From: Halohasta litchfieldiae | GTDB taxonomy: Archaea; Halobacteriota; Halobacteria; Halobacteriales; Haloferacaceae | Assembly: GCF_002788215.1 (NCBI RefSeq) | Contig: NZ_CP024845.1 | Span: 1,674,001-1,738,000, forward strand | Direction of reading: 5' to 3' | DNA: 64,000 nt | Part shown: one piece after another, positions 1 through 64,000 of the stretch | Numbering within the stretch: position 1 is the stretch's first letter | Layout of the letters: each line of letters starts with the position of its first letter | Made by a program: the position numbers and the translations under genes | Notes under the pieces: generated by a model | Told to the model about the DNA's origin: nothing | The model's input: only the letters and a program-made list of their open reading frames with translations | Database searches by the model: none

Positions 1-1
1 C

Positions 2-202
2 TCGGTCGTCGACGGGTGGAGCGAGGACGAGCTACCTGTCGACTCGCCGGTAGTAGACGTTGCCTACGGCAGTGGGATCGTCGCCGCGATCACCGACAAC
101 GGCACGCTGTGTGTCGACGCGGGCGACGGCTGGCGACACCAACTCCTCGGTGTTGGAGGTATCAGCGAACTGGCTATTGGGCCGGGACAGCGCGTCGACT
201 AA
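2..202 (+). CDS. C-terminal end of a conserved protein, probably HVO_0234-type beta-propeller
   Basis: The open frame runs from the left edge (frame starting at base 2) to a TAA at 200-202, giving the last 66 residues of a protein whose start lies outside the window. It has short Gly/Asp-rich strands (VAYGSGIVAAITDNGTL, then GDGWRHQLLG) of the kind found in beta-propeller blades. It lies 60 bases before prs on the same strand. From memory, a family called HVO_0234 beta-propeller sits beside prs in other haloarchaea; that naming is context-based and unverified. Coding potential is clear, function is not. Confidence 0.6.
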   Translation, partial: SVVDGWSEDELPVDSPVVDVAYGSGIVAAITDNGTLCVDAGDGWRHQLLGVGGISELAIGPGQRVD

Positions 203-262
203 CTGATCGTAGCGGCGGACTAACACCGAAACCGGGTTTAGGTGGGACGGAAAAAGGGGGGT

Positions 263-1123
263 ATGACCACAATCGTTCCTGCCTCGACATCCCAAGCGCT
301 CGCGGCGTCGCTTGCGGACGAAGGAGTCGGCTCGCTTACCGTGCCGAGCTACGACCGATTTGCCGACGGCGAGACGCTGGCCGCCGTGCCGGAGTTTGAT
401 GACGACGAAGCGATTATTGTCGCGTCGACGGCGACCAACGACGCCCATATCGAACTGCTCCAGCTGCAGGATGCCGTCCGCGAGGCCGGTGCGGAGGACG
501 TGACGACCGTCATTCCGTATCTGGGCTACGCCCGTCAGGACAAGGCGTTCACACACGGCCAGCCGATTTCGGTGCGGGCAATGGCGAAAGCGATCAGCAC
601 CGGCACCGACCGCGTGTTCATGGTCGAGCCACACGAGCCAGCCGTCGCGGAGTTCTTTACTGTGCCGACCGAAAGCATCGACGCCGCTTCTCTATTAGCA
701 GAACCACTTTCCGACCTGCAGAACCCGCTGTTTGTCGCCCCCGACGAGGGCGCAATCGAGTTGGCGACGACGACGCGGGATGCCTACGGAAGCGGCGACG
801 TCGACTACTTCGAGAAGGACCGCGACTACGAGACCGGCGAGGTCGAACTCACACCAAGCGACGCCCCCGTCGAGGGTCGGGATGTCGTGGTCGTCGACGA
901 TATCATCGCCACCGGCGGCACGATGAGTGGGGCCATCGAGGTGCTCAACAGCCGGGACGCGGGCCGCGTGTACGCGGTCTGTGTCCACCCGGTGTTGGCC
1001 GCGGCCGCACTGACGAAACTTGCAGCCGCGGGCGTCGAGCGCGTCATCGGCACCGACAGCCTCGAACGCGCGGTCAGCGACGTGAGCGTGGCTCCGGCGA
1101 TTGCGGCGCGCCTCGACGAGTAG
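263..1123 (+). CDS. prs: Ribose-phosphate pyrophosphokinase
   Basis: Makes PRPP from ribose 5-phosphate and ATP, the common precursor for purines, pyrimidines, histidine and NAD in the cytosol. The 286-residue protein shows the YARQDK motif (about 89-94) and the PRPP-binding loop VVDDIIATGGT (about 210-220), both diagnostic of the family; its length is normal for archaeal enzymes. I chose the ATG at 263 over the GTG at 242 because archaeal homologs begin close to this point and a purine-rich GGGGGG stretch lies just before it. The last 50 bases overlap the 3' end of the convergent small membrane protein gene. Confidence 0.95.
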   Translation: MTTIVPASTSQALAASLADEGVGSLTVPSYDRFADGETLAAVPEFDDDEAIIVASTATNDAHIELLQLQDAVREAGAEDVTTVIPYLGYARQDKAFTHGQPISVRAMAKAISTGTDRVFMVEPHEPAVAEFFTVPTESIDAASLLAEPLSDLQNPLFVAPDEGAIELATTTRDAYGSGDVDYFEKDRDYETGEVELTPSDAPVEGRDVVVVDDIIATGGTMSGAIEVLNSRDAGRVYAVCVHPVLAAAALTKLAAAGVERVIGTDSLERAVSDVSVAPAIAARLDE

Positions 1124-1361
1124 CCAGCAGGCGGAGCCGTGGCAGGAGTTCGGTCAGTCCCATCGCGTAGAGACCGAAGTAAAGGGCAATCGCGCCGAGT
1201 GCACAGAGCCAGAGCCCAAAGGTAAGCTGGCCGGTCGAGACGGCCTCGATTGCGAGTAGATCGAGATAGAGCCCCAGCGTCGACAGTAGACTCGTGCCGA
1301 CCGCAAGGGCGAGTATTTCACCGAGGACAGTAATCAGTTCGAGCGGCAGTTTTGTCATCAC
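1074..1361 (-). CDS. Small two-helix membrane protein
   Basis: A 95-residue protein (94 if the second Met is used) with two hydrophobic helices, about residues 8-30 and 45-70, and a basic Arg/Pro-rich C-terminal tail (RLRLLATRRGAPQSPEPRSRR in part) predicted to face the cytosol. I do not recognise the family. It is convergent with prs and overlaps its end by 50 bases, so the tail is encoded opposite the prs C-terminus and may be shorter in reality. Membrane-like composition against a GC-rich background supports it as a real gene, but conservation could not be checked. Confidence 0.55.
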   Translation of the reverse strand: MMTKLPLELITVLGEILALAVGTSLLSTLGLYLDLLAIEAVSTGQLTFGLWLCALGAIALYFGLYAMGLTELLPRLRLLATRRGAPQSPEPRSRR

Positions 1362-1451
1362 CAGCCCCGGAGGCGTGAACTGTCCTGAACGTTTCGCTCA
1401 AGCAGGGCGGGAGTCGGAACTGCTTTTGGGGTCGACCGGCCACTGACGAGT

Positions 1452-1682
1452 ATGGCTGGACGATACGGTGAACTCGACTACTCGACGGCGGTCAAAAACG
1501 GCATCCTCATCGGTGGGGCCCTGATACTGCTCGGCTTCCTCGGCGAGTCGACCGGACATCTCATCTTCGGCGACCTGACCGGGACGCTTAATACGGCGTT
1601 TACTGCCATGGAGTTCGGCGGTGTCATCGTCGCTATGATCGCCGTCTTCATTTTCGGTGTCGCACTCCCACTCACCGAGTAA
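1452..1682 (+). CDS. Small conserved haloarchaeal membrane protein (DUF7860-like)
   Basis: A 76-residue protein with two transmembrane segments, about 16-31 (NGILIGGALILLGFLG) and 55-72 (FGGVIVAMIAVFIFG), and a soluble N-terminus AGRYGELDYSTAVKNG. It resembles small haloarchaeal membrane proteins in a DUF7860-type family; I recall the pattern but cannot confirm the family number. It ends before the HIT gene and faces the preceding membrane gene divergently. No enzymatic motif is visible; a structural or stress role is only a guess. Confidence 0.8.
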   Translation: MAGRYGELDYSTAVKNGILIGGALILLGFLGESTGHLIFGDLTGTLNTAFTAMEFGGVIVAMIAVFIFGVALPLTE

Positions 1683-1778
1683 CGTAGCCAACGAGCAGTC
1701 GACTGAAACGAGTACTGCGAGGCAATCGGCACTCTCCTGCCGTGATCACGGTATGACGGCCGAACAGCCACCAACGTT

Positions 1779-1786
1779 CTTTATTA
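1779..1786 (+). promoter_or_regulatory. TATA element of the HIT-family gene
   Basis: CTTTATTA is centred about 24 nt before the ATG at 1807, the spacing expected for a leaderless transcript. Confidence 0.5.
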
Positions 1787-1806
1787 GTGCGCCGAAAAGG
1801 GGAGCT

Positions 1807-2229
1807 ATGAGTTCGAAAACCATCTTCGAGAAGATCGTCGACCGAGAGATCCCGGCCCGAATCGTCCACGAAACCGAGACCACGCTCGCGTTCCTCGATG
1901 CCCATCCGCTGGCCCCCGGCCACACGCTGGTCATCCCGAAACAACCCTACGAACACCTCCAAGACCTCCCACCAGAGCTCTCGGCGGATCTGTTCGAGAC
2001 AGTCCACGAGTTGACTCCCATCGTCGAGACGGCAGTCGACGCCGACGCGACGACTATCGGTATCAACAACGGTGAGGCCGCAGGCCAAGAGGTGCCCCAC
2101 GTTCACGCCCACATCATCCCCCGGTTCGAGGGCGACGACAGCGGCCCCATCCACGCCATCGCAATCGATTCGCCGGATATCTCCGACGAGGAACTCGATG
2201 AGATCGCCGACGCGATTGCCAGCGAGTAG
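1807..2229 (+). CDS. HIT family nucleotide hydrolase/transferase
   Basis: A 140-residue histidine-triad protein. The catalytic motif HVHAHIIPR follows a short Gly/Glu linker, and the N-terminal half has the usual TIFEKIVDREIPARIV opening and the HTLVIPK strand. HIT proteins hydrolyse or transfer nucleotide monophosphates (for example Hint-type AMP-lysine or AMP-phosphoramidate hydrolysis); the exact substrate cannot be read from sequence. The ATG at 1807 fits the family start, and a TATA element at 1779-1786 supports it over in-frame starts further upstream. Confidence 0.92.
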   Translation: MSSKTIFEKIVDREIPARIVHETETTLAFLDAHPLAPGHTLVIPKQPYEHLQDLPPELSADLFETVHELTPIVETAVDADATTIGINNGEAAGQEVPHVHAHIIPRFEGDDSGPIHAIAIDSPDISDEELDEIADAIASE

Positions 2230-2343
2230 TCCACCAGCTCTTTTCGTCCCCGTCGACACGCTACACGCACTGAGCCACGCTAGTTGACAATCCATAATAT
2301 AAAAAATCCATACAATATTCAAAATTTGTTGATTATGCAACCA

Positions 2344-2349
2344 TTATAC
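2344..2349 (+). promoter_or_regulatory. TATA element in an AT-rich promoter of the tfb gene
   Basis: Bases 2281-2370 are strongly AT-rich against the surrounding GC-rich DNA. TTATAC at 2344-2349 lies about 32 nt before the ATG at 2379; a second TATAAT at 2362-2367 is too close to the start to serve a leaderless transcript. Confidence 0.45.
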
Positions 2350-2378
2350 TTGTCACTGGGGTATAATTACGGGACGAC

Positions 2379-3239
2379 ATGCCCTCCACGAGTGCCCGTT
2401 GCCCCGATTGTGGCAGTGCTATCTATACCGATTCGGACGAACAGCTGTGTGAAGACTGCGGACTCGTCGTCGAGACCGACCGCCTCGACCGAGGTCCCGA
2501 GTGGCGGTCGTTTGCCGACGACGAGACCAACCCCAAGCGAACCGGCTCGCCACTCACCGTCGCCAGACACGACCGCGGCCTGTCGACCGAGATCGGCTAC
2601 AGCTCGGATCTCACCGCGGCGAAACGCCGCCAGTTTGTCCGGCTCCGCCGCCAACACAACCGCGCCCGGATGGGCGACAAGCGAACCCGGAATCAGGTCC
2701 ACGCCTTCACCCGAATCAAACATATCGTCAGCAACAAATCCCTCCCCACGCAGGTCCGAGATCACGCCTGTTCGCTGTTTCGCTCGGCCCAAAACGAGGA
2801 CCTGCTCCGCGGGCGATCTATCGAAGGGTTCGTCGCGGCCTGTCTGTATGCGGCCTGTCGACTGGAGTCGATTTCCCGGACAATCGACGAGATAACCGAA
2901 GCCTCTCACAGTAGTCGCGAGGAGTTTCAGGCCGCCTACGACGCGCTCAACCGGGATCTCGGTCTCCCGGTCGAACCGACCCATCCCCGAGAATACCTCC
3001 CTCGGTATGCCGACCGACTTGACCTGTCGAGCGGGATCGAACGCCGCGCGCGGGAACTGGTCGACCGAACCGAAAAAGAGGGGATTCTCAACGGCCGGAA
3101 CCCGAGTGGGGTTGCCGCAGCCTGTCTGTATGCAGCGGCAAAAGAAAACGACGCCGACCTCACACAGAGCGAGGCGGCATCGGTTGCATCCGTGACACCG
3201 GTTACGCTTCGGACGACCTATCAGGAACTCGGTTCCTGA
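2379..3239 (+). CDS. tfb: Transcription initiation factor IIB (TFB)
   Basis: General transcription factor that bridges TBP-bound promoter DNA and RNA polymerase. The 286 residues contain a zinc ribbon (Cys8, Cys11, Cys24, Cys27), a B-finger-like stretch GPEWRSFADDE (about 38-48), and two cyclin-like repeats, recognisable by GFVAACLYAACRLE (about 147) and GVAAACLYAAAK (about 243). It is slightly shorter than many TFBs (about 300-330). Haloarchaea carry several TFB paralogs, some specialised, so this may be one of a set. It is convergent with NMD3; the 263 bases between them hold nothing I can identify. Confidence 0.95.
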   Translation: MPSTSARCPDCGSAIYTDSDEQLCEDCGLVVETDRLDRGPEWRSFADDETNPKRTGSPLTVARHDRGLSTEIGYSSDLTAAKRRQFVRLRRQHNRARMGDKRTRNQVHAFTRIKHIVSNKSLPTQVRDHACSLFRSAQNEDLLRGRSIEGFVAACLYAACRLESISRTIDEITEASHSSREEFQAAYDALNRDLGLPVEPTHPREYLPRYADRLDLSSGIERRARELVDRTEKEGILNGRNPSGVAAACLYAAAKENDADLTQSEAASVASVTPVTLRTTYQELGS

Positions 3240-3502
3240 ATCGGTTGGAATTCGACACAGTGTCGAGACCGCCGATGGGCTGCGTCTAAAGTCGTGTGAC
3301 GACCCACCCCACGACACAGCCACGGTCAGCGCATCTCGTCGACACCACCGAGGGAGTTCGAACCGCCAAGAGCAGTTCGGAACACTCCCATCTATCCATG
3401 TTGCCACCTATGTAAAAAGTACACACGTGATACTTATCTGAGGATACTGATTAGTCCGTGAAATTGATAGTATGGGTTTCCATATACAACCGAAAAGGTC
3501 GC

Positions 3503-4615
3503 TTATACGGTTTCTTCTGGCAGAATGTACACGTTAGTCCCATGTTTGAGGACGGGGACAGTGTCGTCCGGTTCGAAGTAGTCGGGTCGACTGACCGTTT
3601 TGGCTTCGTACGTTTCGGGATCGAGAATCTGGACAGCGTGTTCGTCCTCGACAGTGACGACAGTGGTGTCGACGGCGTCGTCGAGGCGACCGATCTTTTC
3701 GACATCCGGGGTGGTACCGTCTTCGTGGCTGGCCTCGTAGCGCTCGCCCGAGAGGAGACGTTTGCCTTTGAGGCGGTCGTGGGCGCTCGTGACGAGCACT
3801 GGCCCCTCGTCGTCCTCGGGGACGATCACGTCGCCGGGGGTGTATTTCGGGAGTCGGGCGACGAAGGTGACCCGATACACTTCGTTGCCGTCGCCGTCTT
3901 CGGTGACGAGCGTCGGGTAGTCGTGGACGGTGCCGCCGAACCGATCGGTGATCCGGTTGGCGGTCGCCTGACCGAGTTTGTTCGTCGACAGTTTGACGTT
4001 GGGTCCGGCCTCGTTGCTCCGGTCGACCGTGGTAATGAACGCCTCCCTATCTCCATCTTGCTCCTTTTTAGCGACGTAGGATTCGGCGATCTCGATGGCT
4101 TCGCTGGCCTCCTCAGGTCGAACCGGACGGTCCTCGGCGCGTATTTGGAGGATACTGGCGAAGTAGCCGCCGGCTATCCGGCCACACCGGTCACAAACTT
4201 CCTTGGCAATGCGGACCGGGACGACCAGTTGTTCACTGATCGGGGTGCCACGGACGACACCCGAGAACGTACAGTGCATTCGGATCGTCGTCTCGTCGAC
4301 CTGTTCGGGTTCGACACCCCATTCGATGTCTTCGGCGTTGATGTGGATCGAGAGTGCCTCGCTGACGGCGTCGATGGCGACATCAGTGTAGTCGACAGCA
4401 CCCAGATCGACCCACCGGTTGCCGCGGTGGACCGCGCCACACCGACCACAGAGTGTCACCTGAACGCGGTCCGGGGCGTCGATCAGGTCGAAATCCTCGA
4501 AATAACAACCATCGCAGAGCACTGCATCCGCCTCGCGTGGCTCGCCGGGGCGTGGCTCGGCCCGCTCGGCGACCGGATCGCCACACTGCGGACAGAAATC
4601 GCGTGACTCGCTCAT
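3503..4615 (-). CDS. NMD3-related zinc-binding protein
   Basis: Archaeal homolog of NMD3, the eukaryotic 60S ribosomal export adaptor; in archaea it probably acts in large-subunit assembly. The 370-residue protein has four N-terminal CxxC pairs (CPQC at 8-11, then CDGC, CGRC and CDRC) that would bind two zinc ions, followed by the conserved NMD3 core including SNEAGPNVKLSTNKLGQ. The C-terminal part (about 230-370) holds two small beta-rich domains. It stands alone, divergent from nothing obvious; the next gene upstream on the same strand is a phosphoribosyltransferase 69 bases away. Confidence 0.88.
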   Translation of the reverse strand: MSESRDFCPQCGDPVAERAEPRPGEPREADAVLCDGCYFEDFDLIDAPDRVQVTLCGRCGAVHRGNRWVDLGAVDYTDVAIDAVSEALSIHINAEDIEWGVEPEQVDETTIRMHCTFSGVVRGTPISEQLVVPVRIAKEVCDRCGRIAGGYFASILQIRAEDRPVRPEEASEAIEIAESYVAKKEQDGDREAFITTVDRSNEAGPNVKLSTNKLGQATANRITDRFGGTVHDYPTLVTEDGDGNEVYRVTFVARLPKYTPGDVIVPEDDEGPVLVTSAHDRLKGKRLLSGERYEASHEDGTTPDVEKIGRLDDAVDTTVVTVEDEHAVQILDPETYEAKTVSRPDYFEPDDTVPVLKHGTNVYILPEETV

Positions 4616-4684
4616 GGGCCCTCTATGGCTGTCGACCGGTTAAACAACGCGACACTCCGTCCGATCTGTGATCGAGTACCACAC

Positions 4685-5311
4685 TCACTGTTCGAGGAGG
4701 TCGATAGCCTCCCTGTCTGTGACTTGGCCGAACTCCCGGTAGTGGCGGCCGACTGCCTGGAACGGACGCGGTTCGTCGACGATCACCACGCGGTCGGCCT
4801 CGTCACTGAGTTCGGCGCGTGCGGAGGGTGGGGCAACCGGCACCGCGAGGATCACTTCCGTGGCGTCGGTCGCCTGCAGTTGGCGGAGGCAGGCCATCGC
4901 GGTCGCCTCGGTTGCGATGCCGTCGTCGACCAAGACCACGCGTTTGCCACTCACATCGGGGAGTGGCTCGCCGCCACGGTAGTCAGCGATCTTCTGTCGG
5001 GCGACTTCGGCCTCCGTGTCGCGTTCCTGTTGGATGTAGTCGTCGCTCACCCCGAGTTGGTCGACGAGGTCGTCGTTGAGCCAGTAGCTCCCGTCGCCAG
5101 CCACCGCACCGATAGCGAGTTCGGGGTTCGATGGCGCACCGAGTTTGGATGCGACGACCACGTCGAGGGGAACGTCGAGGCGGTCGGCGACCGCGCGGCC
5201 GACGGGGAGTCCGCCGCGGGGGATCGCACAGACGAGGTCGGCGTCGACGCCCATTTCGACCAGCCGGGCGGCGAGCTGTTGGCCACCTGTTGTTCGGTTG
5301 GTGAATGCCAT
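4685..5311 (-). CDS. Phosphoribosyltransferase domain protein
   Basis: A 208-residue type I PRTase-fold protein. It has the N-terminal DLVCAIPRGGLPVGRAVA segment and the PRPP-binding loop VVLVDDGIATEATA (about 125-138), with Ala replacing the usual Thr/Gly near the loop end. Proteins of this COG1926-like type are often annotated only as predicted phosphoribosyltransferases; the base substrate is not known. The ATG at 5311 is followed at once by AFTNRTTGGQQLAARL, the typical start of the family. It is divergent from htpX, with about 110 bases shared upstream region. Confidence 0.88.
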   Translation of the reverse strand: MAFTNRTTGGQQLAARLVEMGVDADLVCAIPRGGLPVGRAVADRLDVPLDVVVASKLGAPSNPELAIGAVAGDGSYWLNDDLVDQLGVSDDYIQQERDTEAEVARQKIADYRGGEPLPDVSGKRVVLVDDGIATEATAMACLRQLQATDATEVILAVPVAPPSARAELSDEADRVVIVDEPRPFQAVGRHYREFGQVTDREAIDLLEQ

Positions 5312-5421
5312 GATCTAGAAATTGGATCCGTGGGTGCAAATAGCTCAGGACCATGTGGTTGGTGGACACAACGACAGCCGCCTCCGGTAGGGTTTAACGG
5401 ATTGAAGGGTTAGTTGTAGGT

Positions 5422-6294
5422 ATGAAATGGTCGACCGATTGGGGACTGCGTGGCCGAATGGGACTGACAATGTTCCTTCTGTTCGCCCTGTATATCGTAT
5501 TTATAGGAATTCTCGTCACAGTTACCAACGCTGGAATGTTGACAATTGTTGTCATGATGGGGGCGTTCTCGTTCGTCCAGTACTTCTTCAGCGACAAGAT
5601 GGCACTGTACAGCATGGGTGCGCGGGTCGTCGACGAAAACGAGGAACCCGAACTCCATCGGATGGTCGAGCGGCTCTGCCAGCAGGCAGATCTGCCGAAG
5701 CCACAGGTCGCAGTTGCTGACTCGCAAGTTCCAAACGCGTTTGCAACCGGCCGGAACCAAAAGAACGCGACGGTCGCCGTCACGACCGGGCTGATGCGAA
5801 CGCTCAATCAGGAAGAGTTGGAGGGTGTCATGGCCCACGAACTCGCCCACATCAAAAACCGCGACGTGATGGTAATGACGATTGCCTCGTTTTTGTCGAC
5901 AATCGCGTTCATTGTCGTCCGGTGGGGCTGGCTGTTCGGCGGCAATGGCCGGAATCAGGCCCCCGTCTACGTGGCCATCCTCGCTTCGCTTGTCGTCTGG
6001 GTGATTTCGTTTTTCCTGATCCGGGCGCTCAGCCGCTACCGCGAATACTCCGCCGACCGCGGTGCGGCCTCGATCACCGGCAACCCTGCCGCGCTCGCCT
6101 CCGCACTGATGTCGATCAGTGGGCGAATGGACAAGGTTCCGCAGGATGACCTCCGAGAGCAGGCTGAGATGAACGCCTTCTTTATCATCCCGATTCGGTC
6201 GGGTTTTATCGGCAAGATCGCAAGCACGCATCCACCCACTGAAAAACGGATCGAGAAACTCCGCGAACTCGAACGCGAGCAGGAACTGGCCTAG
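5422..6294 (+). CDS. htpX: Membrane M48 zinc metalloprotease HtpX
   Basis: Integral membrane protease for quality control of membrane proteins. The 290-residue protein has two N-terminal transmembrane segments (about 13-35 and 38-56), the zinc-binding HELAH motif at 139-143, two further hydrophobic segments (about 152-168 and 181-201) and the third-ligand Glu in YREYSADRGAA (about Glu208). Length and order match archaeal HtpX. It is followed 66 bases later by a short SHOCT-domain membrane protein on the same strand, which could be functionally linked but probably has its own promoter. Confidence 0.95.
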   Translation: MKWSTDWGLRGRMGLTMFLLFALYIVFIGILVTVTNAGMLTIVVMMGAFSFVQYFFSDKMALYSMGARVVDENEEPELHRMVERLCQQADLPKPQVAVADSQVPNAFATGRNQKNATVAVTTGLMRTLNQEELEGVMAHELAHIKNRDVMVMTIASFLSTIAFIVVRWGWLFGGNGRNQAPVYVAILASLVVWVISFFLIRALSRYREYSADRGAASITGNPAALASALMSISGRMDKVPQDDLREQAEMNAFFIIPIRSGFIGKIASTHPPTEKRIEKLRELEREQELA

Positions 6295-6360
6295 TCAGCG
6301 CCACCGGACGTTCGCTTGACCGGGCATAACGTCTTTCATTTTTCGCGTGGACGGGCTACT

Positions 6361-6777
6361 ATGAGCGACTGGTCCTCGTGGCTCAAATCAAACCAAGCCA
6401 TGGCGGTAATCGTACTCATCTTCGGCGGCTTTGTCGCCATCGCCACGCTCGCACTCGTGGTTGGACTGGTGATCACGCTGTCGGGAATCAATGCCGGGCT
6501 CGGGTTTAGTGCGCTGTTTATGCTACTGATGCTCTGCTATTTGGGATTCCAGTACGTGCAGGACGATCTCGACGGAGAAACCACTCAGCCAGCAGACACC
6601 GAGGCGGTCGACCCGGTTACCGAACTCGAAGGACGGTACGTCCGTGGCGAACTCAGTGACGAAGAGTTCGAACACCGACTGGAGACGATTGTCGAAACCG
6701 AAGACAAGATCGACCGAGCCGCAGAGACGGACGACGAGCCAGCCCGAAGCCGGGAAGTCGAAACCGAGACGCGCTAA
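6361..6777 (+). CDS. Membrane protein with SHOCT domain
   Basis: A 138-residue protein with two transmembrane helices (about 15-39 and 43-61), then an acidic linker and a SHOCT motif ELEGRYVRGELSDEEFEHRL (about 84-103). SHOCT (short C-terminal) domains are common oligomerisation or interaction motifs at the ends of haloarchaeal membrane proteins. The ATG at 6361 gives a short polar N-terminus MSDWSSWLKSNQ before the first helix, more natural than the in-frame GTG/ATG forms upstream. The next gene, phzF-like, converges on it 7 bases after its stop. Confidence 0.85.
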   Translation: MSDWSSWLKSNQAMAVIVLIFGGFVAIATLALVVGLVITLSGINAGLGFSALFMLLMLCYLGFQYVQDDLDGETTQPADTEAVDPVTELEGRYVRGELSDEEFEHRLETIVETEDKIDRAAETDDEPARSREVETETR

Positions 6778-6784
6778 CGCTACT

Positions 6785-7705
6785 CTATGCTTCGATGATC
6801 TCGTCGACGTCGTCTTCGGGGACCGTGAGCGTGCCGTCGACTGTCGTTACTGCCCGTCCACCCACCCAAACGAACCCATCGCTGCCCGCACGCTCCAGTC
6901 GTACCCGAACCAGTCCACCCCGGTCGAGGAACTGACCCTGCTCGAAGCGGAGTTCGTCGTCGAGTTCGTCGAACGCCGCCGAGCCGACCGAATCCAGATA
7001 CGCCGCACAGGCTCCGCTTGCAGTGCCCGTAACTGGATCTTCGTCGACCCCGACCGCGGGGGCAAAAAACCGACCGTGAGCAGTTGCGTCGGTCGACAGG
7101 GTATCGAACGTGAAGACGTAGATCCCGGCCACGTCGTGAGCCTCCGAGAGCCGTTCGATGGCCGCGAGATCCGGTTGGAGACCGCCCAACGACTCCAAGA
7201 AGTTGATCGGAACGATCAACACGGGTAGCCCGGTCGAGGCGCGGGCGACCGGGATATCCGCACCGACATCCTGCAAGGTTGCTGGGTCGGTACCGAGGGC
7301 GTCGGCCAATCGGTCGTAGTCGATATCGCATTCGGTGACCGTCGACGACTCCTGTTGCATCCAGACGGTGCCGTCATCGTCGATCTCGACCTCCAAGACG
7401 CCGCTGTCGGTCTGGAGGCTGTGACTACCGGCCTCGATGACACCCTCCTCGTGGAGCAGTGCGTGGGCGGCAATCGTGGCATGGCCACACAGCGAGATCT
7501 CCTGTGTGGGCGTGAAATACCGGAGTTGTCTATCGGCCTCCGCTGAGGAGGATAGAAAGGCGGTTTCGCTGACCGAGAGTTCGCGGGCGATTGCCTGCTG
7601 CTGGTGGTCCGAAAGCCCCTCGGCGTCGGGGATCACGCCTGCGGCGTTGCCCGACAGCGGGTCGGTCGTGAAGGCGTCGACAAGCGCCATCCGTCGTGTA
7701 GGCAT
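6785..7705 (-). CDS. PhzF family isomerase
   Basis: A 306-residue PhzF/diaminopimelate-epimerase-fold protein. The catalytic Glu47 lies in LSVSETAFL, and SLCGHATIAA (about 71-80) is the conserved turn of the first half-domain; the second half carries DPVTGTASGACAAYL, the matching repeat. Most members isomerise small carboxylic acids, but substrates outside phenazine synthesis are largely unknown. It is intact and of normal length. Transcribed away from the HTH regulator gene that ends 40 bases upstream on the same strand, so the two could be read together. Confidence 0.92.
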   Translation of the reverse strand: MPTRRMALVDAFTTDPLSGNAAGVIPDAEGLSDHQQQAIARELSVSETAFLSSSAEADRQLRYFTPTQEISLCGHATIAAHALLHEEGVIEAGSHSLQTDSGVLEVEIDDDGTVWMQQESSTVTECDIDYDRLADALGTDPATLQDVGADIPVARASTGLPVLIVPINFLESLGGLQPDLAAIERLSEAHDVAGIYVFTFDTLSTDATAHGRFFAPAVGVDEDPVTGTASGACAAYLDSVGSAAFDELDDELRFEQGQFLDRGGLVRVRLERAGSDGFVWVGGRAVTTVDGTLTVPEDDVDEIIEA

Positions 7706-7745
7706 TGGCAGACAGAGAGACTACCGGGTGAAAAGAATTGCGCGG

Positions 7746-8804
7746 CTACTCATCAGTCTGGAGCCGAATCACGTTTTCTCTGCCAATGCGGAGCTTTTCG
7801 ACCGTTCCGTCGTCGGCCAGCTCCGAGAGCACACGGGAGGTTTTGGATTTCGACCAGTCGAGAGAGTCGACGATATCGGCCTGTTTCAGCTGGCCGTCAT
7901 GTTGGTCCAGAAGGTCGACCACCTGTGTCTCGTTGGTTACGAGGTCGTGGCCACGCGGGGTCGAATCAGCGCTAGCATCGGTCTGCGTGGCTGTCGCTTC
8001 GTCGGACTGTCGGTCAGTACTATCGGTCGGTGGCTCATCGGTCGACCGCGTGCGCCGGACTGCCAGCACGCCGAGCGAGACGAGCATAGCGAGACCGATC
8101 ACGCCAGCGACCACGCCGGTGGTCCCGCCCGGCAGCGTGCCACCTTCGCCGCCAGTCGCCCCGGCTTCGGGTGCCGCGAGGAGTTGCGGACGACCGTCTG
8201 CGAAGTCCTCGCGTCCGTTCCACTGGACGACACCGCCTTCGGCCTCATCAGGAGTCGGGTCGACCTCGGCGATCCGATAGCCATCGGGCGCGGCGAGTTC
8301 GAGTACGTCACCCTCGCCAATATAAAAACCACCGGCGAACACGTCGCCGACGGCCAGCTTCCCATCGGTTTCAGCAGCAAACCCCTCCCAGCGGAACTGG
8401 AAGCTGACAACCCCCCAGCGGCGGGGGACCTCCTGGATAGTCGTCGAGGCCTCGAAGTCGACCGCCCGCATCTCACGGTCGTACTGGTCGGCCGCTCCGT
8501 CGACGACCGCGGTCATCCGCTCTTCGAAGGGGTCGAGATACCGACTGGAGTTATCGGCGAACTCGGCCTGAAACGACTCGTACTCGTCGACGTCTTCAGT
8601 GGTCGCGAGCCGCGTGCGGAACCTGATCGTCCAGACCGCGTCGCCGGTGGACTGGAGGGCGATCCGGGTGACGGTGTTGTCGGGCTCGGGCTGGTCGGCC
8701 TGCAGCTGGTAGGGGCCGGTGTGGTCGGTCGCGGCCGCCCCCGCGGCGATCAGGCCGACACAGACGACAATCAAGAGGCCGATCCAAACGAGACGGCGTC
8801 GCAT
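7746..8804 (-). CDS. Membrane-anchored HTH regulator with DUF7345-like ectodomain
   Basis: A 352-residue protein starting at the ATG at 8804 (a longer GTG/TTG start at 8837 is possible). Order: signal peptide or N-terminal helix (about 4-24), an extracellular domain (about 35-195) rich in Trp/Phe beta-strands, a transmembrane helix (about 222-243, GVVAGVIGLAMLVSLGVLAV), an acidic Thr/Asp linker, and a C-terminal winged HTH (about 285-350) with QADIVDSLDWSKSKTSRVLS. The ectodomain is recognisably homologous to the secreted protein at 10708-11418. This is the build of a one-component transmembrane regulator. It is divergent from the 9026 operon with a repeat-rich promoter between. Confidence 0.85.
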   Translation of the reverse strand: MRRRLVWIGLLIVVCVGLIAAGAAATDHTGPYQLQADQPEPDNTVTRIALQSTGDAVWTIRFRTRLATTEDVDEYESFQAEFADNSSRYLDPFEERMTAVVDGAADQYDREMRAVDFEASTTIQEVPRRWGVVSFQFRWEGFAAETDGKLAVGDVFAGGFYIGEGDVLELAAPDGYRIAEVDPTPDEAEGGVVQWNGREDFADGRPQLLAAPEAGATGGEGGTLPGGTTGVVAGVIGLAMLVSLGVLAVRRTRSTDEPPTDSTDRQSDEATATQTDASADSTPRGHDLVTNETQVVDLLDQHDGQLKQADIVDSLDWSKSKTSRVLSELADDGTVEKLRIGRENVIRLQTDE

Positions 8805-8907
8805 TGTCGGCCGTACTGTCTGGTAGACATTAAACAATCGTATTGTCTAGCGCTCGCTGCCAGTTACGTGCTGTTTTTATTTTAGTTACCGGTCGACACT
8901 GGCCGGA

Positions 8908-8980
8908 TAGAACCGTCCAGAACAGTATAGAATCGTCCAGAACAGTCCCGAATCGGGTAGAAACGGCCGGAATCCGGCAG
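8908..8980. promoter_or_regulatory. Repeat and palindrome cluster between divergent genes
   Basis: Two near-identical 18-mers, TAGAACCGTCCAGAACAG at 8908-8925 and TAGAATCGTCCAGAACAG at 8928-8945, lie one after the other at a 20-base period. They are followed by two inverted repeats, CCCGAATCGGG (8948-8958) and GCCGGAATCCGGC (8966-8978). The cluster sits just upstream of the TATA box of the 9026 gene and faces the HTH regulator gene. It looks like an operator array; the binding protein is unknown, with the adjacent regulator the first candidate. Confidence 0.5.
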
Positions 8981-8991
8981 TACGGCCGTCG

Positions 8992-9000
8992 GTATATATA
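8992..9000 (+). promoter_or_regulatory. TATA box of the 9026 operon
   Basis: GTATATATA is centred about 29 nt before the ATG at 9026, which supports that start and a leaderless transcript. Confidence 0.65.
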
Positions 9001-9025
9001 CTGGTCGGGAAACTGGGGTAAACTG

Positions 9026-10708
9026 ATGAGAGTAACACAACTGCTTGCCGTGCTGGTGGCGTTGAGCCTCGTGGTCGGCTCGGTCCCCGCCGCCGCAATG
9101 GCGAGCACAGCCTCGGTCAGCACACCCCAACTGAACCAAGTTCAGGACGAGACGAACAGCACCAGCCAGTCGAACAGCACGAACAACACTGATCAGTCCG
9201 ACGAGACGAACACCACCAACCAGTCGGATCGGCTGCGTGCAAGCACGGGCCAACAGCTTTCGACCGTGCTCGAAGTCACCGATGACGAGGTAACTAACGC
9301 TATTGAGGAGTCCTCGGCTGAAGCCGCCTTTGCGTCGGCGGCCGAGACCGAGCGAGCCAGCCTTCTGGCCTCGCGGGCGTCGACACTCCGTGATCGCACC
9401 GCCGAACTCGTCGACGACCGACGTGCGGCGACCGCTGCCTACGAGAACGGAACCCTCTCGGCCAGCGAGTACGCCCAGCGGATCGCCGTACTGAGCGGCC
9501 AAGCCTCGACGGTCAGTGTCGCTTTTGATCGGCTCGACCAGCGAGCTGCAAGCGTTCCAGCAGCCGAACTGGAGGCTGCGGGCTACGATGCTGAGGCGAA
9601 CGCCGAGGCACAAAGCCGGCTGCAGTCGCTGACCGGCTCCAGTGCGCGAGCCCTACTCAGTCAGTATACGGGCCTCACCAGCGGCGAGTTCAGCGTCGAC
9701 CGCGCCGACGGCGTCTCCATCGAGGTCGAAAGCGACGACGGCGAACAGAGCCGCGAGTTCGAGCGTGACCAGCCCGGCGACGGCAGCTTCGTCATCAGCC
9801 AACGCGAGGCAGTCACAACCGCCCAAGACGCGTTGTCGACCGACCGTGACGGCGAGTGGACGCTCCAGTCGGCCGAACGCGACAGTGATGGCTACTTCGA
9901 ACTCGAATTCGGCTTCTCCGGCCCGACCCACACGGGCGAAGCCGAAGTGAGTGTCGACGGCCAGACCGGCGAGATCTTCGAGTTCGAAGAGGAGCTCGAA
10001 CCGCGTGATCTGGACGATGACGACGACGCAGAAGACGAAACATCGCTCTCGATCACGGTTGTCTCGGGTGAGCCAGCCCCCGGCGCAACGGTGACACTAC
10101 AGGTGACCGCGGCGGGCGAGCCGGTCGCCGGTGCCGAGGTCGAAATCGACGATCAGATCGTCGGGACGACCGACGACAACGGCCAACTGACCGTGACACT
10201 GCCGGACGATGACGAGGTCGACATCGAGGTCGAAGACGGCGACCGAGAGGGCGAACTGGAACTCTCGCTCGGAGCCGACCGCGAGGAAGCTGACGACGAT
10301 GACGACGAAAATGACGGAGACGAAAGCGACGAGCTCTCGGTGAGTGTCGTCTCTGGAGATCCAGCACCGAACGCGACGGTCACTATCGAAGTCACACAGA
10401 ACGACAAGCCGGTTGCGGACGCCTCGGTGACGGTGAACGACGAGCCTCTCGGAGTGACCGATGAGAACGGCCAGCTCACGATTACGCTGCCCGACGATGA
10501 GGAGGTCGACATCGAAGTCGAGTCCGGTGACAGCGAGGGCGAACTCGATTTCGAGTTCGAAACCGATGAGCAGGATCGAGAAGACGATGCTGACGAAGCG
10601 GACGATGAGGATGAAGACGAGGATGAGGACGACGATGACGACGAAGACGTTGAGGATGAAGATGACGACGAAGACGTTGAGGATGAAGATGACGAGGATG
10701 ACAACTAA
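9026..10708 (+). CDS. Secreted acidic protein with PepSY-like region and two Ig-like repeats
   Basis: A 560-residue exported protein with an N-terminal signal peptide (about 1-26), a Ser/Thr/Asn-rich linker with many N-glycosylation sequons (about 35-70), a helical region (about 75-215), a PepSY-like segment ending TGEIFEFEEELEPR, and two tandem beta-domains of about 90 residues, each with the pattern LSxxVVSGxPAPxATVT to TDxNGQLTxTLPDD. It ends in a run of Asp/Glu. No transmembrane anchor is seen. The ATG at 9026 is fixed by the TATA box at 8992-9000. Its stop overlaps the next start by one base (TAATG), so the two genes form an operon. Confidence 0.88.
   Translation: MRVTQLLAVLVALSLVVGSVPAAAMASTASVSTPQLNQVQDETNSTSQSNSTNNTDQSDETNTTNQSDRLRASTGQQLSTVLEVTDDEVTNAIEESSAEAAFASAAETERASLLASRASTLRDRTAELVDDRRAATAAYENGTLSASEYAQRIAVLSGQASTVSVAFDRLDQRAASVPAAELEAAGYDAEANAEAQSRLQSLTGSSARALLSQYTGLTSGEFSVDRADGVSIEVESDDGEQSREFERDQPGDGSFVISQREAVTTAQDALSTDRDGEWTLQSAERDSDGYFELEFGFSGPTHTGEAEVSVDGQTGEIFEFEEELEPRDLDDDDDAEDETSLSITVVSGEPAPGATVTLQVTAAGEPVAGAEVEIDDQIVGTTDDNGQLTVTLPDDDEVDIEVEDGDREGELELSLGADREEADDDDDENDGDESDELSVSVVSGDPAPNATVTIEVTQNDKPVADASVTVNDEPLGVTDENGQLTITLPDDEEVDIEVESGDSEGELDFEFETDEQDREDDADEADDEDEDEDEDDDDDEDVEDEDDDEDVEDEDDEDDN
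10634..10687 (+). repeat. Two exact tandem copies of a 27-base unit
   Basis: Copies at 10634-10660 and 10661-10687 each encode DDDEDVEDE inside the acidic C-terminal tail of the secreted protein. Length variation by slippage is likely between strains. Confidence 0.85.
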
Positions 10709-11418
10709 TGGCTGAGCGTCGACTCCGTACGGTGGCACTCGCAGTCACAATGGTCGTTCTCGTGGCGACCGGCGGCTCGGCTGTCGCCGCAGCCAGTTCG
10801 GCAGCAACGACGGCCGAGAACCCGACCGAACCAGCGTTCGTCGTCGACCTCCAACCGGATGGCGACGCGACGGTAACGCTGGTTGTAGTCTACGATCTGG
10901 CCGACGACAGCGACCAGCAGGCCTTCAATGCGCTCCGGGACGATCCATCCGAGATCACCAGCGAGTTCGAGCAGCGACTCTCACAGATCGCAGCCCGGAC
11001 CGCCACCGAGACCGGCCGTGAGATGTCAGTCAGTGGTGTCGAGGCTGGGTTCGAAACCGTCGACGAACGGGGTGTTATCAGAGTCTCCGCACAGTGGCAG
11101 CAGCTCGCAGACGTCTCGGGCGACCAGCTGACACTCAGCGAGCCGTTCGCCAGCGAGTTCCAACCGGACCGGCTGTTCGTGGTCAACTCACCGGAGGGCT
11201 ACGAACTCACCGAAACAAGCCACGCGCCAGCCGAAGGGACCGACGGCTCTGCACAGTGGAGTAGTGGAGCAACCCTCTCGGGATTCAGCACCACGTTTAC
11301 GGCCGATGGATCGGCCAGCACGGATGAATCGCTGCCGACACCCTTGGCGACACTACTCGCGCTGGGGCTCCTGACCGCGGTCGGCTACGCTGGCCGACAG
11401 CGGCTCCGCCAACGGTAA
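10708..11418 (+). CDS. Secreted DUF7345-like protein with C-terminal membrane anchor
   Basis: A 236-residue protein with a signal peptide (about 5-32), a domain (about 45-195) homologous to the ectodomain of the HTH regulator at 7746-8804 (shared order: DG-rich strand, long helix with F..RL..IA..T....GREM, then W/F strands and SPEGYEL), and a C-terminal hydrophobic helix (about 211-229) followed by RQRLRQR. It is translationally coupled to the preceding gene by a TAATG overlap. Function is unknown. Homology to the neighbouring sensor domain suggests it binds the same ligand or the sensor itself; that is inference. Confidence 0.85.
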   Translation: MAERRLRTVALAVTMVVLVATGGSAVAAASSAATTAENPTEPAFVVDLQPDGDATVTLVVVYDLADDSDQQAFNALRDDPSEITSEFEQRLSQIAARTATETGREMSVSGVEAGFETVDERGVIRVSAQWQQLADVSGDQLTLSEPFASEFQPDRLFVVNSPEGYELTETSHAPAEGTDGSAQWSSGATLSGFSTTFTADGSASTDESLPTPLATLLALGLLTAVGYAGRQRLRQR

Positions 11419-11445
11419 CGCTCACGATAAATTGCACGCAGGCTG

Positions 11446-11455
11446 TTGTTTTTTG
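11446..11455 (+). terminator. T-rich terminator between convergent genes
   Basis: TTGTTTTTTG lies between the stop at 11418 and the end of cysteine synthase at 11461. Oligo-T tracts of this kind are the usual archaeal termination signal. Confidence 0.45.
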
Positions 11456-11460
11456 TCGAC

Positions 11461-12372
11461 CTACTGGGCGTCGAACATCCCGGTCGACATGTAGCGTTCG
11501 CCGCTGTCCCAGTAGACCGTGATCACGAGTGGGTCGTCGGTCTCCGACTCAGCGAGTCGCTCGGCAACACGTTTGGCCGCGAGGTTCGAGGCCCCGCTGG
11601 ACTGGCCGACGAAAATGCCTTCCTCGCTGGCGAGCCGTCGACACTCGGCTTCGGCCGCCGGAGCCGAGACGATCTCGACACCATCCAGTAGATCGGTCTC
11701 CAGATTCGGGCTAATAAAGCCGGGACCCATTCCCTGAAAACTGTCGCCGGTGGGTTCTTCGCCCGAAATAACGGCCGAATCGTCGGGTTCGACGGCGATG
11801 ATCTCGATTCCGGGGAACTCCTCTACTAATCGTCGACCGATTCCGGTAATCGTGCCACCGGTGCCGACACCTGCGACGAGTGCGTCGACCGTCCGGTCGC
11901 CGATCTGGTCGAGGATTTCTAGCCCCGTCGTCTCGTAGTGAGCCTCGGGGTTGGCGGGATTGTCGAACTGGCGGAGTTGGATATACCCTTTTTCGGCTTC
12001 GAGTTCGTCAGCCCGATCTTTGGCCGTCGAGATGTCGCCGTCGACGAGTTCGAGTTCTGCGCCGTAGGCCTTCATAATCGAGCGGCGCTCGGGGGATTTC
12101 GAGGCTGGCATCACGATCTGGACGTCGTAGCCTTTGGCGGCACCGACCATCGCCATCCCGATTCCGGTGTTACCGCTTGTCGGTTCGACAATAGTATCGC
12201 CGGGCGAGAGTCGACCTGTCTCCTCTGCGTCTTCGACCATCCAGAGTGCGGGTCGGTCCTTGGCCGAGCCGCCGGGGTTCCGCGATTCGAGTTTGGCCGC
12301 AATCGTCGCGCCGTCGGGGGCGTCGACTTCGACCAGTGGCGAGCCGATGGTGTCGAGAATACTGTGGTCCAT
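11461..12372 (-). CDS. cysK: Cysteine synthase, PLP-dependent
   Basis: Forms cysteine from O-acetylserine (or O-phosphoserine) and sulfide. The 303 residues include the PLP lysine Lys38 in NPGGSAKDR, the substrate loop EPTSGNTG (about 63-70), and the PLP-phosphate loop GVGTGGTITGIGRRL (about 167-181), all characteristic of the OAS sulfhydrylase family. Length is normal. It is divergent from a thioredoxin-like gene at 12483, sharing about 110 bases of upstream DNA, and could be linked to the sulfate-reduction-type protein at 33931 in sulfur metabolism. Confidence 0.94.
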   Translation of the reverse strand: MDHSILDTIGSPLVEVDAPDGATIAAKLESRNPGGSAKDRPALWMVEDAEETGRLSPGDTIVEPTSGNTGIGMAMVGAAKGYDVQIVMPASKSPERRSIMKAYGAELELVDGDISTAKDRADELEAEKGYIQLRQFDNPANPEAHYETTGLEILDQIGDRTVDALVAGVGTGGTITGIGRRLVEEFPGIEIIAVEPDDSAVISGEEPTGDSFQGMGPGFISPNLETDLLDGVEIVSAPAAEAECRRLASEEGIFVGQSSGASNLAAKRVAERLAESETDDPLVITVYWDSGERYMSTGMFDAQ

Positions 12373-12482
12373 TATGTCACTATACTCTGCGATGGCCTAA
12401 ACGCCTAACGGACGACTATAGTTATCGACCGACTACGTTCAGAGCCGGGGAGGTTTTAGTGGTCGCTGGCGAACCGAAAGGT

Positions 12483-12863
12483 ATGGAACTACAGACGATG
12501 CAGCCCAACACGGAGTGGGAGCCAGCAGGCTTCCAAGAGTCAGTTGCCGCGCTCGGAGCCGACGACTACACCTTCCACGTCTGGGGTGGTGACTGGTGTA
12601 TTGACTGTCAAGAGCAACTGCCGGATTTCGGTGCGGCACTGAAGGCAGCGGGCGTCGACCCCGCCGACGTCCACCATTATCCTGTTGAGAAGGAAGACGA
12701 CGGCTCGAAAACCGGCCCCGGTGTCGAGGAGTACGGTATCGAGTACATCCCGACAGTGGTCGTCGAACAGGATGGCGAGGAGATTGCCCGGTTCGTCGAA
12801 TCCGAGGCGGTTCCCATCGCGGCCTATCTCGGCAAAGAGCTGCAGGCACCGACCAAAGAGTGA
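12483..12863 (+). CDS. Thioredoxin-like protein with CIDC active site
   Basis: A 126-residue thioredoxin-fold protein with redox pair Cys39/Cys42 in GGDWCIDCQEQLP and the cis-proline strand IEYIPTVVVEQDGEE. The acidic CIDC motif and the absence of a signal peptide suggest a cytosolic thioredoxin-family protein. Target unknown. The start at 12483 gives the normal N-terminus MELQTMQPNTEWEPAGF. It is convergent with glutamate dehydrogenase and divergent from cysK; the pairing with a cysteine-making enzyme is suggestive but not decisive. Confidence 0.9.
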   Translation: MELQTMQPNTEWEPAGFQESVAALGADDYTFHVWGGDWCIDCQEQLPDFGAALKAAGVDPADVHHYPVEKEDDGSKTGPGVEEYGIEYIPTVVVEQDGEEIARFVESEAVPIAAYLGKELQAPTKE

Positions 12864-12906
12864 TTGGCCGGTGGTAGGCAGTGCCTACGGCCAGTTTACA
12901 TCGGTT

Positions 12907-14160
12907 TTACGGCCAGTTTCCGCCCTCGGTGTAGGCGTCGACGACGCGATCAATGGCGACGACGTAGGCGGCCGTCCGGAGGGAGTCGAGGTCTTTTGTG
13001 TCGTAGGTATCGATTAGCCCGTCGAAGGCCTCGCAGATCACCCGTTCGAGTTCGTCGTTGACTCGCTCTTCGGTCCACGAAAACCGTTGGCGGTTCTGAA
13101 CCCACTCGAAGTACGAAACCGTAACCCCACCAGCGTTGGCGAGAATATCGGGGACAACGTAGGTATCTTTTGCCGCGAACACGCGATCAGCACCCGGCGT
13201 GAGCGGGCCGTTTGCGGCCTCGACGATGACGTCTGCACGCACCTCCTCAGCCAGCGATTCGTTGATCGCGTTCTGGAGTGCCGCCGGGATGAGGAGGTCG
13301 ACGTCCAGCGTCAGTAGTTCCTCGTTGCTTAGCTGTTCAGGAGCGTTGTGTTCGGTAACTGCGCCGGTTTCGAGCTTCGTCTCGGCGACCGCGGCGGCAT
13401 CTAACCCCTCGGGATTGTAAATCGCGCCGCCGGAGTCCGAGACGGCGACGACAGTCCCACCCGCCTCGTCGATAAGACGTGCAGCAATCGATCCCGCGTT
13501 GCCGTAGCCTTGGATGGCGACCGTTGCGTCCGCAAGATCTCCACCAAGCCAGTTGAACACCTCGCGTGCGGACAGCATCACCGACCGTCCGGTCGCCTCG
13601 ACGCGGCCCGCCGAGCCACCGGAGTCGATTGCTTTCCCCGTGATGACACCCGGTGCGGTCGTGTTCTCTAAGGTTTCGTAGGTGTCTTTGATCCAGTTCA
13701 TTTCCCGCTGGCCGGTGTTGACATCCGGGGCCGGGATGTCTTTGTTCTCTCCAATTATGGGGCGGAGTTCGGCCGCAAACGAGCGTGTGAGTCGCTCTAG
13801 TTCGCTTTCGCTGTACTGTTTTGGGTCAATGATGATTCCCCCTTTCCCGCCACCGTACGGGATGTCGACGACCGCACATTTGTACGTCATCCAGCCGGAG
13901 AGTGCTGCGACCTCGTCGCGGTTGACACCGGGATGGTAGCGGATACCACCTTTGTACGGTCCCCGATCACCGTTGAACTGCGAGCGGAACGCCCGGAACA
14001 ATTCAATCGAACCGTCGTCGAGTTCGACCGAAAGCGTGGTTTCGAGGATACGCTCGGGATGTTTCAGCCGTTCGAGCACATCCGACCGGACGTCGACGTG
14101 CTTGCCAGCAACGTCGATCTGCTCCTGAAGGCTCTCGAACGGGTTGACATGGTCAGCCAT
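12907..14160 (-). CDS. gdhA: Glutamate dehydrogenase
   Basis: Interconverts glutamate and 2-oxoglutarate plus ammonium. The 417 residues match the hexameric archaeal GDH family: [10 protein letters not shown] (about 70-79), catalytic Lys106 in PYGGGKGGI, and the dinucleotide-binding turn GYGNAGS (218-224). Cofactor preference cannot be settled by eye. It stands alone between the thioredoxin-like gene and the DUF4166-YndJ pair. The start ATG at 14160 is the natural one ([14 protein letters not shown]). Confidence 0.95.
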
Positions 14161-14238
14161 AGCTAGACCGTTTTAGTGGATTGCTGTTAACAGTGTCGCA
14201 CAGCTTTCAAGGGCTGAGAATTAGCCGCCATACGCAGC

Positions 14239-15219
14239 CTATGTCGTCCCGGTCCGCACTGGAACGTCGACGCGCCAGCCGAGCAGTCCAAGCAGTGCGA
14301 ATCCGAAGGCGTTGAGCGAGCCATGGAATCGAACCATCCGCGACAGACTAACCCCAAGCGGATCGATTCCGGAAACCACCATCACTGCGTAGGCGAGGGC
14401 CAACAGCATCGAAACCGGGAGTGCCAGCGCTGAGCCGACGAGACAGAGCCCCTGAACTCGGGAGCGGTCGGGGACAACCCGGACCACGACGTAGCCACCA
14501 AACACGGCAACTGTTGTGGTGAACAGGCCGACCGCAACGAACTCGACGAGCGGTGAAAACGAGATGCCGACCGCAATAATCGCTGGCCCGAGGAGGATAA
14601 CCCCGGTGAGTAGCTGAAACCCACGTCCGGGAGTCCCAACTGCGCGACCAGTCAGTCCAGCGAGGACCGGGAGAACGAATCCCGCATAGTGGAAATGGAT
14701 CGCTGTCAGCAGGATGATCACCGGCTCAAACCAGAAACTGATCCCGAGATGATGGAGGACGAGTGCAACCGCACCAACCACACTGTATACTAATCCGCTG
14801 TCAATTGCGGTGTCGCTTATCGGAGCGAGACCCCCGCGGTCGACGAGTCGCTGGAGGCCGACAACCCCGAGCAGCCCGGTAACGAGCAGCCAGACCACTG
14901 CCGCACCGGCCGCCACGCTGGGCGTCGAGACGAGAAACGAGGCGAGAACACAGACAGCCCCGACCGGCTGTAGTACCACAGCCGCTGGATACAGCCAGTG
15001 TGGCAGGCCCTCAACCGGCAGCGGCCCAACCATCGTCAACCCGAGTGGAACCAACACGAGCGGGGCAAGCACCACCGCCCGCTCGATAGCAGACAGCGAG
15101 CCAGCGACCACAACAGCCAGCCAGACCGCCCCACCGAACACCGCACTCAGATCGGTCAGCGCGAACCGACCGACGCTGGGCGACGATCCAACTACAGAAC
15201 CGGTGGCAGAGCGAGTCAT
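14239..15219 (-). CDS. YndJ-like polytopic membrane protein
   Basis: A 326-residue hydrophobic protein with about nine transmembrane helices and few charged residues, similar in build to Bacillus YndJ. A His-containing segment IHFHYAGFVLPVLAG and RMVRFHGSLNAFGFALLGLLG are notable conserved-looking features. The ATG at 15219 (MTRSATGSVV) lies 4 bases after the stop of the upstream DUF4166 gene, so the two are co-transcribed; DUF4166 domains are fused to or placed next to YndJ in other organisms. Function is unknown. Confidence 0.82.
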   Translation of the reverse strand: MTRSATGSVVGSSPSVGRFALTDLSAVFGGAVWLAVVVAGSLSAIERAVVLAPLVLVPLGLTMVGPLPVEGLPHWLYPAAVVLQPVGAVCVLASFLVSTPSVAAGAAVVWLLVTGLLGVVGLQRLVDRGGLAPISDTAIDSGLVYSVVGAVALVLHHLGISFWFEPVIILLTAIHFHYAGFVLPVLAGLTGRAVGTPGRGFQLLTGVILLGPAIIAVGISFSPLVEFVAVGLFTTTVAVFGGYVVVRVVPDRSRVQGLCLVGSALALPVSMLLALAYAVMVVSGIDPLGVSLSRMVRFHGSLNAFGFALLGLLGWRVDVPVRTGTT

Positions 15220-15223
15220 TGGA

Positions 15224-15898
15224 TCACTGTGGCGGCAGCGTCGAGAGGTTCTCAACGAGTCGGAGCGTCGGCGGCACACTGTCGACCGGGGTCTGGTCCT
15301 GTGTAAACGCCCCACGGTAGCTCATAATGTGGCCAGCAAGCGTGTTTTCGACGGTCGCGGTGACGTGATACTGCTCGTCGGTTTCGTCGTAGCGGTCACG
15401 CACTTCGAGATCAGCCGCCATCGGTCCCGCAAGCGGGATGTATCGGCCACTGGTCCGAAGCCACTGACGGCCAGCCTCGACGACAAGCGCCCCAGACTCG
15501 ACACGAGGATGGAGTTCCGAGACGATTCGGCCATCGGTGCCCAAGAAATCCAGCAGTCGACCGTTGGCTTCGTCCCAGAGGGTCAACGAATCGAAGCGGC
15601 GTCGACGGCGGCTGAACTCGAACTCCCGGCGGGTGGTGAGCACCTCGTAGCCGGACTCATGTTCGTAGCCAATCGTCGTCACGGTGAACGGAATATCGTG
15701 TCCGCCCTCGGGAAACAGCATGTTCTGTCCAGTCATCAACAGGAGGACGGGAAGCACATGGGTGCCGCGGCTGATGTCCATCTCCCCCCGACCGACACAC
15801 CGACAGTAGCTGTCGGATGCGATGCCGTACCGTGAGCGAACTTTCGGATGGAGCGCCTCTGCCTCCGCACCGAGCGCCCGCTCGTAGACCCCGGTCAT
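15224..15898 (-). CDS. DUF4166 domain protein
   Basis: A 224-residue soluble protein starting at the ATG at 15898 (MTGVYERALGAEAEALHP, the usual family opening); an upstream in-frame start at 15961 would add 21 residues with no similarity I recognise. DUF4166 is typically found with YndJ, exactly as here, where the YndJ-like gene starts 4 bases downstream. No catalytic motif is known. The protein is beta-rich with conserved-looking GRGEMDISRGTHVLP and EFSRRRRRFDS segments. Confidence 0.82.
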   Translation of the reverse strand: MTGVYERALGAEAEALHPKVRSRYGIASDSYCRCVGRGEMDISRGTHVLPVLLLMTGQNMLFPEGGHDIPFTVTTIGYEHESGYEVLTTRREFEFSRRRRRFDSLTLWDEANGRLLDFLGTDGRIVSELHPRVESGALVVEAGRQWLRTSGRYIPLAGPMAADLEVRDRYDETDEQYHVTATVENTLAGHIMSYRGAFTQDQTPVDSVPPTLRLVENLSTLPPQ

Positions 15899-16066
15899 CG
15901 CTGTGTCCCGTCCGTCGACGCGCTGGCCAAACGTCTCTGCTGACTGTGTGTGAACGACCAAAACTCACAACTCGAAGTCATACTAGCTACTCTCTTTTAT
16001 ACAGGCATAATTGTTTGGCAGCTGTTATGTATCGAATGATCATAACTGAAAACGACCGTCGACGTT

Positions 16067-18175
16067 CTATCGGTTAGCTTCGAGCCACTCTAAGGCAGGC
16101 TCGAGGTCGGTTTCTGGTTGCGAACAGGTGAACGACTGGCAGGCGTAGACGGTCGGCTCGTCGTCGACTGCCGAGCGACCGGCCCACACCGGCGGGGCCT
16201 CCTCGAAGCCGAGTTGGTCGAGCCACGCGTCGAGTCCTTCCTCAGTTGGCGGTCGCTGAGCAACGACGACACCGGGCAGAAACCGGTCGGCAAGTTCATC
16301 TCGCCAGTCGGTTGGCAGTTCGTCGGCTGCGACTGTGAGTTCAGCACCGCCGTGAGCGTAGCGGTCGGCGGCCAGCGTCAGCGAAACATGCTGGAGCGGA
16401 TTCCCCCTGATCCGGTTGCCGTGGGTTTCGAGTACCCGTCCGGCGATCTCGGTGTAGTCGACATCGGGCACGAAGCCGTCGAGCACGAGCAGCAGATCGG
16501 TGGCCACACCGAGGCTGGAGGGCGTCGACTGGTCGTCGAGTTCTTGGGGTCGAGTCACCAGTTCCTCGCCGCTTTGTGGCGTGAAGTAGATGGTCCCCTC
16601 CTCGGCGTCCCAGAACTCCTCGACAATCATCTCGCTTAGTTCGAGTGCAAACTGGAGGTGGTCGACGTCGCCGGTGACTTGGTAGCAGTCGAATGCCCCC
16701 CGAGCGAGGAAGGCGTAATCTTCGAGATAGCCGTCGCCCTTGGTGTCGCCGTTGATAAACCGGCGGGTGAGGTGGCCACTGTCGCCGTCCCACAGCTGTT
16801 CACGAATAAAGGAGAGTGCGTCAGTCGCCTGTTCGGCGTAGTCGACGTCGAGTACCTGTGCGGCTCGCGCGTACGCCGAGATCATCATCCCATTCCAGCC
16901 AGCGAGGATTTTCTCGTCTCGCGGTGGTCGGGTTCGCTCCTCGCGGGCCTCCGCAAGCGTCGATTCGGCTTCCGCGAGTCGACGTTCGACCTCGTCGACC
17001 GAGCAGTCGTACTCCTCGGCGAGATGTTCGACCGTCTCGGAGATCGTCAGGACGGTCGTCCCGTGCTCGAAGTTGCCCGAATCGGTGACACCGTACCGAT
17101 CACAAAACAGCTCAGCGTCTTCCTCATCGAGGAAGTCGTGGACCTGCGAGGGCGTCCAGACGTAGAAGGTGCCCTCCTCGTCGCCACTCCGGGCGTCGAG
17201 CGTGCTGTAAAAGCCGCCCTCTGGGTGAGTGAGTTCGCGGTCGACGAACGTTAAGGTCTCTCTAACTACGTCGTCGTACTGCGGTTGGCCGGTAAGTTGA
17301 GAGGCCGCCAGATACAGCGGGGGCAACAGGGCGTTGTCGTACAGCATCTTCTCGAAGTGGGGCACCGTCCACTCTCGGTCGACGGCGTACCGATGGAAGC
17401 CGCCGCCTAACTGATCGTAGATGCCGCCGGTCGACATCCCCTCAAGCGTGGTGGTGGCGACATCCAGCGCGTCGGTGTTGCCGCTGCGAGCATACACACG
17501 CAACAGGAGGTCGATCCGGCCGGGGTGGGGGAACTTCGGGCCGTCGGAGCCGAACCCGCCGTGTTCGCGGTCCGCCGAGCGGAGTGCCGCCCGAACCGCA
17601 TCGTCGAGTTCGTCGTTTCCGGGCCGTTCGCCCGGCTCATCCGGCGTCGACTCCAGTTGGTTGCAGGCGCTGTCGGTCCACTGGTCGGCGCGGTTTTTCA
17701 TTTCGTCGCGCTGGTCGGGATCACTCCACGACTCGCTGATTTTGTCGAGGAGGTCGCCAAAGCCGGGCATCTGGCCCCGCGGCTCGGGTGGGAAGTAGGT
17801 GCCGACGTAGAACGGCTTGCCATCGGGGGTGAGCCACGCCGACAGCGGCCAGCCGCCCCGTCCGGTGACGAGTTGACAGACCGTCATGTAGATGCTGTCG
17901 AGGTCGGGACGCTCCTCGCGGTCGACCTTAATTGGAACAAAATTCTCGTTGAGTCGTTCGGCAACCGCCTCGTCCTCGAAGCTCTCTTCTTCCATCACGT
18001 GACACCAATGACACGCCGAGTAGCCAATCGAGAGGAAGATCGGTTTGTTCTGTTCTTTGGCGGCTTCGAGGGCGGTCTCGTCCCACGGCTGCCAGTTGAC
18101 GGGATTGCCGTCGTGCTGTTTGAGATACGGGCTCGCTTCCGAATCCAATCGGTTCCGAGAGAGGGGGTCGCTCAT
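16067..18175 (-). CDS. DUF255 thioredoxin-domain protein (YyaL/SPATA20 family)
   Basis: A 702-residue protein of the conserved YyaL/SSP411 family. The N-terminal thioredoxin-like domain carries Cys55 and Cys58 in [16 protein letters not shown], the family signature; the rest is a long alpha/alpha toroid resembling glycosyl hydrolases or N-acylglucosamine epimerases (for example [17 protein letters not shown] and [16 protein letters not shown]). Biochemical function is unproven. I prefer the ATG at 18175 ([13 protein letters not shown]) to the one 27 bases upstream, which adds a non-homologous leader. Confidence 0.93.
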
Positions 18176-18232
18176 TGCTAGCAGTCGGCTCGCAAGAGGC
18201 AAAAAAGAACCGTGTCGAGGGGGCGTAGTGCG

Positions 18233-18778
18233 TTAGGAGTCGGTCGTGTTTTCGGAGCCGGTGGGCTGAGTCGTTGGTTGCTGCTCTTGGGCGGCCTGTT
18301 GGGCCTGCTCGAACAGTTCCCCGCCCGCAAGCGCCTCGATCACGTCCGTATCGGTCGCATCGATCAGATCCGTGGCCGGGCCGGCAACGAGCATCAGTCC
18401 CCGGTCGAGGGTGTTTTCGATAGTGATATCCAGCGATTCAAACTCATCGAGCACGGCCTGGAACGCCTCGTCGACGAGTTGGGCTTGCTGATCCTGTAGC
18501 TGTGTGCGAGCCTCCTCCTGAGTCATGTTCCCCGACTGTATCTGCCGCTGGAGTTCGATCTGCTTCTGCTGGAGGGCCTGTTGGTCGACTCGAACGGCCA
18601 TCGTCACGCGGCGTTCGTCGTCGGCAAGCTCACCACGGTCCCCCGAGAAGGGTTCCGAACCGTTGAGCTGACTCAGGCAGCCAGCGACTGCGAGGGTTGA
18701 TCCGACACCGGAGAGTTCGAGTACGCGCCGTCTGTTGAGCGTCGACTGGTCTGCCGTTGAATAGCGACAACTTAGCAT
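18233..18778 (-). CDS. Tat-exported lipoprotein, Gln-rich
   Basis: A 181-residue protein with a twin-arginine signal (NRRRVLELSG) and lipobox LAVAGC with Cys34 as the lipidated residue. The mature part contains a Gln/Glu-rich helical stretch (about 62-100, QKQIELQRQIQSG and QLQDQQAQ) and a C-terminal QPTTQPTGSENTTDS tail. I do not recognise the family; similar short lipoproteins are frequent in haloarchaea. It is divergent from the PGF-CTERM protein gene at 18959 and is separated from the DUF255 gene by about 57 bases. Confidence 0.75.
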   Translation of the reverse strand: MLSCRYSTADQSTLNRRRVLELSGVGSTLAVAGCLSQLNGSEPFSGDRGELADDERRVTMAVRVDQQALQQKQIELQRQIQSGNMTQEEARTQLQDQQAQLVDEAFQAVLDEFESLDITIENTLDRGLMLVAGPATDLIDATDTDVIEALAGGELFEQAQQAAQEQQPTTQPTGSENTTDS

Positions 18779-18958
18779 CGAACTGTAAAAAGCCGTCCGT
18801 GTCCGGCCGGCAGTAGGAGGTTCCTACTCGGCTGGTGCCCACCTCACCGAGGTTGGTAGTCAGTATATACTCCGGTAGTAGTGGTAGCGTTACAATATAG
18901 TCAGACTACTGAGAGAATCACTGTGAGCGATACAGAGAGCGGCCTGCAACGATGGGCC

Positions 18959-20329
18959 ATGTCGAACGGACGCATCGCAGTGTTAACACTCACCGTGCTG
19001 GTTGCTATCACCCTCGCGTCGACGGCGACTGTCGCCGAGACACCCGACGATGACGGGATGATCGAACTCACCGATAAGGTCTCGGTCTGGTCGGAGTCGA
19101 CCTACGCGATCAGTCAGAAACATCCGGATGAGACCTCGGAGGTCGAGAGTCCGTTGGTGGCATCGAACCCCACGCGGAACGTCGACGGGACGTATTCGGA
19201 CGGGACGAGCGTCGACGGCGTCACGAGCGATCCCGCGGCGACAGCAGTCGGTCAGGGATCGCTGCTCCAGTTCAACTACTGGTCGGACAACGGTGCCGAC
19301 ACCGAGCAGTTCGCCGGCACCGAAACCTCGATGGTCGTCGCCAAACTCGATGAGCCCTCGGATCCGGCCGCCAACGGGGCCGCCGAACTCTCGGCCGAAC
19401 GCGCGGCGAATCTCTTGGTTGCCGACGACCGCAACGAGCGGGCGGAGTTCGACACGCAGTTTACCGAGGACGGAGAGCATGACATGCGCGTCGTCGACGA
19501 CGATGGCTACTTCCCCTCGTACTACCGGCTGGATGAGGACAGCGAGAGCGGCGTCTACGTTCTCTACGTCATCGAGACCGTTGAGGGCGACGGTGTGACC
19601 GTCGACAGCGATGGGCTGGAAACTGACGGCCAGATCAACGTGCTCGGTATCGATAGCGTCGCCGTCCAAGACGGCAATTCGACCGTGTCTGCCGACGCTG
19701 GTGAGGTTGGCCAGCCAGTCGAGTTCGACGTCAGCGCCGATGGTGAGAACGTCGACCACACGGTTGGGCTCTTCGACGAGGAGACATTCGGAGCAGAGGA
19801 TATCACTTACAGTACGGACCAGGATGTCGAGGACGACATCACGCCCGACGATGTGAGCGTCGACGGGGCGGCAGTCCACGGTGTTGCTGATGTCGAGGAT
19901 GCCACCGTCTTCGGAAGCGCTGTCAGCGACAGTCCGGCAGCCCACACGAGCGAGATCGGTGTGGTGACCAGCCATCTCGCGACTGCATCGCCGGACGCCA
20001 GTGGCCCGGCGGGCTCGGTCACTGCTCGAACAGACGTGAGCGGGAGCGAAACGATCAGCGTCGGAACGGAGGCCGACTGGTCGGCCGGTGAGTACACCTA
20101 CGTCCATATTGCAACAGCCGACGACGGGACGACGACCACGACACACGGCACGGTAGAGCTTACAGCCAACGAGAGCAGTGAGATGAACGAAAGCGACGAA
20201 ATGAACGAGAGCAACGAAACGACCGACGAGGAGACGAACTCCGACACACCCGGCTTCGGTCTCGTTGTCGCAGTGGGCGCACTGTTGGCCGTTGTACTCA
20301 GTGCGAGACGGCGAAGCAATAGTAACTGA
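18959..20329 (+). CDS. PGF-CTERM surface protein
   Basis: A 456-residue secreted protein: signal peptide (about 1-27), a beta-rich ectodomain, a Glu/Ser/Asn stalk (NESSEMNESDEMNESNETTDEE), then the archaeosortase A sorting signal with PGF followed by a hydrophobic helix and RRR at the end. ArtA is known to process such tails and attach the protein to an archaeal lipid. The start is uncertain: ATG 18959 gives a clean signal peptide; GTG 18923 would add 12 residues. A GTATATAC element at 18863-18870 suggests a short leader. Function unknown; a surface glycoprotein role is likely. Confidence 0.82.
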   Translation: MSNGRIAVLTLTVLVAITLASTATVAETPDDDGMIELTDKVSVWSESTYAISQKHPDETSEVESPLVASNPTRNVDGTYSDGTSVDGVTSDPAATAVGQGSLLQFNYWSDNGADTEQFAGTETSMVVAKLDEPSDPAANGAAELSAERAANLLVADDRNERAEFDTQFTEDGEHDMRVVDDDGYFPSYYRLDEDSESGVYVLYVIETVEGDGVTVDSDGLETDGQINVLGIDSVAVQDGNSTVSADAGEVGQPVEFDVSADGENVDHTVGLFDEETFGAEDITYSTDQDVEDDITPDDVSVDGAAVHGVADVEDATVFGSAVSDSPAAHTSEIGVVTSHLATASPDASGPAGSVTARTDVSGSETISVGTEADWSAGEYTYVHIATADDGTTTTTHGTVELTANESSEMNESDEMNESNETTDEETNSDTPGFGLVVAVGALLAVVLSARRRSNSN

Positions 20330-20452
20330 GCGGCCAACAACCACCGAAACGGTAGTCAGTCGACCCTGAACTGACTGACGACTTTTATAGTACATGATTA
20401 CGCAGTACCCACCAACGAAACGCCTACACGATGGGCGGCTGTAGCCGAGGCC

Positions 20453-20752
20453 ATGACCGACACAGGGAGACCAAAAGTGCCGAGCGAGCCGCGGGCTGCC
20501 GTCGACGCGCTTGCCGACCATCTCTCGGCAACGGGCGAGCGCCCGGTCCCGCCAGCGACGAACCGCTGGCTCGGCGAGGCCGAAGCCGTCGCCCGTGACG
20601 CCGCAACCGACGGGCTCGATGCTGAGACACGTCAAAAACGGGTCCGGCAGGCTGCTGGCCTGCTCAATTCGGCCGAAACGACCGGCGACGAGATCGCAGA
20701 CAGACATATAAAAGCAGCCAGAGAGTGCTGTCGGGTCGTGCTCGGTGAGTAG
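20453..20752 (+). CDS. Conserved haloarchaeal small protein
   Basis: A 99-residue soluble, mainly helical protein (PSEPRAAVDALADHL, then RWLGEAEAVARDAA) with a Cys-Cys pair at 92-93 near the C-terminus (ARECCRVVLGE). I do not recognise a named family, but composition and codon use are those of a real gene. A TTTTATAG element at 20383-20390 could drive a transcript with a short leader. It ends 95 bases before the TRASH-domain regulator; there is no direct evidence of a shared role. Confidence 0.72.
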   Translation: MTDTGRPKVPSEPRAAVDALADHLSATGERPVPPATNRWLGEAEAVARDAATDGLDAETRQKRVRQAAGLLNSAETTGDEIADRHIKAARECCRVVLGE

Positions 20753-20788
20753 ACCGGGTTTTGATTCTAAGGCCAAAACGTCGAATCG

Positions 20789-20798
20789 GTTTTGAAAC
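20789..20798. promoter_or_regulatory. Candidate copper operator upstream of the TRASH regulator
   Basis: GTTTTGAAAC (arms GTTT and AAAC around a 2-base centre) lies 48 bases before the ATG at 20847. The identical 10-mer occurs before copA at 22955-22964. A CAAAAC at 20774-20779 also forms an inverted repeat with GTTTTG at 20789-20794. Sharing between the regulator and its probable target suggests one binding protein. Confidence 0.4.
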
Positions 20799-20846
20799 GG
20801 AGGTCCATCCCGAAGCTACACATGTATCTGTCGCGTGCGTCGACGC

Positions 20847-21434
20847 ATGCGAGAGCTGGACGAAACCGACCGCCGAATTATTCGGCTGCTGCTCGAAAAC
20901 GCCCGTCGACCGTACAGCGAGATCGCCGACCACGTCGACCTCTCGGCCCCAGCGGTGGCCGACCGGATCAGCCGTCTCGAAGACCTCGGCGTCATCGAGG
21001 GGTTTACCCTCAATCTCGATAGCTCGATGCTTCGGGATGGCGTTGAAGTGCTCGTCGACTGTTCGGTCAGTCCCGGCCATACAACGGCTGTCGCCGACAG
21101 TCTTGGGGATCTCGAACGAGTCGAACACCAGTACGTCACTGCCGACGCGCGCGTGGTTGTCCACGCAACACTCGGTCCCGATGGGGTCGACGGGCTGCTG
21201 GAGGATGTTGAGACCGACCACCTCCGAGAGATCGATGTGAGTCTCCTGTCGGCTGCGGAGTGGACCCCCCGACTCGGCGAGGCCCAGCTTGCGGTCGACT
21301 GCGACGAGTGTGGCAACGCCGTCAGAAGCGACGGCGAATCGGCCGTGATCGACGGCACACAGTACCACTTCTGCTGTGGCTCCTGTCTGGCGAACTTCGA
21401 AGACCGGTTCGAGCAGTTCCAGAAAGGAGCATAA
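20847..21434 (+). CDS. Lrp/AsnC-type regulator with C-terminal TRASH metal domain
   Basis: A 195-residue regulator: an AsnC-type winged HTH (1-60, DETDRRIIRLLLENARRPYS), a RAM-like ligand domain (about 62-138), and a C-terminal TRASH zinc-ribbon-like domain with Cys152, Cys155, Cys176/177 and Cys180 (CDECGN and CCGSCLANF). TRASH-Lrp proteins control copper efflux in Halobacterium (VNG1179C acting on a P-type ATPase gene). The copA gene lies 1.6 kb downstream, supporting the same role here. I chose ATG 20847; a GTG four codons earlier is possible. Confidence 0.9.
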   Translation: MRELDETDRRIIRLLLENARRPYSEIADHVDLSAPAVADRISRLEDLGVIEGFTLNLDSSMLRDGVEVLVDCSVSPGHTTAVADSLGDLERVEHQYVTADARVVVHATLGPDGVDGLLEDVETDHLREIDVSLLSAAEWTPRLGEAQLAVDCDECGNAVRSDGESAVIDGTQYHFCCGSCLANFEDRFEQFQKGA

Positions 21435-21519
21435 GTACGGTAGCCGAACCCGCACGGTTGCGACTGTTTGGTATCCAGTAGTTCACAAGATACTTACCAC
21501 CACTACATAACTCAGTGAC

Positions 21520-22545
21520 ATGAAGTTTGAAAAGACAGTCGTCGCCGCGGCCATCGGCGTGGTCGTGGTGTCGTTCGTCGCCGCCGCAGTGGTTCCCAAC
21601 GCGCTTGCGGATTCGGCGGACGAACCCCTCCGCCCGGGGCACGTCGATATCGAGGAGGTACCCATTTCACCCGGCGAAATAACGGGTGAGACGGCCACGC
21701 TGGGCGTCGAAGCCAGACTCAGCCACCGGGGTAACCCTACCCGGAACGTGACCGTCCTGTTCCGTGCCATCGACAGCGAGTCGAACCTCGTCGAAACGGA
21801 TCGGACCACCGACGTCGACACCCTGCGGGGCGAGCGTGAGACAGCCGTCAACACTAATCTCACGGTTGCCCGCGAGGGTGGCTACCGAATCGAGACCATC
21901 GTCTTCCGCGATGGCCAGCGTGTCGACCGTGCGAGGCGACAGGTCAGTGGTCTCGAAGCGCTGACCCCCGCCTACGCCGAATCGAACGTCGAGTTCGCCG
22001 AGGAAAGCGCGATGCAACCGATCTCGGTGGGTATCGGGTCGACAGGCGATGATGGAGTCGATCTCGACCTGTCGGGGGCACTCACGAATCAGGGCGATGA
22101 GTCGACCGGTGACCTCGAAGTGACGTTCACCGTCCGACAGGCCGAATCGAACATTGTCGCCGACCGCGTTACGGTCCCTGTCGGCGACATCCGGGCCGGC
22201 CGAACGTCGACTGTCGATGCCAGCGCGGCAGTTCCTGAGGGGTATAACTACTACATCGATGCCGTCCTCTGGCGCGACAGCGTCCACGTCGACTCCGCAC
22301 GGAGCGTCGCAAATCTCGATCCAAGCGAGCGGATCAGTGCTGACGAGACCGAAACGGACGTCGAATTCGAGGCATCGGACTTCGAATCGGGATCGGGAGG
22401 AGGGATGAGTGACGACGGTGCCATGTCGTCCGATGACGGATCCCGGGGCGAGGCAACGAGCGAAGAGACACCCGGCTTCAGTGCCGTCATTGGCCTCGTC
22501 GCGCTCCTTGCGACGGCACTGCTTGCTCGGAGGCGATCACAATGA
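21520..22545 (+). CDS. DUF7490-like PGF-CTERM surface protein
   Basis: A 341-residue exported protein with a signal peptide (about 1-30), two related beta-sandwich modules (about 38-150 and 160-280) that each contain the pattern VTVLFRA/VTFTVRQ ... SNLV/SNIV ... IxxxxxRxGxxV, a Gly/Ser/Asp linker, and a C-terminal PGF sorting signal with hydrophobic helix and RRR. The two-module layout matches haloarchaeal DUF7490 proteins as I recall them. It sits between the copper regulator and copA; its stop overlaps the next start (ATGA), so the two are coupled. A metal-related surface role is only a guess. Confidence 0.85.
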   Translation: MKFEKTVVAAAIGVVVVSFVAAAVVPNALADSADEPLRPGHVDIEEVPISPGEITGETATLGVEARLSHRGNPTRNVTVLFRAIDSESNLVETDRTTDVDTLRGERETAVNTNLTVAREGGYRIETIVFRDGQRVDRARRQVSGLEALTPAYAESNVEFAEESAMQPISVGIGSTGDDGVDLDLSGALTNQGDESTGDLEVTFTVRQAESNIVADRVTVPVGDIRAGRTSTVDASAAVPEGYNYYIDAVLWRDSVHVDSARSVANLDPSERISADETETDVEFEASDFESGSGGGMSDDGAMSSDDGSRGEATSEETPGFSAVIGLVALLATALLARRRSQ

Positions 22546-22865
22546 GCGACGACAGTTCACGAACAATGACCAGCGATACCGACATCGAAACCCAACCCTC
22601 GCAAACAACGCGGAGCAACGGCGAAACGAACCAGAATCTCACACTCGAATCGAGAGATATCCGAACCCTGCTCAACTACGCCGCACTGGCGTTGTTGGTT
22701 CTGTTCGCACTCGTTTCGGTGATACAGCTATACGGCGCTGTCGGCAACGTCATCAACCAACTGATTTCGCCGGAGTACCGCGCCTTCTTCCGCGCGGCAT
22801 TCAATCTCACCGTGTTGCTGGTCTGTGTCGGCGGCATCTCCATGCAACTCAAACGCCTCACCTGA
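22542..22865 (+). CDS. Small two-helix membrane protein
   Basis: A 107-residue protein with a polar N-terminus (about 1-42) and two transmembrane segments (about 45-66 and 84-102). The start overlaps the stop of the PGF-CTERM gene by four bases (ATGA), so both are made from one transcript. It resembles haloarchaeal DUF8060-type proteins from memory only. Its constant pairing with DUF7490-type proteins, if confirmed elsewhere, would suggest a shared membrane complex. Confidence 0.78.
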   Translation: MSDDSSRTMTSDTDIETQPSQTTRSNGETNQNLTLESRDIRTLLNYAALALLVLFALVSVIQLYGAVGNVINQLISPEYRAFFRAAFNLTVLLVCVGGISMQLKRLT

Positions 22866-22954
22866 TCTCGCCGTTCTTCGCTGACTGAGAGCGAATAGAA
22901 AGCCATAGGCGAAATAGACTATCGAATCTAAATTCAGACTAGGCCTTTGCTTTC

Positions 22955-22964
22955 GTTTTGAAAC
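22955..22964. promoter_or_regulatory. Candidate copper operator upstream of copA
   Basis: GTTTTGAAAC, identical to the element at 20789-20798, ends 37 bases before the copA ATG. The only other obvious element is TATATA at 22991-22996, which is too close to the ATG to be its TATA box. Confidence 0.4.
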
Positions 22965-23001
22965 CACAATTCGCATGAAATAGGACCCCGTATATACACC
23001 T

Positions 23002-25584
23002 ATGAGCAGAACAGTGCGATTAGAAATCGAGGGGATGTCGTGTGCAACCTGTGTCGGCAACGTCGAGGAGGCGGTCGACTCCCTCACAGGCGTCGACGAG
23101 GTGAATGCCAACTTCGCGGCCGACGAAGGATCGGTGGCGTACGATCCGGAAGCGGTGAGCCTCAGTGAGATCTACGAGGCTATCGAAGGAAGCGGCTACG
23201 ACCCAGTTAGAGAGACCCTAACGGTCGACATCGGCGGGATGTCCTGTGCGACTTGCTCGAAGACCAACAAGGAGGCCATCGAGTCGGTGCCGGGCGTTAT
23301 CGAGGCAACGGTCAACTTCGCAAGCGATGAGGCGACCGTCGAGTACAACCCGGTCGACACCGAGATCGATCAAATCTACGAGGCCATCGAAGACGCCGGC
23401 TACGAGCCAGTGCGTCCGACCGATGACGAAGACAGTGACGGCGAACAGCGAGAGTCGGTCGCCCAACGCGAGATGGAAAAACAGTGGCAACTCGTCGTCT
23501 TCGGTGGGATACTGACCGCACCGTTCGTCCTGGTGATGGTCGACATGTTCGTCGCTGGCTTTCTGCCGGAGTCAGTCGCGGGGATTTCGCTCGGCTGGAT
23601 CGAGTTCGGTCTTGCGACGCTGCTAATGGCAACGCTGGGCAAGGAGTTCCTCGTCGGAGCCTACCGCGCGGCGGTGAACAACCGGCAGGCCAACATGGAC
23701 ACCCTCGTGGCGATGGGGACCTCGGTCGGCTACGTCTACAGCGCTGTCGTCTTGCTGGGACTGCTATCTGTCGACAGCGGCCTCTACTTCGAAGCAGTGG
23801 CGTTCATCCTCTGGTTTATCACGCTGGGCAACTGGCTCGAAGCCCGGTCGAAGGCCCAAGCCAGCGATGCGCTGCGCTCGCTGCTGGAACTCGAAGCCGA
23901 GGAGGCGACCGTGATCCGCGAGGACGGCAGCGAGGAGACGATTCCGCTCTCGGCGGTCGACGTTGGTGACCGCCTAAAAGTCCGCCCCGGTGAGCGAGTT
24001 CCGACCGACGGCGTGGTCCGAAATGGCGAGAGCGCGGTCGACGAGTCGATGGTGACCGGCGAGAGTGTGCCAGTTGAAAAGCAGCCGGGCGACGAGGTGG
24101 TGGGCTCAACGATCAACGAAAACGGTGTTCTGGAGGTCGAGGCGACGCGAGTCGGGAAAGATACCGCGATCCAGCAGATCGTCGAGCGCGTCAAACAGGC
24201 CCAAGCCCGACAGCCGGATATTCAGCGGCTGGTCGACCGTATCAGCGCGGTGTTCGTCCCCGCAGTGATTCTCAACGCGGTCGTCTGGGCGAGCCTCTGG
24301 TATCTGTTTCCCGAAGCGCTGTTCGGGGTCGCTGAGGCGCTGCCGCTGTGGTCGCCCGTGGGCGGCGGGCCGGTTGCTGGCGGTGTCCCACTCATCGAGT
24401 TCTCGATGATCGTGCTGGCCAGCGCGCTGTTGATCGCCTGTCCCTGCGCGCTCGGGCTGGCAACCCCCGCCGCGACGATGGTGGGGTCGACGATTTCCGC
24501 GACCAACGGCGTCCTATTCAAGGGTGCAGATATCCTCGAAAAAGCCCGCAGCGTCGACACCGTCGTCTTCGACAAGACGGGGACGCTGACCCACGGCGAA
24601 ATGGAACTGACCGATGTCGTCGTGATTGACCGGCCAGCGACCGATGGGGGCATCGAAAGCGACGGCGGCGTGGTGGAAGCGAGCGTCGACGAGGCGTTCG
24701 TCCTTGGGGCTGCGGCCAGCGCGGAATCCAGCTCCGAACACCCACTTGCGGAGGCCATCGTCGACGAGGCCCGCGAGCGTGAGTTGGATGTGGCCAACCC
24801 AAGCGAGTTCGAGAACGTCCCCGGCCACGGCGTGCGGGCGACGACCGAGTACGGCGAAACGCTGGTTGGGAATCGAAAGCTAATGGTCGACAACGGGATT
24901 GATCCCAAACCTGCGGCCGCAGAGATGGAACGACTTGAAGGCGAAGGAAAGACGGCAATGCTAGTAGCTGTCGACACCCACCTCGTCGGCGTCGTTGCCA
25001 CCGCCGACACGGTTCGTGAGAGCGCCAAGCAGACCGTCAGCGAACTCCACGAGCGCGGGCTTGAGGTCGTAATGCTGACCGGCGACAACGAGCGCACTGC
25101 TGCCGCGGTCGCCAAAGAGGTCGGAATCGATCCGAACAGCGTTCGGGCAGAGGTGTTGCCGGAGGACAAAGCCGACGCAGTCGACGACCTCCAAGCAGAC
25201 GGGAACCGAGTAATGATGGTTGGTGACGGCGTCAACGACGCCCCCGCCCTGACGACCGCCCACATCGGGGTGGCAATTGGCTCGGGGACCGACGTGGCCA
25301 TCGAGAGCGCGGATGTGACGCTAATGCGGGATGATCCGGCGGACGTCCTCAAGGTCATTCGGCTCTCGGAGGCGACGCTGTCGAAGATTCGCCAGAACCT
25401 GTTTTGGGCGCTGGCCTACAACGCGACGCTGATCCCGGTGGCCTCGCTGGGCCTGCTCAACCCGGCGCTGGCAGGGCTGGCAATGGCTGGCTCCAGCGTG
25501 AGCGTGATGACAAACAGCCTGCTGTTCCGCGGCTACGACCCACACGAGGACTACCACCTGCTCGTGACGCGGTTGTTCAGATAG
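23002..25584 (+). CDS. copA: Cu(I)-exporting P1B-type ATPase
   Basis: Membrane copper efflux pump of 860 residues. Two N-terminal heavy-metal-associated domains carry GMSCATC (Cys14/Cys17 and Cys82/Cys85). Then come transmembrane helices, the actuator TGES loop (MVTGESVPVEK), the ion-path CPC motif (about 480-482), the phosphorylated Asp524 in DKTGTLTHGE, the SEHPLAEA motif and GDGVNDAPAL (about 741-750). All catalytic motifs are intact. CPC with GMxCxxC domains specifies Cu+ or Ag+. The nearby TRASH-Lrp regulator and a shared promoter 10-mer support copper-dependent control. Confidence 0.96.
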   Translation: MSRTVRLEIEGMSCATCVGNVEEAVDSLTGVDEVNANFAADEGSVAYDPEAVSLSEIYEAIEGSGYDPVRETLTVDIGGMSCATCSKTNKEAIESVPGVIEATVNFASDEATVEYNPVDTEIDQIYEAIEDAGYEPVRPTDDEDSDGEQRESVAQREMEKQWQLVVFGGILTAPFVLVMVDMFVAGFLPESVAGISLGWIEFGLATLLMATLGKEFLVGAYRAAVNNRQANMDTLVAMGTSVGYVYSAVVLLGLLSVDSGLYFEAVAFILWFITLGNWLEARSKAQASDALRSLLELEAEEATVIREDGSEETIPLSAVDVGDRLKVRPGERVPTDGVVRNGESAVDESMVTGESVPVEKQPGDEVVGSTINENGVLEVEATRVGKDTAIQQIVERVKQAQARQPDIQRLVDRISAVFVPAVILNAVVWASLWYLFPEALFGVAEALPLWSPVGGGPVAGGVPLIEFSMIVLASALLIACPCALGLATPAATMVGSTISATNGVLFKGADILEKARSVDTVVFDKTGTLTHGEMELTDVVVIDRPATDGGIESDGGVVEASVDEAFVLGAAASAESSSEHPLAEAIVDEARERELDVANPSEFENVPGHGVRATTEYGETLVGNRKLMVDNGIDPKPAAAEMERLEGEGKTAMLVAVDTHLVGVVATADTVRESAKQTVSELHERGLEVVMLTGDNERTAAAVAKEVGIDPNSVRAEVLPEDKADAVDDLQADGNRVMMVGDGVNDAPALTTAHIGVAIGSGTDVAIESADVTLMRDDPADVLKVIRLSEATLSKIRQNLFWALAYNATLIPVASLGLLNPALAGLAMAGSSVSVMTNSLLFRGYDPHEDYHLLVTRLFR

Positions 25585-25653
25585 GAGACCGACGCGGAAC
25601 TGGAGGCTACTGAATGGAAACGCTCTTTTGAGAGACTCACGGAGATAGCGTAT

Positions 25654-26907
25654 ATGAGCAACGGCGACGAGGAAGCCGAGACTGTCGACAGCCTCGCGGA
25701 GCGACTGGAGGCCGTCGACGAGGCCCTTGCGGCCGCCGAGACCGAGTCCGATCTCGACGCAATCGAGGCCGACCTCGACGAGATCGAATCGGAACTCGAA
25801 GCATCGGAGCTTCCGGTTCCCGACGACGAAGACGAGGAGAGCCCCGCCGAGGAACTCGAATCCCAACTCGAAGACTACCGCGAGGAACTCGAATCCCAGC
25901 GCGGTCCCTACGCCGAGGACGTCATCGAGAGCACTGAAGCCGCCAAATCGACCATCGAGGACGGCGACTGGACCGAGCAGGGCGAAGGTGAGGTCATCGA
26001 GGCCGTTGAGGCCTTCACCGAGACGGTCGGAGAGATCCTCGACACCACCGTCGACCCGATCTCCGGGCTCGACAGCGCGCTCGACGCACTCAGCGACAGC
26101 GCGGCCGCTGTCGACAGCGCCGACCTCGACCCCGACGACGACAGCGAGACCCTCGCGGAGTTGGTCGACGCGGTCGACACCCTCGAAGCCGATCTTGAGG
26201 CGGCCCAAGAGTGGGACGACCTCACAGTCCGCGAAACCCTCCAATCGGAGGGCTACTACGACGTGCTGGGCCACACCAAAGACTACCCGCCGGAGTGGGC
26301 CGCACTGAAGGAACACGAAAAACGGGGCAACACTGAGATGGTCCTGCTGGCGTTCGATGAACTCGATTCGGACTTCATGGAGGAACACTGTCTCGACACG
26401 CTGGCCCGCATGGGGCCGGTCGCCGCGACCGAGGAGGCCATCGACGCGATGATGCAGTTGGCCAACAAGCGCAACAAGCCCGCGATCAAGGCGCTGGGCA
26501 AGATGGGCGCGACCGAGGCCGTCGACACACTCATCGAGTACGTCGACGCCGACAAGGACGCCGCCCTCCAGAAGACGACCTTCCGCGCACTCGGCGAGAT
26601 CGGCGACGAACGCGCCGTCCAACCGATTGCCGACAAACTCCTGATGGACAACGACAACGTCCGCCCGCAGGCCGCCCGCGCGCTCGGCCTGCTCGGCGAC
26701 ACCCGCGCGATCAAACCACTGGCTGACACGCTCAAAGCCGACGACAACGAGAACGTCCGCGCCCAAGCCGCGTGGGCGCTCCGCCAGATCGGCACGAAAC
26801 GCGCTCTCGAAGCCGTTGTCGACCATGGTTCGGACGACACCTTCATCGTCCAAACCGAGATCGACAAAGCCCGACGCTCGCTCGACGCCGCCGTGGCGAA
26901 CGCCTGA
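25654..26907 (+). CDS. HEAT-repeat protein
   Basis: A 417-residue protein. The N-terminal half (1-200) is very acidic and strongly coiled-coil-like (EADLDEIESELEASELPVP). The C-terminal half (about 205-415) holds around six HEAT/PBS-type helical repeats, for example RNKPAIKALGKMGATEAVD, TTFRALGEIGDERAVQPIAD and ARALGLLGDTRAIKPLAD. Such proteins serve as scaffolds; partners are unknown. No signal peptide, so cytosolic. It follows copA by about 70 bases but has a different character and probably its own promoter. Confidence 0.9.
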   Translation: MSNGDEEAETVDSLAERLEAVDEALAAAETESDLDAIEADLDEIESELEASELPVPDDEDEESPAEELESQLEDYREELESQRGPYAEDVIESTEAAKSTIEDGDWTEQGEGEVIEAVEAFTETVGEILDTTVDPISGLDSALDALSDSAAAVDSADLDPDDDSETLAELVDAVDTLEADLEAAQEWDDLTVRETLQSEGYYDVLGHTKDYPPEWAALKEHEKRGNTEMVLLAFDELDSDFMEEHCLDTLARMGPVAATEEAIDAMMQLANKRNKPAIKALGKMGATEAVDTLIEYVDADKDAALQKTTFRALGEIGDERAVQPIADKLLMDNDNVRPQAARALGLLGDTRAIKPLADTLKADDNENVRAQAAWALRQIGTKRALEAVVDHGSDDTFIVQTEIDKARRSLDAAVANA

Positions 26908-27018
26908 TTCGAATCGACCGTTTGCTGGCGGCTATTGTTCGTCTATTCGAATGAATCTCTAGACACTCTCTGCGGTCAACACGGCTCCTTTTCAGTGTTC
27001 AGCCCCGAAATAGACTGC

Positions 27019-27711
27019 ATGACAACCGCACTATTCGTGGTTAGCGAAGAGGGCTACTGGGGCGAGGAATGTATCGAGCCGCTTGCGACTCTCGACGAGG
27101 CGGGCGTCGACGTCACGGTCGCGACGCCGACGGGCAACCCACCGGTCGTCGACGAGCGCTCGGTCGACCCCGAGACCGTCGGCGAGGAAATCTCCGAGAA
27201 AGTACTCGACTACGACCAAAACGACGAGCGACTGGCGAATCCGGAGCCGATTGCCACCGTCGAGGCGAGCGACTACGACACGGTCGTCTTCCCCGGCGGC
27301 CACGGCACCGCGTGGGACATCAACACCGACCGCCACGCTCGACAGCTGCTGGCCGATGCGGTCGCTGGCGACGACGGCGTCGCACTCGTCGTCTGTCACG
27401 CAGTCGGGATTCTCGGCTTTACCCACGACGACAGCGGCGAATATCTGGTCGACGGTCGCAACGTGACCGGCTTCCCCAACGAGTGGGAAGACGGCATCAT
27501 CGATGACAACGACCTGATGCCGGATGGTCGCAAACTACCGTACCTGACCGAAGACGAAGTGATCAAGGCCGGCGGCCAGTGGGACGCCGAACTCGATTCT
27601 GAAGCGAGTGTCACCGTCGACGGCGACCTCGTGACTGCCCGCGGCCCTGAATCCTCGACCGCGGCGGCCCAACAGCTGCTTGCGGAACTCGGCATCGAAA
27701 CGGCTGCGTAA
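27019..27711 (+). CDS. DJ-1/PfpI family protein
   Basis: A 230-residue protein of the type-1 glutamine-amidotransferase-like DJ-1/PfpI superfamily. The nucleophile elbow VVCHAVG has Cys126 followed by His127, and TVVFPGGHGTAWD (about 88-100) forms the conserved Gly-rich loop; Glu in YWGEECIE (about 16-17) fits the Hsp31-type arrangement. Members act as deglycases, glyoxalases, chaperones or proteases; the precise activity here is undetermined. Start ATG 27019 gives the expected MTTALFVVSEEGYWGEE opening. Confidence 0.9.
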   Translation: MTTALFVVSEEGYWGEECIEPLATLDEAGVDVTVATPTGNPPVVDERSVDPETVGEEISEKVLDYDQNDERLANPEPIATVEASDYDTVVFPGGHGTAWDINTDRHARQLLADAVAGDDGVALVVCHAVGILGFTHDDSGEYLVDGRNVTGFPNEWEDGIIDDNDLMPDGRKLPYLTEDEVIKAGGQWDAELDSEASVTVDGDLVTARGPESSTAAAQQLLAELGIETAA

Positions 27712-27731
27712 AAAGGCCGACGGCGTTCGGA

Positions 27732-28019
27732 TTACTCTATTTTGAAAACGGCTTCTTCGATTGATTCGCTGCGACACTCCGGACACCGCGATGGGTAGTT
27801 GACGGGGTCGTCGTAGTTGCTGAACCCGCAGCTGGAACACTCCGGCGGCGCGACGAGGAACTCGGTGTCCTCGTCGTACCGCACCGACCGGGCGACGTGT
27901 TTGAGATCCTGATAGATCGTCGACACCGGGGTGTCGAGTTCGGCGGCGAGTTCGCTTGCGGTCGCTGGCTCAGCACCGAGTGTCTCGGCGAGCTGCTCCC
28001 GCCGTGTCGAATCGGTCAT
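27732..28019 (-). CDS. HTH regulator with C-terminal zinc ribbon (COG3357-like)
   Basis: A 95-residue protein with an N-terminal winged HTH (about 1-50, ATASELAAELDTPVSTIYQDL) and a C-terminal zinc ribbon (Cys61, Cys64, Cys79, Cys82 in CSSCGFSNYD and CPECRSE). This fusion is the widespread archaeal predicted-regulator family COG3357, whose targets are unknown. The ATG at 28019 is chosen because everything upstream in the frame is non-homologous. It is convergent with the DJ-1 gene and divergent from the 28137 membrane gene pair. Confidence 0.88.
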   Translation of the reverse strand: MTDSTRREQLAETLGAEPATASELAAELDTPVSTIYQDLKHVARSVRYDEDTEFLVAPPECSSCGFSNYDDPVNYPSRCPECRSESIEEAVFKIE

Positions 28020-28136
28020 ACCTCCACTGAGGGCTACGGAACTAAAAACACATCCCGTCGTGGTCTTAGGTGTCGACCTGACAAGGGACCTCTCGGAAGC
28101 CGTGAGTTTAACCCCACGTGTGCGTAGGTGTCGGTA

Positions 28137-28760
28137 ATGCCGCCAACGCTGCTTACCGTTGCTGTCGGCGTGCTGGTCGGCATCGCATTGCTGGGAGCAG
28201 CCTTCGACCGCCGCTCGCTTGCGGTCGTTGGGATTGCCGCCGCGGTCCCGGATGTCGACGCCGCCCTCACCGCCCTCGGCGTGGGCGCGGCCAACGCGAC
28301 ACTTCATGCGGTCTGGATTCCGCTCGCCGCGGCTGGCCTGCTGTACTACGATACCGACCACCGCGACCGGTCGTGGCTCCGGCACCGCTATGGCTGGTAC
28401 GGCGTTCGAGTCGCGTGGGTCGCCATCGCTACCTACGCCGTCGCCGGAATCGGCGTCGACCTGTTTAGCACCGAGAGCGTCGCGCTGTTCTACCCGCTGT
28501 CGGATCGCTACTACGCAATTATTGGCAAATTCGTCCTGTCGACACAGGAGGGCGTCGTCCAGACCTACATCGAAATCGGAAACGGCTGGGAGGTCGCCTC
28601 ACCCGGCACTATCGAGAGCTACCACGTCGACTCGTGGTGGCATCCCGAAAACGGGGAGCGTCGACTCCAACTGGTCGAATCAGGCTGGCAAGCGATCATC
28701 GTCGTGACAGCCATCGCTGCGATTCCCGCAAAACTGCTCGTCCAGCGGGGTGATCGCTGA
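28137..28760 (+). CDS. YdjM-like membrane protein (putative metal-dependent hydrolase), copy 1
   Basis: A 207-residue protein with about four transmembrane helices and conserved polar patches AAVPDVDAALTAL, FxxHxxW-type ATLHAVWIPL and the juxtamembrane GWYGVRVAWVAI. It matches the class annotated in haloarchaea as membrane-bound metal-dependent hydrolase (YdjM/DUF457-like), where Asp/His residues are proposed metal ligands; activity is unproven. The stop overlaps the ATG of the next gene, a paralog, by one base, so the two form an operon. Confidence 0.85.
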   Translation: MPPTLLTVAVGVLVGIALLGAAFDRRSLAVVGIAAAVPDVDAALTALGVGAANATLHAVWIPLAAAGLLYYDTDHRDRSWLRHRYGWYGVRVAWVAIATYAVAGIGVDLFSTESVALFYPLSDRYYAIIGKFVLSTQEGVVQTYIEIGNGWEVASPGTIESYHVDSWWHPENGERRLQLVESGWQAIIVVTAIAAIPAKLLVQRGDR

Positions 28761-29428
28761 TGCCGACTTCGGTCGTCCACGCCGCGGTCGCGTTCCTGCT
28801 TGCGGTCGGCCTGCTTGGGCGGTTCTACGACCGCCGGGCGCTGGCGGTCGTCCTCGCTGTCGTGCTGTTTCCCGAACTCGATGCCGCAGTGGGACTGGTG
28901 ATGGACGGCGCTCACCGTACCGTGTTTCACACGCTGTCGACCTCGGTCGTGGCTGCCGGTGTCGTCTACTGGGAGACAAACCGCAAGGAGTCGTGGCTTC
29001 GCGGGCGATGGGGAGCCTACGGCGTCCGACTCGCGTGGGTTGCGGTGTTCGTCCACACCTTCGCTCATTTGGGACTCGACTGGGCGCATCTGTCGGGAAT
29101 CAACATCGTGTGGCCACTGGTCGACCAGTTTGTCACCCTTGAGGGCGAACTGTATCTCTCCTCGACGGAGGGCGTGGTCCAGACGTTCGTCGACATCGCT
29201 ATCGACCCCGAAACCGGCCAGCAGACCGTCGACGCCGGACAGGGCGGGACGACCGCCAACACCCACGTGTCGACGCCGGTCCAACCCTCCAAAGATCCCC
29301 AACCGGGACCGGTCGACCGGCGGTTTCCCATCGCGGTCGGTGGCTGGCAACTGTATTTCCTCCTAACGGGGGCGTTTGCGCTGCTTGGGCGGAAACTGCA
29401 GTCGACGCCGGCGGTCGAAGAAAACTGA
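28760..29428 (+). CDS. YdjM-like membrane protein (putative metal-dependent hydrolase), copy 2
   Basis: A 222-residue paralog of the preceding gene: same opening with FYDRRALAVVLAVVLFPELDAAVGL, the HRTVFHTLSTSVVAAG segment with two His residues, WGAYGVRLAWVAVFVHTFAHLGLDW and a shared LSSTEGVVQT motif (STQEGVVQT in copy 1). It keeps the His residues more fully than copy 1, which has lost some. Translationally coupled to copy 1 by a TGATG overlap. A tandem duplication with partial divergence is the simplest reading. Confidence 0.86.
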   Translation: MPTSVVHAAVAFLLAVGLLGRFYDRRALAVVLAVVLFPELDAAVGLVMDGAHRTVFHTLSTSVVAAGVVYWETNRKESWLRGRWGAYGVRLAWVAVFVHTFAHLGLDWAHLSGINIVWPLVDQFVTLEGELYLSSTEGVVQTFVDIAIDPETGQQTVDAGQGGTTANTHVSTPVQPSKDPQPGPVDRRFPIAVGGWQLYFLLTGAFALLGRKLQSTPAVEEN

Positions 29429-29596
29429 TCCGAGAGCAAGCGAGCCGAGCAACAGCCCCCAAACGACGGAGGTCGACCATAGCTACTCGATGTCGACGAC
29501 GGGGACCAGAAACAACAACCAGTCAATAACGGAGATGAACAAACCATATATACATTTTTGTAGCTAGTAAAGTATGTTCATTTTGTATATCAACGG

Positions 29597-29607
29597 TATT
29601 TATATTT
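29597..29607 (+). promoter_or_regulatory. TATA element of the chemoreceptor gene
   Basis: TATTTATATTT is centred 27 nt before the ATG at 29629. The whole stretch 29530-29628 is AT-rich compared with its neighbours. Confidence 0.6.
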
Positions 29608-29628
29608 GTATGACTTAATGACGATTCT

Positions 29629-31539
29629 ATGCGAAACAACCTCGGGACCGATATCGGAATGAAGCTACGACGGTTTATTGCGAACACTCCCGACGGGAGC
29701 CGGATTTCGGACAGCGCCTTCGAAGGTCGACATCGAGGTGTGCTGCTAACGACAGCCCTGCTGCTTCCGTTTATTTTCGCAGTGAGCCGCCTCACGGGAG
29801 TCGAATCGGTAACCGGGGCCGAACTCCCGTCGATCCCGATGCTGCACTCCGTGGCTGGGGTGGGACTAATTGCACTGCTCATTGGAATTGCGGCGGTTCC
29901 AACACTCCCTCGACGGGTTCGAACCTCGCTGGCCTCGGCGGGGTTCATGACTACGGCGGCGGTGTTGGCGTACTTCACTGGCGGCTTTATCGAAGCGCAT
30001 TTCCTCTACTTCGTCGGTGTCGGTGTCGTTGCCCTCTACGAGGATTGGGTTCCGTTCGGCGTCGCAATCGGCTACGTCGCGACACAGCACAGCGTCTTCG
30101 GGCTGATCGAATGGTTCACCGTGTACAATCACCCGGCAGCGATGGCCAAACCGGTTGTCTGGGGCGGGATTCACGCTGTGTTCGTCAGTATGCTTTCGGT
30201 GGCGATCCTCGTCCAGTGGCAGTCGTTGGCGGTCGCGCGGAACGAAATCGAGGCCAAGCTCGCAGACGTCGAGCAGGCCAAAGACGACATCGAAAAACAG
30301 AGCCAGAAGGCCGAGAAACAGCGTCGGGAAGCCGAGAAACAGCGACAACAGGTCGAACAGCAGCGCGAGCAGATGGCCGAACTCAACACCCAGTTGGCCG
30401 ACTCCTACGGCAGCGTCATTGCTGCATGCGCCAACGGCGACCTGACACAGCGACTCGACGAGGACGTCGACAACGAGGCGATGGCCGAAATCGCACACTC
30501 GTTTAATAATATGATCGACGAATGGGAGGAGACAGTCGTCGAAATCCAATCGTTTGCGGTGGCGGTCTCGGAGGCGAGCGAAAACGCAACCACGAGTGTC
30601 AACGAAATCGAACAGGCGGGCGAAGACGTCGCTCGGTCGGTCGAAGACGTGTCACATCGTGCCGATACACAGAACGAACAGCTCCAAACGGTGTCCGGAG
30701 AGATGAGCAATATGTCGGCAACGATCCAGGAGATCGCGTCGTCATCCGAAGAGGTCTCGACAACCGCGGGCGCCGCGGTCGACCGGAGTGAATCCGGTCG
30801 GGAGCACGCTGCAGACGCGACAGCACAGGTCGACGCAATCGAGCAACGGGCCCGTGAGGTGGCCCAACAGGTCGACACGCTCGACCAGAAGATGGAGGAA
30901 ATCGATAATATCATAAATGTTATCAATGAGATCGCAGATCAGACGAACCTGCTCGCGCTGAATGCGTCGATTGAGGCAGCACGGGCGGGCGAAGCCGGCG
31001 ACGGGTTTGCGGTCGTTGCCAACGAGGTGAAATCGCTAGCCGAAGAGGCCTCCACGGCGACCAACCAGATCGAACAGCAGATTACGGAGGCACAGTCAGT
31101 CACCGACGAGACCGTAACCAGTATCGAAGAGATGACACAACAGGTTACGGAGGGAGCCGCAACAATCGATGAGACGATAGAAGTGTTCGACGAGATCGCC
31201 GATATGATCACTGAGGCCGAAAGCGGTATGGCTGAAATATCGGGTGCCACCGACGACCAGGCAGCATCCTCCGAGGAGGTGGCAGCAATGGTCAACGAGG
31301 CACTGACGCTGAGTGACCAAACGGCCAACGATGCGGCAACCGTTTCGGCAGCAACCGAACAACAGGCAGCCTCGCTTGCCGAAGTCTCACAGAGCGTCCA
31401 ACGGCTCTCGGAACGCGCGGGAGCACTCCACGACGAGGCCAGCACGTTCGAGACCACCGATGAGACGGAGTTGACAGCCGTCGACTCGAGTGCAACAATC
31501 CCCGCAGCCACCGATGGCGGACAGCAGCAACAGCGGTAG
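29629..31539 (+). CDS. Methyl-accepting chemotaxis transducer with polytopic membrane domain
   Basis: A 636-residue transducer. Residues about 40-205 form five or six transmembrane helices instead of the usual two with a periplasmic sensor; then a Gln/Glu/Lys-rich coiled coil (about 205-255), a HAMP-like region (about 262-305) and the cytoplasmic four-helix signalling domain. The hairpin tip [16 protein letters not shown] and following [18 protein letters not shown] (about 430-460) is the CheA/CheW contact and is intact. Likely senses a membrane or small-molecule signal directly through the helices; the signal is unknown. Start supported by the TATA element at 29597-29607. Confidence 0.93.
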
Positions 31540-31597
31540 CAGAGCTTTCGAGTGACCGGAGTCTTTTCAAATCTAATTACCGTACTGGAGAGATTGG

Positions 31598-32314
31598 CTA
31601 CTCGTCGACTAACCGCGCGTCGGTGATCCGAATCCGGCCGCTGTCGCCGTTCCACTCGGTGTCGTACTCCAGTTCGATTCGCTGGGACATGTGCGGCCCA
31701 TTCGTGACGAACGTCTCGAACTCCCCGCCCTCGCCGAGGAGGTGGACGCCGTACTCGTCGTTGAGTTCGCGGAGGTCGTCGATGGCCTCGGCATCGAGCG
31801 TTCGGCCGAGCCACGACTCGTCGAGACCGTAGGCAGCGACCTGCAAGATCGTGATTTCGAAGCCGGCCGCGAGCATTTCTTCGGCCAGCACCTCCGGATC
31901 ACGCTGCCAGAGCGGGGCGAACAGATCGATGCCGAGTCGGTCGCACATGTCTTGGATTCGGTTCGTCTGGAACTCGCTTTCGATGGCTCCCGCAGTGACG
32001 CCAGCGAGGTCGACCTCCTCGGCAAGCTCAGTGAGGGCGGCCTCCAGCGGTTCAAGTTCGGCATCGCCCTGTGTGCCGGCGTCGACAGCCGTCTCCGCGC
32101 CGAGGTCGCCGGGCTCTACCTCAACGAGTTCGATGCCGATACTCTCGGCGGCCAGTGTGGCCAACTGTGTCTCGGGGACGTGATACATATACGATTCCTC
32201 CGAGGGATGGACCGTCAGCAGTCGCGTCACGTTCAGTCCGTCTCCGAGGGCCTGATACAGCGCCCACGAGGAGTCTTTGCCGCCCGAAAAGAGGCTCACC
32301 CACTCATCAGTCAT
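31598..32314 (-). CDS. dph6: Diphthine-ammonia ligase
   Basis: Catalyses the last, ATP-dependent amidation step in diphthamide synthesis on elongation factor 2. The 238-residue protein has the PP-loop SGGKDSSWAL (about 10-19) and the conserved TAGAIESEFQ and HLLGEGGEFETFVTNGP motifs that define the Dph6/COG2102 family. I prefer the ATG at 32314 (MTDEWVSLFSGG) over the one 12 bases upstream. It is convergent with the chemoreceptor gene and follows the decayed aldehyde dehydrogenase on the same strand. Confidence 0.92.
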   Translation of the reverse strand: MTDEWVSLFSGGKDSSWALYQALGDGLNVTRLLTVHPSEESYMYHVPETQLATLAAESIGIELVEVEPGDLGAETAVDAGTQGDAELEPLEAALTELAEEVDLAGVTAGAIESEFQTNRIQDMCDRLGIDLFAPLWQRDPEVLAEEMLAAGFEITILQVAAYGLDESWLGRTLDAEAIDDLRELNDEYGVHLLGEGGEFETFVTNGPHMSQRIELEYDTEWNGDSGRIRITDARLVDE

Positions 32315-32367
32315 ACTGGACCCCACAGCGGCCGTCGTAATACCGGCTTTGATTGCCGCAGGCTGGG

Positions 32368-33800
32368 TCAGAGAACAATCGACTTCTTCTGGATCAGCTG
32401 CTCGATAGTCACGTGGATACCGTCGCGGTTGATCCCCGAAGCGTCGTTGCCGCCGGAGGGAATATCGCCGATTCCGTGAGAGGGCGCGCCATTGATCCGG
32501 ACCCCACCGGCGTTGAGCCGGTCGCGAGCCGGAGTGCGCGGTTGTGGTCGCTCGTGAACACCGACGCGTCCAATGCGAGGTCGCTGGCGTTGGCGAGTTC
32601 GATGGCCTCGTCCTCGTCGGCGAAGGTGGTCACGGCGGCGACGGGACCGAACTGCTCTTCAGAGATGATTCGAGCGTCCTGTGGGACGTTGGCTAACAGC
32701 GTCGGCTCGTAGAACGCGCCGTCGCGCTGGCCGCCGCAAACCAGTTCCGCGCCCGCGTCGACTGCCTCATCGACCAGTTTGTCGACCTCCTTCGCATGGT
32801 CGGCGTCGATAAGCGGGCCGAAATCGGTCGACTCCGCGAAGGGATCGCCGACGACCCACGACTCCATCGTGAGTTCGATGCGCTCGACGATCTCGTCGTG
32901 GACCAATTCGTGAGCGAGTACGCGGGAGACGGCCGAACAGCGCTGACCGCCGAACTTGAGGGAGCCGGCCGAACAGGCGTCGGCTGCATCCGAGAGGTTC
33001 GCATCAGGAAAGACGAGTGCGGGGGCGTTACCACCCAGCTTCATGACGAGATTGACGATCTTGGACTGGCGGGCAACGTGGTCGCCAGCCGCCGCGAAGT
33101 CGGTCATGGCGATGGTGTCGACGCGGTCATCACCCGCGAGTGTATCACCGATCTCACTACTTTTGCCGGGGACGAAGTTGAATGCCCCATCCGGGAGATC
33201 GACCGTCGACTGAATGACGTCAGTGAGGATCGCTGCGGTGACCGGTGTCTTGCTCGATGGGTTGAGGATGACACTGTTGCCCGCCGCGAGGGCGGGTGCG
33301 ACCTGCAGGATGGCCGTCTGGAGCGGATAGTTGTACGGCGAAAGACAGAGCACCGTCCCGATGGGTTCGGGTTTGACAATCGCGTTCCACCCCTCGTGGC
33401 CGGATGTCGACCCCTCGCGGTACTCGCCGTAGCGCTGGGGGAGATCACGGGCCTCGGCGGCCGCCCGGCGGAACCGGCGGGCCGCATTCTCGGGTGCGTC
33501 ACACGCCGCCGAGATCGGTTTTCCCGCCTCACGGACGATGACGTCGGTCAGTTCCTCGGCGCGGGCGTCGAGTCCGTCGGCGATAGCCGCCAGCCAGTCG
33601 GCGCGTTCGACCGGCGTCGTTTCGCGTAGTGGTGTCTGTGCGCCCTCAGCGGCTGCCAGTGCCGCTTCGGCCTGTTGGCTCCCGGCAGCGTCGACGTGAG
33701 CGAGGACCCCACCCGCTGCGAGATCACGCACCTCGATTGTCTCCGGTCCGTCACACCAATCTCCGCCAATGTACAGTTGAATGGCTCGCAGCGATTGCAT
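32368..33800 (-). pseudogene. Aldehyde dehydrogenase, frameshifted and apparently decaying
   Basis: The frame from 33800 gives a 463-residue NAD(P)-dependent aldehyde dehydrogenase ending at 32409, but after about residue 426 it turns into non-homologous sequence. Adding one base near 32521-32527 restores DRLNAGGVRINGAPSHG, then SGGNDASGINRDG, and a natural end at 32368-32370 (IEQLIQKKSIVL). The nucleophile Cys288 (GGQRCSA) is present, but the general-base Glu of the LELGG motif is Lys254 (VMKLGGNAP), and the Gly/Ser loop normally FTGS is MTDF. Together these suggest loss of function rather than a lone sequencing error, though the frameshift alone could be one. Confidence 0.75.
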
Positions 33801-33930
33801 ATCCAGTAACTATCTGCAATTACTGAGAGGAACAAGAGCGTTCGGGCCGATTGTCCGGACAGTCGACGCGACCGAACCAACTACGAAAACAGGTTACAGC
33901 GGTGTGTTTCCAGCAGCGTGTGAGCCGATT

Positions 33931-34902
33931 CTACATGTAGCCGAGGTCGCGGAGGCGCTCCATCAGGTCCTCTTTGTCCTGGGCGCGGCCTGCGCGTTCG
34001 GTCGTGTTGTCGAGATCCTGCAGCCATGCTGGCTCGTCGGTCGTTTTCTCGGTGCTGACTTCGCTGCCGAGGCTGCGGAAGCCGGCGAAGTACTTCGGCG
34101 AGATCGGCACGTCGTCTTGGTCGACGTCCTCGGGGAGGTCGTCGGCCGACTGTGGCACGTAGCCGTCCTCGGGGAAGGCGTCGACGGTGTCCGGTACGAC
34201 GAAGTTCCAGAATACGTCCCAGACGTCTGCCTCGTCGAACTGGAGGATGGGCTGAATCCGGTCGTGTGGTGGGTAGATGTCGGGGTCGTGGCGCGGGCTG
34301 AAGAAGGTCTCGTCGGCACGGGCTTCCTGTTCGTCCCAGCGGACGCCCGAGATAACACCATCAATGTCGTACTCTTCGAGCGCATCGTTGAGTGCGACCG
34401 TTTTCAGCAGGTGGTTGCCGACGTAGGTATCGAGCAGGAACGGGAAGGAGTCCTCCTCGTATTCGAGGATCTCCCGAATGTGGTGCTGGTTGTGCTCCGA
34501 GAGCGCATCGACCGGGATGTCGTCGCCCGGTTCGAGACCGTGTTCGTCGGCGTAGGCACCGACGTCCTCGTTGCGAGCATAGACCAGTTCGATATCCCAC
34601 TCGTCGGCCCAGTGTTCGATGAAGTCGGTGATCTCATCGAAGTGCTGGTAGTGGTCGATGAACACGGCGGTCGGTTTGTCGTAGCCGAACTTGTCGGCGA
34701 CCTGATTGATAAAGTAGAGCGTCAGCGTCGAGTCCTTGCCGCCGGTCCACATGACCGCGGGGTTCTCGTACTGTTCGAGACCAGCCTTCGTGACCTCGAT
34801 TGCCTTTTCGATTTTGGCCGGAATCGACGGATAGTCGACCGGATCTTCGCCTTCGCCGTCGGTGTAGTCGACGTCCAGATAATCTGGGAAGTCTGCTGCC
34901 AT
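33931..34902 (-). CDS. PAPS reductase-like PP-loop protein
   Basis: A 323-residue member of the phosphoadenosine-phosphosulfate reductase family of adenylating PP-loop enzymes. The loop MWTGGKDSTLTLYF (TGGKDS about 53-58) and SGVRWDEQEARADETFFSPR are the family hallmarks. In haloarchaea such proteins are annotated as PAPS reductases, but a sulfurtransferase or other adenylation role is possible because I do not see the C-terminal Cys motif of assimilatory CysH. The ATG at 34902 is supported by an AAATAAA/TTTATTT element (34927-34933) 28 nt upstream. Confidence 0.85.
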   Translation of the reverse strand: MAADFPDYLDVDYTDGEGEDPVDYPSIPAKIEKAIEVTKAGLEQYENPAVMWTGGKDSTLTLYFINQVADKFGYDKPTAVFIDHYQHFDEITDFIEHWADEWDIELVYARNEDVGAYADEHGLEPGDDIPVDALSEHNQHHIREILEYEEDSFPFLLDTYVGNHLLKTVALNDALEEYDIDGVISGVRWDEQEARADETFFSPRHDPDIYPPHDRIQPILQFDEADVWDVFWNFVVPDTVDAFPEDGYVPQSADDLPEDVDQDDVPISPKYFAGFRSLGSEVSTEKTTDEPAWLQDLDNTTERAGRAQDKEDLMERLRDLGYM

Positions 34903-34926
34903 CGTGTAATTACATCTAATTAGCCG

Positions 34927-34933
34927 AAATAAA
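34927..34933 (-). promoter_or_regulatory. TATA element of the PAPS reductase-like gene
   Basis: TTTATTT on the minus strand is centred 28 nt before the ATG at 34902. Confidence 0.55.
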
Positions 34934-35071
34934 TCGTTTGTGGCTTCCCGTTCGGTTGTCACCGGTTGCCGGAAGCGGCAAAGAATGCGACAAACAGCCA
35001 TCAGCGGAGACGGGTAGGAGAATCGCTGCCACCGAGAGAATCGAGAACGACGCGGATCGAACGTCATGGCA

Positions 35072-35081
35072 TTTTTATAAG
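35072..35081 (+). promoter_or_regulatory. TATA element deciding a GTG start
   Basis: TTTTTATAAG is centred about 25 nt before the GTG at 35102. The ATG at 35094 is followed by an in-frame stop after three codons, so GTG is the start. Confidence 0.6.
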
Positions 35082-35101
35082 TCGGTCCGAATCATGAGTC
35101 G

Positions 35102-35680
35102 GTGACAGAAACACAACCCTCCGGCAGTGACCTCCTTTCGGGGGCGGTCGCTGGAATCGTGACATGGATAGTCGGCTATGTGGCAACCTACCTTCTGGTG
35201 GCCCCAAACGTCCGTGAGTCGGGACTCGCCCGAATCATCGACGTACTGGACGGCGAACCGGCGACCCACGAGCTGGTCGGCTGGGTGTTTTATAATGCCC
35301 ATATGGTCGACACGGTGTTTCGAGAAATCCCGCTGATTGGCTCGCGGACGATGACATACATCGGCGGCGAATCCGGGTTTACGACCCTCTTGTATCTGGT
35401 TCCAGTCGCCCTCCTCTTTGCGGCGGGGCTCGCACTGGCACGGTATCGGGCCGTCGAGAGTCCGACCGCAGGGGCGATCATCGGAAGTATGGTCGTGCCG
35501 GGCTACCTGCTTGGGACGGTCGCCGGCGTCTTTCTGTTCGAGGTGACGATTGGTAGTGCCACCGGCGGCCCGGATCTCGTGACCGCGGTCGTCCTCGGCG
35601 GGCTCATCTATCCGCTGGTGTGTGCCGGCGGTGGCGGGGCGGTCGGTGGGCTGCTGGAACGCCGGACTCGAAGCCAGTAG
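35102..35680 (+). CDS. Haloarchaeal membrane protein, GTG start
   Basis: A 192-residue protein with about five transmembrane helices (roughly 12-33, 90-112, 118-146 and 154-180 are the clearest) and a hydrophilic loop (about 35-85) predicted outside. It resembles the haloarchaeal DUF7978-type transporter-like proteins from memory only; no transport motif is visible. The final helix is Gly-rich (CAGGGGAVGGLLERR). Divergent from the PAPS reductase-like gene, sharing about 200 bases of promoter region. Confidence 0.8.
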   Translation: MTETQPSGSDLLSGAVAGIVTWIVGYVATYLLVAPNVRESGLARIIDVLDGEPATHELVGWVFYNAHMVDTVFREIPLIGSRTMTYIGGESGFTTLLYLVPVALLFAAGLALARYRAVESPTAGAIIGSMVVPGYLLGTVAGVFLFEVTIGSATGGPDLVTAVVLGGLIYPLVCAGGGGAVGGLLERRTRSQ

Positions 35681-35771
35681 CCGCTCAGATGCCGTAAACG
35701 GGCCTAATTGGGCGAAACTGTGGGCCAACTGTCTCGTGGTCTTATTGGTCTCTCGGTCCTGTAGATACTTG

Positions 35772-36509
35772 ATGACAGATCACAACGCAGCTTCGACGAA
35801 TCGACGCAACTACCTCGGGGCTGTTGGCGGGCTTGCAGCAATGAGTACAGTCGGGCTTGCGGGCTGTATGGGCGGCTCGTCGGATGCAACCGGGCTGCTG
35901 TCGACGGCGGTCACCGACCAGCCGGGCGACATCGCCGACTTCGAGTCGTGTGTCGTCACCATCGACGGCATCTGGGTCAAACCGGCCAGCGAGGACGACA
36001 CCAACAGCGAGGACGACACCAACAGCGAGGACGACACCAACGAAACCGACGACGGTGTTCAGGAGCAGGACGAGGAAGACGTCGACGAGGGAGATAGTCG
36101 GGAATATTACGAATTCGAGGAGCCACAGGAGGCCGACCTCGTCAATTTGCAGGATGGCAACACCCAGCTCGTCGACGAGGACCGCGAGCTGACGGTCGGC
36201 GACTACGAGTTCCTCCAGCTCGACATTGCGGACGTAACGGGGATCCTTGCCGACAGTGGCGAGGAGGCGACCGTCGACACACCCGGCAGCGCGCCGCTGC
36301 AGTTCAAACACCGCTTCGAAATCCGGGAGAACCAGCGAACGACCTTCACCGGCGACTTCACGCCCGTCAAACGGGGACAGACTGGCCGCTATCTGCTCCA
36401 GCCGGTCGCCACCAACACCGGCGTCAGCTACGAGGCGGTCGACTCCGAGGAAACCGACGGTAACGAAACCGACGGCAACGAAACCGACGGCAACGAAACT
36501 GAGCAATAA
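35772..36509 (+). CDS. DUF4382 Tat lipoprotein
   Basis: A 245-residue exported lipoprotein. The N-terminus has the twin-arginine-like NRRNYLGAVGG and lipobox GLAGCMGG, so it should be lipid-anchored on the outside. The mature part matches DUF4382: LLSTAVTDQPGDIADFESCVVTIDGIWV, then QEADLVNLQDGNTQLVDE and GDYEFLQLDIADVTGI. Two low-complexity tracts, (SEDDTN)x3 inside the domain and (ETDGN)x3 at the C-terminus, come from exact DNA repeats. DUF4382 function is unknown. The start at 35772 is the last one giving a proper signal. Confidence 0.88.
   Translation: MTDHNAASTNRRNYLGAVGGLAAMSTVGLAGCMGGSSDATGLLSTAVTDQPGDIADFESCVVTIDGIWVKPASEDDTNSEDDTNSEDDTNETDDGVQEQDEEDVDEGDSREYYEFEEPQEADLVNLQDGNTQLVDEDRELTVGDYEFLQLDIADVTGILADSGEEATVDTPGSAPLQFKHRFEIRENQRTTFTGDFTPVKRGQTGRYLLQPVATNTGVSYEAVDSEETDGNETDGNETDGNETEQ
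35988..36041 (+). repeat. Three exact tandem copies of an 18-base unit
   Basis: Units at 35988-36005, 36006-36023 and 36024-36041 each encode SEDDTN inside the DUF4382 lipoprotein. Confidence 0.9.
36450..36494 (+). repeat. Three tandem copies of a 15-base unit
   Basis: GAAACCGACGGNAAC repeats at 36450-36464, 36465-36479 and 36480-36494 encode ETDGN three times at the C-terminus of the DUF4382 lipoprotein. Confidence 0.9.
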
Positions 36510-36593
36510 CGCCACGTCGACGCTGTCGTGCTGCTTTTCTCGCAGCCGATACCGTGAGCAGTATTATGTGCGAATCTCTGATAGGTAGTTGTA

Positions 36594-37676
36594 ATGGATA
36601 GTTGGCGTCCCCGGACGGTCGTCGGTATCGCGCTCGTGGTCGCAGTCTGTGCCGGGCTCACGACCGGGTTGTTGGTGACAGGGCTCGATACAGCCCCGTC
36701 GACGCCCGCCGAGGAGCCACAGCCACCAACCCAATCGCTCGATACTGAGGCACTGTACAACGAGACGATTGATTCGGTTGTCACGGTGTACGTTGTCACT
36801 GCGGAGGGCGCATCGAGCGGTTCGGGGTTCGTCTGCGACAGTGATGGGCACTTGGTCACCAATCAGCATGTGATCGATGACGCAACGACCGTTCAAGTCC
36901 GATTCGGCGCTCGCGGCGAGTGGCGAACGGCGACGGTGGTTGGTGAAGACCCGCGCTCCGATCTCGCAGTGCTTTCGGTCGACCGACTCCCCGACAGCGC
37001 CGAACCACTCGCCCTCTCGAATCGCCAGCCCAGACAGGGTGAAGCAGTCGCCGCCGTCGGCTCGCCGCTCCGACTCGAAGGGACGATCACGACCGGCGTC
37101 GTTAGCGGCGTCGACCGCTCGCTTCGGCTCCCGAGCGGGCCGCTCGTCCCCGACGTGATCCAGACCGATGCCGCGATCAACCCCGGCAACAGCGGTGGTC
37201 CCCTGCTTGACTCCGGAGGCACAGTCCTCGGAGTCAACACCGCCCGGGCAGCCGCCGACAACATCGGCTTCACCGTCTCGGCGACGATGGTCGACCGCGT
37301 CATCCCCTCGCTGATCGAGTCCGGCAACCACACGCATCCGTATCTCGGCGTCGAGACCCGAACTGTCGTCCCGGCGATTGCGACCGCGAACAATCTCAGC
37401 GAGATCCATGGTGCAGCCATCGTGGCCGTCGACCGCGAGGGACCTGCGGCGGGGCGGCTTCGTGGGCCACAGCGGGCCGAGACGGTCGACGGCCAGCGAG
37501 TGCCGGCCGGTGGCGATGTGATCGTGAGCGTCGACGGTGGCCGAATCGAGACCGATCACGACCTGCTCCGATACATTGCACTCGAAACGGAGCCGGGCGA
37601 AACAGTCAGTGTCGGCGTGGTGCGCAACGGCGAGCGACGGACGGTCGACGTGCGACTCGGTGAACGAGTGCCGTAG
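36594..37676 (+). CDS. HtrA-type trypsin-like serine protease with PDZ domain
   Basis: A 360-residue protease anchored or exported by an N-terminal hydrophobic segment (about 8-31). The catalytic triad is His92 (VTNQHVID), Asp123 (RSDLAVLSVD) and Ser200 (NPGNSGGPLLD), in normal HtrA/DegP order, followed by a PDZ domain (about 265-358) with GGDVIVSVDGGRI. Members degrade or refold damaged exported proteins. The protein is intact and of the length usual for one-PDZ forms. It is convergent with the iron ABC permease. Confidence 0.93.
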   Translation: MDSWRPRTVVGIALVVAVCAGLTTGLLVTGLDTAPSTPAEEPQPPTQSLDTEALYNETIDSVVTVYVVTAEGASSGSGFVCDSDGHLVTNQHVIDDATTVQVRFGARGEWRTATVVGEDPRSDLAVLSVDRLPDSAEPLALSNRQPRQGEAVAAVGSPLRLEGTITTGVVSGVDRSLRLPSGPLVPDVIQTDAAINPGNSGGPLLDSGGTVLGVNTARAAADNIGFTVSATMVDRVIPSLIESGNHTHPYLGVETRTVVPAIATANNLSEIHGAAIVAVDREGPAAGRLRGPQRAETVDGQRVPAGGDVIVSVDGGRIETDHDLLRYIALETEPGETVSVGVVRNGERRTVDVRLGERVP

Positions 37677-37710
37677 GCAATTAATCAATCAATCAATCGC
37701 CGTCGACCGA

Positions 37711-39339
37711 TCAGTGATTGCTCCCGTCCTGTCTGAGAATAATGATCATCGAGAGCCCCGAAACGGCCAGCAAGAGCACCGAGGGAACCACCGCATACTG
37801 AAAGTAGGCGCTTTCCTGGGCTTTCCAGACGAGCGTGACGAGCGTTTCGAACCCCGTGGGCCGGAGGATCAGCGTCGCTGGAAGCTCCTTCATCGTCGTC
37901 AGAAACACCAGCGCGGCTCCGGCGACGATCCCCGGCGTCACCAGCGGGAGCGTGATCTTCCGGAAGGCAGCAACCGGCGAGCTACCGAGGCTCCGGGCGG
38001 CCTCACCGAGTTTCGGGTCGACCTGCAGCGTCGAGGTCCGAATTGAACCCACCGCCTGTGGCATGAACCGGACCACGTATGCAAAGACGAGGAGTGGCAG
38101 CGTCTGATAAATCTGTGGCCCGAAGGGGATGTCGGCGGTCTCGTACCCCGTCGCAAAGAAGACAAGCGCGAGCGCCAGCACGATCCCCGGGACGGCGAAG
38201 CCGACGTAGGTCGCCCGCTCGAAGAGGTTCGACAGCGGAGAGGCGTCTCTGGCGGCGAAGTAGGCCACCGGCACCGCCGCGAGCACGGCCACAACTGCAG
38301 CCGCCCCAGCCACCAACACGGAGTTGGTCACGTACTCCAGTTTGAGCCCCAACTCGGGGCGGGCAGCGAGATCGGCCGTGACGAGCCAGAGGCCGAGAAT
38401 CCACACCGGCACGAGGAGTGCAAGGCTCGTTACCGCCGCCGGAAACAGGGTCGCAGGCCACCGCCAGACGCCGAGTTCGATGAGTGGCTCGGTCGACTGG
38501 TCGTTGCCAACGCCATCGCCGTGGACCGTGTCATCCGGGCGAATTCGGGATTCAAGCGCGAGAACGACCAACACGATTCCAAGCAGTTGGATCGAGAGCA
38601 GCGAGGCGTAGTCCTGATTGAACGAGTTGAACTCGACGAAGATCTGGCGGGTAAACACCGGCAATCGCATGATTGCGGGAGTTCCGAAATCCGACACCGC
38701 ATACAGCGCCGCGAGCAGTCCCCCGGCGATGATGGCGGGCCGAACGTGGGGTAGGGTCACCCGCCGAAACGCCGCCCACCGGCCGTGGTTGAGACTCCGG
38801 GCGGCCTCCAAGAGCGAGGAGTCGAACGACAACAGCCCGGCGCGGGCGGTGAGATAGACGTAGGGATAGGTGTACAGCGTGATGACGAGGATCGAACCGG
38901 GAAGGCCGTATATTTCGGGGAGCTGTTCAATCCCGAGCGGCTGGAGCAGCGACTGGAACTCGCCACGGGGGCCGAACGCCGAGACGAACGTAAACGCGCC
39001 AATGTAGCTCGGCACGACCAGCGGCAGAGCGACCACAACCGACCAGAATCGCCGGAAGGGGAGGTCAGTCTGGACGGTCAGCCACGCCAGTGGGACCCCG
39101 ATGCCGACCGAGAACACGGTGACACCGGCCATCAGCAGGAGACTGTTGACCAGCGTCTCCACGGTAGCCGGTCTGAGAAGCAGGTTCCACGCCCGCGTCG
39201 ACTCGACCTTCGTAGCTTCCAGCAAGAGCCACGAAAGCGGGAGGATCATGCTCGCCGCAACCGCGCCGGCCAACAACGTCAGGCCAAGCGAGCGGTCGTC
39301 GGGATCGCCGGTGGCGGTGAGTCGGTCGAGGCGTGTCAT
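37711..39339 (-). CDS. Iron ABC transporter permease (FbpB/ThiP-like), fused two-domain
   Basis: A 542-residue permease made of two homologous halves of about six helices, each with an EAA loop for the ATPase: EAARSLNHGRWAAFRRVTLP and EAARSLGSSPVAAFRKITLP. This fused form is usual for ferric (FbpB/SfuB) and thiamine importers. The ferric-type binding protein at 46498 is the natural partner, and the gene borders the TTAGG-type operator at 39476-39489 in a divergent arrangement. No ABC ATPase gene is in the window. No TATA lies at -27 of the ATG at 39339, so a leadered transcript or a different start is possible. Confidence 0.9.
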   Translation of the reverse strand: MTRLDRLTATGDPDDRSLGLTLLAGAVAASMILPLSWLLLEATKVESTRAWNLLLRPATVETLVNSLLLMAGVTVFSVGIGVPLAWLTVQTDLPFRRFWSVVVALPLVVPSYIGAFTFVSAFGPRGEFQSLLQPLGIEQLPEIYGLPGSILVITLYTYPYVYLTARAGLLSFDSSLLEAARSLNHGRWAAFRRVTLPHVRPAIIAGGLLAALYAVSDFGTPAIMRLPVFTRQIFVEFNSFNQDYASLLSIQLLGIVLVVLALESRIRPDDTVHGDGVGNDQSTEPLIELGVWRWPATLFPAAVTSLALLVPVWILGLWLVTADLAARPELGLKLEYVTNSVLVAGAAAVVAVLAAVPVAYFAARDASPLSNLFERATYVGFAVPGIVLALALVFFATGYETADIPFGPQIYQTLPLLVFAYVVRFMPQAVGSIRTSTLQVDPKLGEAARSLGSSPVAAFRKITLPLVTPGIVAGAALVFLTTMKELPATLILRPTGFETLVTLVWKAQESAYFQYAVVPSVLLLAVSGLSMIIILRQDGSNH

Positions 39340-39466
39340 CGAGAGGAGTGTGTCCGAGAGGCGGTGGAAGATCGGTACATCGGTACGGAAGGTATCGGTG
39401 AGTCGACTGTCCGAGGGGCTAACCCTGTCGGATTGAGACTACTGGTTTCCGATCCAATTCCAACGG

Positions 39467-39472
39467 ATATAA
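39467..39472 (+). promoter_or_regulatory. TATA element of the GMC dehydrogenase operon
   Basis: ATATAA is centred 27 nt before the ATG at 39497; the iron-type palindrome at 39476-39489 fills the space between TATA and start. Confidence 0.6.
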
Positions 39473-39475
39473 GTT

Positions 39476-39489
39476 TTAGGTTTGCCTAA
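39476..39489. promoter_or_regulatory. DtxR/IdeR-type operator, box 1
   Basis: TTAGGTTTGCCTAA: 5-base arms TTAGG/CCTAA around a 4-base centre. It lies between the TATA element and the start of the 39497 operon, where a bound repressor would block polymerase. It is the exact reverse complement of box 2. Confidence 0.75.
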
Positions 39490-39496
39490 TCCGGCT

Positions 39497-40021
39497 ATGG
39501 AGCTGACGAGACGCGATGCGGTGGCTGCGCTGGGAGCGGTCGGAGCCGGCGGTGTCGGAGCTGTGGGCGTCCAGCGATACGCCACCGGTGACGAGGGCGA
39601 CCGCGAGGAGGAAGTCAGCGAAACACTGGTCGCCGCCGCCGAAGTGCTGTATCCCTCTGCGGTCGACGGGGTTCGGGAGTTCGTCGAGACGTTCATGGCG
39701 GGTCGACTCGACGATGGCGCTCACGCCGAGGGCGTCCGCGAGGCGGTTTCGGCGCTCGAAACGCGTGCGAACGCGTGGTACGATGATTCCTTTCAGGCCC
39801 TCTCGACCGAGGACCGGGATTCACTCCTCGAAGAGACCGGAGCCGATACCGCCGACGAAAACCCCGACGGGACACCCGCCGAACGCATTCGCTACTATAT
39901 TGTCAACGAGCTACTGATGGCACTGTATGCCTCCCCGACCGGCGGTGAGCTGGTCGGCATCGAGAACCCACAGGGTCACGCTGGCGGCCTCGATACCTAC
40001 CAGCGAGGGCCGAACGCGTGA
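39497..40021 (+). CDS. Gluconate 2-dehydrogenase subunit 3-like protein, Tat signal
   Basis: A 174-residue small subunit. It starts MELTRRDAVAALGAVGAGG, a Tat-type signal, and continues with the family pattern ETLVAAAEVLYPSAVDGVREF and IRYYIVNELLMALYASPTGGELVGI. In bacterial membrane gluconate/sugar dehydrogenases this subunit carries the Tat signal and the flavin subunit is exported with it. Here the GMC flavin subunit follows directly, its GTG overlapping this stop. No cytochrome c subunit is present. The promoter holds iron-type box 1. Confidence 0.9.
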   Translation: MELTRRDAVAALGAVGAGGVGAVGVQRYATGDEGDREEEVSETLVAAAEVLYPSAVDGVREFVETFMAGRLDDGAHAEGVREAVSALETRANAWYDDSFQALSTEDRDSLLEETGADTADENPDGTPAERIRYYIVNELLMALYASPTGGELVGIENPQGHAGGLDTYQRGPNA

Positions 40022-41640
40022 GCAGACCGCCCGCCCAAACCATCCAGCCTGAAAACGGGACTGTCGACCGAACCCCCGTTGCTGAGGCTGACGTCTGCAT
40101 CATTGGGTCGGGACCGGCTGGCTCGCTGGTGGCCAGTCGACTCGCCGAGGCCGGTCACGAGGTCGTTATTCTGGAGGCGGGCCAACGCTTTGCCTTTGAG
40201 GACCGACTCGCACGACAGGAGCGGGCGATCCGACCTACCTATGATCGCCCGGCGGTCTGGGACGGCGACCCCGAGCGGGACGCCCATTCGAACACTGGTG
40301 AGCGATTTTATCCGTTAAACCATGCTCGTGTCAAGGGCGTCGGCGGGTCGACGCTTCACTGGCAGGGGATGGTGATGCGGCTCCACGAGGCCGATTTTAA
40401 TTCGCAAAGCGAGCGCGGGGTCGGCGTCGACTGGCCCATCGACTACGAGGACCTCCAATCGTACTATGGCGAGGCCGAACGCGAGTTGGGCGTGGCAGGC
40501 GGCGACAATCCCTTCGCGCCACCGCGTGAGGAACCCCACCCCATGCCGGAGTTTCAGCCCTCCTACAGCGACAGTCTGTTTGCGGAGGCCTGCGACGAAC
40601 TCGGGATTGCGATGCATTCGGTGCCGAACGCCCGCAACTCCGAGAGCTACGACGGCCGCAGTCCCTGTGTCGGCTACGGCACTTGCCAGCCAGTTTGTCC
40701 GTCGGGAGCCAAGTACGACGCGACAGTTCACGTCGACCGCGCCGAGGAGGCCGGCGCGACAGTGATCGATCAGGCTCCCGTCCAGCGACTTGAGCATACC
40801 GTCGACTCGGTGACTGCGGCGGTGTACGCCACCCCGGATGGCGAGTACAGACAGGAAGCCGAGCAGTTCGTGGTCGCTGCAGGTGGGGTCGAAACCCCGC
40901 GGCTCCTCCTGCTGTCGGAATCCGAGCAGTACCCCGATGGGCTGGCGAACTCCAGCGGCACCGTGGGCAAGTTCTTCATGGATCACCTGTTCGCCGGCAC
41001 AGGCGGCGTCCTTGATGAACCCACGCGACAGGGCCACATCGGCTTTCTCACGAGCGAAAGCCACCAGTTCTACGACGAGGCCGACGCGGAGATCGGCCCG
41101 TTTAAACTCGAATTCTTCAACTACGACGGTCCCTCGCCCGTCGAGATGGCACTAACCGGCGACGACTGGGGCGACGACCTGCTGGATCGGCTCAACTCCG
41201 ACTACGGCACCCATATCGGCATGGGTGGGCTGGTTGAGTCGCTACCCAAGGAGGACAGCTACATCGGCCTCGACCGCAGCCGCACCGACGACCACGGCAA
41301 CCCGGTGCCGGATATCCACTGGAACGTCGACGACCGTGCGCTGCGGACCATCGAACGCGCCAACGAGATCCAAGAGCGGATCCTCGACGAACTGGGCGCG
41401 GAGATCACCTGGCAAGTCGGTCCTGACACCACCGGCCCGGCCTACCACCATATGGGAACGACCAAAATGGGCGACGACCCCGCCGCGAGCGTGGTCGACG
41501 CCTCCCTCCAAACCCACGATCTCGACAACTGCTGGATCGCCTCCAGCTCCGTCTTCCCGACCAGCGGGGCAATGAACCCCACGCTCACCATCGCCGCGCT
41601 CGCACTGCGCTGTGCCGACAGCGTCGACAACGCCCTGTGA
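40018..41640 (+). CDS. GMC family FAD oxidoreductase (sugar dehydrogenase large subunit)
   Basis: A 540-residue flavoenzyme starting at GTG 40018, overlapping the previous stop by four bases. The FAD-binding ADVCIIGSGPAGSLVASRL (about 24-42) is intact; the C-terminal GMC region has YHHMGTTKMG with candidate catalytic His477/478, and SGAMNPTLTIAAL. A Cys-rich stretch SPCVGYGTCQPVCPSGAKYD (about 217-236) is common in gluconate-dehydrogenase-type members. It lacks a signal peptide and probably rides the Tat pathway with the small subunit. Substrate unknown: an alcohol or sugar, with electrons passed to an external acceptor. Confidence 0.92.
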   Translation: MSRPPAQTIQPENGTVDRTPVAEADVCIIGSGPAGSLVASRLAEAGHEVVILEAGQRFAFEDRLARQERAIRPTYDRPAVWDGDPERDAHSNTGERFYPLNHARVKGVGGSTLHWQGMVMRLHEADFNSQSERGVGVDWPIDYEDLQSYYGEAERELGVAGGDNPFAPPREEPHPMPEFQPSYSDSLFAEACDELGIAMHSVPNARNSESYDGRSPCVGYGTCQPVCPSGAKYDATVHVDRAEEAGATVIDQAPVQRLEHTVDSVTAAVYATPDGEYRQEAEQFVVAAGGVETPRLLLLSESEQYPDGLANSSGTVGKFFMDHLFAGTGGVLDEPTRQGHIGFLTSESHQFYDEADAEIGPFKLEFFNYDGPSPVEMALTGDDWGDDLLDRLNSDYGTHIGMGGLVESLPKEDSYIGLDRSRTDDHGNPVPDIHWNVDDRALRTIERANEIQERILDELGAEITWQVGPDTTGPAYHHMGTTKMGDDPAASVVDASLQTHDLDNCWIASSSVFPTSGAMNPTLTIAALALRCADSVDNAL

Positions 41641-41675
41641 AGCCGCCGACATCATGTAAACTGTCGACTATTATT

Positions 41676-41689
41676 TTAGGCAAACCTAA
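41676..41689. promoter_or_regulatory. DtxR/IdeR-type operator, box 2
   Basis: TTAGGCAAACCTAA lies just upstream of TATAAA (41693-41698), which is centred 28 nt before the glycosyltransferase ATG at 41723. It overlaps the position of the TFB-recognition element and should block initiation when occupied. Confidence 0.8.
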
Positions 41690-41692
41690 AAG

Positions 41693-41698
41693 TATAAA
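41693..41698 (+). promoter_or_regulatory. TATA element of the family-2 glycosyltransferase gene
   Basis: TATAAA centred 28 nt before the ATG at 41723; leaderless transcript expected. Confidence 0.65.
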
Positions 41699-41722
41699 CC
41701 GCGAGAGTCGAAATGGCCAGTA

Positions 41723-42499
41723 ATGAGTAAGGTCACCCAGCGCGGGACGGACGCGGATGCAGCCAGCGAGGACGATGAGCCAGTAACAATCGGTCGAACA
41801 CCGGAAGACAGCAGCAAGGGTCCCTACACGTTCGAAGATCTGAGCGTCGTGATGGGCACCTACAACGAGGAGGCGGCGATTGCGAAAGTCATCTCGGACA
41901 TTAACGAGATTACAGATGGGAAAGCCGAAGTGGTGTGTGTCGACGGCTCGTCGGACCGGACGCCGGAGATCGCCCGCGAGCACGGGGCCCGCGTGATCGA
42001 ACAGGAACCACAGGGGTACGGCGTCGCGGTCAGCGCGGCAATCAGCGCGCCGGACCGGCCGGTCGTCGTTACCACCGACTGTGATGATACCTACCCGATG
42101 GAGCAGCTGCCGGAGTTCCTCGCCGAAATAAACGCGGGTGCAGATGTCGTCAGCGGTGACCGACTCTACCACGGCGCAGATGCAATGCCGGCGTTCAACC
42201 GCTTCGGCAATCAGGCCTTCGCGGCGATTGCGAGCGTGCTGATGGGAACGCGGGTCCACGACACGACGACTGGAATGCGAGCCTACCGCCGCGAAGTGAT
42301 CGAATCCATCGAGTGGACCGAAAACACCGGGCTGTCGGCCGAACTGCTGATCCGACCGCTAATGAGAGGCTACGAGATTCGTGAGGAGCCGATTGCCTAC
42401 CGCGAGCGGGCTGGCGAGACGAAACTCGATCCGATTCAGGGCGGCGCGGCGATTGCGAAGTCGATTGTGAAAGTCTGTCTCGAAGAGCGGTTCCGGTAG
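41723..42499 (+). CDS. Family 2 glycosyltransferase, dolichyl-phosphate sugar synthase-like
   Basis: A 258-residue GT-A enzyme without transmembrane helices. The core shows SVVMGTYNEEAAIAKVI, VCVDGSSDRTPEIA, PQGYGVAVSAAI and the metal site TTDCDDTYP, then VSGDRLYHGA and TTGMRAYRRE. This is the pattern of dolichyl-phosphate mannose/glucose synthases, which load a sugar onto a polyprenyl phosphate at the inner membrane face; DCDD in place of the usual DADL is a mild oddity. The promoter carries iron-type box 2, so expression should rise in iron starvation. Confidence 0.92.
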   Translation: MSKVTQRGTDADAASEDDEPVTIGRTPEDSSKGPYTFEDLSVVMGTYNEEAAIAKVISDINEITDGKAEVVCVDGSSDRTPEIAREHGARVIEQEPQGYGVAVSAAISAPDRPVVVTTDCDDTYPMEQLPEFLAEINAGADVVSGDRLYHGADAMPAFNRFGNQAFAAIASVLMGTRVHDTTTGMRAYRREVIESIEWTENTGLSAELLIRPLMRGYEIREEPIAYRERAGETKLDPIQGGAAIAKSIVKVCLEERFR

Positions 42500-42671
42500 T
42501 CGAGAGAGCAGGTCGAAAGGCACTGATGTAGATTCCTATTTATTTCGTATTGCAATAGTTAGAGCGCGAGTCGGTCAATGAACTCTTCTCAACCACGGTG
42601 GCGTGAGTAGGATATCGAACTGTAGAGCTGTCAAAAGAGATTTGAATATCTTCCACTAAGTACCGACGTAG

Positions 42672-43115
42672 ATGAGTACGCGTCGTGACGTCCTCGCTGG
42701 TCTCGTTGGTGCCTGTGCTGGAGTCCTCAGTTGGACTCTCGGCTCAGAAGTCGCCGACGAGCTTCGGACGTCGGAAGTTGGATACACCATCATCCGGAAT
42801 GAGACCGAAAGCCGGCAGTCCCTCAGTGTGTTATTCGAGAGTGATGCGGACCCGCTCTTTTGGGAAACCTACGACCTCGAACCGGGTGAAGTCGTCGAGT
42901 TTGACGGCTTTGACCGAGTTGGCGACTATCGGGTCTTCGTACGGTGGAATGACTTGACTCGCTCCCAGCGACTTGAGACTGGGACGAGAGCGGTTGCGAT
43001 CGTTCTCGCGTTTCCGTGGGGAGATGAACATATCTTTATCAGGGACGAACCTTTCTCGTCACTATCTCCCTCTCAGCGGTCTGCCAAACAAACCCAACAC
43101 AGCTCAACAGAGTAA
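42672..43115 (+). CDS. Small Tat-signal protein, unknown function
   Basis: A 147-residue protein with the N-terminus MSTRRDVLAGLVGACAGVLSW, a twin-arginine-type signal without a lipobox Cys at the end of the hydrophobic core. The mature part is beta-rich (GYTIIRNETESRQSLSVLF; FDRVGDYRVFVRW) and resembles small exported beta-sandwich proteins of haloarchaea. I do not recognise the family. GC content and codon use are lower than in the flanking genes, hinting at later acquisition. Confidence 0.7.
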   Translation: MSTRRDVLAGLVGACAGVLSWTLGSEVADELRTSEVGYTIIRNETESRQSLSVLFESDADPLFWETYDLEPGEVVEFDGFDRVGDYRVFVRWNDLTRSQRLETGTRAVAIVLAFPWGDEHIFIRDEPFSSLSPSQRSAKQTQHSSTE

Positions 43116-43330
43116 GAACGCTGATGCTGTTTGATCTGGCTCCGCGTACAATCGGATTACTTGCCAGCTTCCTTCGTAGCTGATCCAGTTTCTATCGCTT
43201 GAAACGAGCGTCGAGGGCGTGCAACATACAGAGGTTGAGTGAGTTACAATGCAGTAATGGAAGAAAGATCAATTAACGAGGGTTTTGTACACTACAGAAG
43301 AATTATGCTAAATTTCGACCAATCACACTT

Positions 43331-43768
43331 GTGTCCCCGAACATCTATCGACGGAGGGTTCTCAAAAATAGTTGTTTAGCTGGTAGTCTGGGCTTGTTGA
43401 GTGGGCTTTCCGGTTGTTCGCAGATTCGTCCCAAGGATGATAGCGAACTCACAGAAGGGGACGGTGTGATAATTGCGGAGAGAGCGGAGTCTGTTCCAGA
43501 CAGTGCTGTACTCATTGACTACAACGATGGGCGGATTCTTGATCACGAAGAGATACAAGAACCGATTAAGGAAGCCGTTGAATCCGGGTCAGCACGTCTA
43601 CCCCTCAAAAAACCATCCGTGAGAAGTGTTCAACGGATTCTTTTAGAGCTTCCAAAGTATTCCTCAGAACAGAGTAGCGAGTTTGATCCGGGATACTACT
43701 TCAAATACGAAGACGAAATAGTTGTGGTCAATCTCCTAATGCTACGGGAATATGACCCTTCTCAGTAG
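43331..43768 (+). CDS. Small lipoprotein, unknown function, AT-rich
   Basis: A 145-residue protein starting at GTG 43331: RRRVLKNSCLAGSLGLLSG then lipobox LSGCS, so a Tat-type lipoprotein. The rest (GDGVIIAERAESVPDSAVLIDYN and FDPGYYFKYEDEIVVVNLL) gives no recognised family. Base composition is clearly more AT-rich than the neighbouring genes. It lies with the 42672 gene in a 1.5 kb stretch that splits the iron-associated gene group. Confidence 0.65.
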   Translation: MSPNIYRRRVLKNSCLAGSLGLLSGLSGCSQIRPKDDSELTEGDGVIIAERAESVPDSAVLIDYNDGRILDHEEIQEPIKEAVESGSARLPLKKPSVRSVQRILLELPKYSSEQSSEFDPGYYFKYEDEIVVVNLLMLREYDPSQ

Positions 43769-43995
43769 ATTCTTTTCGACACGCGACAGCCAGTGTGACT
43801 CGTTTTGAACGTATTCTTGTGCCATACTCGCGTTCGCAGTCTTGCATCCACTATTTACCTGTCGACCGAGAGCGTCACCCAGCCGATGAGAAAAACACGT
43901 ACACCCCCTGAGGTCGAAACCCACGCCTTCATCCCAACAGTCAGAGCAGTATAGGAAGCTTTAATAGCCATACATCATGAATAATCATTATAGAT

Positions 43996-44232
43996 ATGAG
44001 GAACAGTCAGAGTCGACCAATCGGCGACGACGAATGCGTGAGTGATGCCGTGATGGAAGCAGTGGCAGCCGCCTCGGAGCAGTCTCCGATGGCGTTGCCA
44101 CCGCTCGGTGACTCGGTCGACATGGAGTTCGTAGACCAACTGTTCGTTCCCTCAACGACGATCAGATCGATCCGGTTCAGCTACGCGGGCCACGATATCG
44201 TTCTCGCACGGGACCAGATCCGCGTTCATTAG
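43996..44232 (+). CDS. HalOD1 output-domain protein
   Basis: A 78-residue stand-alone HalOD1 domain: DAVMEAVAAASEQSPMALPPLGDSVDME followed in two blocks by FVDQLFVPSTT and IRFSYAGHDIVLA. HalOD1 is a haloarchaea-specific module usually found at the end of regulatory proteins or alone as a single-domain protein; its role is unresolved. It is convergent with the ArnT-like glycosyltransferase gene, 36 bases away. Confidence 0.85.
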   Translation: MRNSQSRPIGDDECVSDAVMEAVAAASEQSPMALPPLGDSVDMEFVDQLFVPSTTIRSIRFSYAGHDIVLARDQIRVH

Positions 44233-44268
44233 TGCTCGACTCCACCATTCGGTTTTATTCAGGGACAG

Positions 44269-46491
44269 TCAGGCCGTCGCTTCGAGTTGCGTCTCGAAGT
44301 CGACCCACGACGAGTGGGCATCGGAACTGTCGGGGAGATACGTCCCCTCGCTGCCACACCGCGTGACGAGCGTGCAGACGGTTCGTTCCGGCGGCCAGAC
44401 GGCTTCGATACTGCCACCGTCAGTCGACCGAACCGCCGCTTCCTGTCGATAGGTGAACGACGAGCCATCGGGAGCGAACAGCGTCACAAGTAGTCGAATC
44501 TCGTCGGTGTCGTCGACCGAAATCGCGGTCGTGTTTGACGAGAGCGTCCGCTCGGTCGACGTCGTCTGATTGGTGGTTGTGACGGTCTCAAGACGGGTTG
44601 CGTTGGGCGTGAGCCTCCAGTCGACGGTGATGTTGTCGGTTGGCGTGGTGAGATCGTAGCTGGTGGCTTCGCGGTCGGTTTCGAGTCGAACGGTGGCCCG
44701 ACTGATGCGGTTGGGGATACCGACAGTCGTCTCGCCGGCCAGCGAGTCGCCACGCCGGACGTCGAGCGGTTCGAGTTTTGGCGTGATGTAATCGTTGGGG
44801 TTCGGTGTCCACTCGCCGCGGTAGTCGTAGCGGTAGGTGGTTCGGTTGGGATAGGCATCAAGCACCTCGAAATCACCCGCCGGATCGCGGTCCAGCGCGT
44901 ACACCACCTCGCCGTCGAGGCCGGGGTCATTCCGAAGCGACTGGAACGGATGATTCTGCCACGGGCCGTAGGGATCGGGAATGAACACGAGCGCGTTGTC
45001 GAACTCGGTCTCCTCGATGGGTTCGTAGGCGACCTCGTACTTTTCAGTGGGACCGATGTTTTCCTCCAAGGGGTCGCCGAGTAGGGTTGCGTTCGCGCCG
45101 CCGACCACGAGGACGCTGGCGACAAGCACAGCAAGGGTCAGTCGACGCGCGGTTCGAGCCGAAAAGCGGGCCGCGAGGCGGTCGACGAAGTGACTCCCGC
45201 GGATGGCACGCCAGCCAGTCACGAAGCCAAACGCCCCGAACACCGACAGCGGAGCCAGCAGGTCAAAGTAGTAGAACGGGCCGAAATGGGCCACGAGGCC
45301 GGTGGTTGGATCGCTCAGCGTCGCCAGCATGTTGTAGTTCCCCCAGAAGGGAATGTTGCCGAGCGGCACCGAGACAAACAGCCCGGCGAGGAGGAGCCCT
45401 ACGGTCGGGTCGACGCGACCGGCCGACCACCGCCATCGACGGATGGCAACCACAAGGCCGACGACCGCTGCGGCCGTCCCGAGCAGCCCCCCAGTGAACC
45501 AGCGGGTGCCGAGATACTGGAGCGCGTAGCTGTTGGCCTCGATGGCGAGGGCAGGGGTGTACTCAACCGAGTGGTCGAGGATTTCGCGATAGCCGAATCC
45601 CGGACCGTCCAGCGGCGCGAACGCCTGATACGGAAACACCAGCGGCGAGCCGGTGATCCGGAGATTGTACGCCAGCGTCACGCCGACGAAGGCGAGCCCA
45701 CCCAGCGCGGTGAGTGCGTTGCGCCGAACCGGATCGGGAAGCGAGTGCAGTCGGTGCCGAACCGATCCATTGGGTCGTCGACCGACCGACAACCCATCCC
45801 GGCGCAGCGACCGACCGATAGTCCACACCGCGTGCAGTATAAAAGGGGCAGCGAATAGCACGGCCGTGTACGGTCGGGCGAAAAACGCGAGCCCGACAGC
45901 GATTCCTGCGGCCGCCGCGCTTCGCGTCGAGCCGGTTCGGACGCCGTGGAGATAGCCGACCGCAAAGGCGAGATTCAGGAACGTGGTCGGCGCGTAGGGC
46001 AAAAACACCGACGAGGTAAACAACGTCATCGGCGCGGCCGCAAAGACGAGCCCGGCAACCACGCCGACTCGCCGGTCGAAGGCCATCGAGCCGAGCACTG
46101 AGACGAACAGCGTACTCCCGGCAGCAATCACTGCCAGCGTCACGCGTGGCTCGCCGAACAGCGCCATCGACACCGCGAACAGCGCCGACGGCACCGGCCC
46201 GTACTTCGAGTAGAGTCGACCGCCGTCCTCGACGAAAAACCAGGGCCGGAACGCCTCACTGAGGTCGCCAGCAAACAGTTCGAGTTGGCCCTCAAGCAGC
46301 ATCGCGGCCTGCATGAGATAGACGCCTTCGTCGTGGTTGACCGAATGGTATGGGAAAACGACAGACGCGATGAAAAAGACGACAGCGCCCGACAGGGTGG
46401 CGACGGCGACCGCAAGCCACTGTTGGCGGTCGAGGGGCGCACGTCGACGTAGTCGGCGCAATCGACGCCGCAGTCGGGAGTCGGAAGACAC
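44269..46491 (-). CDS. ArnT/PMT-like family 39 glycosyltransferase
   Basis: A 740-residue membrane protein: a basic N-terminus ([12 protein letters not shown]), about eleven transmembrane helices, and an outer C-terminal soluble domain (about 480-740) rich in beta-strands. The first outer loop has HSVNHDEGVYLMQAA with the catalytic-type Asp54-Glu55 pair of GT-C enzymes, then RPWFFVEDGGRLYSKYGP. GT39-like enzymes move a sugar from a polyprenyl-phosphate donor to a lipid or protein on the outer face. Its ATG is 6 bases after the stop of the ferric-binding lipoprotein, so both are on one iron-controlled transcript. Confidence 0.88.
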   Translation of the reverse strand: MSSDSRLRRRLRRLRRRAPLDRQQWLAVAVATLSGAVVFFIASVVFPYHSVNHDEGVYLMQAAMLLEGQLELFAGDLSEAFRPWFFVEDGGRLYSKYGPVPSALFAVSMALFGEPRVTLAVIAAGSTLFVSVLGSMAFDRRVGVVAGLVFAAAPMTLFTSSVFLPYAPTTFLNLAFAVGYLHGVRTGSTRSAAAAGIAVGLAFFARPYTAVLFAAPFILHAVWTIGRSLRRDGLSVGRRPNGSVRHRLHSLPDPVRRNALTALGGLAFVGVTLAYNLRITGSPLVFPYQAFAPLDGPGFGYREILDHSVEYTPALAIEANSYALQYLGTRWFTGGLLGTAAAVVGLVVAIRRWRWSAGRVDPTVGLLLAGLFVSVPLGNIPFWGNYNMLATLSDPTTGLVAHFGPFYYFDLLAPLSVFGAFGFVTGWRAIRGSHFVDRLAARFSARTARRLTLAVLVASVLVVGGANATLLGDPLEENIGPTEKYEVAYEPIEETEFDNALVFIPDPYGPWQNHPFQSLRNDPGLDGEVVYALDRDPAGDFEVLDAYPNRTTYRYDYRGEWTPNPNDYITPKLEPLDVRRGDSLAGETTVGIPNRISRATVRLETDREATSYDLTTPTDNITVDWRLTPNATRLETVTTTNQTTSTERTLSSNTTAISVDDTDEIRLLVTLFAPDGSSFTYRQEAAVRSTDGGSIEAVWPPERTVCTLVTRCGSEGTYLPDSSDAHSSWVDFETQLEATA

Positions 46492-46497
46492 GGCTGC

Positions 46498-47631
46498 TTA
46501 GGTTTGGATGCCGACGTCCCGCATCATATCGATGGTTGTCTCGACATCGGAGAGCTCCGAGAGGGTGAGATCCGGCACGTCAAGCTCGTCAATCGACGGG
46601 AGTCGACCGACGGGGTCGACGCCGGAGATCAGTGGGTACTCGAAGGTCTCGACGGCGAAGTACTCTTGGGCCTCCGCGGACAGCAGGTGGCGGATGAAGT
46701 TCTGGGCAAGCTCCGGATCGTCGGCCTGATCGATGACCGCCGCGCCCGCAACGTCGAAGATCGAGCCCGCATCACCCTCGGTAAAGGCCGTCTCGATGGG
46801 CGCGTTGGGCGAACCGTCAAGCACACGCTGGATATAGTAGTGGTTCGCGAATCCGGCGTCGAGTTCGCCGTCAGCGACCGCTTGGGAGACCGCATACTCG
46901 TCGGGGTAGGATTCGATCCCACTGTCGACGATTCCCTGCAGCCACTCGCGGGTGGCTTCGTCGCCTTCGAGCTGGCGCATCGCGGTGACGAACCCCTGAC
47001 AGGAAGGGTAGGACGGTGCCCACCCCATATCGCCCTCGAAGTCGGGGAACGCCATCACGTTGGAGGGGATCTCCGAGGCGCTGTAGGCGTCGGTGTTGAA
47101 CGGCACCGACCGGGCGCGGCCGGAGATACCGGTCCACTGCTCGGTGTGGAACTCATCGCGCACCAGATCGGTGATCTCCGAGGACAGCGCCTGCGTCCGG
47201 CCCGCATCAGCGAGCGCGCCGAGGCCGCCGGAGTCGACGGTGTAGAACACGTCGGCGGGCGTCCCTTCGCCCTCCGTTTCGATCTGGGTGACCAGATCGC
47301 TGCCGCTGCCGTAGCGGGGGACCGGATCGAAATCCGGGTAGGTATCGTCAAAAAACGAGATCAGCTCGCCGACGAGGAACTCGCCGCGGCCGGAGTAGAT
47401 CGTCAGTTCGCCCTCAAGATCCGGCATCTCGGCTATCGGCGTCCCGCCGGGGGCATCCCGCCCCTCGCGACCCGAGCCGATCTGGCCGACCGAGGAGTCG
47501 ACTGTCTCCTCGTTGTCGGCCCCACCGAAGAGGCCAGTACATCCTGCAAGTGTCACCGAACCAATCGCCGCCGATCCGGCAAGGAATCGTCGACGGTTGG
47601 ATCGTCCAAACGAATCGTGTTGGTTGCTCAT
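46498..47631 (-). CDS. Ferric-ion ABC transporter substrate-binding lipoprotein
   Basis: A 377-residue Tat lipoprotein: SNRRRFLAGSAAIGS with lipobox LAGC (Cys31). The mature part is an FbpA/AfuA-type binding protein: GELTIYSGRGEFLVGELI, GSDLVTQIETEGEGTPADVFYT and VPFNTDAYSASEIP. These bind Fe(III) in FbpA relatives; thiamine-binding relatives are similar, so specificity is supported mainly by the iron-type operator (box 3) 4 bases upstream and the permease at 37711. The gene is followed 6 bases later by a GT39-like glycosyltransferase. Confidence 0.9.
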   Translation of the reverse strand: MSNQHDSFGRSNRRRFLAGSAAIGSVTLAGCTGLFGGADNEETVDSSVGQIGSGREGRDAPGGTPIAEMPDLEGELTIYSGRGEFLVGELISFFDDTYPDFDPVPRYGSGSDLVTQIETEGEGTPADVFYTVDSGGLGALADAGRTQALSSEITDLVRDEFHTEQWTGISGRARSVPFNTDAYSASEIPSNVMAFPDFEGDMGWAPSYPSCQGFVTAMRQLEGDEATREWLQGIVDSGIESYPDEYAVSQAVADGELDAGFANHYYIQRVLDGSPNAPIETAFTEGDAGSIFDVAGAAVIDQADDPELAQNFIRHLLSAEAQEYFAVETFEYPLISGVDPVGRLPSIDELDVPDLTLSELSDVETTIDMMRDVGIQT

Positions 47632-47633
47632 GT

Positions 47634-47651
47634 TTTTAGGCTAGCCTAAAA
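47634..47651. promoter_or_regulatory. DtxR/IdeR-type operator, box 3 (perfect 18-base palindrome)
   Basis: TTTTAGGCTAGCCTAAAA is a perfect inverted repeat whose 14-base core (47636-47649) matches the other boxes. On the minus strand it lies between the TATAAG at 47655-47660 (27 nt before the ATG) and the ATG at 47631. It contains CTAG, a tetramer generally scarce in haloarchaeal DNA. Confidence 0.85.
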
Positions 47652-47654
47652 CAA

Positions 47655-47660
47655 CTTATA
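47655..47660 (-). promoter_or_regulatory. TATA element of the ferric-binding lipoprotein gene
   Basis: TATAAG on the minus strand, centred 27 nt before the ATG at 47631. It overlaps the last codons of the RGP-like gene. Confidence 0.65.
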
Positions 47661-48822
47661 CCCGTCGGTTCGCTGCTGGTTCGGCGGCCTGCTCGATGCC
47701 TTCGAGGCAGTCGAGCCAATCGCCCATGAACTCGCCGATGTAGTTGAAGAAGTCACCGTTGTTGTACTCCGACCAGTCGCCGTCTGCGAGTTCCTCGGCC
47801 ATCGCCGCGAAAATGCGGGCGTAGGGGTCGTCGGCATCCGAGAGGTCGGGGTCGACCTCGTCGACGATCTCCCAGAGGTGTTCGTTGAGTTCGAGGCCAG
47901 GGACCTCGTTGTTGAGGTCGTCGAAGGTGCTTCGTGGGGCCTTGTTGTGCTCACACAGCGGGAGGCCGTTGTAGATCTGCTTGTCGAGGATGTCGCAAGC
48001 ACGCTTGAGGAACACGCCCGACCAGATGTCGTCGAACCGGCCGACGTCCCACTCGTTTTCGTCCATCGGGAGTTGGTAGAACGCCGGAATCACTTCACGC
48101 TCGAAGGCGAGATTCATCGAGCAAACAGTCAGATAGTTGTCCTCGGCAGCGACGAAATCGCCCTCGAAATCCTCTCGCGTGGTTCGGGTCTGAGCCTGTC
48201 CCTGCAGGTCGCCGTCCATCAGAATCCGGACCGCATCGAGATCGGGCACGTTGGTCCACAGCCCCTGCGAGGCGACGATGTTGTCGACCTCGGTCGTCTC
48301 GGTCTCAACGCTCTCGTGCATCGCCGAGTAGGGGTAGCCACGCGGGTAGAGATCGTGTTCCTCGGCGTTCTGGTAGAGGACGTTGACCCACTGCTCGTCC
48401 GAGGAAACCGATTCGATCTCGCCCTCGAAGTCGAGATTCTCCATGTGGGTTCCGAAGAAGTCCTCGTCGTGAGGCAGGGTGTCGTCGTCGATAAAGAAAC
48501 CGTAGTCGTAGTCGCCGGCCCACATGTAGAGCAGGCCGAAACTCGTCTCGGCGTGGCTGGCCGCGGGGACGATGTGGCTGTACTCCGAAACGTCGTGGGC
48601 CTCGAACCACTCCTCTCGGCGCGAGCCGTCGAAGACTTCGCCGTCGACGCCCTCCTCGTCCAACATCGCCTGCATCTCGTCGGTGTCACAGAAATCTTCG
48701 GTGATGAGGACGACGTGAAGCCGCGAGAGGTCGAAGTCGTGATCGCGGGCGTTCTGGAAGTACGACCGCATGCATTCGTACTCCCGGATCGTCGGCACCA
48801 TAACGCAAATGTCCTGACTCAT
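47656..48822 (-). CDS. RGP-like protein (reversibly glycosylated polypeptide family)
   Basis: A 388-residue cytosolic protein of the family annotated in haloarchaea as alpha-1,4-glucan-protein synthase. It begins SQDICVMVPTIREYECMRSY, has the acidic metal-type motif GFFIDDDTLPHDEDFFGTH (Asp112-114), and later NLAFEREVIPAFYQLP and GRFDDIWSGVFLKRA, all typical of plant RGP/UDP-arabinopyranose mutases. Plant members interconvert UDP-arabinose ring forms and self-glycosylate; the archaeal reaction is unknown. It has its own iron-type box 4. Confidence 0.88.
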   Translation of the reverse strand: MSQDICVMVPTIREYECMRSYFQNARDHDFDLSRLHVVLITEDFCDTDEMQAMLDEEGVDGEVFDGSRREEWFEAHDVSEYSHIVPAASHAETSFGLLYMWAGDYDYGFFIDDDTLPHDEDFFGTHMENLDFEGEIESVSSDEQWVNVLYQNAEEHDLYPRGYPYSAMHESVETETTEVDNIVASQGLWTNVPDLDAVRILMDGDLQGQAQTRTTREDFEGDFVAAEDNYLTVCSMNLAFEREVIPAFYQLPMDENEWDVGRFDDIWSGVFLKRACDILDKQIYNGLPLCEHNKAPRSTFDDLNNEVPGLELNEHLWEIVDEVDPDLSDADDPYARIFAAMAEELADGDWSEYNNGDFFNYIGEFMGDWLDCLEGIEQAAEPAANRRV

Positions 48823-48840
48823 TTCAGTATCTGATTCTTT

Positions 48841-48854
48841 TTAGGCTATCCTAA
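48841..48854. promoter_or_regulatory. DtxR/IdeR-type operator, box 4
   Basis: TTAGGCTATCCTAA with flanking T and A runs, 18 bases upstream of the RGP-like ATG at 48822. A minus-strand AATATTTT (48853-48860) overlaps its upstream edge and probably serves as the TATA element, about 35 nt from the ATG, implying a very short leader. Confidence 0.78.
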
Positions 48855-48905
48855 AATATTGTCGGTCTCGGCCGAATCGGCTACTGCGTGGCTGCTGCCA
48901 CGAGA

Positions 48906-50006
48906 TTACTGAGCAGCCTCCGCGGCGGTCCCCTGTTGGGCGGCCTCCGTCGGCGAGACGCCCAGCAGGGTGATCGCTGCGGCCCCGCCGACGAGCGTAA
49001 CTCCGTTTTTAAGCGCGTGGTCGACGACGGCAGCGGCGAGCGCGGTTGGCGCGCCGATTGGTGTGAGCGCGACGACCAAGGCGGTAAAGGCGGCCTCGTA
49101 GAGGCCGATGCCGCCCTGTGAGAGCGGCAGAACCTTGGCGAGATTGCCGACGCTCACCGCGAGCGTCCCGACCGCAAGCAGAGGGCCAAGGGCCAGACCG
49201 CTGTCGAGAGCCGCGAGCACGAGAATCGCAGTGCCAACGTCCAGCGACCAGATCAGGAGGCTTCCGGCTCCGATGACGCTTATCGCGCGTGGGTTCCGGG
49301 CGACGACCGCGATATCACCGGCGAAACTGGCGATGGCTGCAACCGGTTTCCGAAGTTGCGGAAACTGGTCGACAACGCTCGCGGCAATCGAGCCGGGTCG
49401 ACGGCCCGAACGTGCGACCAGCACCGTCGAGACGCCGACAACGAGGGTGATCGCAGTCACGCCACCGGCGGCGAGGAGCGCGGTTCTGGCCCCGTCGGCT
49501 TCAGCGACCAGTTCCAGCGGGCCAGCGACGCCGCCGAGGGCGAGCCACGCGAGGGTGACCCCACCGAGCACCGCAATCGAGGCGAGATCGAAGACGCGTT
49601 CGATGGCCAACGACGCGAAGCCAGCGGGGTACGGCACCTCCCGGCGGGCGTGCAGGATGTAGGCCCGAACCGAATCACCGGCCCGCGCCGGAAGCACGAG
49701 GTTCGCCGTCTGGCTTATAAAGACCGCAAGGGTGAGAAACGTCGACCCCAGCGGATAGCCAGTGGTCGACAGCACCTCGCCGTACCGCTTGCCCCGAAGC
49801 GGCCACGAGAGGGTATAGAGGCCGACAGCGGCCGCAAGCAGCCACGGGTCGGTCCGAGCGACAATCGTGAGCACCGCGTCGACGTCGACGTCCCGAAGCG
49901 CGACGAGCAGGCCAGCAAAAATGAGCACTGTCCCCCCGATTGTGAGATGGCGTCGGGTCACCAAGGCTCGAAGGCCGTCTGTCCACCGACCGCCGGAGCG
50001 AGTCAT
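48906..50006 (-). CDS. Flippase-like membrane protein (UPF0104/LPG synthase TM family)
   Basis: A 366-residue protein with about eight or nine transmembrane helices in the UPF0104 pattern: DPWLLAAAVGLYTLSWPLRGKR, NLVLPARAGDSVRAYIL, and the C-terminal NLAKVLPLSQGGIGLYEAAF. The family includes MprF-like and AglD C-terminal domains and is linked with moving or modifying lipid-linked groups across the membrane. Here it is flanked by sugar enzymes and has an iron-type operator (box 5) at its promoter. Transport of a polyprenyl-phosphate sugar is an inference. Confidence 0.88.
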   Translation of the reverse strand: MTRSGGRWTDGLRALVTRRHLTIGGTVLIFAGLLVALRDVDVDAVLTIVARTDPWLLAAAVGLYTLSWPLRGKRYGEVLSTTGYPLGSTFLTLAVFISQTANLVLPARAGDSVRAYILHARREVPYPAGFASLAIERVFDLASIAVLGGVTLAWLALGGVAGPLELVAEADGARTALLAAGGVTAITLVVGVSTVLVARSGRRPGSIAASVVDQFPQLRKPVAAIASFAGDIAVVARNPRAISVIGAGSLLIWSLDVGTAILVLAALDSGLALGPLLAVGTLAVSVGNLAKVLPLSQGGIGLYEAAFTALVVALTPIGAPTALAAAVVDHALKNGVTLVGGAAAITLLGVSPTEAAQQGTAAEAAQ

Positions 50007-50027
50007 ACACGTTCGGTTCGTACAGAG

Positions 50028-50035
50028 ATATTTAA
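50028..50035 (-). promoter_or_regulatory. TATA element of the flippase-like gene
   Basis: Minus-strand TTAAATAT centred 25 nt before the ATG at 50006; it overlaps the edge of operator box 5. Confidence 0.6.
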
Positions 50036-50045
50036 GCCCACCTAA
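50032..50045. promoter_or_regulatory. DtxR/IdeR-type operator, box 5 (one mismatch)
   Basis: TTAAGCCCACCTAA keeps the CCTAA arm and has TTAAG in place of TTAGG. Placement directly on the upstream edge of the TATA element matches the other boxes, which is why I keep it despite the mismatch. Confidence 0.55.
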
Positions 50046-50115
50046 AACTCGATCAGGAGTCGGTTTCGAGACGGCTACCTGTAGAATCGTGAAACACAGG
50101 ACTGTGCAATACTGG

Positions 50116-51045
50116 TTAGCAGAGTTCGTCGATCAGTTCGCGTGTCGACCGTCGAACCGCCGCGTCACTGCTGAGGGTTGGCTCCCAGCCGAGCGCCGAG
50201 AGTTTCTCGATGGACAGGCGCATCTTCGGCACGTCGCCGGTCCAGCCGCGGTCGCCGCCGGTATACTCGTAGTCGGGGTCGAGGTCCATTTCGTCGGCGA
50301 CGATAGCGGCGATTCGGTCGACCGAGGTCGTCGTTCGCGTCCCGAGGTTGTAGCTGTTGACCGCGTCGGTCGCGTTAGCGACGATATGCAGCATGGCGTC
50401 GACGCAGTCGGTGATGTGGAGATAGGATTTTTCCTGTCGACCGTCGCCGAGAATAGTGAGGGTATCAGGGTTCTCGGTGAGTTTCTCGATGAAGTCCGGG
50501 ATGACTGCGCCGCGGAGACCGGGTCCGACGACGTTGGCGAATCGGAAGTTCCAGACCGTGAGGTCGTGGCTGTGAGCGCGTGCCGACAGCAGCCCCTCGT
50601 CGGCGAGTTTGCCCGCACCGTAGGCGCTGATCGGTTCGAGCGGGGCGTAATCCTCGGGTGTGGGTCGCGGAGCCTCGCCGTAGACGGTCGACGAGGAGGT
50701 GTAGGCGATCTGGGTCACATCCGCGTCGGCCATCGCCTCCAAGAGGTTCAGCGTCATTTTGGTGTTGTCCTCGAACTGGCCGTGGGGGCGGTCGGTGTTG
50801 ACGAGTTTCGACGCCGCGAGGTGGAACACGAGGTCGATGTCGTCGAGGACGCCATCGAGGGCGTCGGGGTCGGTGAGGTCGGCCTCGACGAAGCGCGCGT
50901 CGTCGGCAACGCGGTCCCGCGAGCCGGTCGAGCAGTTGTCGACGACGGTTACGGCCGCGCCGTCTGCGAGGAGTCGGTCGACGAGATGTGAGCCGACGAA
51001 GCCTGCGCCGCCGGTGACGAGGATTCGCTGATCCGAAATGTCCAT
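50116..51045 (-). CDS. NAD-dependent sugar epimerase/dehydratase
   Basis: A 309-residue extended short-chain dehydrogenase. NAD binding: VTGGAGFVGSHLVDRL (about 10-25); catalytic YxxxK: Tyr142 and Lys146 in SAYGAGKLADE; substrate strand SSSTVYGEA. This is the UDP-glucose/galactose 4-epimerase class and probably makes a nucleotide sugar for surface glycans. The ATG at 51045 is the family start. It sits next to the iron-linked flippase gene on the same strand, but no iron-type palindrome is visible at its own promoter, so membership of the regulon is unsure. Confidence 0.92.
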   Translation of the reverse strand: MDISDQRILVTGGAGFVGSHLVDRLLADGAAVTVVDNCSTGSRDRVADDARFVEADLTDPDALDGVLDDIDLVFHLAASKLVNTDRPHGQFEDNTKMTLNLLEAMADADVTQIAYTSSSTVYGEAPRPTPEDYAPLEPISAYGAGKLADEGLLSARAHSHDLTVWNFRFANVVGPGLRGAVIPDFIEKLTENPDTLTILGDGRQEKSYLHITDCVDAMLHIVANATDAVNSYNLGTRTTTSVDRIAAIVADEMDLDPDYEYTGGDRGWTGDVPKMRLSIEKLSALGWEPTLSSDAAVRRSTRELIDELC

Positions 51046-51070
51046 GCGCTGTAGAATCGATGGCCAGTAA

Positions 51071-52078
51071 TTAACGGTTTGGCTCTGCGTCGACGAGTCG
51101 TTCAGCGATGCCAATAAGCGTCTGTCCGGCCGTGACAGTTGCTTCGCGGGCAATCGAGTAGACGATTCCCTCGCGGTCGGCGGTTGCGTCCTGCAGTGAC
51201 TCGTAGCTCGTCGGGTCGTACACGGTCCCCAGCCGGTCGCCTTCGTCGACTGCCATGCCGAGGTCGACACCCTCCGCGACGACGAACAGCCCGGAGTCGG
51301 TGGCTCGCACCCGGCCGAGATGGTTTGTCGCCCGAGTGCCGTCCCACGGTTCGGGCTCGCCGTCGAGTAGGTCGAGGTGTCGACAGAGGTCGACTAAACC
51401 GCGGAGTCCGGCCGCAATCGCCTCCCCGTCTAACTGCTTGTTCGAGCCGAGTTCCGGCGTAATTGCGGGGATTCCCTCGCGGGTTGCGGCCACCCGGAGC
51501 TTGCGGCCGAAGTTTCGGTCGTTCCACTCCGCGTCGGCGTCGTCTCCGGCGGCTTCGGCCAGCAGCACGTTGGTCCCGAAGGCTTCGGCCAGCTGGCGGG
51601 CATCGTCGTTTCCGCGAAGGTAGACGGTGTGAGTCAGCATCTCGGGACTCCCGGTGTGGAGGTCGACGATGGCGTCGGCCTCCTCGGCCTCCGCCCAGAG
51701 CCGGGCGGCCATTCGCTCGTGGACCGTCCCCTCGGGATCGCCCGGCCAACACCGGTTCATGTTCGGATGCGCCGAATCGATGGGTTCGGGCGTGGTGTAG
51801 GAAACCCGGTCGAATGTGAGGGGGTCCGCAAGCGGGACCGCAATCAGAGTGCCGTCGAGGGCGGTGTGGTCGACAGCGCCGGGAAGGTGGGCGGACTCGT
51901 CGCTGGTGAGACCGACGTGGAGTCGACGGAGGAGTTCGGTGCCGTTGATCTCCCGGCCGTGTTGGGCCGCCTGCACGTAGAGGGTGGGGCCGTCGCCAGT
52001 ACCGTACCGGTGGACGGTGGTCTCGATCCGAACGCCGGAGGGGAGCCGGGCCAGCGTGGTCCGTTCGGCAGTGTGCAT
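51071..52078 (-). CDS. Succinylglutamate desuccinylase/aspartoacylase family protein
   Basis: A 335-residue zinc carboxypeptidase-fold hydrolase. Zinc ligands are His40 and Glu43 in [14 protein letters not shown] and His141 in [10 protein letters not shown]. The C-terminal barrel (about 240-330) is typical of the family. Haloarchaeal members are numerous and of unknown substrate; AstE/aspartoacylase activity should not be assumed. It is divergent from upp and lies 25 bases upstream of the epimerase on the same strand, so the two may be co-transcribed. Confidence 0.88.
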
Positions 52079-52158
52079 ACACTTACCACAACCTATGGCC
52101 TTGTAGCAGTGAGGGATGGTCGACCGGTTTTATTGGGTCGGATCACGCGGTAGGCCGT

Positions 52159-52836
52159 ATGCCGATTGAAACGCGTGACCACGCCCATCTCATCACGCAC
52201 GCCTTGGCGAAAGACACGCTGTCGACGCTGCGGTCGGTCGAAACCGAGCAGGTCGATTTTCGAAAAGGACTGATACAACTCGGTCGACTCTGTGGCTACG
52301 AAATCATCGACGGCGCGATGGACACCGAGTTCGTCCCAATCGAAACCCCGCTGGCCGAGACCACCGGCGAACGCGTCAAAGGACTCGATGACGTCGTCAT
52401 CATCAATGTCCTCCGAGCGGCAACCCCGTTTGTCGAAGGACTGCTCAAAGCGTTCCCCAGCGCCAAGCAGGGCGTCATCTCGGCCAGCCGCGACGAGAGC
52501 GCCGGAATGGACGACGACGGCGAGTTCCCGATCACCGTCGACTACGTCAAACTCCCCGAAATCACGAGCGACGACACCGTGATCGTCGCCGATCCCATGC
52601 TGGCGACCGGCTCGACGATCTGTGCGGTGCTCGACTACGTTCTCGAAGCGACCGACAGCTACGAGAACCTGTTTGTCCTCTCGGCGGTGTCGGCCCCGCC
52701 CGGGCTGGTGCGCGTCGACGAAACGTTCCCCGAGGTCGATATCCTCACTGTCGCTATCGACGACCGACTCAACGACGACGGCTTTATCATCCCTGGACTG
52801 GGCGATGCTGGCGACCGAACCTTCGGCACTACCTAA
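52159..52836 (+). CDS. upp: Uracil phosphoribosyltransferase
   Basis: Salvages uracil to UMP using PRPP. The 225-residue protein has [21 protein letters not shown], the PRPP loop [19 protein letters not shown] (about 141-159) and the C-terminal uracil-binding [17 protein letters not shown], all conserved in UPRTs. Its TAA directly abuts the stop of the IMPACT-family gene coming from the other strand, with no base between, so transcripts must overlap at their 3' ends. Confidence 0.96.
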
Positions 52837-53463
52837 TCAGTCCAACTCGACCCGCCCGCTGGTCGCATTTAACAGGCGTTCCCGGAGTTCGGCCGACTCG
52901 GTAACGGGCACCCGAACCGCGAAACTGGCCTGCTCGTCGTAGCTCGCCTCGAACTCGGCGGCGGTCGACTCCAGAATGCCGCGAACCGTCCCCGAATCGT
53001 CGTAGTCGACGCTAGCTTCAAACCGCTCGTGTGGCACCTGCTCGACGATGCCCGCGTCGTCGACGGCCTGCTTGACTGCCCCGGAGTAGGCACGTGCTAA
53101 TCCGCCGACACCGAGATTAGTACCGCCATAATACCGCGTGACGACGGCGACGAGGTTCTGGAGTTCCTGTTGGACGAGCACGTTGAGTGCCGGTTTGCCC
53201 GACGAGCCGCTGGGCTCGCCGTCGTCGCTACACCACTCTCGGAGCATCACATCGCCGAGCTGGTCGGCCGAGACCTCACCTGCCGGAACGCGGTAGACCG
53301 GAACGTGGTGGGTCGCATCGGGGTAGGTCGACTCGACCTCCGCGATGACGGCCTCGGCCTCGTCGACGGTGTCGACCGGGGCGACGAGAGCGATAAACTC
53401 CGAGCCGTGGCGGTCGAGCGTGGCTTCGCCGCGGCCGGAAACGGTACGAAACGTTGCTGTCAC
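52837..53463 (-). CDS. IMPACT/YigZ family protein
   Basis: A 208-residue member of the YigZ/IMPACT (UPF0029) family. The conserved block SSGKPALNVLVQQELQN and VTRYYGGTNLGVGGLARAYS is the family signature, with the second domain (about 135-208) forming the ferredoxin-like half. In eukaryotes IMPACT affects GCN2 signalling; the archaeal role is unknown. Convergent with upp at zero distance. Confidence 0.92.
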   Translation of the reverse strand: MTATFRTVSGRGEATLDRHGSEFIALVAPVDTVDEAEAVIAEVESTYPDATHHVPVYRVPAGEVSADQLGDVMLREWCSDDGEPSGSSGKPALNVLVQQELQNLVAVVTRYYGGTNLGVGGLARAYSGAVKQAVDDAGIVEQVPHERFEASVDYDDSGTVRGILESTAAEFEASYDEQASFAVRVPVTESAELRERLLNATSGRVELD

Positions 53464-53501
53464 GCCACGAGGTAGGATGTGGCGGCAGTAAGTGGTGTCG
53501 G

Positions 53502-53903
53502 TCAGCCCGATCCATATCGGTCGGGATGATGCAGATAGTAGAGCACAGCAAACGCCGCCACCCCCACGAGTTCGACGGTCTTCGAGACAAGCGCAAGCGG
53601 ATCACCGGTAAGCGCCGTGAGTAATGGGTCACTAATCCAGAGTAAATAGCCACTAAACAGCGCTAGCAGCGTTCCCCCGCCAAGCGCGCTGAGTCGACGG
53701 TAGCGGTGGCCCCGAAACAGTGCCACAGCGACAGCGACCAACAGGAGCGCGACGGGGACAAAAAGAAATGGTCGACTGTCGGCAACGGGATTCAAAAGGA
53801 GCGACAACGAGAATCGCGGGATGGCCCAGATGAGATGGATCGCCGCGACAACGAGGGCTGCCTGAATCGCAACCAGTCGACACAGTCGCTCGATGGCCTG
53901 CAT
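53502..53903 (-). CDS. Conserved four-helix membrane protein
   Basis: A 133-residue protein with four predicted transmembrane helices (about 10-32, 44-64, 70-88 and 100-123). I do not recognise the family (possibly DUF8048-like, unverified). The ATG at 53903 (MQAIERLCRLVAIQ) is only one base after the stop of the ACT-domain regulator gene, so the two are co-transcribed. Confidence 0.78.
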   Translation of the reverse strand: MQAIERLCRLVAIQAALVVAAIHLIWAIPRFSLSLLLNPVADSRPFLFVPVALLLVAVAVALFRGHRYRRLSALGGGTLLALFSGYLLWISDPLLTALTGDPLALVSKTVELVGVAAFAVLYYLHHPDRYGSG

Positions 53904-53904
53904 A

Positions 53905-54405
53905 TTAAAACTCGATCCGGCGGACGAAGGGGAGTTCACGGATCTCCAACAGGAGGTCGCCGGGGAGTTCCTCGTCGGTGATGACGTGGAGCCGTGGCTC
54001 GTCGGTGAACTCGGGGTCCTCGCTGATGATCTGGCGAATCGTGATCTCGTAGTCAGCGATTAACCCGGTGACGGTGGCGACGATTCCCGACTCGTCGGCG
54101 GCGTCGACCTCGACTGTCATCACCGTCAAATCGAGGACGGGTGCGAGATCCCGTAGGCTCGGAATCGCCGAAATGTTGGTGAAGATACGCTGGAGTTCGG
54201 GGTCCGAAAGGATGACATCTGTAGTGGAGTCGACCACGCGGCGGTCGACGTCGATCTCGCGGGCGATCCCGGTGTAGGGGATCTCGATTCCGCCGGAGAC
54301 GACCCGGCCCTCTTCGTTGACCGAGAAGCCACGCTCAAGCAGGAGGCGGATCACCGCCTGCTGGCTCGGGCTGCCCTCGAACTTCTCCATGATTTCGTCA
54401 AACAT
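53905..54405 (-). CDS. ACT-domain regulator of amino-acid metabolism (COG2150-like)
   Basis: A 166-residue protein: an N-terminal HTH-like part (about 1-85, SPSQQAVIRLLLERGFSVNEE and AREIDVDRRVVDST) and a C-terminal ACT domain (about 90-165, LTVMTVEVDAADESGIVATV). This matches the archaeal predicted regulators of COG2150, which probably bind an amino acid. It lies next to hisB on the same strand, 36 bases downstream of its stop, which fits a link to histidine or general amino-acid control but does not prove it. Confidence 0.9.
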   Translation of the reverse strand: MFDEIMEKFEGSPSQQAVIRLLLERGFSVNEEGRVVSGGIEIPYTGIAREIDVDRRVVDSTTDVILSDPELQRIFTNISAIPSLRDLAPVLDLTVMTVEVDAADESGIVATVTGLIADYEITIRQIISEDPEFTDEPRLHVITDEELPGDLLLEIRELPFVRRIEF

Positions 54406-54441
54406 GGCTGGCTCCTGTGGCTGATCGGTCGTGAGGTCGGC

Positions 54442-55038
54442 TCACAGCTCGCCTTTCGTGCTCGGGGTGTCGCTTCGCCGCTCGTCGACCTGTGTGGCGT
54501 CGTCGAGCGCGCGGGCCAGTGACTTAAATAGGGCCTCGACTTCGTGGTGGGCGTTATCGCCCGAGACGATCTCGGCGTGGAGTGTCAGCCCGGCGTTGAG
54601 CGCCAGCGACTCGGCGAAGTGGCGGGCCATATCGCTCGTGAAGTCGCCGATCTGGTCCTGCGAAAAGTCGCCGTCGAAGACGAAGTAGGGTCGACCACTG
54701 ACGTCGACGACGACCGAGGCCACCGCTTCGTCGAGTGGGACCCGGCGGTCGGCATACCGGACGATGCCGCGTTTGTCGCCCAGCGCCTCGTTGAGTGCTT
54801 CGCCAAGGGTGATGCCCACGTCCTCGACGGTGTGGTGGTCGTCGATTTCCAGGTCACCATCGCAGCGGACGGTGAGATCGAAGAGGCCGTGTTTGGCCAG
54901 TGCGGTCAGCATGTGGTCGAAAAAGCCGATCCCGGTGTCGACGGTCGACTCGCCGTCGCCGTCGAGATCCAGCGTCACCTCGATTGTGGTCTCGCCTGTC
55001 TCGCGGCTGACCGCTGCCGCCCGTGATGTCTCGCTCAT
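54442..55038 (-). CDS. hisB: Imidazoleglycerol-phosphate dehydratase
   Basis: Sixth step of histidine synthesis. The protein is 198 residues from ATG 55038 ([17 protein letters not shown]); an upstream ATG at 55050 adds four residues. Conserved metal and substrate motifs are [25 protein letters not shown] and [18 protein letters not shown]. Monofunctional dehydratase form, without the phosphatase domain of enteric HisB. It is separated from hisA by a small exported-protein gene. Confidence 0.95.
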
Positions 55039-55134
55039 AGCTGCACTCACACACGCGGGGAATATGGTGGTTGCGCTGTTATTGTCCGTTCGGTGCCGTC
55101 GGTCGACTCGTTTCGAGAGATGTCATCGGGACCG

Positions 55135-55464
55135 CTAGGTTTCGCTTACGGCGACCTCATACGTCTTATTCTGGTATCTCACGGCTCCACCGTCGTACCA
55201 CACGGATGCATTGGTGTCGTCAGGTATCTCCGTTATGTTCAGATCGTCGGCGATCGCCCGCTCGAAGACCGTCTGCTGGTCGGCCGTGAGGTTCTCGTAT
55301 CCGATCACAGATCCGTCCACAGCCGACGAGTTATCGATCCGCTCAGCGTGGAGAAACGCCGCAGCGGTTCGGTCAGGGGTCGTCGCGTCGTCCCAAACGG
55401 CGATCAGACCACCCCCCGCGATGACGGCACCGAAAACGAGTGCGATCAGCAAGAGCCGTTTCAT
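55135..55464 (-). CDS. Small exported or membrane-anchored protein (DUF7979-like)
   Basis: A 109-residue protein with an N-terminal hydrophobic helix (about 3-24, LLLIALVFGAVIAGGGLIAVW) and a small soluble domain with LTADQQTVFERAIADD and VRYQNKTYEV. This resembles haloarchaeal DUF7979 proteins as I recall them. A minus-strand TATA-like ATAAGTATT in 55485-55493 lies about 25 nt before the ATG. No functional assignment. Confidence 0.72.
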   Translation of the reverse strand: MKRLLLIALVFGAVIAGGGLIAVWDDATTPDRTAAAFLHAERIDNSSAVDGSVIGYENLTADQQTVFERAIADDLNITEIPDDTNASVWYDGGAVRYQNKTYEVAVSET

Positions 55465-55539
55465 TGATAGGTCGTATTCGGAACGAATACTTATAATCCC
55501 GGACCGGTCTTACAGGTACTATAGAATCGTCTCGGGGAA

Positions 55540-56274
55540 CTACTCGGAAACGGCCTCGATCGCCGCATCCAGCCTAAAGGCCCCCTCATAAAGCGCGGTC
55601 CCGACGACGACCGCCGCCGCGCCAGCCTCCTGCAGAGCCAGTACGTCGTTGACCGACGCTACCCCCCCGCTGGCGACCACCGGGATGTCGACGGCCTCAC
55701 ACACCCGACTCACTAACTCCGTATTGACGCCCTCTAGCTGCCCTTCAACGTCGACATCGGTAAACAGGATCGCGCCCGCGCCGAGGTCCTCGTAGCGCCC
55801 GGCGGCCTCCGCGGGGTCGAGACCGGTCGACTCGGTCCACCCCGAGACGACGACCTCGCCGCCCTTCGCATCGAGGCTGACCATCACGCTTCCCGGATAC
55901 CGCTCGGATATTTCGGCGACGATTTCGGGGGTTTCGACCGCTGCGGTGCCCAGAATCACGCGGTCGACGCCCATATCGAGGAGTTCAAAGGCGTCCTCGG
56001 CCGTTCGAATGCCGCCGCCGATCTGGAGGTCGGCGTCGGTCGACTCGATAATCGTCTCGAAAGCGTCGGCGTTGACGCGCTCGCCTTCGAAGGCGCCGTC
56101 GAGGTCGACCAGATGAAGCGTCTCGGCACCCTGCTGGATCCACTGGTCGGCGGCGGCCTGTGGCTCGCCGTACTGTTTTTCAGTGCCACGCTCGCCCGCG
56201 ACGAGTTGGACGACGCCGCCGTCTTGGACGTCGACGGCCGGAATAACCTCAAACGTCGGAAACGGATCTGTCAT
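55540..56274 (-). CDS. hisA: Phosphoribosylformimino-AICAR-phosphate isomerase
   Basis: Fourth step of histidine synthesis, an Amadori rearrangement on a TIM barrel. The 244-residue protein begins FPTFEVIPAVDVQDGGVVQL with catalytic Asp in the first strand; LQIGGGIRTAEDAF and IPVVASGGVASVNDV form the phosphate-binding Gly loops, and ILFTDVDVEGQLEG carries the second catalytic Asp. ATG 56274 is supported by GTTTTATC on the minus strand at 56298-56305, 27 nt upstream. Confidence 0.95.
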   Translation of the reverse strand: MTDPFPTFEVIPAVDVQDGGVVQLVAGERGTEKQYGEPQAAADQWIQQGAETLHLVDLDGAFEGERVNADAFETIIESTDADLQIGGGIRTAEDAFELLDMGVDRVILGTAAVETPEIVAEISERYPGSVMVSLDAKGGEVVVSGWTESTGLDPAEAAGRYEDLGAGAILFTDVDVEGQLEGVNTELVSRVCEAVDIPVVASGGVASVNDVLALQEAGAAAVVVGTALYEGAFRLDAAIEAVSE

Positions 56275-56297
56275 AGCGTGTGGTTCGAGGGGCGAGT

Positions 56298-56305
56298 GAT
56301 AAAAC
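56298..56305 (-). promoter_or_regulatory. TATA element of hisA
   Basis: Minus-strand GTTTTATC centred 27 nt before the hisA ATG at 56274. Confidence 0.6.
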
Positions 56306-56338
56306 GCGACGATTGCAGTCGGAAGGCGACGGCCGCGC

Positions 56339-58081
56339 TCAGATAGCGAGGACGACGCTGACGACCTCACGGGTGAAGATCGCAGTCAGACAACCGAGCC
56401 ACGTCAGCATGACGAAATGGATGTAGGCGGTCGCCTTGTTCCCGCCATCGATGGTCCGGATCATGATTGCCGACAGCGCCGCGTTGAACAGAATGACGAG
56501 CAGGAGCAAATACTCGATAAGCGGGATGTTGTAGGCCCCCGGATGGATGATCTGGCCGATGTTGAACTGTGAGACTTCGAGCGTCGTCGAGAAATCCGCG
56601 AGGATGTTGACGACTTCGAGACCGATGAAAAAGGCAAACGTTGCGGCGGCAGTAATCCCGTACAGCAGGCCGATCAGCGTCGTCGTCGCCTGCTTTCGCT
56701 GAACACGGAGCTGGTTGACCTGATTCATATTGGAGCTGATGATCTCGCCCAGCAGTTTGGTGTTGCCACCCATCTGTCGACCGACCAGAAACATCTCGCT
56801 GAACTTCTGGATGAGGTACGACCGGGATTCGATGGAGAACTCACCCCACGCCTGATCCGGGCTGAGCCGCATCCGGAGACGGCGGTAGAGTCGGTTGATG
56901 TTCGGTGACAGCGCACCGAAATCCTTCGTGCGGAGCGTTTCGAGGACCGCCGAGGTCGTCGCCTGTTTCGCGTTTTCAGCCGACCCAAGCGAGCGAATGA
57001 AGTTGGGAAACTGATCGTCGCGCTCGTGGATCGTCCGTTCTTCGTTTCGAAGGACGATTCCGGTCACCAAAAGCGGTGCTACCGGGAACCCGATGTAGGC
57101 TGGAAGTGGCACCTCATCGAGGAAGAAAAAGAGCCCGTCGACGCCCGGGCCGATGCCGAGGAAGCCGAACCCCATGAAGAACACCAACAGCATCGAGCCG
57201 ACGCCACCGAACGCCAGCGACCCCCACAGTTTGCGGTTCTCGACGAACCGAGCCTCGGGGAAGTACCAGACCGGATCGTACGGTGCCATCGTCCGGATGA
57301 CGAAGTAGAACCCCAACTGGACGAACATGAACATCACGATGACGCCAACGACTGTCAGCGTCGGATTAATCCCCGAGAGGATCGGCAGCACGACCGCGAA
57401 GACGAGCGCGAACGTCATCGAGAGGATCATCGACATGTAGAGATCCTTCATCACCTCGATGTTCGACAACGCGCCCTCGTACACCGTGCTGTACTGGTCC
57501 ATCATGATGTCCTGCTCGTTGACGAGGAAATCCTTCATCTCTTGGCCGGCACCCAGAATGTAGCCCAGCCGTTCGAAGAAGTCCGCCAGCGCCTTGCTCG
57601 GGACCTCTTTGGCCCGTCGACGGCAGGCGTCGTCGAGACTCTGGTTCCAGGTGTCGACGAGATGGACGACGTGACCCAGCTCTTCGGCCAACACGCCGTA
57701 TTCGTCTTCTTTGGCCAGCGTCCGGAACACTTCCATTCGGTCGATGTTGGTCATCGAGAGAACGGTCATGTGGGTCATCACCAGATGGAACTGGTTTTCG
57801 ATCTTGATCCGGCGTTGGCTGATGTAGATTTTGGGATAGACGACTGCCGCAGCGACGATCAACAGCCCGAGAAGCGGCATCGGGAGCCTCACCAGAAGCG
57901 GGACCGTCAACAGGGCGGCACCGACGATAGTTAGTATAAAAAAGCCGAACGCTGGCAGGAGAATCGTCAGCAGATATCGCTTCCGCGACATCTCCAGTTG
58001 GTCGTAAGATGCCAGTAGCTCCGCGATAAACGACAGCAGCGTATCGAGCCTATCGCCTGACTGTTCGGTTTGTGTCGCCAT
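56339..58081 (-). CDS. arlJ: Archaellum membrane platform protein ArlJ
   Basis: Polytopic membrane core of the archaellum motor, the partner of ATPase ArlI. The 580-residue protein has two T2SF-type domains: a first with DACRRRAKEVPSKALADFF and a second with RRLRMRLSPDQAWGEF and GNTKLLGEIISSNMNQVNQ, separated and followed by hydrophobic helices (about nine in all). ATG 58081 is chosen; a GTG at 58090 directly abutting the arlI stop is possible. Last gene of the operon. Confidence 0.95.
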   Translation of the reverse strand: MATQTEQSGDRLDTLLSFIAELLASYDQLEMSRKRYLLTILLPAFGFFILTIVGAALLTVPLLVRLPMPLLGLLIVAAAVVYPKIYISQRRIKIENQFHLVMTHMTVLSMTNIDRMEVFRTLAKEDEYGVLAEELGHVVHLVDTWNQSLDDACRRRAKEVPSKALADFFERLGYILGAGQEMKDFLVNEQDIMMDQYSTVYEGALSNIEVMKDLYMSMILSMTFALVFAVVLPILSGINPTLTVVGVIVMFMFVQLGFYFVIRTMAPYDPVWYFPEARFVENRKLWGSLAFGGVGSMLLVFFMGFGFLGIGPGVDGLFFFLDEVPLPAYIGFPVAPLLVTGIVLRNEERTIHERDDQFPNFIRSLGSAENAKQATTSAVLETLRTKDFGALSPNINRLYRRLRMRLSPDQAWGEFSIESRSYLIQKFSEMFLVGRQMGGNTKLLGEIISSNMNQVNQLRVQRKQATTTLIGLLYGITAAATFAFFIGLEVVNILADFSTTLEVSQFNIGQIIHPGAYNIPLIEYLLLLVILFNAALSAIMIRTIDGGNKATAYIHFVMLTWLGCLTAIFTREVVSVVLAI

Positions 58082-58090
58082 TGGAGACAC

Positions 58091-59764
58091 CTATTCGCCA
58101 GTAACCGGTGACGGACGCATCGAGAACGGTAGCCCTTCGACACCGTCACGCTGGAAGGAATCGATTGCCTCGTTGACCTCGTGGTAGCCCAACACACCCT
58201 CCTGAATCATGCGTTCGATAACGTCCGCACGGTAGTCGAGTTCGTCGTAGATGTCCCGGGTGTCGGCGTACCCCAGCAGCGTCGCGATCTGTTCTTCCAG
58301 TACGTAGGAGTTGTTCATCCCCTGGAAGATGATCTCATCTTCGACGGGGTCCCAGCTAAAGGCCTCACGCGTGACAACACCGTCCATCTCCGAGGAGTAG
58401 CCCTCGATCTCCTGAACACTGGTCACCCGTCGCAGCACGTCGTCGCCCTGTTTGACACGGTTCTGGAACAGTGCCACATCGGCAACGTCCATGAACGTCT
58501 CTGGAACGTTGATCGGTTCGCTGGTAAACCGCTGAATCATCGAGACGATGTCGCTCGCGTGGAACGTCAGCATGACGGGGTGGCCCGTCTGGGCGGCCTG
58601 GAACGCCATCCGTCCCTCGGCCCCACGAACCTCCCCGACGATAATGTAGTCAGGACGGGACCGCAGTGCCGCAGCCACGAGGTCGAACATGTCGACCTCA
58701 CTCCCTTCCTCACCCTCTCGTGTCATGAGCTGCTGCCACGTATCGTGGGGCGGCAGCACCTCGGCGGTGTCCTCTGCGGTGTAGATCTTCGCGTCCCGTG
58801 GAATGAACGACAAGATTGCGTTGAGTGTCGTCGTCTTCCCGGATGCGGTCTCGCCGACAACGAAGACGGTCTGTTCGTTCTCCAGACAGAGCCAGAGGTA
58901 GGCCGACAGGCGTGGCGACAGCGTGTTCCAGTTGGTAATCTGGTTGATCGACAGCGGGACGCCCTCGCCCTGTCGGATCGTCATCGAGGGACCCTTGATC
59001 GAGACATCGTTGGAGTAGATGATGTTGACACGCGAACCGTCGGGCAGCGTCGAGTCGACAATCGGGTCGGAGTCCGAGACGGGATCTCCGATTCGCTCGC
59101 CCATGTTACGGAGCCAGCTGTCGTACTCTTCGAGCGTGCCGAAGTCGACGGTCGTCGGCATCATGCCGAACGTTCCGTGGTCGACGTGGCACTCGTGAGG
59201 GCCGATAACGTGAATATCCTCGTTCTGTGTGTCACGCATCACCGGTTCGAGCGGGCCGAAACCGACGATATCCCGGTTGAGCCGGTAGCGAATGGAGTCG
59301 TAGGTCTGCTGGTTGACCTCTATTTTCCCAAGGTTCCAAAACTGCTTGACTCGATCATAAAAATTGGTCTCGCCGTCGGAGATGTAGGTCGCGTCTTCCA
59401 GCAGCTCCTCGATGAGGTCGTCGTACTCGGACTCGTCGTCCGGCGAATCGCGGTGACCACTCATCGAAAGCAGCTTGCGTTTGACCTTCTCGAGGATCAC
59501 CGCCTCCGAGTCCGACAGCGTCGGCTCGACGGTGTAGTATTTGAGCTTTTGACCAACGTCACCGTGAACGTGGCAGAAAATCGGGCCGCCGACTGGGTAC
59601 AGCACGTTCGGCCGTTTGGACTCGTAGTCTTCGGGATCGTCGGCGAACACAGGGAACTCACCAGTAATCTGCTTGAACTTCATCAGGTGCTCGCGGAGGT
59701 GCGGCTTCCGCATTGCCATCTGCTTGAGTTCGTCAGACGGCTTGGGAGTTCCCATTTCAGTCAT
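58091..59764 (-). CDS. arlI: Archaellum motor ATPase ArlI
   Basis: Hexameric ATPase that powers archaellum assembly and rotation. The 557-residue protein has the N-terminal domain, a Walker A GETASGKTTTLNAIL (about 303-317), IYTAEDTAEVLPP (Asp box), a Walker B region DYIIVGEVRGAEGR and the His box PVMLTFHASD. Length fits haloarchaeal ArlI. It lies between arlH and arlJ, with 12 bases to arlH and nearly abutting arlJ. Confidence 0.97.
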   Translation of the reverse strand: MTEMGTPKPSDELKQMAMRKPHLREHLMKFKQITGEFPVFADDPEDYESKRPNVLYPVGGPIFCHVHGDVGQKLKYYTVEPTLSDSEAVILEKVKRKLLSMSGHRDSPDDESEYDDLIEELLEDATYISDGETNFYDRVKQFWNLGKIEVNQQTYDSIRYRLNRDIVGFGPLEPVMRDTQNEDIHVIGPHECHVDHGTFGMMPTTVDFGTLEEYDSWLRNMGERIGDPVSDSDPIVDSTLPDGSRVNIIYSNDVSIKGPSMTIRQGEGVPLSINQITNWNTLSPRLSAYLWLCLENEQTVFVVGETASGKTTTLNAILSFIPRDAKIYTAEDTAEVLPPHDTWQQLMTREGEEGSEVDMFDLVAAALRSRPDYIIVGEVRGAEGRMAFQAAQTGHPVMLTFHASDIVSMIQRFTSEPINVPETFMDVADVALFQNRVKQGDDVLRRVTSVQEIEGYSSEMDGVVTREAFSWDPVEDEIIFQGMNNSYVLEEQIATLLGYADTRDIYDELDYRADVIERMIQEGVLGYHEVNEAIDSFQRDGVEGLPFSMRPSPVTGE

Positions 59765-59776
59765 TGTGTAATTCTC

Positions 59777-60535
59777 CTATGCGACACTACGGCTCTCAAT
59801 GACAATACCAGTTCCGGATCTTACGGAAAATCCGATTGTATCCCCGACCTGTTCGCCCATCCCGGCAAATCGCTTGACCTGAAGCTGTCGACGGATGTCG
59901 TTGCCGACCTCGATCATCTGGATCTCGATAAACACGTCAGCAATCGACCGGAAGGGGCCGATTGCTTCCTCGTCGACCGTCGAGGGGTCGACGGTGAGGA
60001 CGATGATCTTGCCGTCGGAGATCATATCTCGGAAAAACGAGATGATCTCGAGGGCGGCCTGTCGCTCGTCGTTCTGGCGGACAAGGGATTCAAAAGTGGG
60101 ATCGTTTCGGAGGATGGCATCGAAGGTGTCGATGATGACGACATCCGGCTCCCACATCACTTCGGCTTCCATCAGCCGTTTGAGAAGCTGTTTTCGTTCG
60201 GTGTCGGCGTCGCCGCGGAGCGCCCCAGCGCTGTCGAAGTCCGCATGGAGGAACAGTAGCTCCTCGCGAAGCAACGGCTTGGTGATGTTGTAGGAAAGCG
60301 AGTGCATCTGGTCGATGAACCCCGAGACGGTCAGCTCAGTCGAGAGGAACGTCACCGAGTGGTCCTCCTGGGTGAACCCGTAGCTGAACCGCTGGCTGAT
60401 CGCACTTTTGCCGGCTCCGTAGTCACCCTCTAGGAGGACGATACTGCCACGCGGGATGCCGCCTCCCAGCTCTTTGTTCAGACGGTCGTGATCCTCCATT
60501 CCCAGCGACAGTAGGTTGCGTTGTGCTCTGCTCAT
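59777..60535 (-). CDS. arlH: Archaellum regulatory ATPase ArlH
   Basis: RecA/KaiC-like nucleotide-binding protein that interacts with ArlI and the motor ring. The 252-residue protein shows Walker [16 protein letters not shown] (37-44 core), [13 protein letters not shown] and a Walker B segment [13 protein letters not shown]. ArlH family members are usually about 230-250 residues, so it is complete. Two bases separate it from arlG. Confidence 0.96.
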
Positions 60536-60537
60536 TG

Positions 60538-61005
60538 TTATGTTCCTCTGAATTCAAACGTCTCTTCGTCTTCGTTCACCGTCAAAAACAGTCGGTTGCC
60601 TCCCGACTGAATATCGATCTCGGGATTATCATCTATCGTGATCTCGACGACCTCTCCTGGTCGCCAGATCTCATCCCCACTGTTAGCATCACTGATATCG
60701 ACGTTCGCGTTCGGAATAAACCGACCGTTGAACACGATGTCGACTGCCGAGGCATCACTTATTGGCACGCCTTGTGAGCCGGTGTTCCGGACGTGAATCA
60801 TCAAAGGCTCGTCCGTTGTATAAGTCGCACCCGGATCACTGATGATCGCCATATCCATCCGAACCTGTTGGCTCACATCGAGACTCCGATCATCTACCGC
60901 GCTACTGACTCGGTCGACGCCGGTTGTGAGCGTACCGACGACGCCAGCCGCGATGACGAGGCTTGCGATGAAGATGATCAGATGGGATGCTGAGACGCTT
61001 GCCAT
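60538..61005 (-). CDS. arlG: Archaellum stator protein ArlG
   Basis: A 155-residue protein with a single N-terminal transmembrane helix (about 7-30, [20 protein letters not shown]) and an outer beta-sandwich related to archaellin. ArlG with ArlF forms the stator contact to the S-layer in known archaella. Typical features: [21 protein letters not shown] and [13 protein letters not shown]. Two bases follow arlF and two precede arlH, so it is tightly coupled. Confidence 0.94.
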
Positions 61006-61007
61006 GG

Positions 61008-61418
61008 TTAGACCTCCCGTGTGACGCTGAGACCGTGGTCAGTGACGACTTTGATACGGTTCGTACTACTGAAGCCATCGATCACGAGTGACTCGCCGGG
61101 AAGCCAGAGATCCGTCGACCCATCCATATCAACGGACGTGTCGTACGTGTCCCGCGGTTGGTACTCGCCATCAATAACGAGGTCGACGTTCGAGACAGTC
61201 AATGATGTCGAGCCAGTGTTGTTCACGGTGATTGAATTTGCGCTGATTGCGTCGATTTCGATCTCGCTGTTCCGCATGTCGAGTTGGGCATCGTCCCGGT
61301 CGACTTCTGCGTCTTGGACCGCCTCGTAGCCATTCGACATCGCGGGATACATGATCCCAGTCGCGAGGAACAGCCCCGCGAAGATGATGGCTGTCGAAGC
61401 ACTGACACTAAAGCCCAT
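61008..61418 (-). CDS. arlF: Archaellum stator protein ArlF
   Basis: A 136-residue protein with an N-terminal helix (about 7-29, ASTAIIFAGLFLATGIMYP) and an outer beta-sandwich (NSITVNNTGSTSLTVSNVD; WLPGESLVIDG) homologous to ArlG. In Sulfolobus ArlF binds the S-layer and acts with ArlG in the stator. Its ATG overlaps the end of arlCE by 11 bases, showing translational coupling. Confidence 0.94.
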   Translation of the reverse strand: MGFSVSASTAIIFAGLFLATGIMYPAMSNGYEAVQDAEVDRDDAQLDMRNSEIEIDAISANSITVNNTGSTSLTVSNVDLVIDGEYQPRDTYDTSVDMDGSTDLWLPGESLVIDGFSSTNRIKVVTDHGLSVTREV

Positions 61419-62979
61419 CGTCGCCTGTCGCGAAGGTGTCCCAGCGATCCAGGATCACCGACGTTGCAGTCGTGCCGTTGTTGAGCTTCATGATGTATTT
61501 CAAGCTGTGTACGTGGTGGGTTCGGTTGAGCTGGTCCGTGCCGGGCTGGTCGACCTTGTTGCGGTCGATCTGTCCGAACCCAGAGAGGAACGAGCGGAGA
61601 TGGTCGGCCGCCGCCCGGTCGATCCAGTCGATGCGCTCGTAGTAGTTGACCGCTCGGGCGGCATCGGTGACGTTCGACTCCTCGACGAGGAACTCCAGCC
61701 ACTCCATGACGACGAGATCGCCGACGTAGTCGCCGGGAATCGCCGTGAGGTACGGTTTGTCGCCGCTGCTGGAGAGCTGATCGGAGCTGACGTACTCGAA
61801 GTCGCCTTGGGTGTCTCCGTCGTCGACCGGGGCGGTCGACTCATCGGCGGTCTCAGCCTGCGTGGACGCAGCCATCTCACCATCGGAGCCGTTGCCGAGG
61901 CTATCGTCGGTGTCGTCCATCGCGAGGTTGTCGCCGTCGTCGAGGGAGTCATCCATTCCACCGAGGTCGTCCTCGTCGTCGTCCATCTCGCCGAAGGAGT
62001 CGTCCATCGCGAGGTCGTCGCCGTCGTCGAGGGAGTCATCCATTCCACCGAGGTCGTCGTCAGGTTCTTCGCCCTCTTCGGCCCACGAGGCATCGCCTGA
62101 GTCGTACTCGTCTTTCAGTTCACTAAACGACTTACCGCCGGTTGAATCTTGATCGCTCACCATTTCTTCTGATTCGCTTTCGCCGCCGACTGCGTCGGCG
62201 TCATCTTCGTCCAGTTCATCGAACTCGTCGTCCATCCCGCCATCGTCGAACTCGTCGTCGCCGAACTCGTCGTCATCGTCCTCCTCGAAGTCGTCGTCGA
62301 AGAAACCATCGGCGTCTTCGCTCATCACCGAGTCGTCGACGTCGTCGTCCTGCTGTGTTTCCTCTTCGCCGTCATCGAACAGTCCGAGTCCGCCACCGCC
62401 GCCACCGCCGCCACCGCCGCCGACATCGAACTCGCCGGCGTCCTGTTCGTCTACGAAGGGATTGATGCCGCGCGTCACCATCTCGTAGATATCGAGCAGG
62501 TTTCTGACGTCTTCCTCGACGTCTTCGATTCGGTCGCTGATCTCGGTGTTCTCGCTTTTGACGGTGTTGACCGTCGAGGAGAGGCTTGCAACCTCGTTTT
62601 CGAGTTCGTCGACTTGGTGTTCGAGTTCGTCCATGTCCGCACCGCCACCGCCGCCACCGCCGCCGCCACCGAAGTCGTCATCCATCCCGCCGAAGTCATC
62701 GTCCATCCCGCCGAAGTCGTCGCCGCCACCGCCGCCGCCGAACTCGTCGTCCATCCCGCCGAACTCGCCACCGTCGTCGTCCATCAGTCCGTCGCCACCG
62801 CCGCCTCCCCCGCCGGAATCATCATCGTCGTCGGAATCAAGGATTCGGTCGATGATGCTCGCGCCGACCAAGCCTGCTGTGCCGGCGGCCGTGGGACCAA
62901 GCACTGAGAGCTCGGTGCCGAACAGCGAGATCCCATCGAGCGCGGGGAGTGTGACGAGGAGCGATATACCGAGACCCAT
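61408..62979 (-). CDS. arlCE: Archaellum accessory protein ArlC/D/E fusion
   Basis: A 523-residue fused motor-switch protein that links chemotaxis signals (through CheF) to the archaellum. It has an N-terminal hydrophobic segment (about 5-50), long Gly and Asp tracts, a coiled coil (about 117-160), a FlaC-type motif DVRNLLDIYEMVTRGINPFV (about 158-177), a second long acidic linker, and a C-terminal FlaD/E domain (about 410-515, YLTAIPGDYVGDLVVMEWL; RSFLSGFGQIDRNK). The linkers are unusually long and repetitive. ATG 62979 is fixed by the TATA element at 63001-63009. Confidence 0.9.
   Translation of the reverse strand: MGLGISLLVTLPALDGISLFGTELSVLGPTAAGTAGLVGASIIDRILDSDDDDDSGGGGGGGDGLMDDDGGEFGGMDDEFGGGGGGDDFGGMDDDFGGMDDDFGGGGGGGGGGADMDELEHQVDELENEVASLSSTVNTVKSENTEISDRIEDVEEDVRNLLDIYEMVTRGINPFVDEQDAGEFDVGGGGGGGGGGGLGLFDDGEEETQQDDDVDDSVMSEDADGFFDDDFEEDDDDEFGDDEFDDGGMDDEFDELDEDDADAVGGESESEEMVSDQDSTGGKSFSELKDEYDSGDASWAEEGEEPDDDLGGMDDSLDDGDDLAMDDSFGEMDDDEDDLGGMDDSLDDGDNLAMDDTDDSLGNGSDGEMAASTQAETADESTAPVDDGDTQGDFEYVSSDQLSSSGDKPYLTAIPGDYVGDLVVMEWLEFLVEESNVTDAARAVNYYERIDWIDRAAADHLRSFLSGFGQIDRNKVDQPGTDQLNRTHHVHSLKYIMKLNNGTTATSVILDRWDTFATGDDGL
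61912..62058 (-). repeat. Direct 60-base repeat inside arlCE
   Basis: Copies at 61912-61971 and 61999-62058 (87 bases apart, one mismatch) encode DDLGGMDDSLDDGDDLAMDD and a version with N for one D. In-frame duplication inside the acidic linker. Confidence 0.85.
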
Positions 62980-63000
62980 TACGTGAAATCGTAACAACCA

Positions 63001-63009
63001 GTATACTTC
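63001..63009 (-). promoter_or_regulatory. TATA element of the arl operon
   Basis: Minus-strand GAAGTATAC centred about 26 nt before the arlCE ATG at 62979; leaderless start likely. Confidence 0.65.
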
Positions 63010-63020
63010 AAACCACCCCT

Positions 63021-63031
63021 CTGAATTTCAG
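63021..63031. promoter_or_regulatory. Palindrome upstream of the arl promoter
   Basis: CTGAATTTCAG, a perfect inverted repeat around one central base, lies 12 bases upstream of the arl TATA element. It could be a regulator site for archaellum expression; no binding protein is known to me for it. Confidence 0.35.
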
Positions 63032-63074
63032 GGATGAGATTTTGAACACACGGCGACTGATGCCGGCCAAGCGG

Positions 63075-63578
63075 TCAGATTTGCTGTATCGAATCGTCGG
63101 CTGTCCGGATCGAGACCGTCTCTTCGGCCGGATCGAACCGAAGCGAGCGGCCGTGGTTGCCACCGATATCCGCGTCGACAAGCCGGATACCAAGCTCCTC
63201 GAGTAGCTGTTCGGCCATCGCTATGTTTCGGCTGCCGATACTTTCGCCGGTAGAATTAAATTGGAGCATTTCACTGCCACCGACGATCCACGCCCGAAGC
63301 CGGTTCGCATCGGCTCCGGCTTCGACCATCTCGTCGATCAGAAGCGGGAGCCCGGTGTCGACGAACTTCGCAGGGGTAGTATCACGCGCGTGGTCGACAG
63401 AAGGTAACATGACGTGGATCAGTCCGGACACCGAGTTCCGCTGGTCGTATAAAATAATCCCGAGACACGACCCCAGCCCACTCGTAACCAGAACTGTCTC
63501 GTCTGTGACGACGGCGTATTCGGCGATCCCGATTTTCCGTCGGGTGATGGTCTCATCGTTCGTTTCGAGGCGTTTCAC
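63075..63578 (-). CDS. cheD: Chemoreceptor glutamine deamidase CheD
   Basis: A 167-residue deamidase that converts Gln to Glu on chemoreceptors and interacts with CheC. Catalytic Cys38 (TSGLGSCLGI) and His55 (SGLIHVMLPS) are present, with Thr in DTTPAKFVDTGLP completing the usual triad. It lies 42 bases after cheC and about 95 bases before arlCE, on the same strand. Target receptors could include the one at 29629. Confidence 0.95.
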   Translation of the reverse strand: MKRLETNDETITRRKIGIAEYAVVTDETVLVTSGLGSCLGIILYDQRNSVSGLIHVMLPSVDHARDTTPAKFVDTGLPLLIDEMVEAGADANRLRAWIVGGSEMLQFNSTGESIGSRNIAMAEQLLEELGIRLVDADIGGNHGRSLRFDPAEETVSIRTADDSIQQI

Positions 63579-63620
63579 GGCTCCTCCTGACTGTTCCGGT
63601 AATCGGCGTTGGAGAGTGGT

Positions 63621-64000
63621 TTACGTCTGTGCTGGCAGTGCCGACAGTGCGCGAGCGAGTTCACGCTCGTTCGGCAGCGCGTAGATATCACAGCGGCCCT
63701 GATTGCCGTCGATATCGATAGTCGAGTCGATGACAAACGCGTACTCCTGTTGTTGCCCAAGCTTGCCGACAACGGGACTCATGATCGACGACCCCATGTC
63801 GTGGACGAAGTTCGGCGGGGTGTGTTCGATACTGGTTCCAAGCACGTTGGCCCAGCCATCGATGAAGCCGCTTGTCATGATGTTGCCCAGCTCTTTGATC
63901 GCCCCTTCGGTCATCGTCCCAATCCCCTCTTCATCCGATCCGCCGGGCATCATCGCGCTGGCGATTGTCTGGGCCGACCCCTCGTCGAACAGCACGACGA
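63621..64000 (-). CDS. cheC: Chemotaxis protein CheC, cut by the window edge
   Basis: The visible 126 residues, from the right edge to the stop at 63621, cover the C-terminal part of a CheC-type CheY-P phosphatase: VVLFDEGSAQTIASAMM, then EGAIKELGNIMTSGFIDGW with the active-site Glu and Asn of the helix, and FVIDSTIDIDGNQGRCD. The start lies beyond base 64000. CheC works with CheD in receptor adaptation, consistent with the neighbouring gene. Confidence 0.92.
   Translation of the reverse strand, partial: VVLFDEGSAQTIASAMMPGGSDEEGIGTMTEGAIKELGNIMTSGFIDGWANVLGTSIEHTPPNFVHDMGSSIMSPVVGKLGQQQEYAFVIDSTIDIDGNQGRCDIYALPNERELARALSALPAQT

Follow-up and report, generated by a model that had tools for sequence, protein, structure and literature searches.

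Fructose dehydrogenase has a cytochrome c partner, and the family PF13618 is named after subunit 3 of the bacterial gluconate 2-dehydrogenase. The B. cepacia FAD-glucose dehydrogenase is a gamma-alpha-beta complex. In the accessible text of PMC6719666, its cluster ligands are Cys212, Cys218 and Cys222, its His/Asn pair is 476/519, FAD is linked to His105, and glucose is contacted by Asn474 and Asn475. According to the available part of PMC12542777, a GMC enzyme of Collimonas produces gluconic acid and brings iron minerals into solution.

A pair of genes of this kind was found in a haloarchaeon of the genus Halohasta (genome of 3.33 Mb), in a stretch of 64,000 nucleotides that is hereafter called the window. 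The pair resembles the B. cepacia enzyme (6a2u, 8grj, 8hdd) in that the GMC protein matches over its whole length, with the cluster cysteines, the FAD-linking histidine and the His/Asn pair at the same positions, and in that the gene of a small exported-type partner lies just upstream. It differs in that there is no beta cytochrome gene, the small subunit belongs to PF13618 and not to PF12318, Ala and Tyr replace Asn474 and Asn475, Cys213 of the inter-subunit disulfide is missing, and an iron-type operator is present. The large subunit of fructose dehydrogenase (7w2j, 8xcm) is also matched over the whole length, whereas its cytochrome c partner is missing here and the genetic context is different. 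PF13618 is shared with the bacterial gluconate 2-dehydrogenase; unlike that enzyme, the pair has no cytochrome subunit and does have an iron-type operator. The Collimonas system is similar in combining a small Tat subunit with a GMC oxidoreductase and in tying exported sugar oxidation to iron mobilisation. In contrast, it has a cytochrome subunit and acidifies via gluconic acid, and the available part of its description mentions no such operator or glycan genes (PMC12542777).

Results

The small-subunit gene (39497..40021, plus strand) encodes 174 amino acids beginning with MELTRRD, including an N-terminal twin-arginine motif. It overlaps by 4 nt with the gene of the GMC FAD subunit (40018..41640, plus strand; 540 amino acids, GTG start), which has the cysteine motif of a 3Fe-4S cluster. 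This agrees with the original prediction of a two-gene unit in which a Tat-type small subunit overlaps a GMC subunit; the GMC subunit has no signal peptide as judged by eye. The operon promoter has a TATA-like element, ATATAAG (39467..39473, plus strand), which was read directly from the DNA; an A/T-rich element also stands at this place in the listed relatives. The iron-type palindromic operator TTAGGTTTGCCTAA (39476..39489, plus strand), likewise read directly and kept in relatives, lies downstream of ATATAAG and ends 7 nt before the small-subunit ATG. It is thus between the TATA element and the start as predicted, a place at which a bound repressor would shut off a leaderless promoter. The cytochrome c subunit had been called missing, and no cytochrome gene adjoins the pair. 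An acidic ORF with a CxxCH motif was found from -5.5 to +5 kb of the pair in 1/116 loci, and that ORF matches no cytochrome family. The pair is not classed as a complete complex of three subunits, because the multihaem cytochrome c (beta) subunit is absent nearby.

The small subunit matches PF13618 (Gluconate_2-dh3) at E 2.2e-9, which exceeds the family cut-off. With the full-length GMC match, this supports the predicted kind of dehydrogenase, that is, the gluconate/glucose/fructose kind. Since the TAT_signal Pfam model did not report the protein at E 0.01, the Tat assignment rests on the RR motif and a hydrophobic stretch. Residues M1, L3, R5, R6 and D7 are invariant in 30/30 aligned sequences. 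A lipobox-like cysteine follows the RR region in 26/111 relatives, and the window protein has none. Against PF12318 (small subunits of FAD-SLDH), the window protein gave no match, PF13618 being the only family reported, while two bacterial partner small subunits match only PF12318. A profile comparison of the small subunit with one of these PF12318 partners detected no similarity. Against the PDB, the small-subunit profile found low-scoring, mostly helical proteins that are unrelated or designed (best E 0.00092). The structure model has a mean pLDDT of 80.7; Foldseek gave no match at E 0.001, and the best VIA-align hit has Z 4.4. The B. cepacia gamma chain is missing from these fold matches, which was not taken as evidence.

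The GMC subunit matches PF05199 (E 7e-24) and PF00732 (E 3.3e-13), and its FAD-binding domain begins near residue 23. The B. cepacia alpha subunit aligns with residues 19-536 at E about 1e-84, and the large subunit of fructose dehydrogenase (7w2j) gives E 1e-73. The counterparts of the B. cepacia residues were assigned via alignment with the window protein. The cysteine triad C-x5-C-x3-C (C217, C223 and C227), the catalytic H477 and N520, and the putative FAD-linking H114 are each kept in 117/117 GMC sequences. The GMC subunit is thus, as far as its residues tell, a cluster-bearing sugar or polyol dehydrogenase. It would itself need three iron atoms, which is odd for iron sparing. At the positions of the glucose contacts, A475 is found in 115/117 sequences, and residue 476 is Tyr in 96/117 and Phe in 16/117, so that Y/F476 is present in 112/117 of the operator clade. 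The contact residues of a glucose-specific dehydrogenase are therefore missing, and the GMC subunit is probably not for glucose. A structure model of this subunit (mean pLDDT 53.4, shallow alignment) was not used.

Is the operator real? In the window, there are 10 operator matches (5 sites on both strands) at two or fewer mismatches, against 1.15 expected. The genome of the window has 9 perfect sites, against 2 for the backwards pattern. I collected 120 loci of the pair, 40 of them spread over genera from 154 matching genomes and 80 being the best of 203. These are 116 distinct loci, and the small-subunit start was recognised in 111. The operator before the small subunit has no mismatch in 104/111 and one mismatch in 7/111, and its distance to the start is 7-15 nt in all 111 relatives. 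The reversed pattern at one or fewer mismatches was found in 0/111. About 300 nt upstream, the same pattern matched in 0/111 and never had fewer than 4 mismatches. Chance is excluded by this conservation together with the two empty controls. The reading as a bystander of the divergent permease is rejected as well, because the operator is kept in loci detached from the permease and the iron locus. Among the five loci whose start was not recognised, four carry the operator upstream of either the pair or GMC, and the remaining one is cut off at the edge of its contig. A strict pattern joining the operator and the small-subunit start was found in 98/392 genomes of the order and its backwards control in none; the 98 is an undercount, since the site in the window itself escapes the strict pattern.

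Divergent from the operon lies the gene of an FbpB-type ABC permease with two BPD_transp_1 stretches (37711..39339, minus strand; Pfam and profile match). An FbpA-type ferric-iron binding protein is encoded at 46498..47631 (minus strand), identified by alignment and by PDB matches (7w3w, E 4.7e-53), and the operator TTAGGCTAGCCTAA (47636..47649, pattern match) precedes its gene. In its NHYY motif the tyrosine pair Y265/Y266 is kept in 80/80 sequences; in the FbpA family, this pair binds Fe(III). In the set of 116 loci, operators with one or fewer mismatches stand before the small subunit in 113/113, before FbpA in 61/79 and before the permease in 31/96. Before the GMC gene itself they are found in 2/116. 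Elsewhere in the genome of the window, sites precede a siderophore-type transporter (Peripla_BP_2, FecCD and ABC genes) and an Fbp-kind ABC ATPase, and others lie near a cobalamin adenosyltransferase gene and a lycopene-cyclase-like gene. Two places in this genome exceed the PF01325 cut-off for DtxR-family repressors. Section 3.3 of PMC11349517, citing Leyn and Rodionov (2015), assigns a ferR regulon signal to haloarchaeal fhu operons. Because the operator is conserved and FbpABC genes are neighbours, it is very likely that the dehydrogenase pair is under iron control. The prediction that the pair is made when iron is short is thereby well supported at the level of sequence.

The same operator reaches genes for glycan synthesis. 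A second operator, TTAGGCAAACCTAA (41676..41689, plus strand, pattern match), precedes the gene of a dolichyl-phosphate hexose transferase (41723..42499, plus strand), which exceeds the cut-off of NF041391 and whose nearest PDB chain is a dolichol monophosphate mannose synthase. A GT39-like glycosyltransferase with DUF7846 (PF25230, by Pfam) is encoded at 44269..46491 (minus strand). The gene at 47656..48822 (minus strand), preceded by the operator TTAGGCTATCCTAA (48841..48854, pattern match), encodes an RGP-family protein resembling NDP-sugar mutases by profile and PDB matches; the nearest are 'transglycosylse' entries such as 7xpr, then the UDP-arabinopyranose mutase 8cid. The gene at 48906..50006 (minus strand) encodes a UPF0104/LPG_synthase_TM flippase-like membrane protein by profile match, and the pattern search gave a weak operator-like site with 2 mismatches before it (50032..50045). 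The accessible part of PMC5898192 presents the UPF0104 family, which includes HVO_1859, as proposed flippases of lipids or lipid-linked sugars. HVO_1859, which is likened to the 48906-50006 gene at family level only, was raised 11.6-fold in the iron-starved proteome of H. volcanii in section 3.3 of PMC11349517. At one or fewer mismatches, operators precede the RGP gene in 73/74 cases, the dolichyl-phosphate hexose transferase gene in 78/92 and the UPF0104 gene in 35/39; before GT39 (0/80) and before GalE (0/25) none was found.

An SBP, RGP or GT39 gene is near the pair in 84/116 loci. In Halobaculum limi, the genes of the small subunit, GMC, a PQQ-like propeller protein, RGP, FbpA, FbpB, an ATPase and GT39 are colinear, and in another genome the dehydrogenase pair sits between FbpB and FbpC. 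Where a GT39 locus has its GMC gene elsewhere or missing, the order RGP-FbpA-FbpB-FbpC-GT39 is seen in 16/17 cases. The 17th locus (L170) has no FbpC between the permease and GT39 and carries, downstream of GT39, a small subunit with its own operator; the GMC gene of the same genome is elsewhere, behind an operator and an apparent small-subunit remnant. In these 17 module loci, operators precede RGP in 17/17 and FbpA in 15/17. The pair probably acts as a functional member of the FbpABC plus glycan regulon.

Does the dehydrogenase occur with the glycan genes even when they are apart? PF25230 is present in 15/15 genomes that have the pair apart from the module. GMC is present in 154/170 genomes of the window's family. 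PF25230 is also absent in 14/16 of the family genomes without GMC, 4 of the 16 being less than 90% complete, and two genomes (G049 and G053) have GT39 and no GMC. In an even sample of 155 genomes of the order, 102 have both, 1 has GMC only, 5 have GT39 only and 47 have neither (Fisher p about 1e-32, kinship ignored); the GMC of the GMC-only genome (G293) has 58% identity. The presence of the dehydrogenase tracks that of GT39. Joint loss of GMC and the module may be one deletion, because they are adjacent in many relatives. Since GT39 is found without GMC in 5/155 genomes and in G049 and G053, the enzyme is dispensable to the glycan module. The co-regulation of glycan genes and this co-occurrence, which are the strongest extra signal, point to the oxidised sugar and not to the electron.

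Relatives of the pair with no operator were also found. The nearest in haloarchaea by tblastn is on a Halarchaeum plasmid, where the GMC is 58.7% identical and lies among genes for arabinofuranosidase, a sugar ABC transporter and xylose dehydrogenase. No operator at two or fewer mismatches was found in the 19.6 kb of sequence at that locus. In a tree with bacterial outgroups, the Halarchaeum sequence forms the sister branch of the operator clade of 117 sequences (support of the joint clade 0.987), and a second operator-less relative, on a DL31 plasmid, branches earlier. Just ahead of the catalytic His, these two relatives carry G-S and S-T, in contrast to A-Y/F in the operator clade, as a dedicated substrate of the operator clade would predict. 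As a lead from a tree with two outgroups, the operator clade may descend from an older dehydrogenase, perhaps one for carbon use, that was taken into iron service a single time and changed its substrate.

Discussion

What might a probably iron-regulated sugar dehydrogenase do at the cell surface? In the explanation favoured here, to which I give a probability of about 0.4, a surface sugar of the regulon would be oxidised to a ferric ligand for FbpABC. The reading builds on gene identities, conserved motifs and operators, shared operators and co-occurrence, all taken from sequence. The part of it that concerns chelating-sugar chemistry is tentative, with the odds somewhat against it. In the presence of iron, a DtxR-family repressor would occupy the operator between the TATA element and the leaderless start. 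I infer this repression, the export and the order of the steps. When iron is low, the dehydrogenase pair would be made, and the small subunit would take the GMC subunit out via Tat as a folded pair. The RGP-type mutase and the dolichyl-phosphate hexose transferase may prepare a lipid-linked sugar, which the UPF0104 protein would flip and from which GT39 would transfer the sugar at the surface. The exported dehydrogenase would then oxidise this sugar of the iron-starvation regulon outside the cell. The substrate and the product are guesses, as is chelation: a sugar acid or keto-sugar might bind Fe(III) and pass the iron to FbpABC, while the electrons would enter the respiratory chain via some carrier. 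A cell-bound haloarchaeal sugar siderophore, in which a lipid-linked and possibly furanose sugar is oxidised at the surface to an Fe(III)-binding group that feeds FbpABC, is a doubtful but specific form of this idea.

It was originally proposed that the exported dehydrogenase could pass electrons to Fe(III) outside the cell and help uptake. It would then be a ferric reductase that uses sugar electrons, with its 3Fe-4S cluster acting on the iron directly or via a carrier. The iron-type operator and the iron transporter neighbours suit this proposal, as do the kept motif of a surface 3Fe-4S cluster and the absence of an adjoining dedicated cytochrome c subunit, which leaves the acceptor open. 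However, the co-regulated importer is of the ferric-binding FbpA type with its tyrosine pair; because this importer binds ferric iron, it would lose its substrate through reduction. Near the pair, no conduit for electrons to iron was found, and the operators before the glycan genes are left unexplained. The transfer of electrons to extracellular Fe(III) is thus not supported so far, with no conduit found and an importer that is ferric and not ferrous, and this reading appears unlikely.

A respiratory bypass at low iron would also begin with sugar electrons. These would go to a copper protein or quinone and spare iron-rich complexes, serving energy and not uptake. In line with this, section 3.3 of PMC11349517 has 9 of 11 Nuo subunits lowered in the iron-starved H. 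volcanii proteome, and in bacterial relatives a multihaem cytochrome c subunit receives the electrons, according to the accessible text of PMC6719666. However, no carrier was identified within the locus, and the close tie to FbpABC and the glycan genes is not accounted for, which makes a bypass improbable. It is equally improbable that the enzyme serves glycan editing only, trimming or oxidising a surface sugar as the envelope is remodelled under iron stress, with no direct binding of iron. The links to RGP, the transferase, the flippase-like protein and GT39 fit such editing just as they fit the favoured explanation. However, many genomes have FbpABC physically embedded in the run of these genes, and this suggests a transport role. 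Ordinary carbon use, by a catabolic sugar dehydrogenase next to an operator that serves the divergent permease only, could appeal to the arabinose/xylose locus of the operator-less Halarchaeum relative, but it is very improbable, because even a pair that no longer lies with the permease and the whole iron locus keeps its operator 7-15 nt ahead of the start, and because the content, missing operator and tree position of the Halarchaeum locus, outside the operator clade, weaken it.

For the favoured explanation, the Collimonas GMC enzyme is a precedent. Leyn and Rodionov reportedly made a comparative study of archaeal DtxR regulons in 2015, which may already list some of these genes. In open-licence literature, as far as its text is accessible, no paper was found that connects archaeal iron with this dehydrogenase, nor were expression or activity data for the pair found there. 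The text of a Halorubrum biofilm paper mentions no GMC, and a paper on H. mediterranei denitrification lists iron-uptake genes and no GMC. Under the favoured explanation, an enzyme that is very common in haloarchaea and is named only GMC family oxidoreductase would gain a clear role open to testing. The explanation would tie archaeal surface sugar chemistry to iron supply, and it hints at an unrecognised sugar-based iron acquisition in salt-loving archaea. PF13618, PF05199, PF25230 and PF01325 are all matched in Haloferax volcanii, which has good genetics, and the idea is therefore testable in that species.

Glycan genes around the ferric importer

It was found that the gene run RGP-FbpA-FbpB-FbpC-GT39, accompanied by iron-type operators, is conserved in the loci fetched around GT39 (L165-L181), with all five genes in 16 of the 17; the corresponding part of the window is 44269-48822. 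Across haloarchaea, the ferric importer (FbpA, FbpB and FbpC) is flanked in this run by glycan enzymes, namely the NDP-sugar mutase-like RGP and the glycosyltransferase GT39. The run is possibly of greater interest than the dehydrogenase. In Halohasta, the FbpC-type ATPase has its own operator, though it is distant from FbpA and FbpB (genomic locus L006:3268-4585).

Variation of the dehydrogenase locus

In one genome (G168), the small subunit has been relocated after GT39 with its own operator (L170:9059-9623), while an apparent degenerate remnant of it, lacking the RR pair, still precedes the GMC gene (L072:8889-9025). The operator of Halosimplex aquaticum immediately precedes the GMC gene, with no adjoining small subunit (L156:7960-9611). 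In Halobaculum limi, a PQQ-like beta-propeller gene sits between the GMC and RGP genes (L182:10635-11846). I also found a relative of the dehydrogenase pair inside an arabinose/xylose catabolic locus of a Halarchaeum plasmid (L183:3252-14413, NZ_CP054708.1), where the iron operator is absent.

Other operators and neighboring genes

Elsewhere in the Halohasta genome, two tandem operators spaced by 20 nt lie near a cobalamin adenosyltransferase gene (L005:4686-4733), and the distance from them to a DtxR-family gene is roughly 3 kb. Another operator (L007:4272-4285) precedes a lycopene-cyclase-like and beta-carotene dioxygenase gene pair; this may be chance, or iron may be tied to retinal synthesis. 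Within the window, a DUF4382 protein carrying acidic repeat runs (DDTNSE, TDGNE; 35622-36509) adjoins an HtrA-like protease (36594-37676).

Follow-up and report, generated by a model that had tools for sequence, protein, structure and literature searches.

A set of genes in Halohasta litchfieldiae probably constitutes an iron-regulated furanose-glycosylation module that is coupled to a ferric-iron ABC importer. The window, by which we mean the whole stretch of 64,000 nucleotides that was analysed, carries genes for a GT75-type mutase (RGP), a dolichyl-phosphate hexose transferase (GT2) and a GT-C, GT39-like transferase, interspersed with importer genes and with boxes of the DtxR type. The original prediction had assembled an iron-starvation surface glycan pathway from these three genes, a flippase-like gene and a sugar epimerase gene, and our analysis bears out the coordinates and identities of all five (Table 1).

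Table 1. Features of the locus, in positions of the window.
Feature	Position	Strand	Basis or remark
FbpB-like permease of ferric ABC importer	37711..39339	-	PF00528
DtxR-type box TTAGGTTTGCCTAA	39476..39489		exact; separates the permease from the gluconate-2-dehydrogenase-3/GMC genes
Exported protein, gluconate 2-dehydrogenase subunit 3-like	39482..40021	+	PF13618
GMC oxidoreductase	40018..41640	+	PF05199/PF00732
DtxR-type box TTAGGCAAACCTAA, 5' of GT2	41676..41689		exact
GT2 dolichyl-phosphate hexose transferase, putative lipid-loading step	41723..42499	+	NF041391
GT-C / GT39-like transferase, C-terminal DUF7846, putative outside transfer	44269..46491	-	PF25230
SBP, FbpA-type ferric-binding lipoprotein with GSG...R...GGT linker motif	46498..47631	-	PDB sequence matches
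DtxR-type box TTAGGCTAGCCTAA, 5' of SBP-GT39	47636..47649		exact
RGP-like GT75 NDP-pyranose mutase (putative NDP-furanose maker)	47656..48822	-	PF03214
DtxR-type box TTAGGCTATCCTAA, 5' of RGP	48841..48854		exact
UPF0104 flippase-like protein, accessory	48906..50006	-	PF03706, TIGR00374
Box with one mismatch TTAAGCCCACCTAA, 5' of flippase-like gene	50032..50045		
Sugar epimerase	50116..51045	-	not counted in the module

The boxes follow the pattern TTAGGN4CCTAA. Nine exact copies are present in the whole 3.33 Mb genome (the reversed pattern occurs twice), four of which fall inside 9.4 kb of this locus, and further boxed genes in the genome encode a siderophore/FecCD-type ABC importer and the ATPase that is missing from the local ferric importer. 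As in a DtxR/IdeR regulon, a palindromic TTAGG...CCTAA operator stands 5' of iron-uptake genes. Across 80 haloarchaeal loci (1.6 Mb) we counted 261 exact boxes, compared with none for three control palindromes of similar composition. When boxes were scored gene by gene in named loci with one mismatch allowed, they were found 5' of RGP in 80/80 cases, of the SBP gene in 75/79, of GT2 in 61/63 and of the flippase-like gene in all 34 loci where it is adjacent. Of 24 GT2 copies remote from the locus, on another contig or at distances ranging from tens of kb to about 1.9 Mb, 23 have a box with no more than one mismatch, and Haladaptatus salinisoli carries a plasmid-borne GT2 with a box of its own.

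DtxR-family proteins can sense manganese as well as iron, and both such regulators of this genome score best against the MntR model, yet below its cut-off; a putative manganese transporter also lies near the plasmid cluster of Salarchaeum. It nevertheless seems quite improbable that the box answers to manganese or to general metal status rather than to iron, as it holds the classic DtxR/IdeR core, importers of the FbpA (ferric) and FecCD types are among its targets, and on a Haladaptatus plasmid genes for metal-dependent regulators, for a ferritin-like protein and for DpsA adjoin the boxed importer. The arrangement resembles the known haloarchaeal DtxR regulons (Idr1/Idr2, TroR) in its box and in its ferric and siderophore transporter targets, and seems to differ from them in having glycosylation genes as conserved members. 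In the literature examined, which did not extend to the TroR study or to Leyn and Rodionov 2015, we found no description of an iron-controlled GT75/GT2/GT-C module, and no protein in Table 1 of the iron-starvation proteome of Haloferax volcanii could be tied to it (PMC11349517).

The three enzyme genes always occur together. Among 145 Halobacteria genomes (58 genera), all three are present in 115 and none in 30, and presence or absence is concordant within four genera (g11, g14, g39 and g50) and, in a smaller genome set, within two more (g8 and g19). The gene set thus recurs near DtxR-type boxes in other haloarchaea, as the original prediction had proposed to check, and the failure to co-occur elsewhere that would have counted against it is contradicted by this perfect three-gene pattern. 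Plasmid pJOR178 presents the full complement as a one-strand operon in the order RGP-SBP-permease-ATPase-GT39-G2DH3-GMC-GT2. A phylum search of 197 genomes gave no RGP orthologue outside Halobacteria, the matches listed all belonging to the same order. Neighbouring genes were compared by all-against-all BLAST of 32 loci and the window (33 neighbourhoods). The permease is annotated on plasmids as 'iron ABC transporter permease', and in many genera its orthologue is flanked by the genes for SBP and the ATPase. The GMC oxidoreductase, a probable large subunit, is optional at the locus (19/33 neighbourhoods), and the gluconate 2-dehydrogenase subunit 3-like gene, whose real start is probably the ATG at 39497, has a box in 37/53 loci with up to one mismatch.

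The AF2 model of RGP (pLDDT 86.6) superimposes on the solved mutase MtdL (7yua) with Z 38.9 over 357 residues at 2.6 Å and on rice UAM2 with Z 27.8, the next, unrelated fold scoring Z 15, and it combines a GT-A fold with the GT75 core and a C-terminal helical domain. Residues R161, D112-D114 (DDD), D194, R262, D265 and H292 are invariant in 44 sequences, and the catalytic set aligned to GT75 mutases also includes S235; by this comparison R161 occupies the position of the nucleophilic, self-glycosylated arginine and H292 that of the Mn-binding histidine. RGP therefore shares with MtdL, Hyg20 and the plant UAM-RGP proteins the whole-chain fold, the DDD motif, the self-glycosylated arginine, the Mn-binding histidine and the catalytic aspartates. 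Because of this fold and these conserved catalytic residues, we assign RGP, on its sequence and model, as a predicted GT75 NDP-pyranose mutase that would make the activated sugar. However, RGP is only 22% identical to MtdL, and the MtdL sugar-contact residues D87 and Q229 are replaced by H90 and M236; as these two are not conserved, and D87 mutants of MtdL are dead, neither the mutase activity nor the sugar is certain. RGP further differs from the characterised GT75 mutases in standing under an iron-type box, and no archaeal member is among the characterised GT75 enzymes listed in PMC9937993. The annotation label in use for the family is 'alpha-1,4-glucan-protein synthase'.

GT2 exceeds the cut-off of the NCBI equivalog NF041391 (410.7 against 375 bits), and its closest PDB relative is the dolichol-phosphate mannose synthase of P. 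furiosus (5mlz, E 9e-12), a match that identifies it as a DPM-synthase-like, putative lipid-carrier loading enzyme. It has the GT2 domain and acidic motif (here DCDD) of dolichol- and polyprenol-phosphate sugar synthases such as PfDPMS, ArnC, AglJ and AepG, from which it is set apart by belonging to its own family, by its iron-type box and by its constant association with GT75 and GT-C genes. AepG was considered as an orthologue and rejected for its two C-terminal transmembrane helices, of which this GT2 has none, and its location in the aglB cluster (PMC9943897).

The relationship of GT2 to AglJ, at about one third identity, and that of the flippase-like protein to the AglD C-terminus would fit a low-iron variant of S-layer N-glycosylation, comparable to the low-salt glycan of Hfx. 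volcanii. We regard this as quite improbable, since neither AglB nor any other Agl gene recurs in the 33 neighbourhoods and a route that hands on a single sugar through a GT-C enzyme of its own needs no AglB. Furthermore, the AglJ-like GT2 paralogue of this genome (C1:334079) has no box, which argues against the constitutive S-layer N-glycosylation that had been named as grounds for abandoning the original prediction.

The route envisaged earlier was nearly complete, running from nucleotide sugar through lipid loading and flipping to outside transfer. Its activation, loading and transfer steps stand, now tied to a ferric importer, whereas the epimerase drops out and the flippase-like protein is reduced to an accessory. 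The epimerase gene is adjacent only in some genera and has no box in any of the 26 loci concerned; in the direction of transcription it comes ahead of the flippase-like gene and lies upstream of the latter's box. The flippase-like protein carries the UPF0104/arCOG00899 domain (PF03706, 148.7 bits), for which a flippase role is a prediction (PMC5898192), and is a stand-alone relative of the AglD C-terminal domain, its best relatives elsewhere being AglD C-termini. Constant as its box is, many genera lack the gene at this locus, and it is accessory for that reason. In the iron-starvation proteome HVO_1859 (UPF0104) rises 11.6 fold and HVO_0655 (GalE family) 12.7 fold (PMC11349517); the former is probably not an orthologue of the flippase-like protein, because a Haloferax search yields only the AglD C-terminal domain, and the latter, considered as an epimerase orthologue, was not counted as support.

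The third enzyme exceeds the cut-off for DUF7846 (PF25230). It reaches 22 bits against PMT_2, below the Pfam cut-off of 26.1, and is therefore named GT-C, GT39-like. A PDB sequence search gave no significant relative; Foldseek matched its fold to AglB, ArnT, ALG9, PglB, Emb and PMT, placing it among GT-C proteins, and D54-E55, the DE motif of the first outer loop, is invariant in 25 sequences. The membrane fold and DE motif are those of ArnT, PMT, the Emb/AftD arabinofuranosyltransferases and AglB; the C-terminal DUF7846 beta domain and apparent cotranscription with a ferric-binding protein gene are not. ArnT-like enzymes modify lipids in bacteria, and a route that makes a lipid-linked sugar and includes a GT-C enzyme could, much as first proposed, build a glycolipid or exopolysaccharide at the surface, either to bind Fe(III) or to alter the envelope. 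The DolP-sugar from AepG, another haloarchaeal GT2, feeds an acidic exopolysaccharide (PMC9943897). Such a product is unlikely here, as the 33 neighbourhoods show no recurrent gene for a polymerase, a Wzy-like protein or an acidic sugar and this analysis gave no sign of an iron-binding sugar.

The sequence of SBP gives 29 PDB hits, nearly all to iron-binding proteins (best 7w3w, E 5e-53), and assigns it to the ferric-binding FbpA family. With its FbpB-like permease and a boxed FbpC-like ATPase the importer resembles FbpABC/HitABC, from which it differs in an operon interleaved with glycosylation genes and in a conserved GSG linker of SBP outside the FbpA fold. The GT-C gene starts 6 nt after that of SBP, and in 32/34 cases it overlaps the SBP, permease or ATPase gene or begins no more than 49 nt behind it, so that it is apparently cotranscribed with the SBP gene in nearly all loci. 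Module-bearing genomes keep the linker motif GSG...R...GT: GSG is found in 65/65 linkers extracted from module-bearing loci, with one clear exception to the motif by sequence (L057), and in 0/4 from module-lacking genomes. The Haladaptatus plasmid SBPs retain the motif though the usual lipobox is not seen, and a bacterial homologue is without it. GT39 enzymes such as PMTs act on Ser/Thr of proteins, and it is possible, though not likely, that the three enzymes are a dedicated importer modifier that O-glycosylates the GSG of the FbpA lipoprotein to tune stability, release or docking, and that may act on a small number of further iron proteins too. The linker comparison includes only four module-lacking haloarchaeal SBPs, the motif could itself serve docking, and we found no glycoproteomic reports on SBP in the literature. 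That the locus encodes an iron-starvation-induced archaeal protein O-glycosylation system, adding a furanose to the GSG linker of the ferric-binding lipoprotein, is a doubtful proposition, and SBP as acceptor of the module's sugar is a guess.

Returning to the iron-regulated module that we favour, we infer the direction of regulation, the sugar, the order of steps and the acceptor as follows. In ample iron, a DtxR-family repressor would occupy TTAGGN4CCTAA at the RGP, SBP-(permease-ATPase)-GT39 and GT2 promoters and, where present, at that of the flippase-like gene; as iron falls, all boxed genes would be expressed together. RGP would convert NDP-pyranose to NDP-furanose through a sugar-arginine intermediate, and GT2 would move the sugar onto dolichyl phosphate, giving dolichyl-P-furanose. 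The lipid-linked sugar would then be turned to the outer face, in some genera with assistance from the UPF0104 protein. The GT-C enzyme would pass the sugar to an outer acceptor, which we guess to be the importer's binding lipoprotein or another envelope protein.

For about four fifths of the sampled haloarchaea, this model would give a joint role, and a link to iron, to three families that are annotated apart, as 'alpha-1,4-glucan-protein synthase', 'dolichyl-phosphate hexose transferase' and 'GT39'. If the O-glycosylation reading is true, it would be, to our knowledge, the first genetically defined archaeal O-glycosylation route and the first to be fed by a GT75 mutase. Archaeal O-glycosylation has been described as unresolved (PMC8241124). 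The RGP and GT2 families are both present in Hfx. volcanii. Tested tools for deletion and for glycan mass spectrometry are available in that organism, and the idea is therefore directly testable there. With an importer and a three-enzyme pathway under the same iron-type switch, our results suggest that most haloarchaea alter their surface sugars when iron is short.

All the genes from which the original prediction assembled an iron-regulated surface-glycan pathway are present at the stated positions in the window (C1:1674001-1738000, on the genome's single 3.33 Mb contig; nearest named relatives Halohasta litorea and H. salina). The exact DtxR-type box TTAGGN4CCTAA occurs nine times in the whole genome, compared with two occurrences of a reversed-pattern control, and four of the nine lie inside the window (39476, 41676, 47636 and 48841), together with a one-mismatch copy at 50032. 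Elsewhere, exact boxes lie 5' of a siderophore-type ABC importer (PF01497/FecCD) and of an ABC ATPase, and near genes of less clear identity. At locus L123, a rubrerythrin-like gene and a gene of the DtxR family lie some 3 kb from two exact boxes (3986 and 4020) that have no clear gene immediately downstream (related coordinates L123:6855-7789). A box at L125:3772 lies upstream of lycopene cyclase-like and Brp/Blh-like retinal-forming protein genes, identified by eye, opposite an MFS transporter. The boxed ATPase lies outside the operon, 1.2 Mb distant, and resembles the in-operon ATPases of other genera; the ferric importer is therefore split in this species.

Components of the ferric importer and their boxes
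Component	Position	Strand	Box	Remark
Permease	window 37711	-	in upstream region	
Binding protein (SBP)	window 46498	-	in upstream region	
ATPase	C1 about 2877768-2878978 (L124:2268-3479)	-	own box, L124:3572	57-68% identical to operon ATPases of other genera

The boxes are conserved. The NDP-pyranose mutase-like gene (RGP) was used to retrieve 80 named haloarchaeal loci; scored with at most one mismatch, a box precedes RGP in all 80 (72 exact), the FbpA-type SBP gene in 75/79, the dolichyl-phosphate hexose transferase gene (GT2) in 61/63 and the flippase-like gene, where present, in 34/34; it precedes the epimerase in none of 26. Neither the GT-C transferase gene GT39 (0/78) nor the GMC oxidoreductase gene (0/36) has its own box in these loci, both lying downstream of boxed genes. 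In 32 of 34 cases GT39 starts within 49 nt of the gene before it (SBP, permease or ATPase) or overlaps that gene, and cotranscription with it is therefore likely. Across their 1.6 Mb the 80 loci hold 261 exact boxes and no copies of three control palindromes. GT2 genes remote from RGP, at distances between about 40 kb and 1.9 Mb or on a separate contig, keep the box in 23 of 24 copies, mostly 22-48 nt 5' of the start codon.

When the window was compared with 32 de novo neighbourhoods from across the class (n = 33), SBP, RGP and GT39 were each found in all 33, the permease in 30, GT2 in 27, GMC in 19, the flippase-like gene in 12 and the epimerase in 10. Salarchaeum plasmid pJOR178 carries RGP-SBP-permease-ATPase-GT39-G2DH3-GMC-GT2 on a single strand with four boxes, and the same core is found on Halobaculum plasmids; the gene set can thus be carried on plasmids as one unit. 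Haladaptatus salinisoli plasmid unnamed6, which has no RGP, bears a GT2 (L172:13268-14002, own box at 14036) near an FbpABC operon, and the Halomicroarcula rubra locus contains the GT39-like gene twice (L085:14040-16052 and L085:17917-19932). The gene immediately before RGP on one Halobaculum plasmid (L174:7766-8857) encodes the D-xylose 1-dehydrogenase Gfo6, at most a hint that pentose chemistry is involved. The boxed pair encoding a gluconate 2-dehydrogenase subunit 3-like protein (G2DH3) and GMC (window 39482-41640), frequently part of the same iron-boxed locus, might serve extracellular sugar oxidation or ferric reduction.

Across 145 genomes at least 90% complete, from 58 genera, RGP, the GT2 family NF041391 and GT39 each occur in 115, the identical 115, and none of the three in 30. 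Genera g11, g14, g39 and g50 include genomes with and without this module, always concordantly, as do g8 and g19 in a smaller genome set. Module-lacking genomes represent GT2 only by paralogues of about 33% identity. Four of eight module-lacking genomes carry a diverged FbpA-type SBP with boxes, so the importer occurs without the glycan module; the converse was not seen among the genomes examined.

RGP matches the mutase MtdL (profile E 3e-28) and rice UAM (7e-6), and its AF2 model (pLDDT 86.6) superimposes on MtdL with Z 38.9 over 357 residues, on UAM2 with Z 27.8 and on the next GT-A folds with Z 15. In the profile alignment, the key MtdL residues, namely self-glycosylated R159, DDD 109-111, D195, S228, R257, D260 and H287 (PMC9937993), correspond to R161, D112-114, D194, S235, R262, D265 and H292, invariant in 44 sequences. 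Where MtdL has D87 and Q229, RGP has H90 and M236, and the RGP sugar is therefore likely to differ from that of MtdL. In one haloarchaeon the module RGP is accompanied by another RGP that is plant-like (G075:C2:1525556-1526527; PF03214 E 1e-135), and a Planctomyces plasmid (NZ_CP011275.1:75017-75574) encodes a partial relative, 32% identical over 55% of the query. GT2 scores over the NF041391 cut-off, its closest solved relative being P. furiosus dolichol-phosphate mannose synthase. The GT39-like protein has no sequence relative among PDB entries; its model is a GT-C fold (matching AglB, ArnT, ALG9 and Emb), whose first outer loop contains D54-E55, which is invariant. The nearest match of the flippase-like protein in other genera is the AglD C-terminal domain, and a flippase function in glycosylation pathways has been predicted for UPF0104 proteins (PMC5898192).

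The SBP belongs to the FbpA family (E 5e-53), its FbpA domain beginning at residue 75 in PDB alignments. The linker from the mature N-terminus to this domain is variable apart from a single conserved island, IGSGRxGRxxPGGT or FRGSGxLVxxRPxxGGT. All linkers extracted from loci with the module contain GSG (65/65), and none of those from genomes lacking it does (0/4, a small number of SBPs); L057 is a clear exception to the pattern. Haladaptatus plasmid SBPs keep the island with no usual lipobox visible, and a Pseudoalteromonas homologue is without it. In Halorientalis linkers (L073 and L080) an FRG[ST]G motif is repeated in tandem. The island would fit a modification or recognition site, a lead that makes the SBP a candidate acceptor.

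No description of this system was found in the papers searched, which did not include two regulon studies (Leyn and Rodionov 2015; the TroR paper of 2024). The gene set and its boxes, the co-occurrence, the folds and the residues come directly from computation; the iron response, sugar identity, order of steps and acceptor are inferred. The best account is an iron-controlled furanose module coupled to ferric uptake, in which the furanose would feed a glycosylation step at the outer face of the cell.
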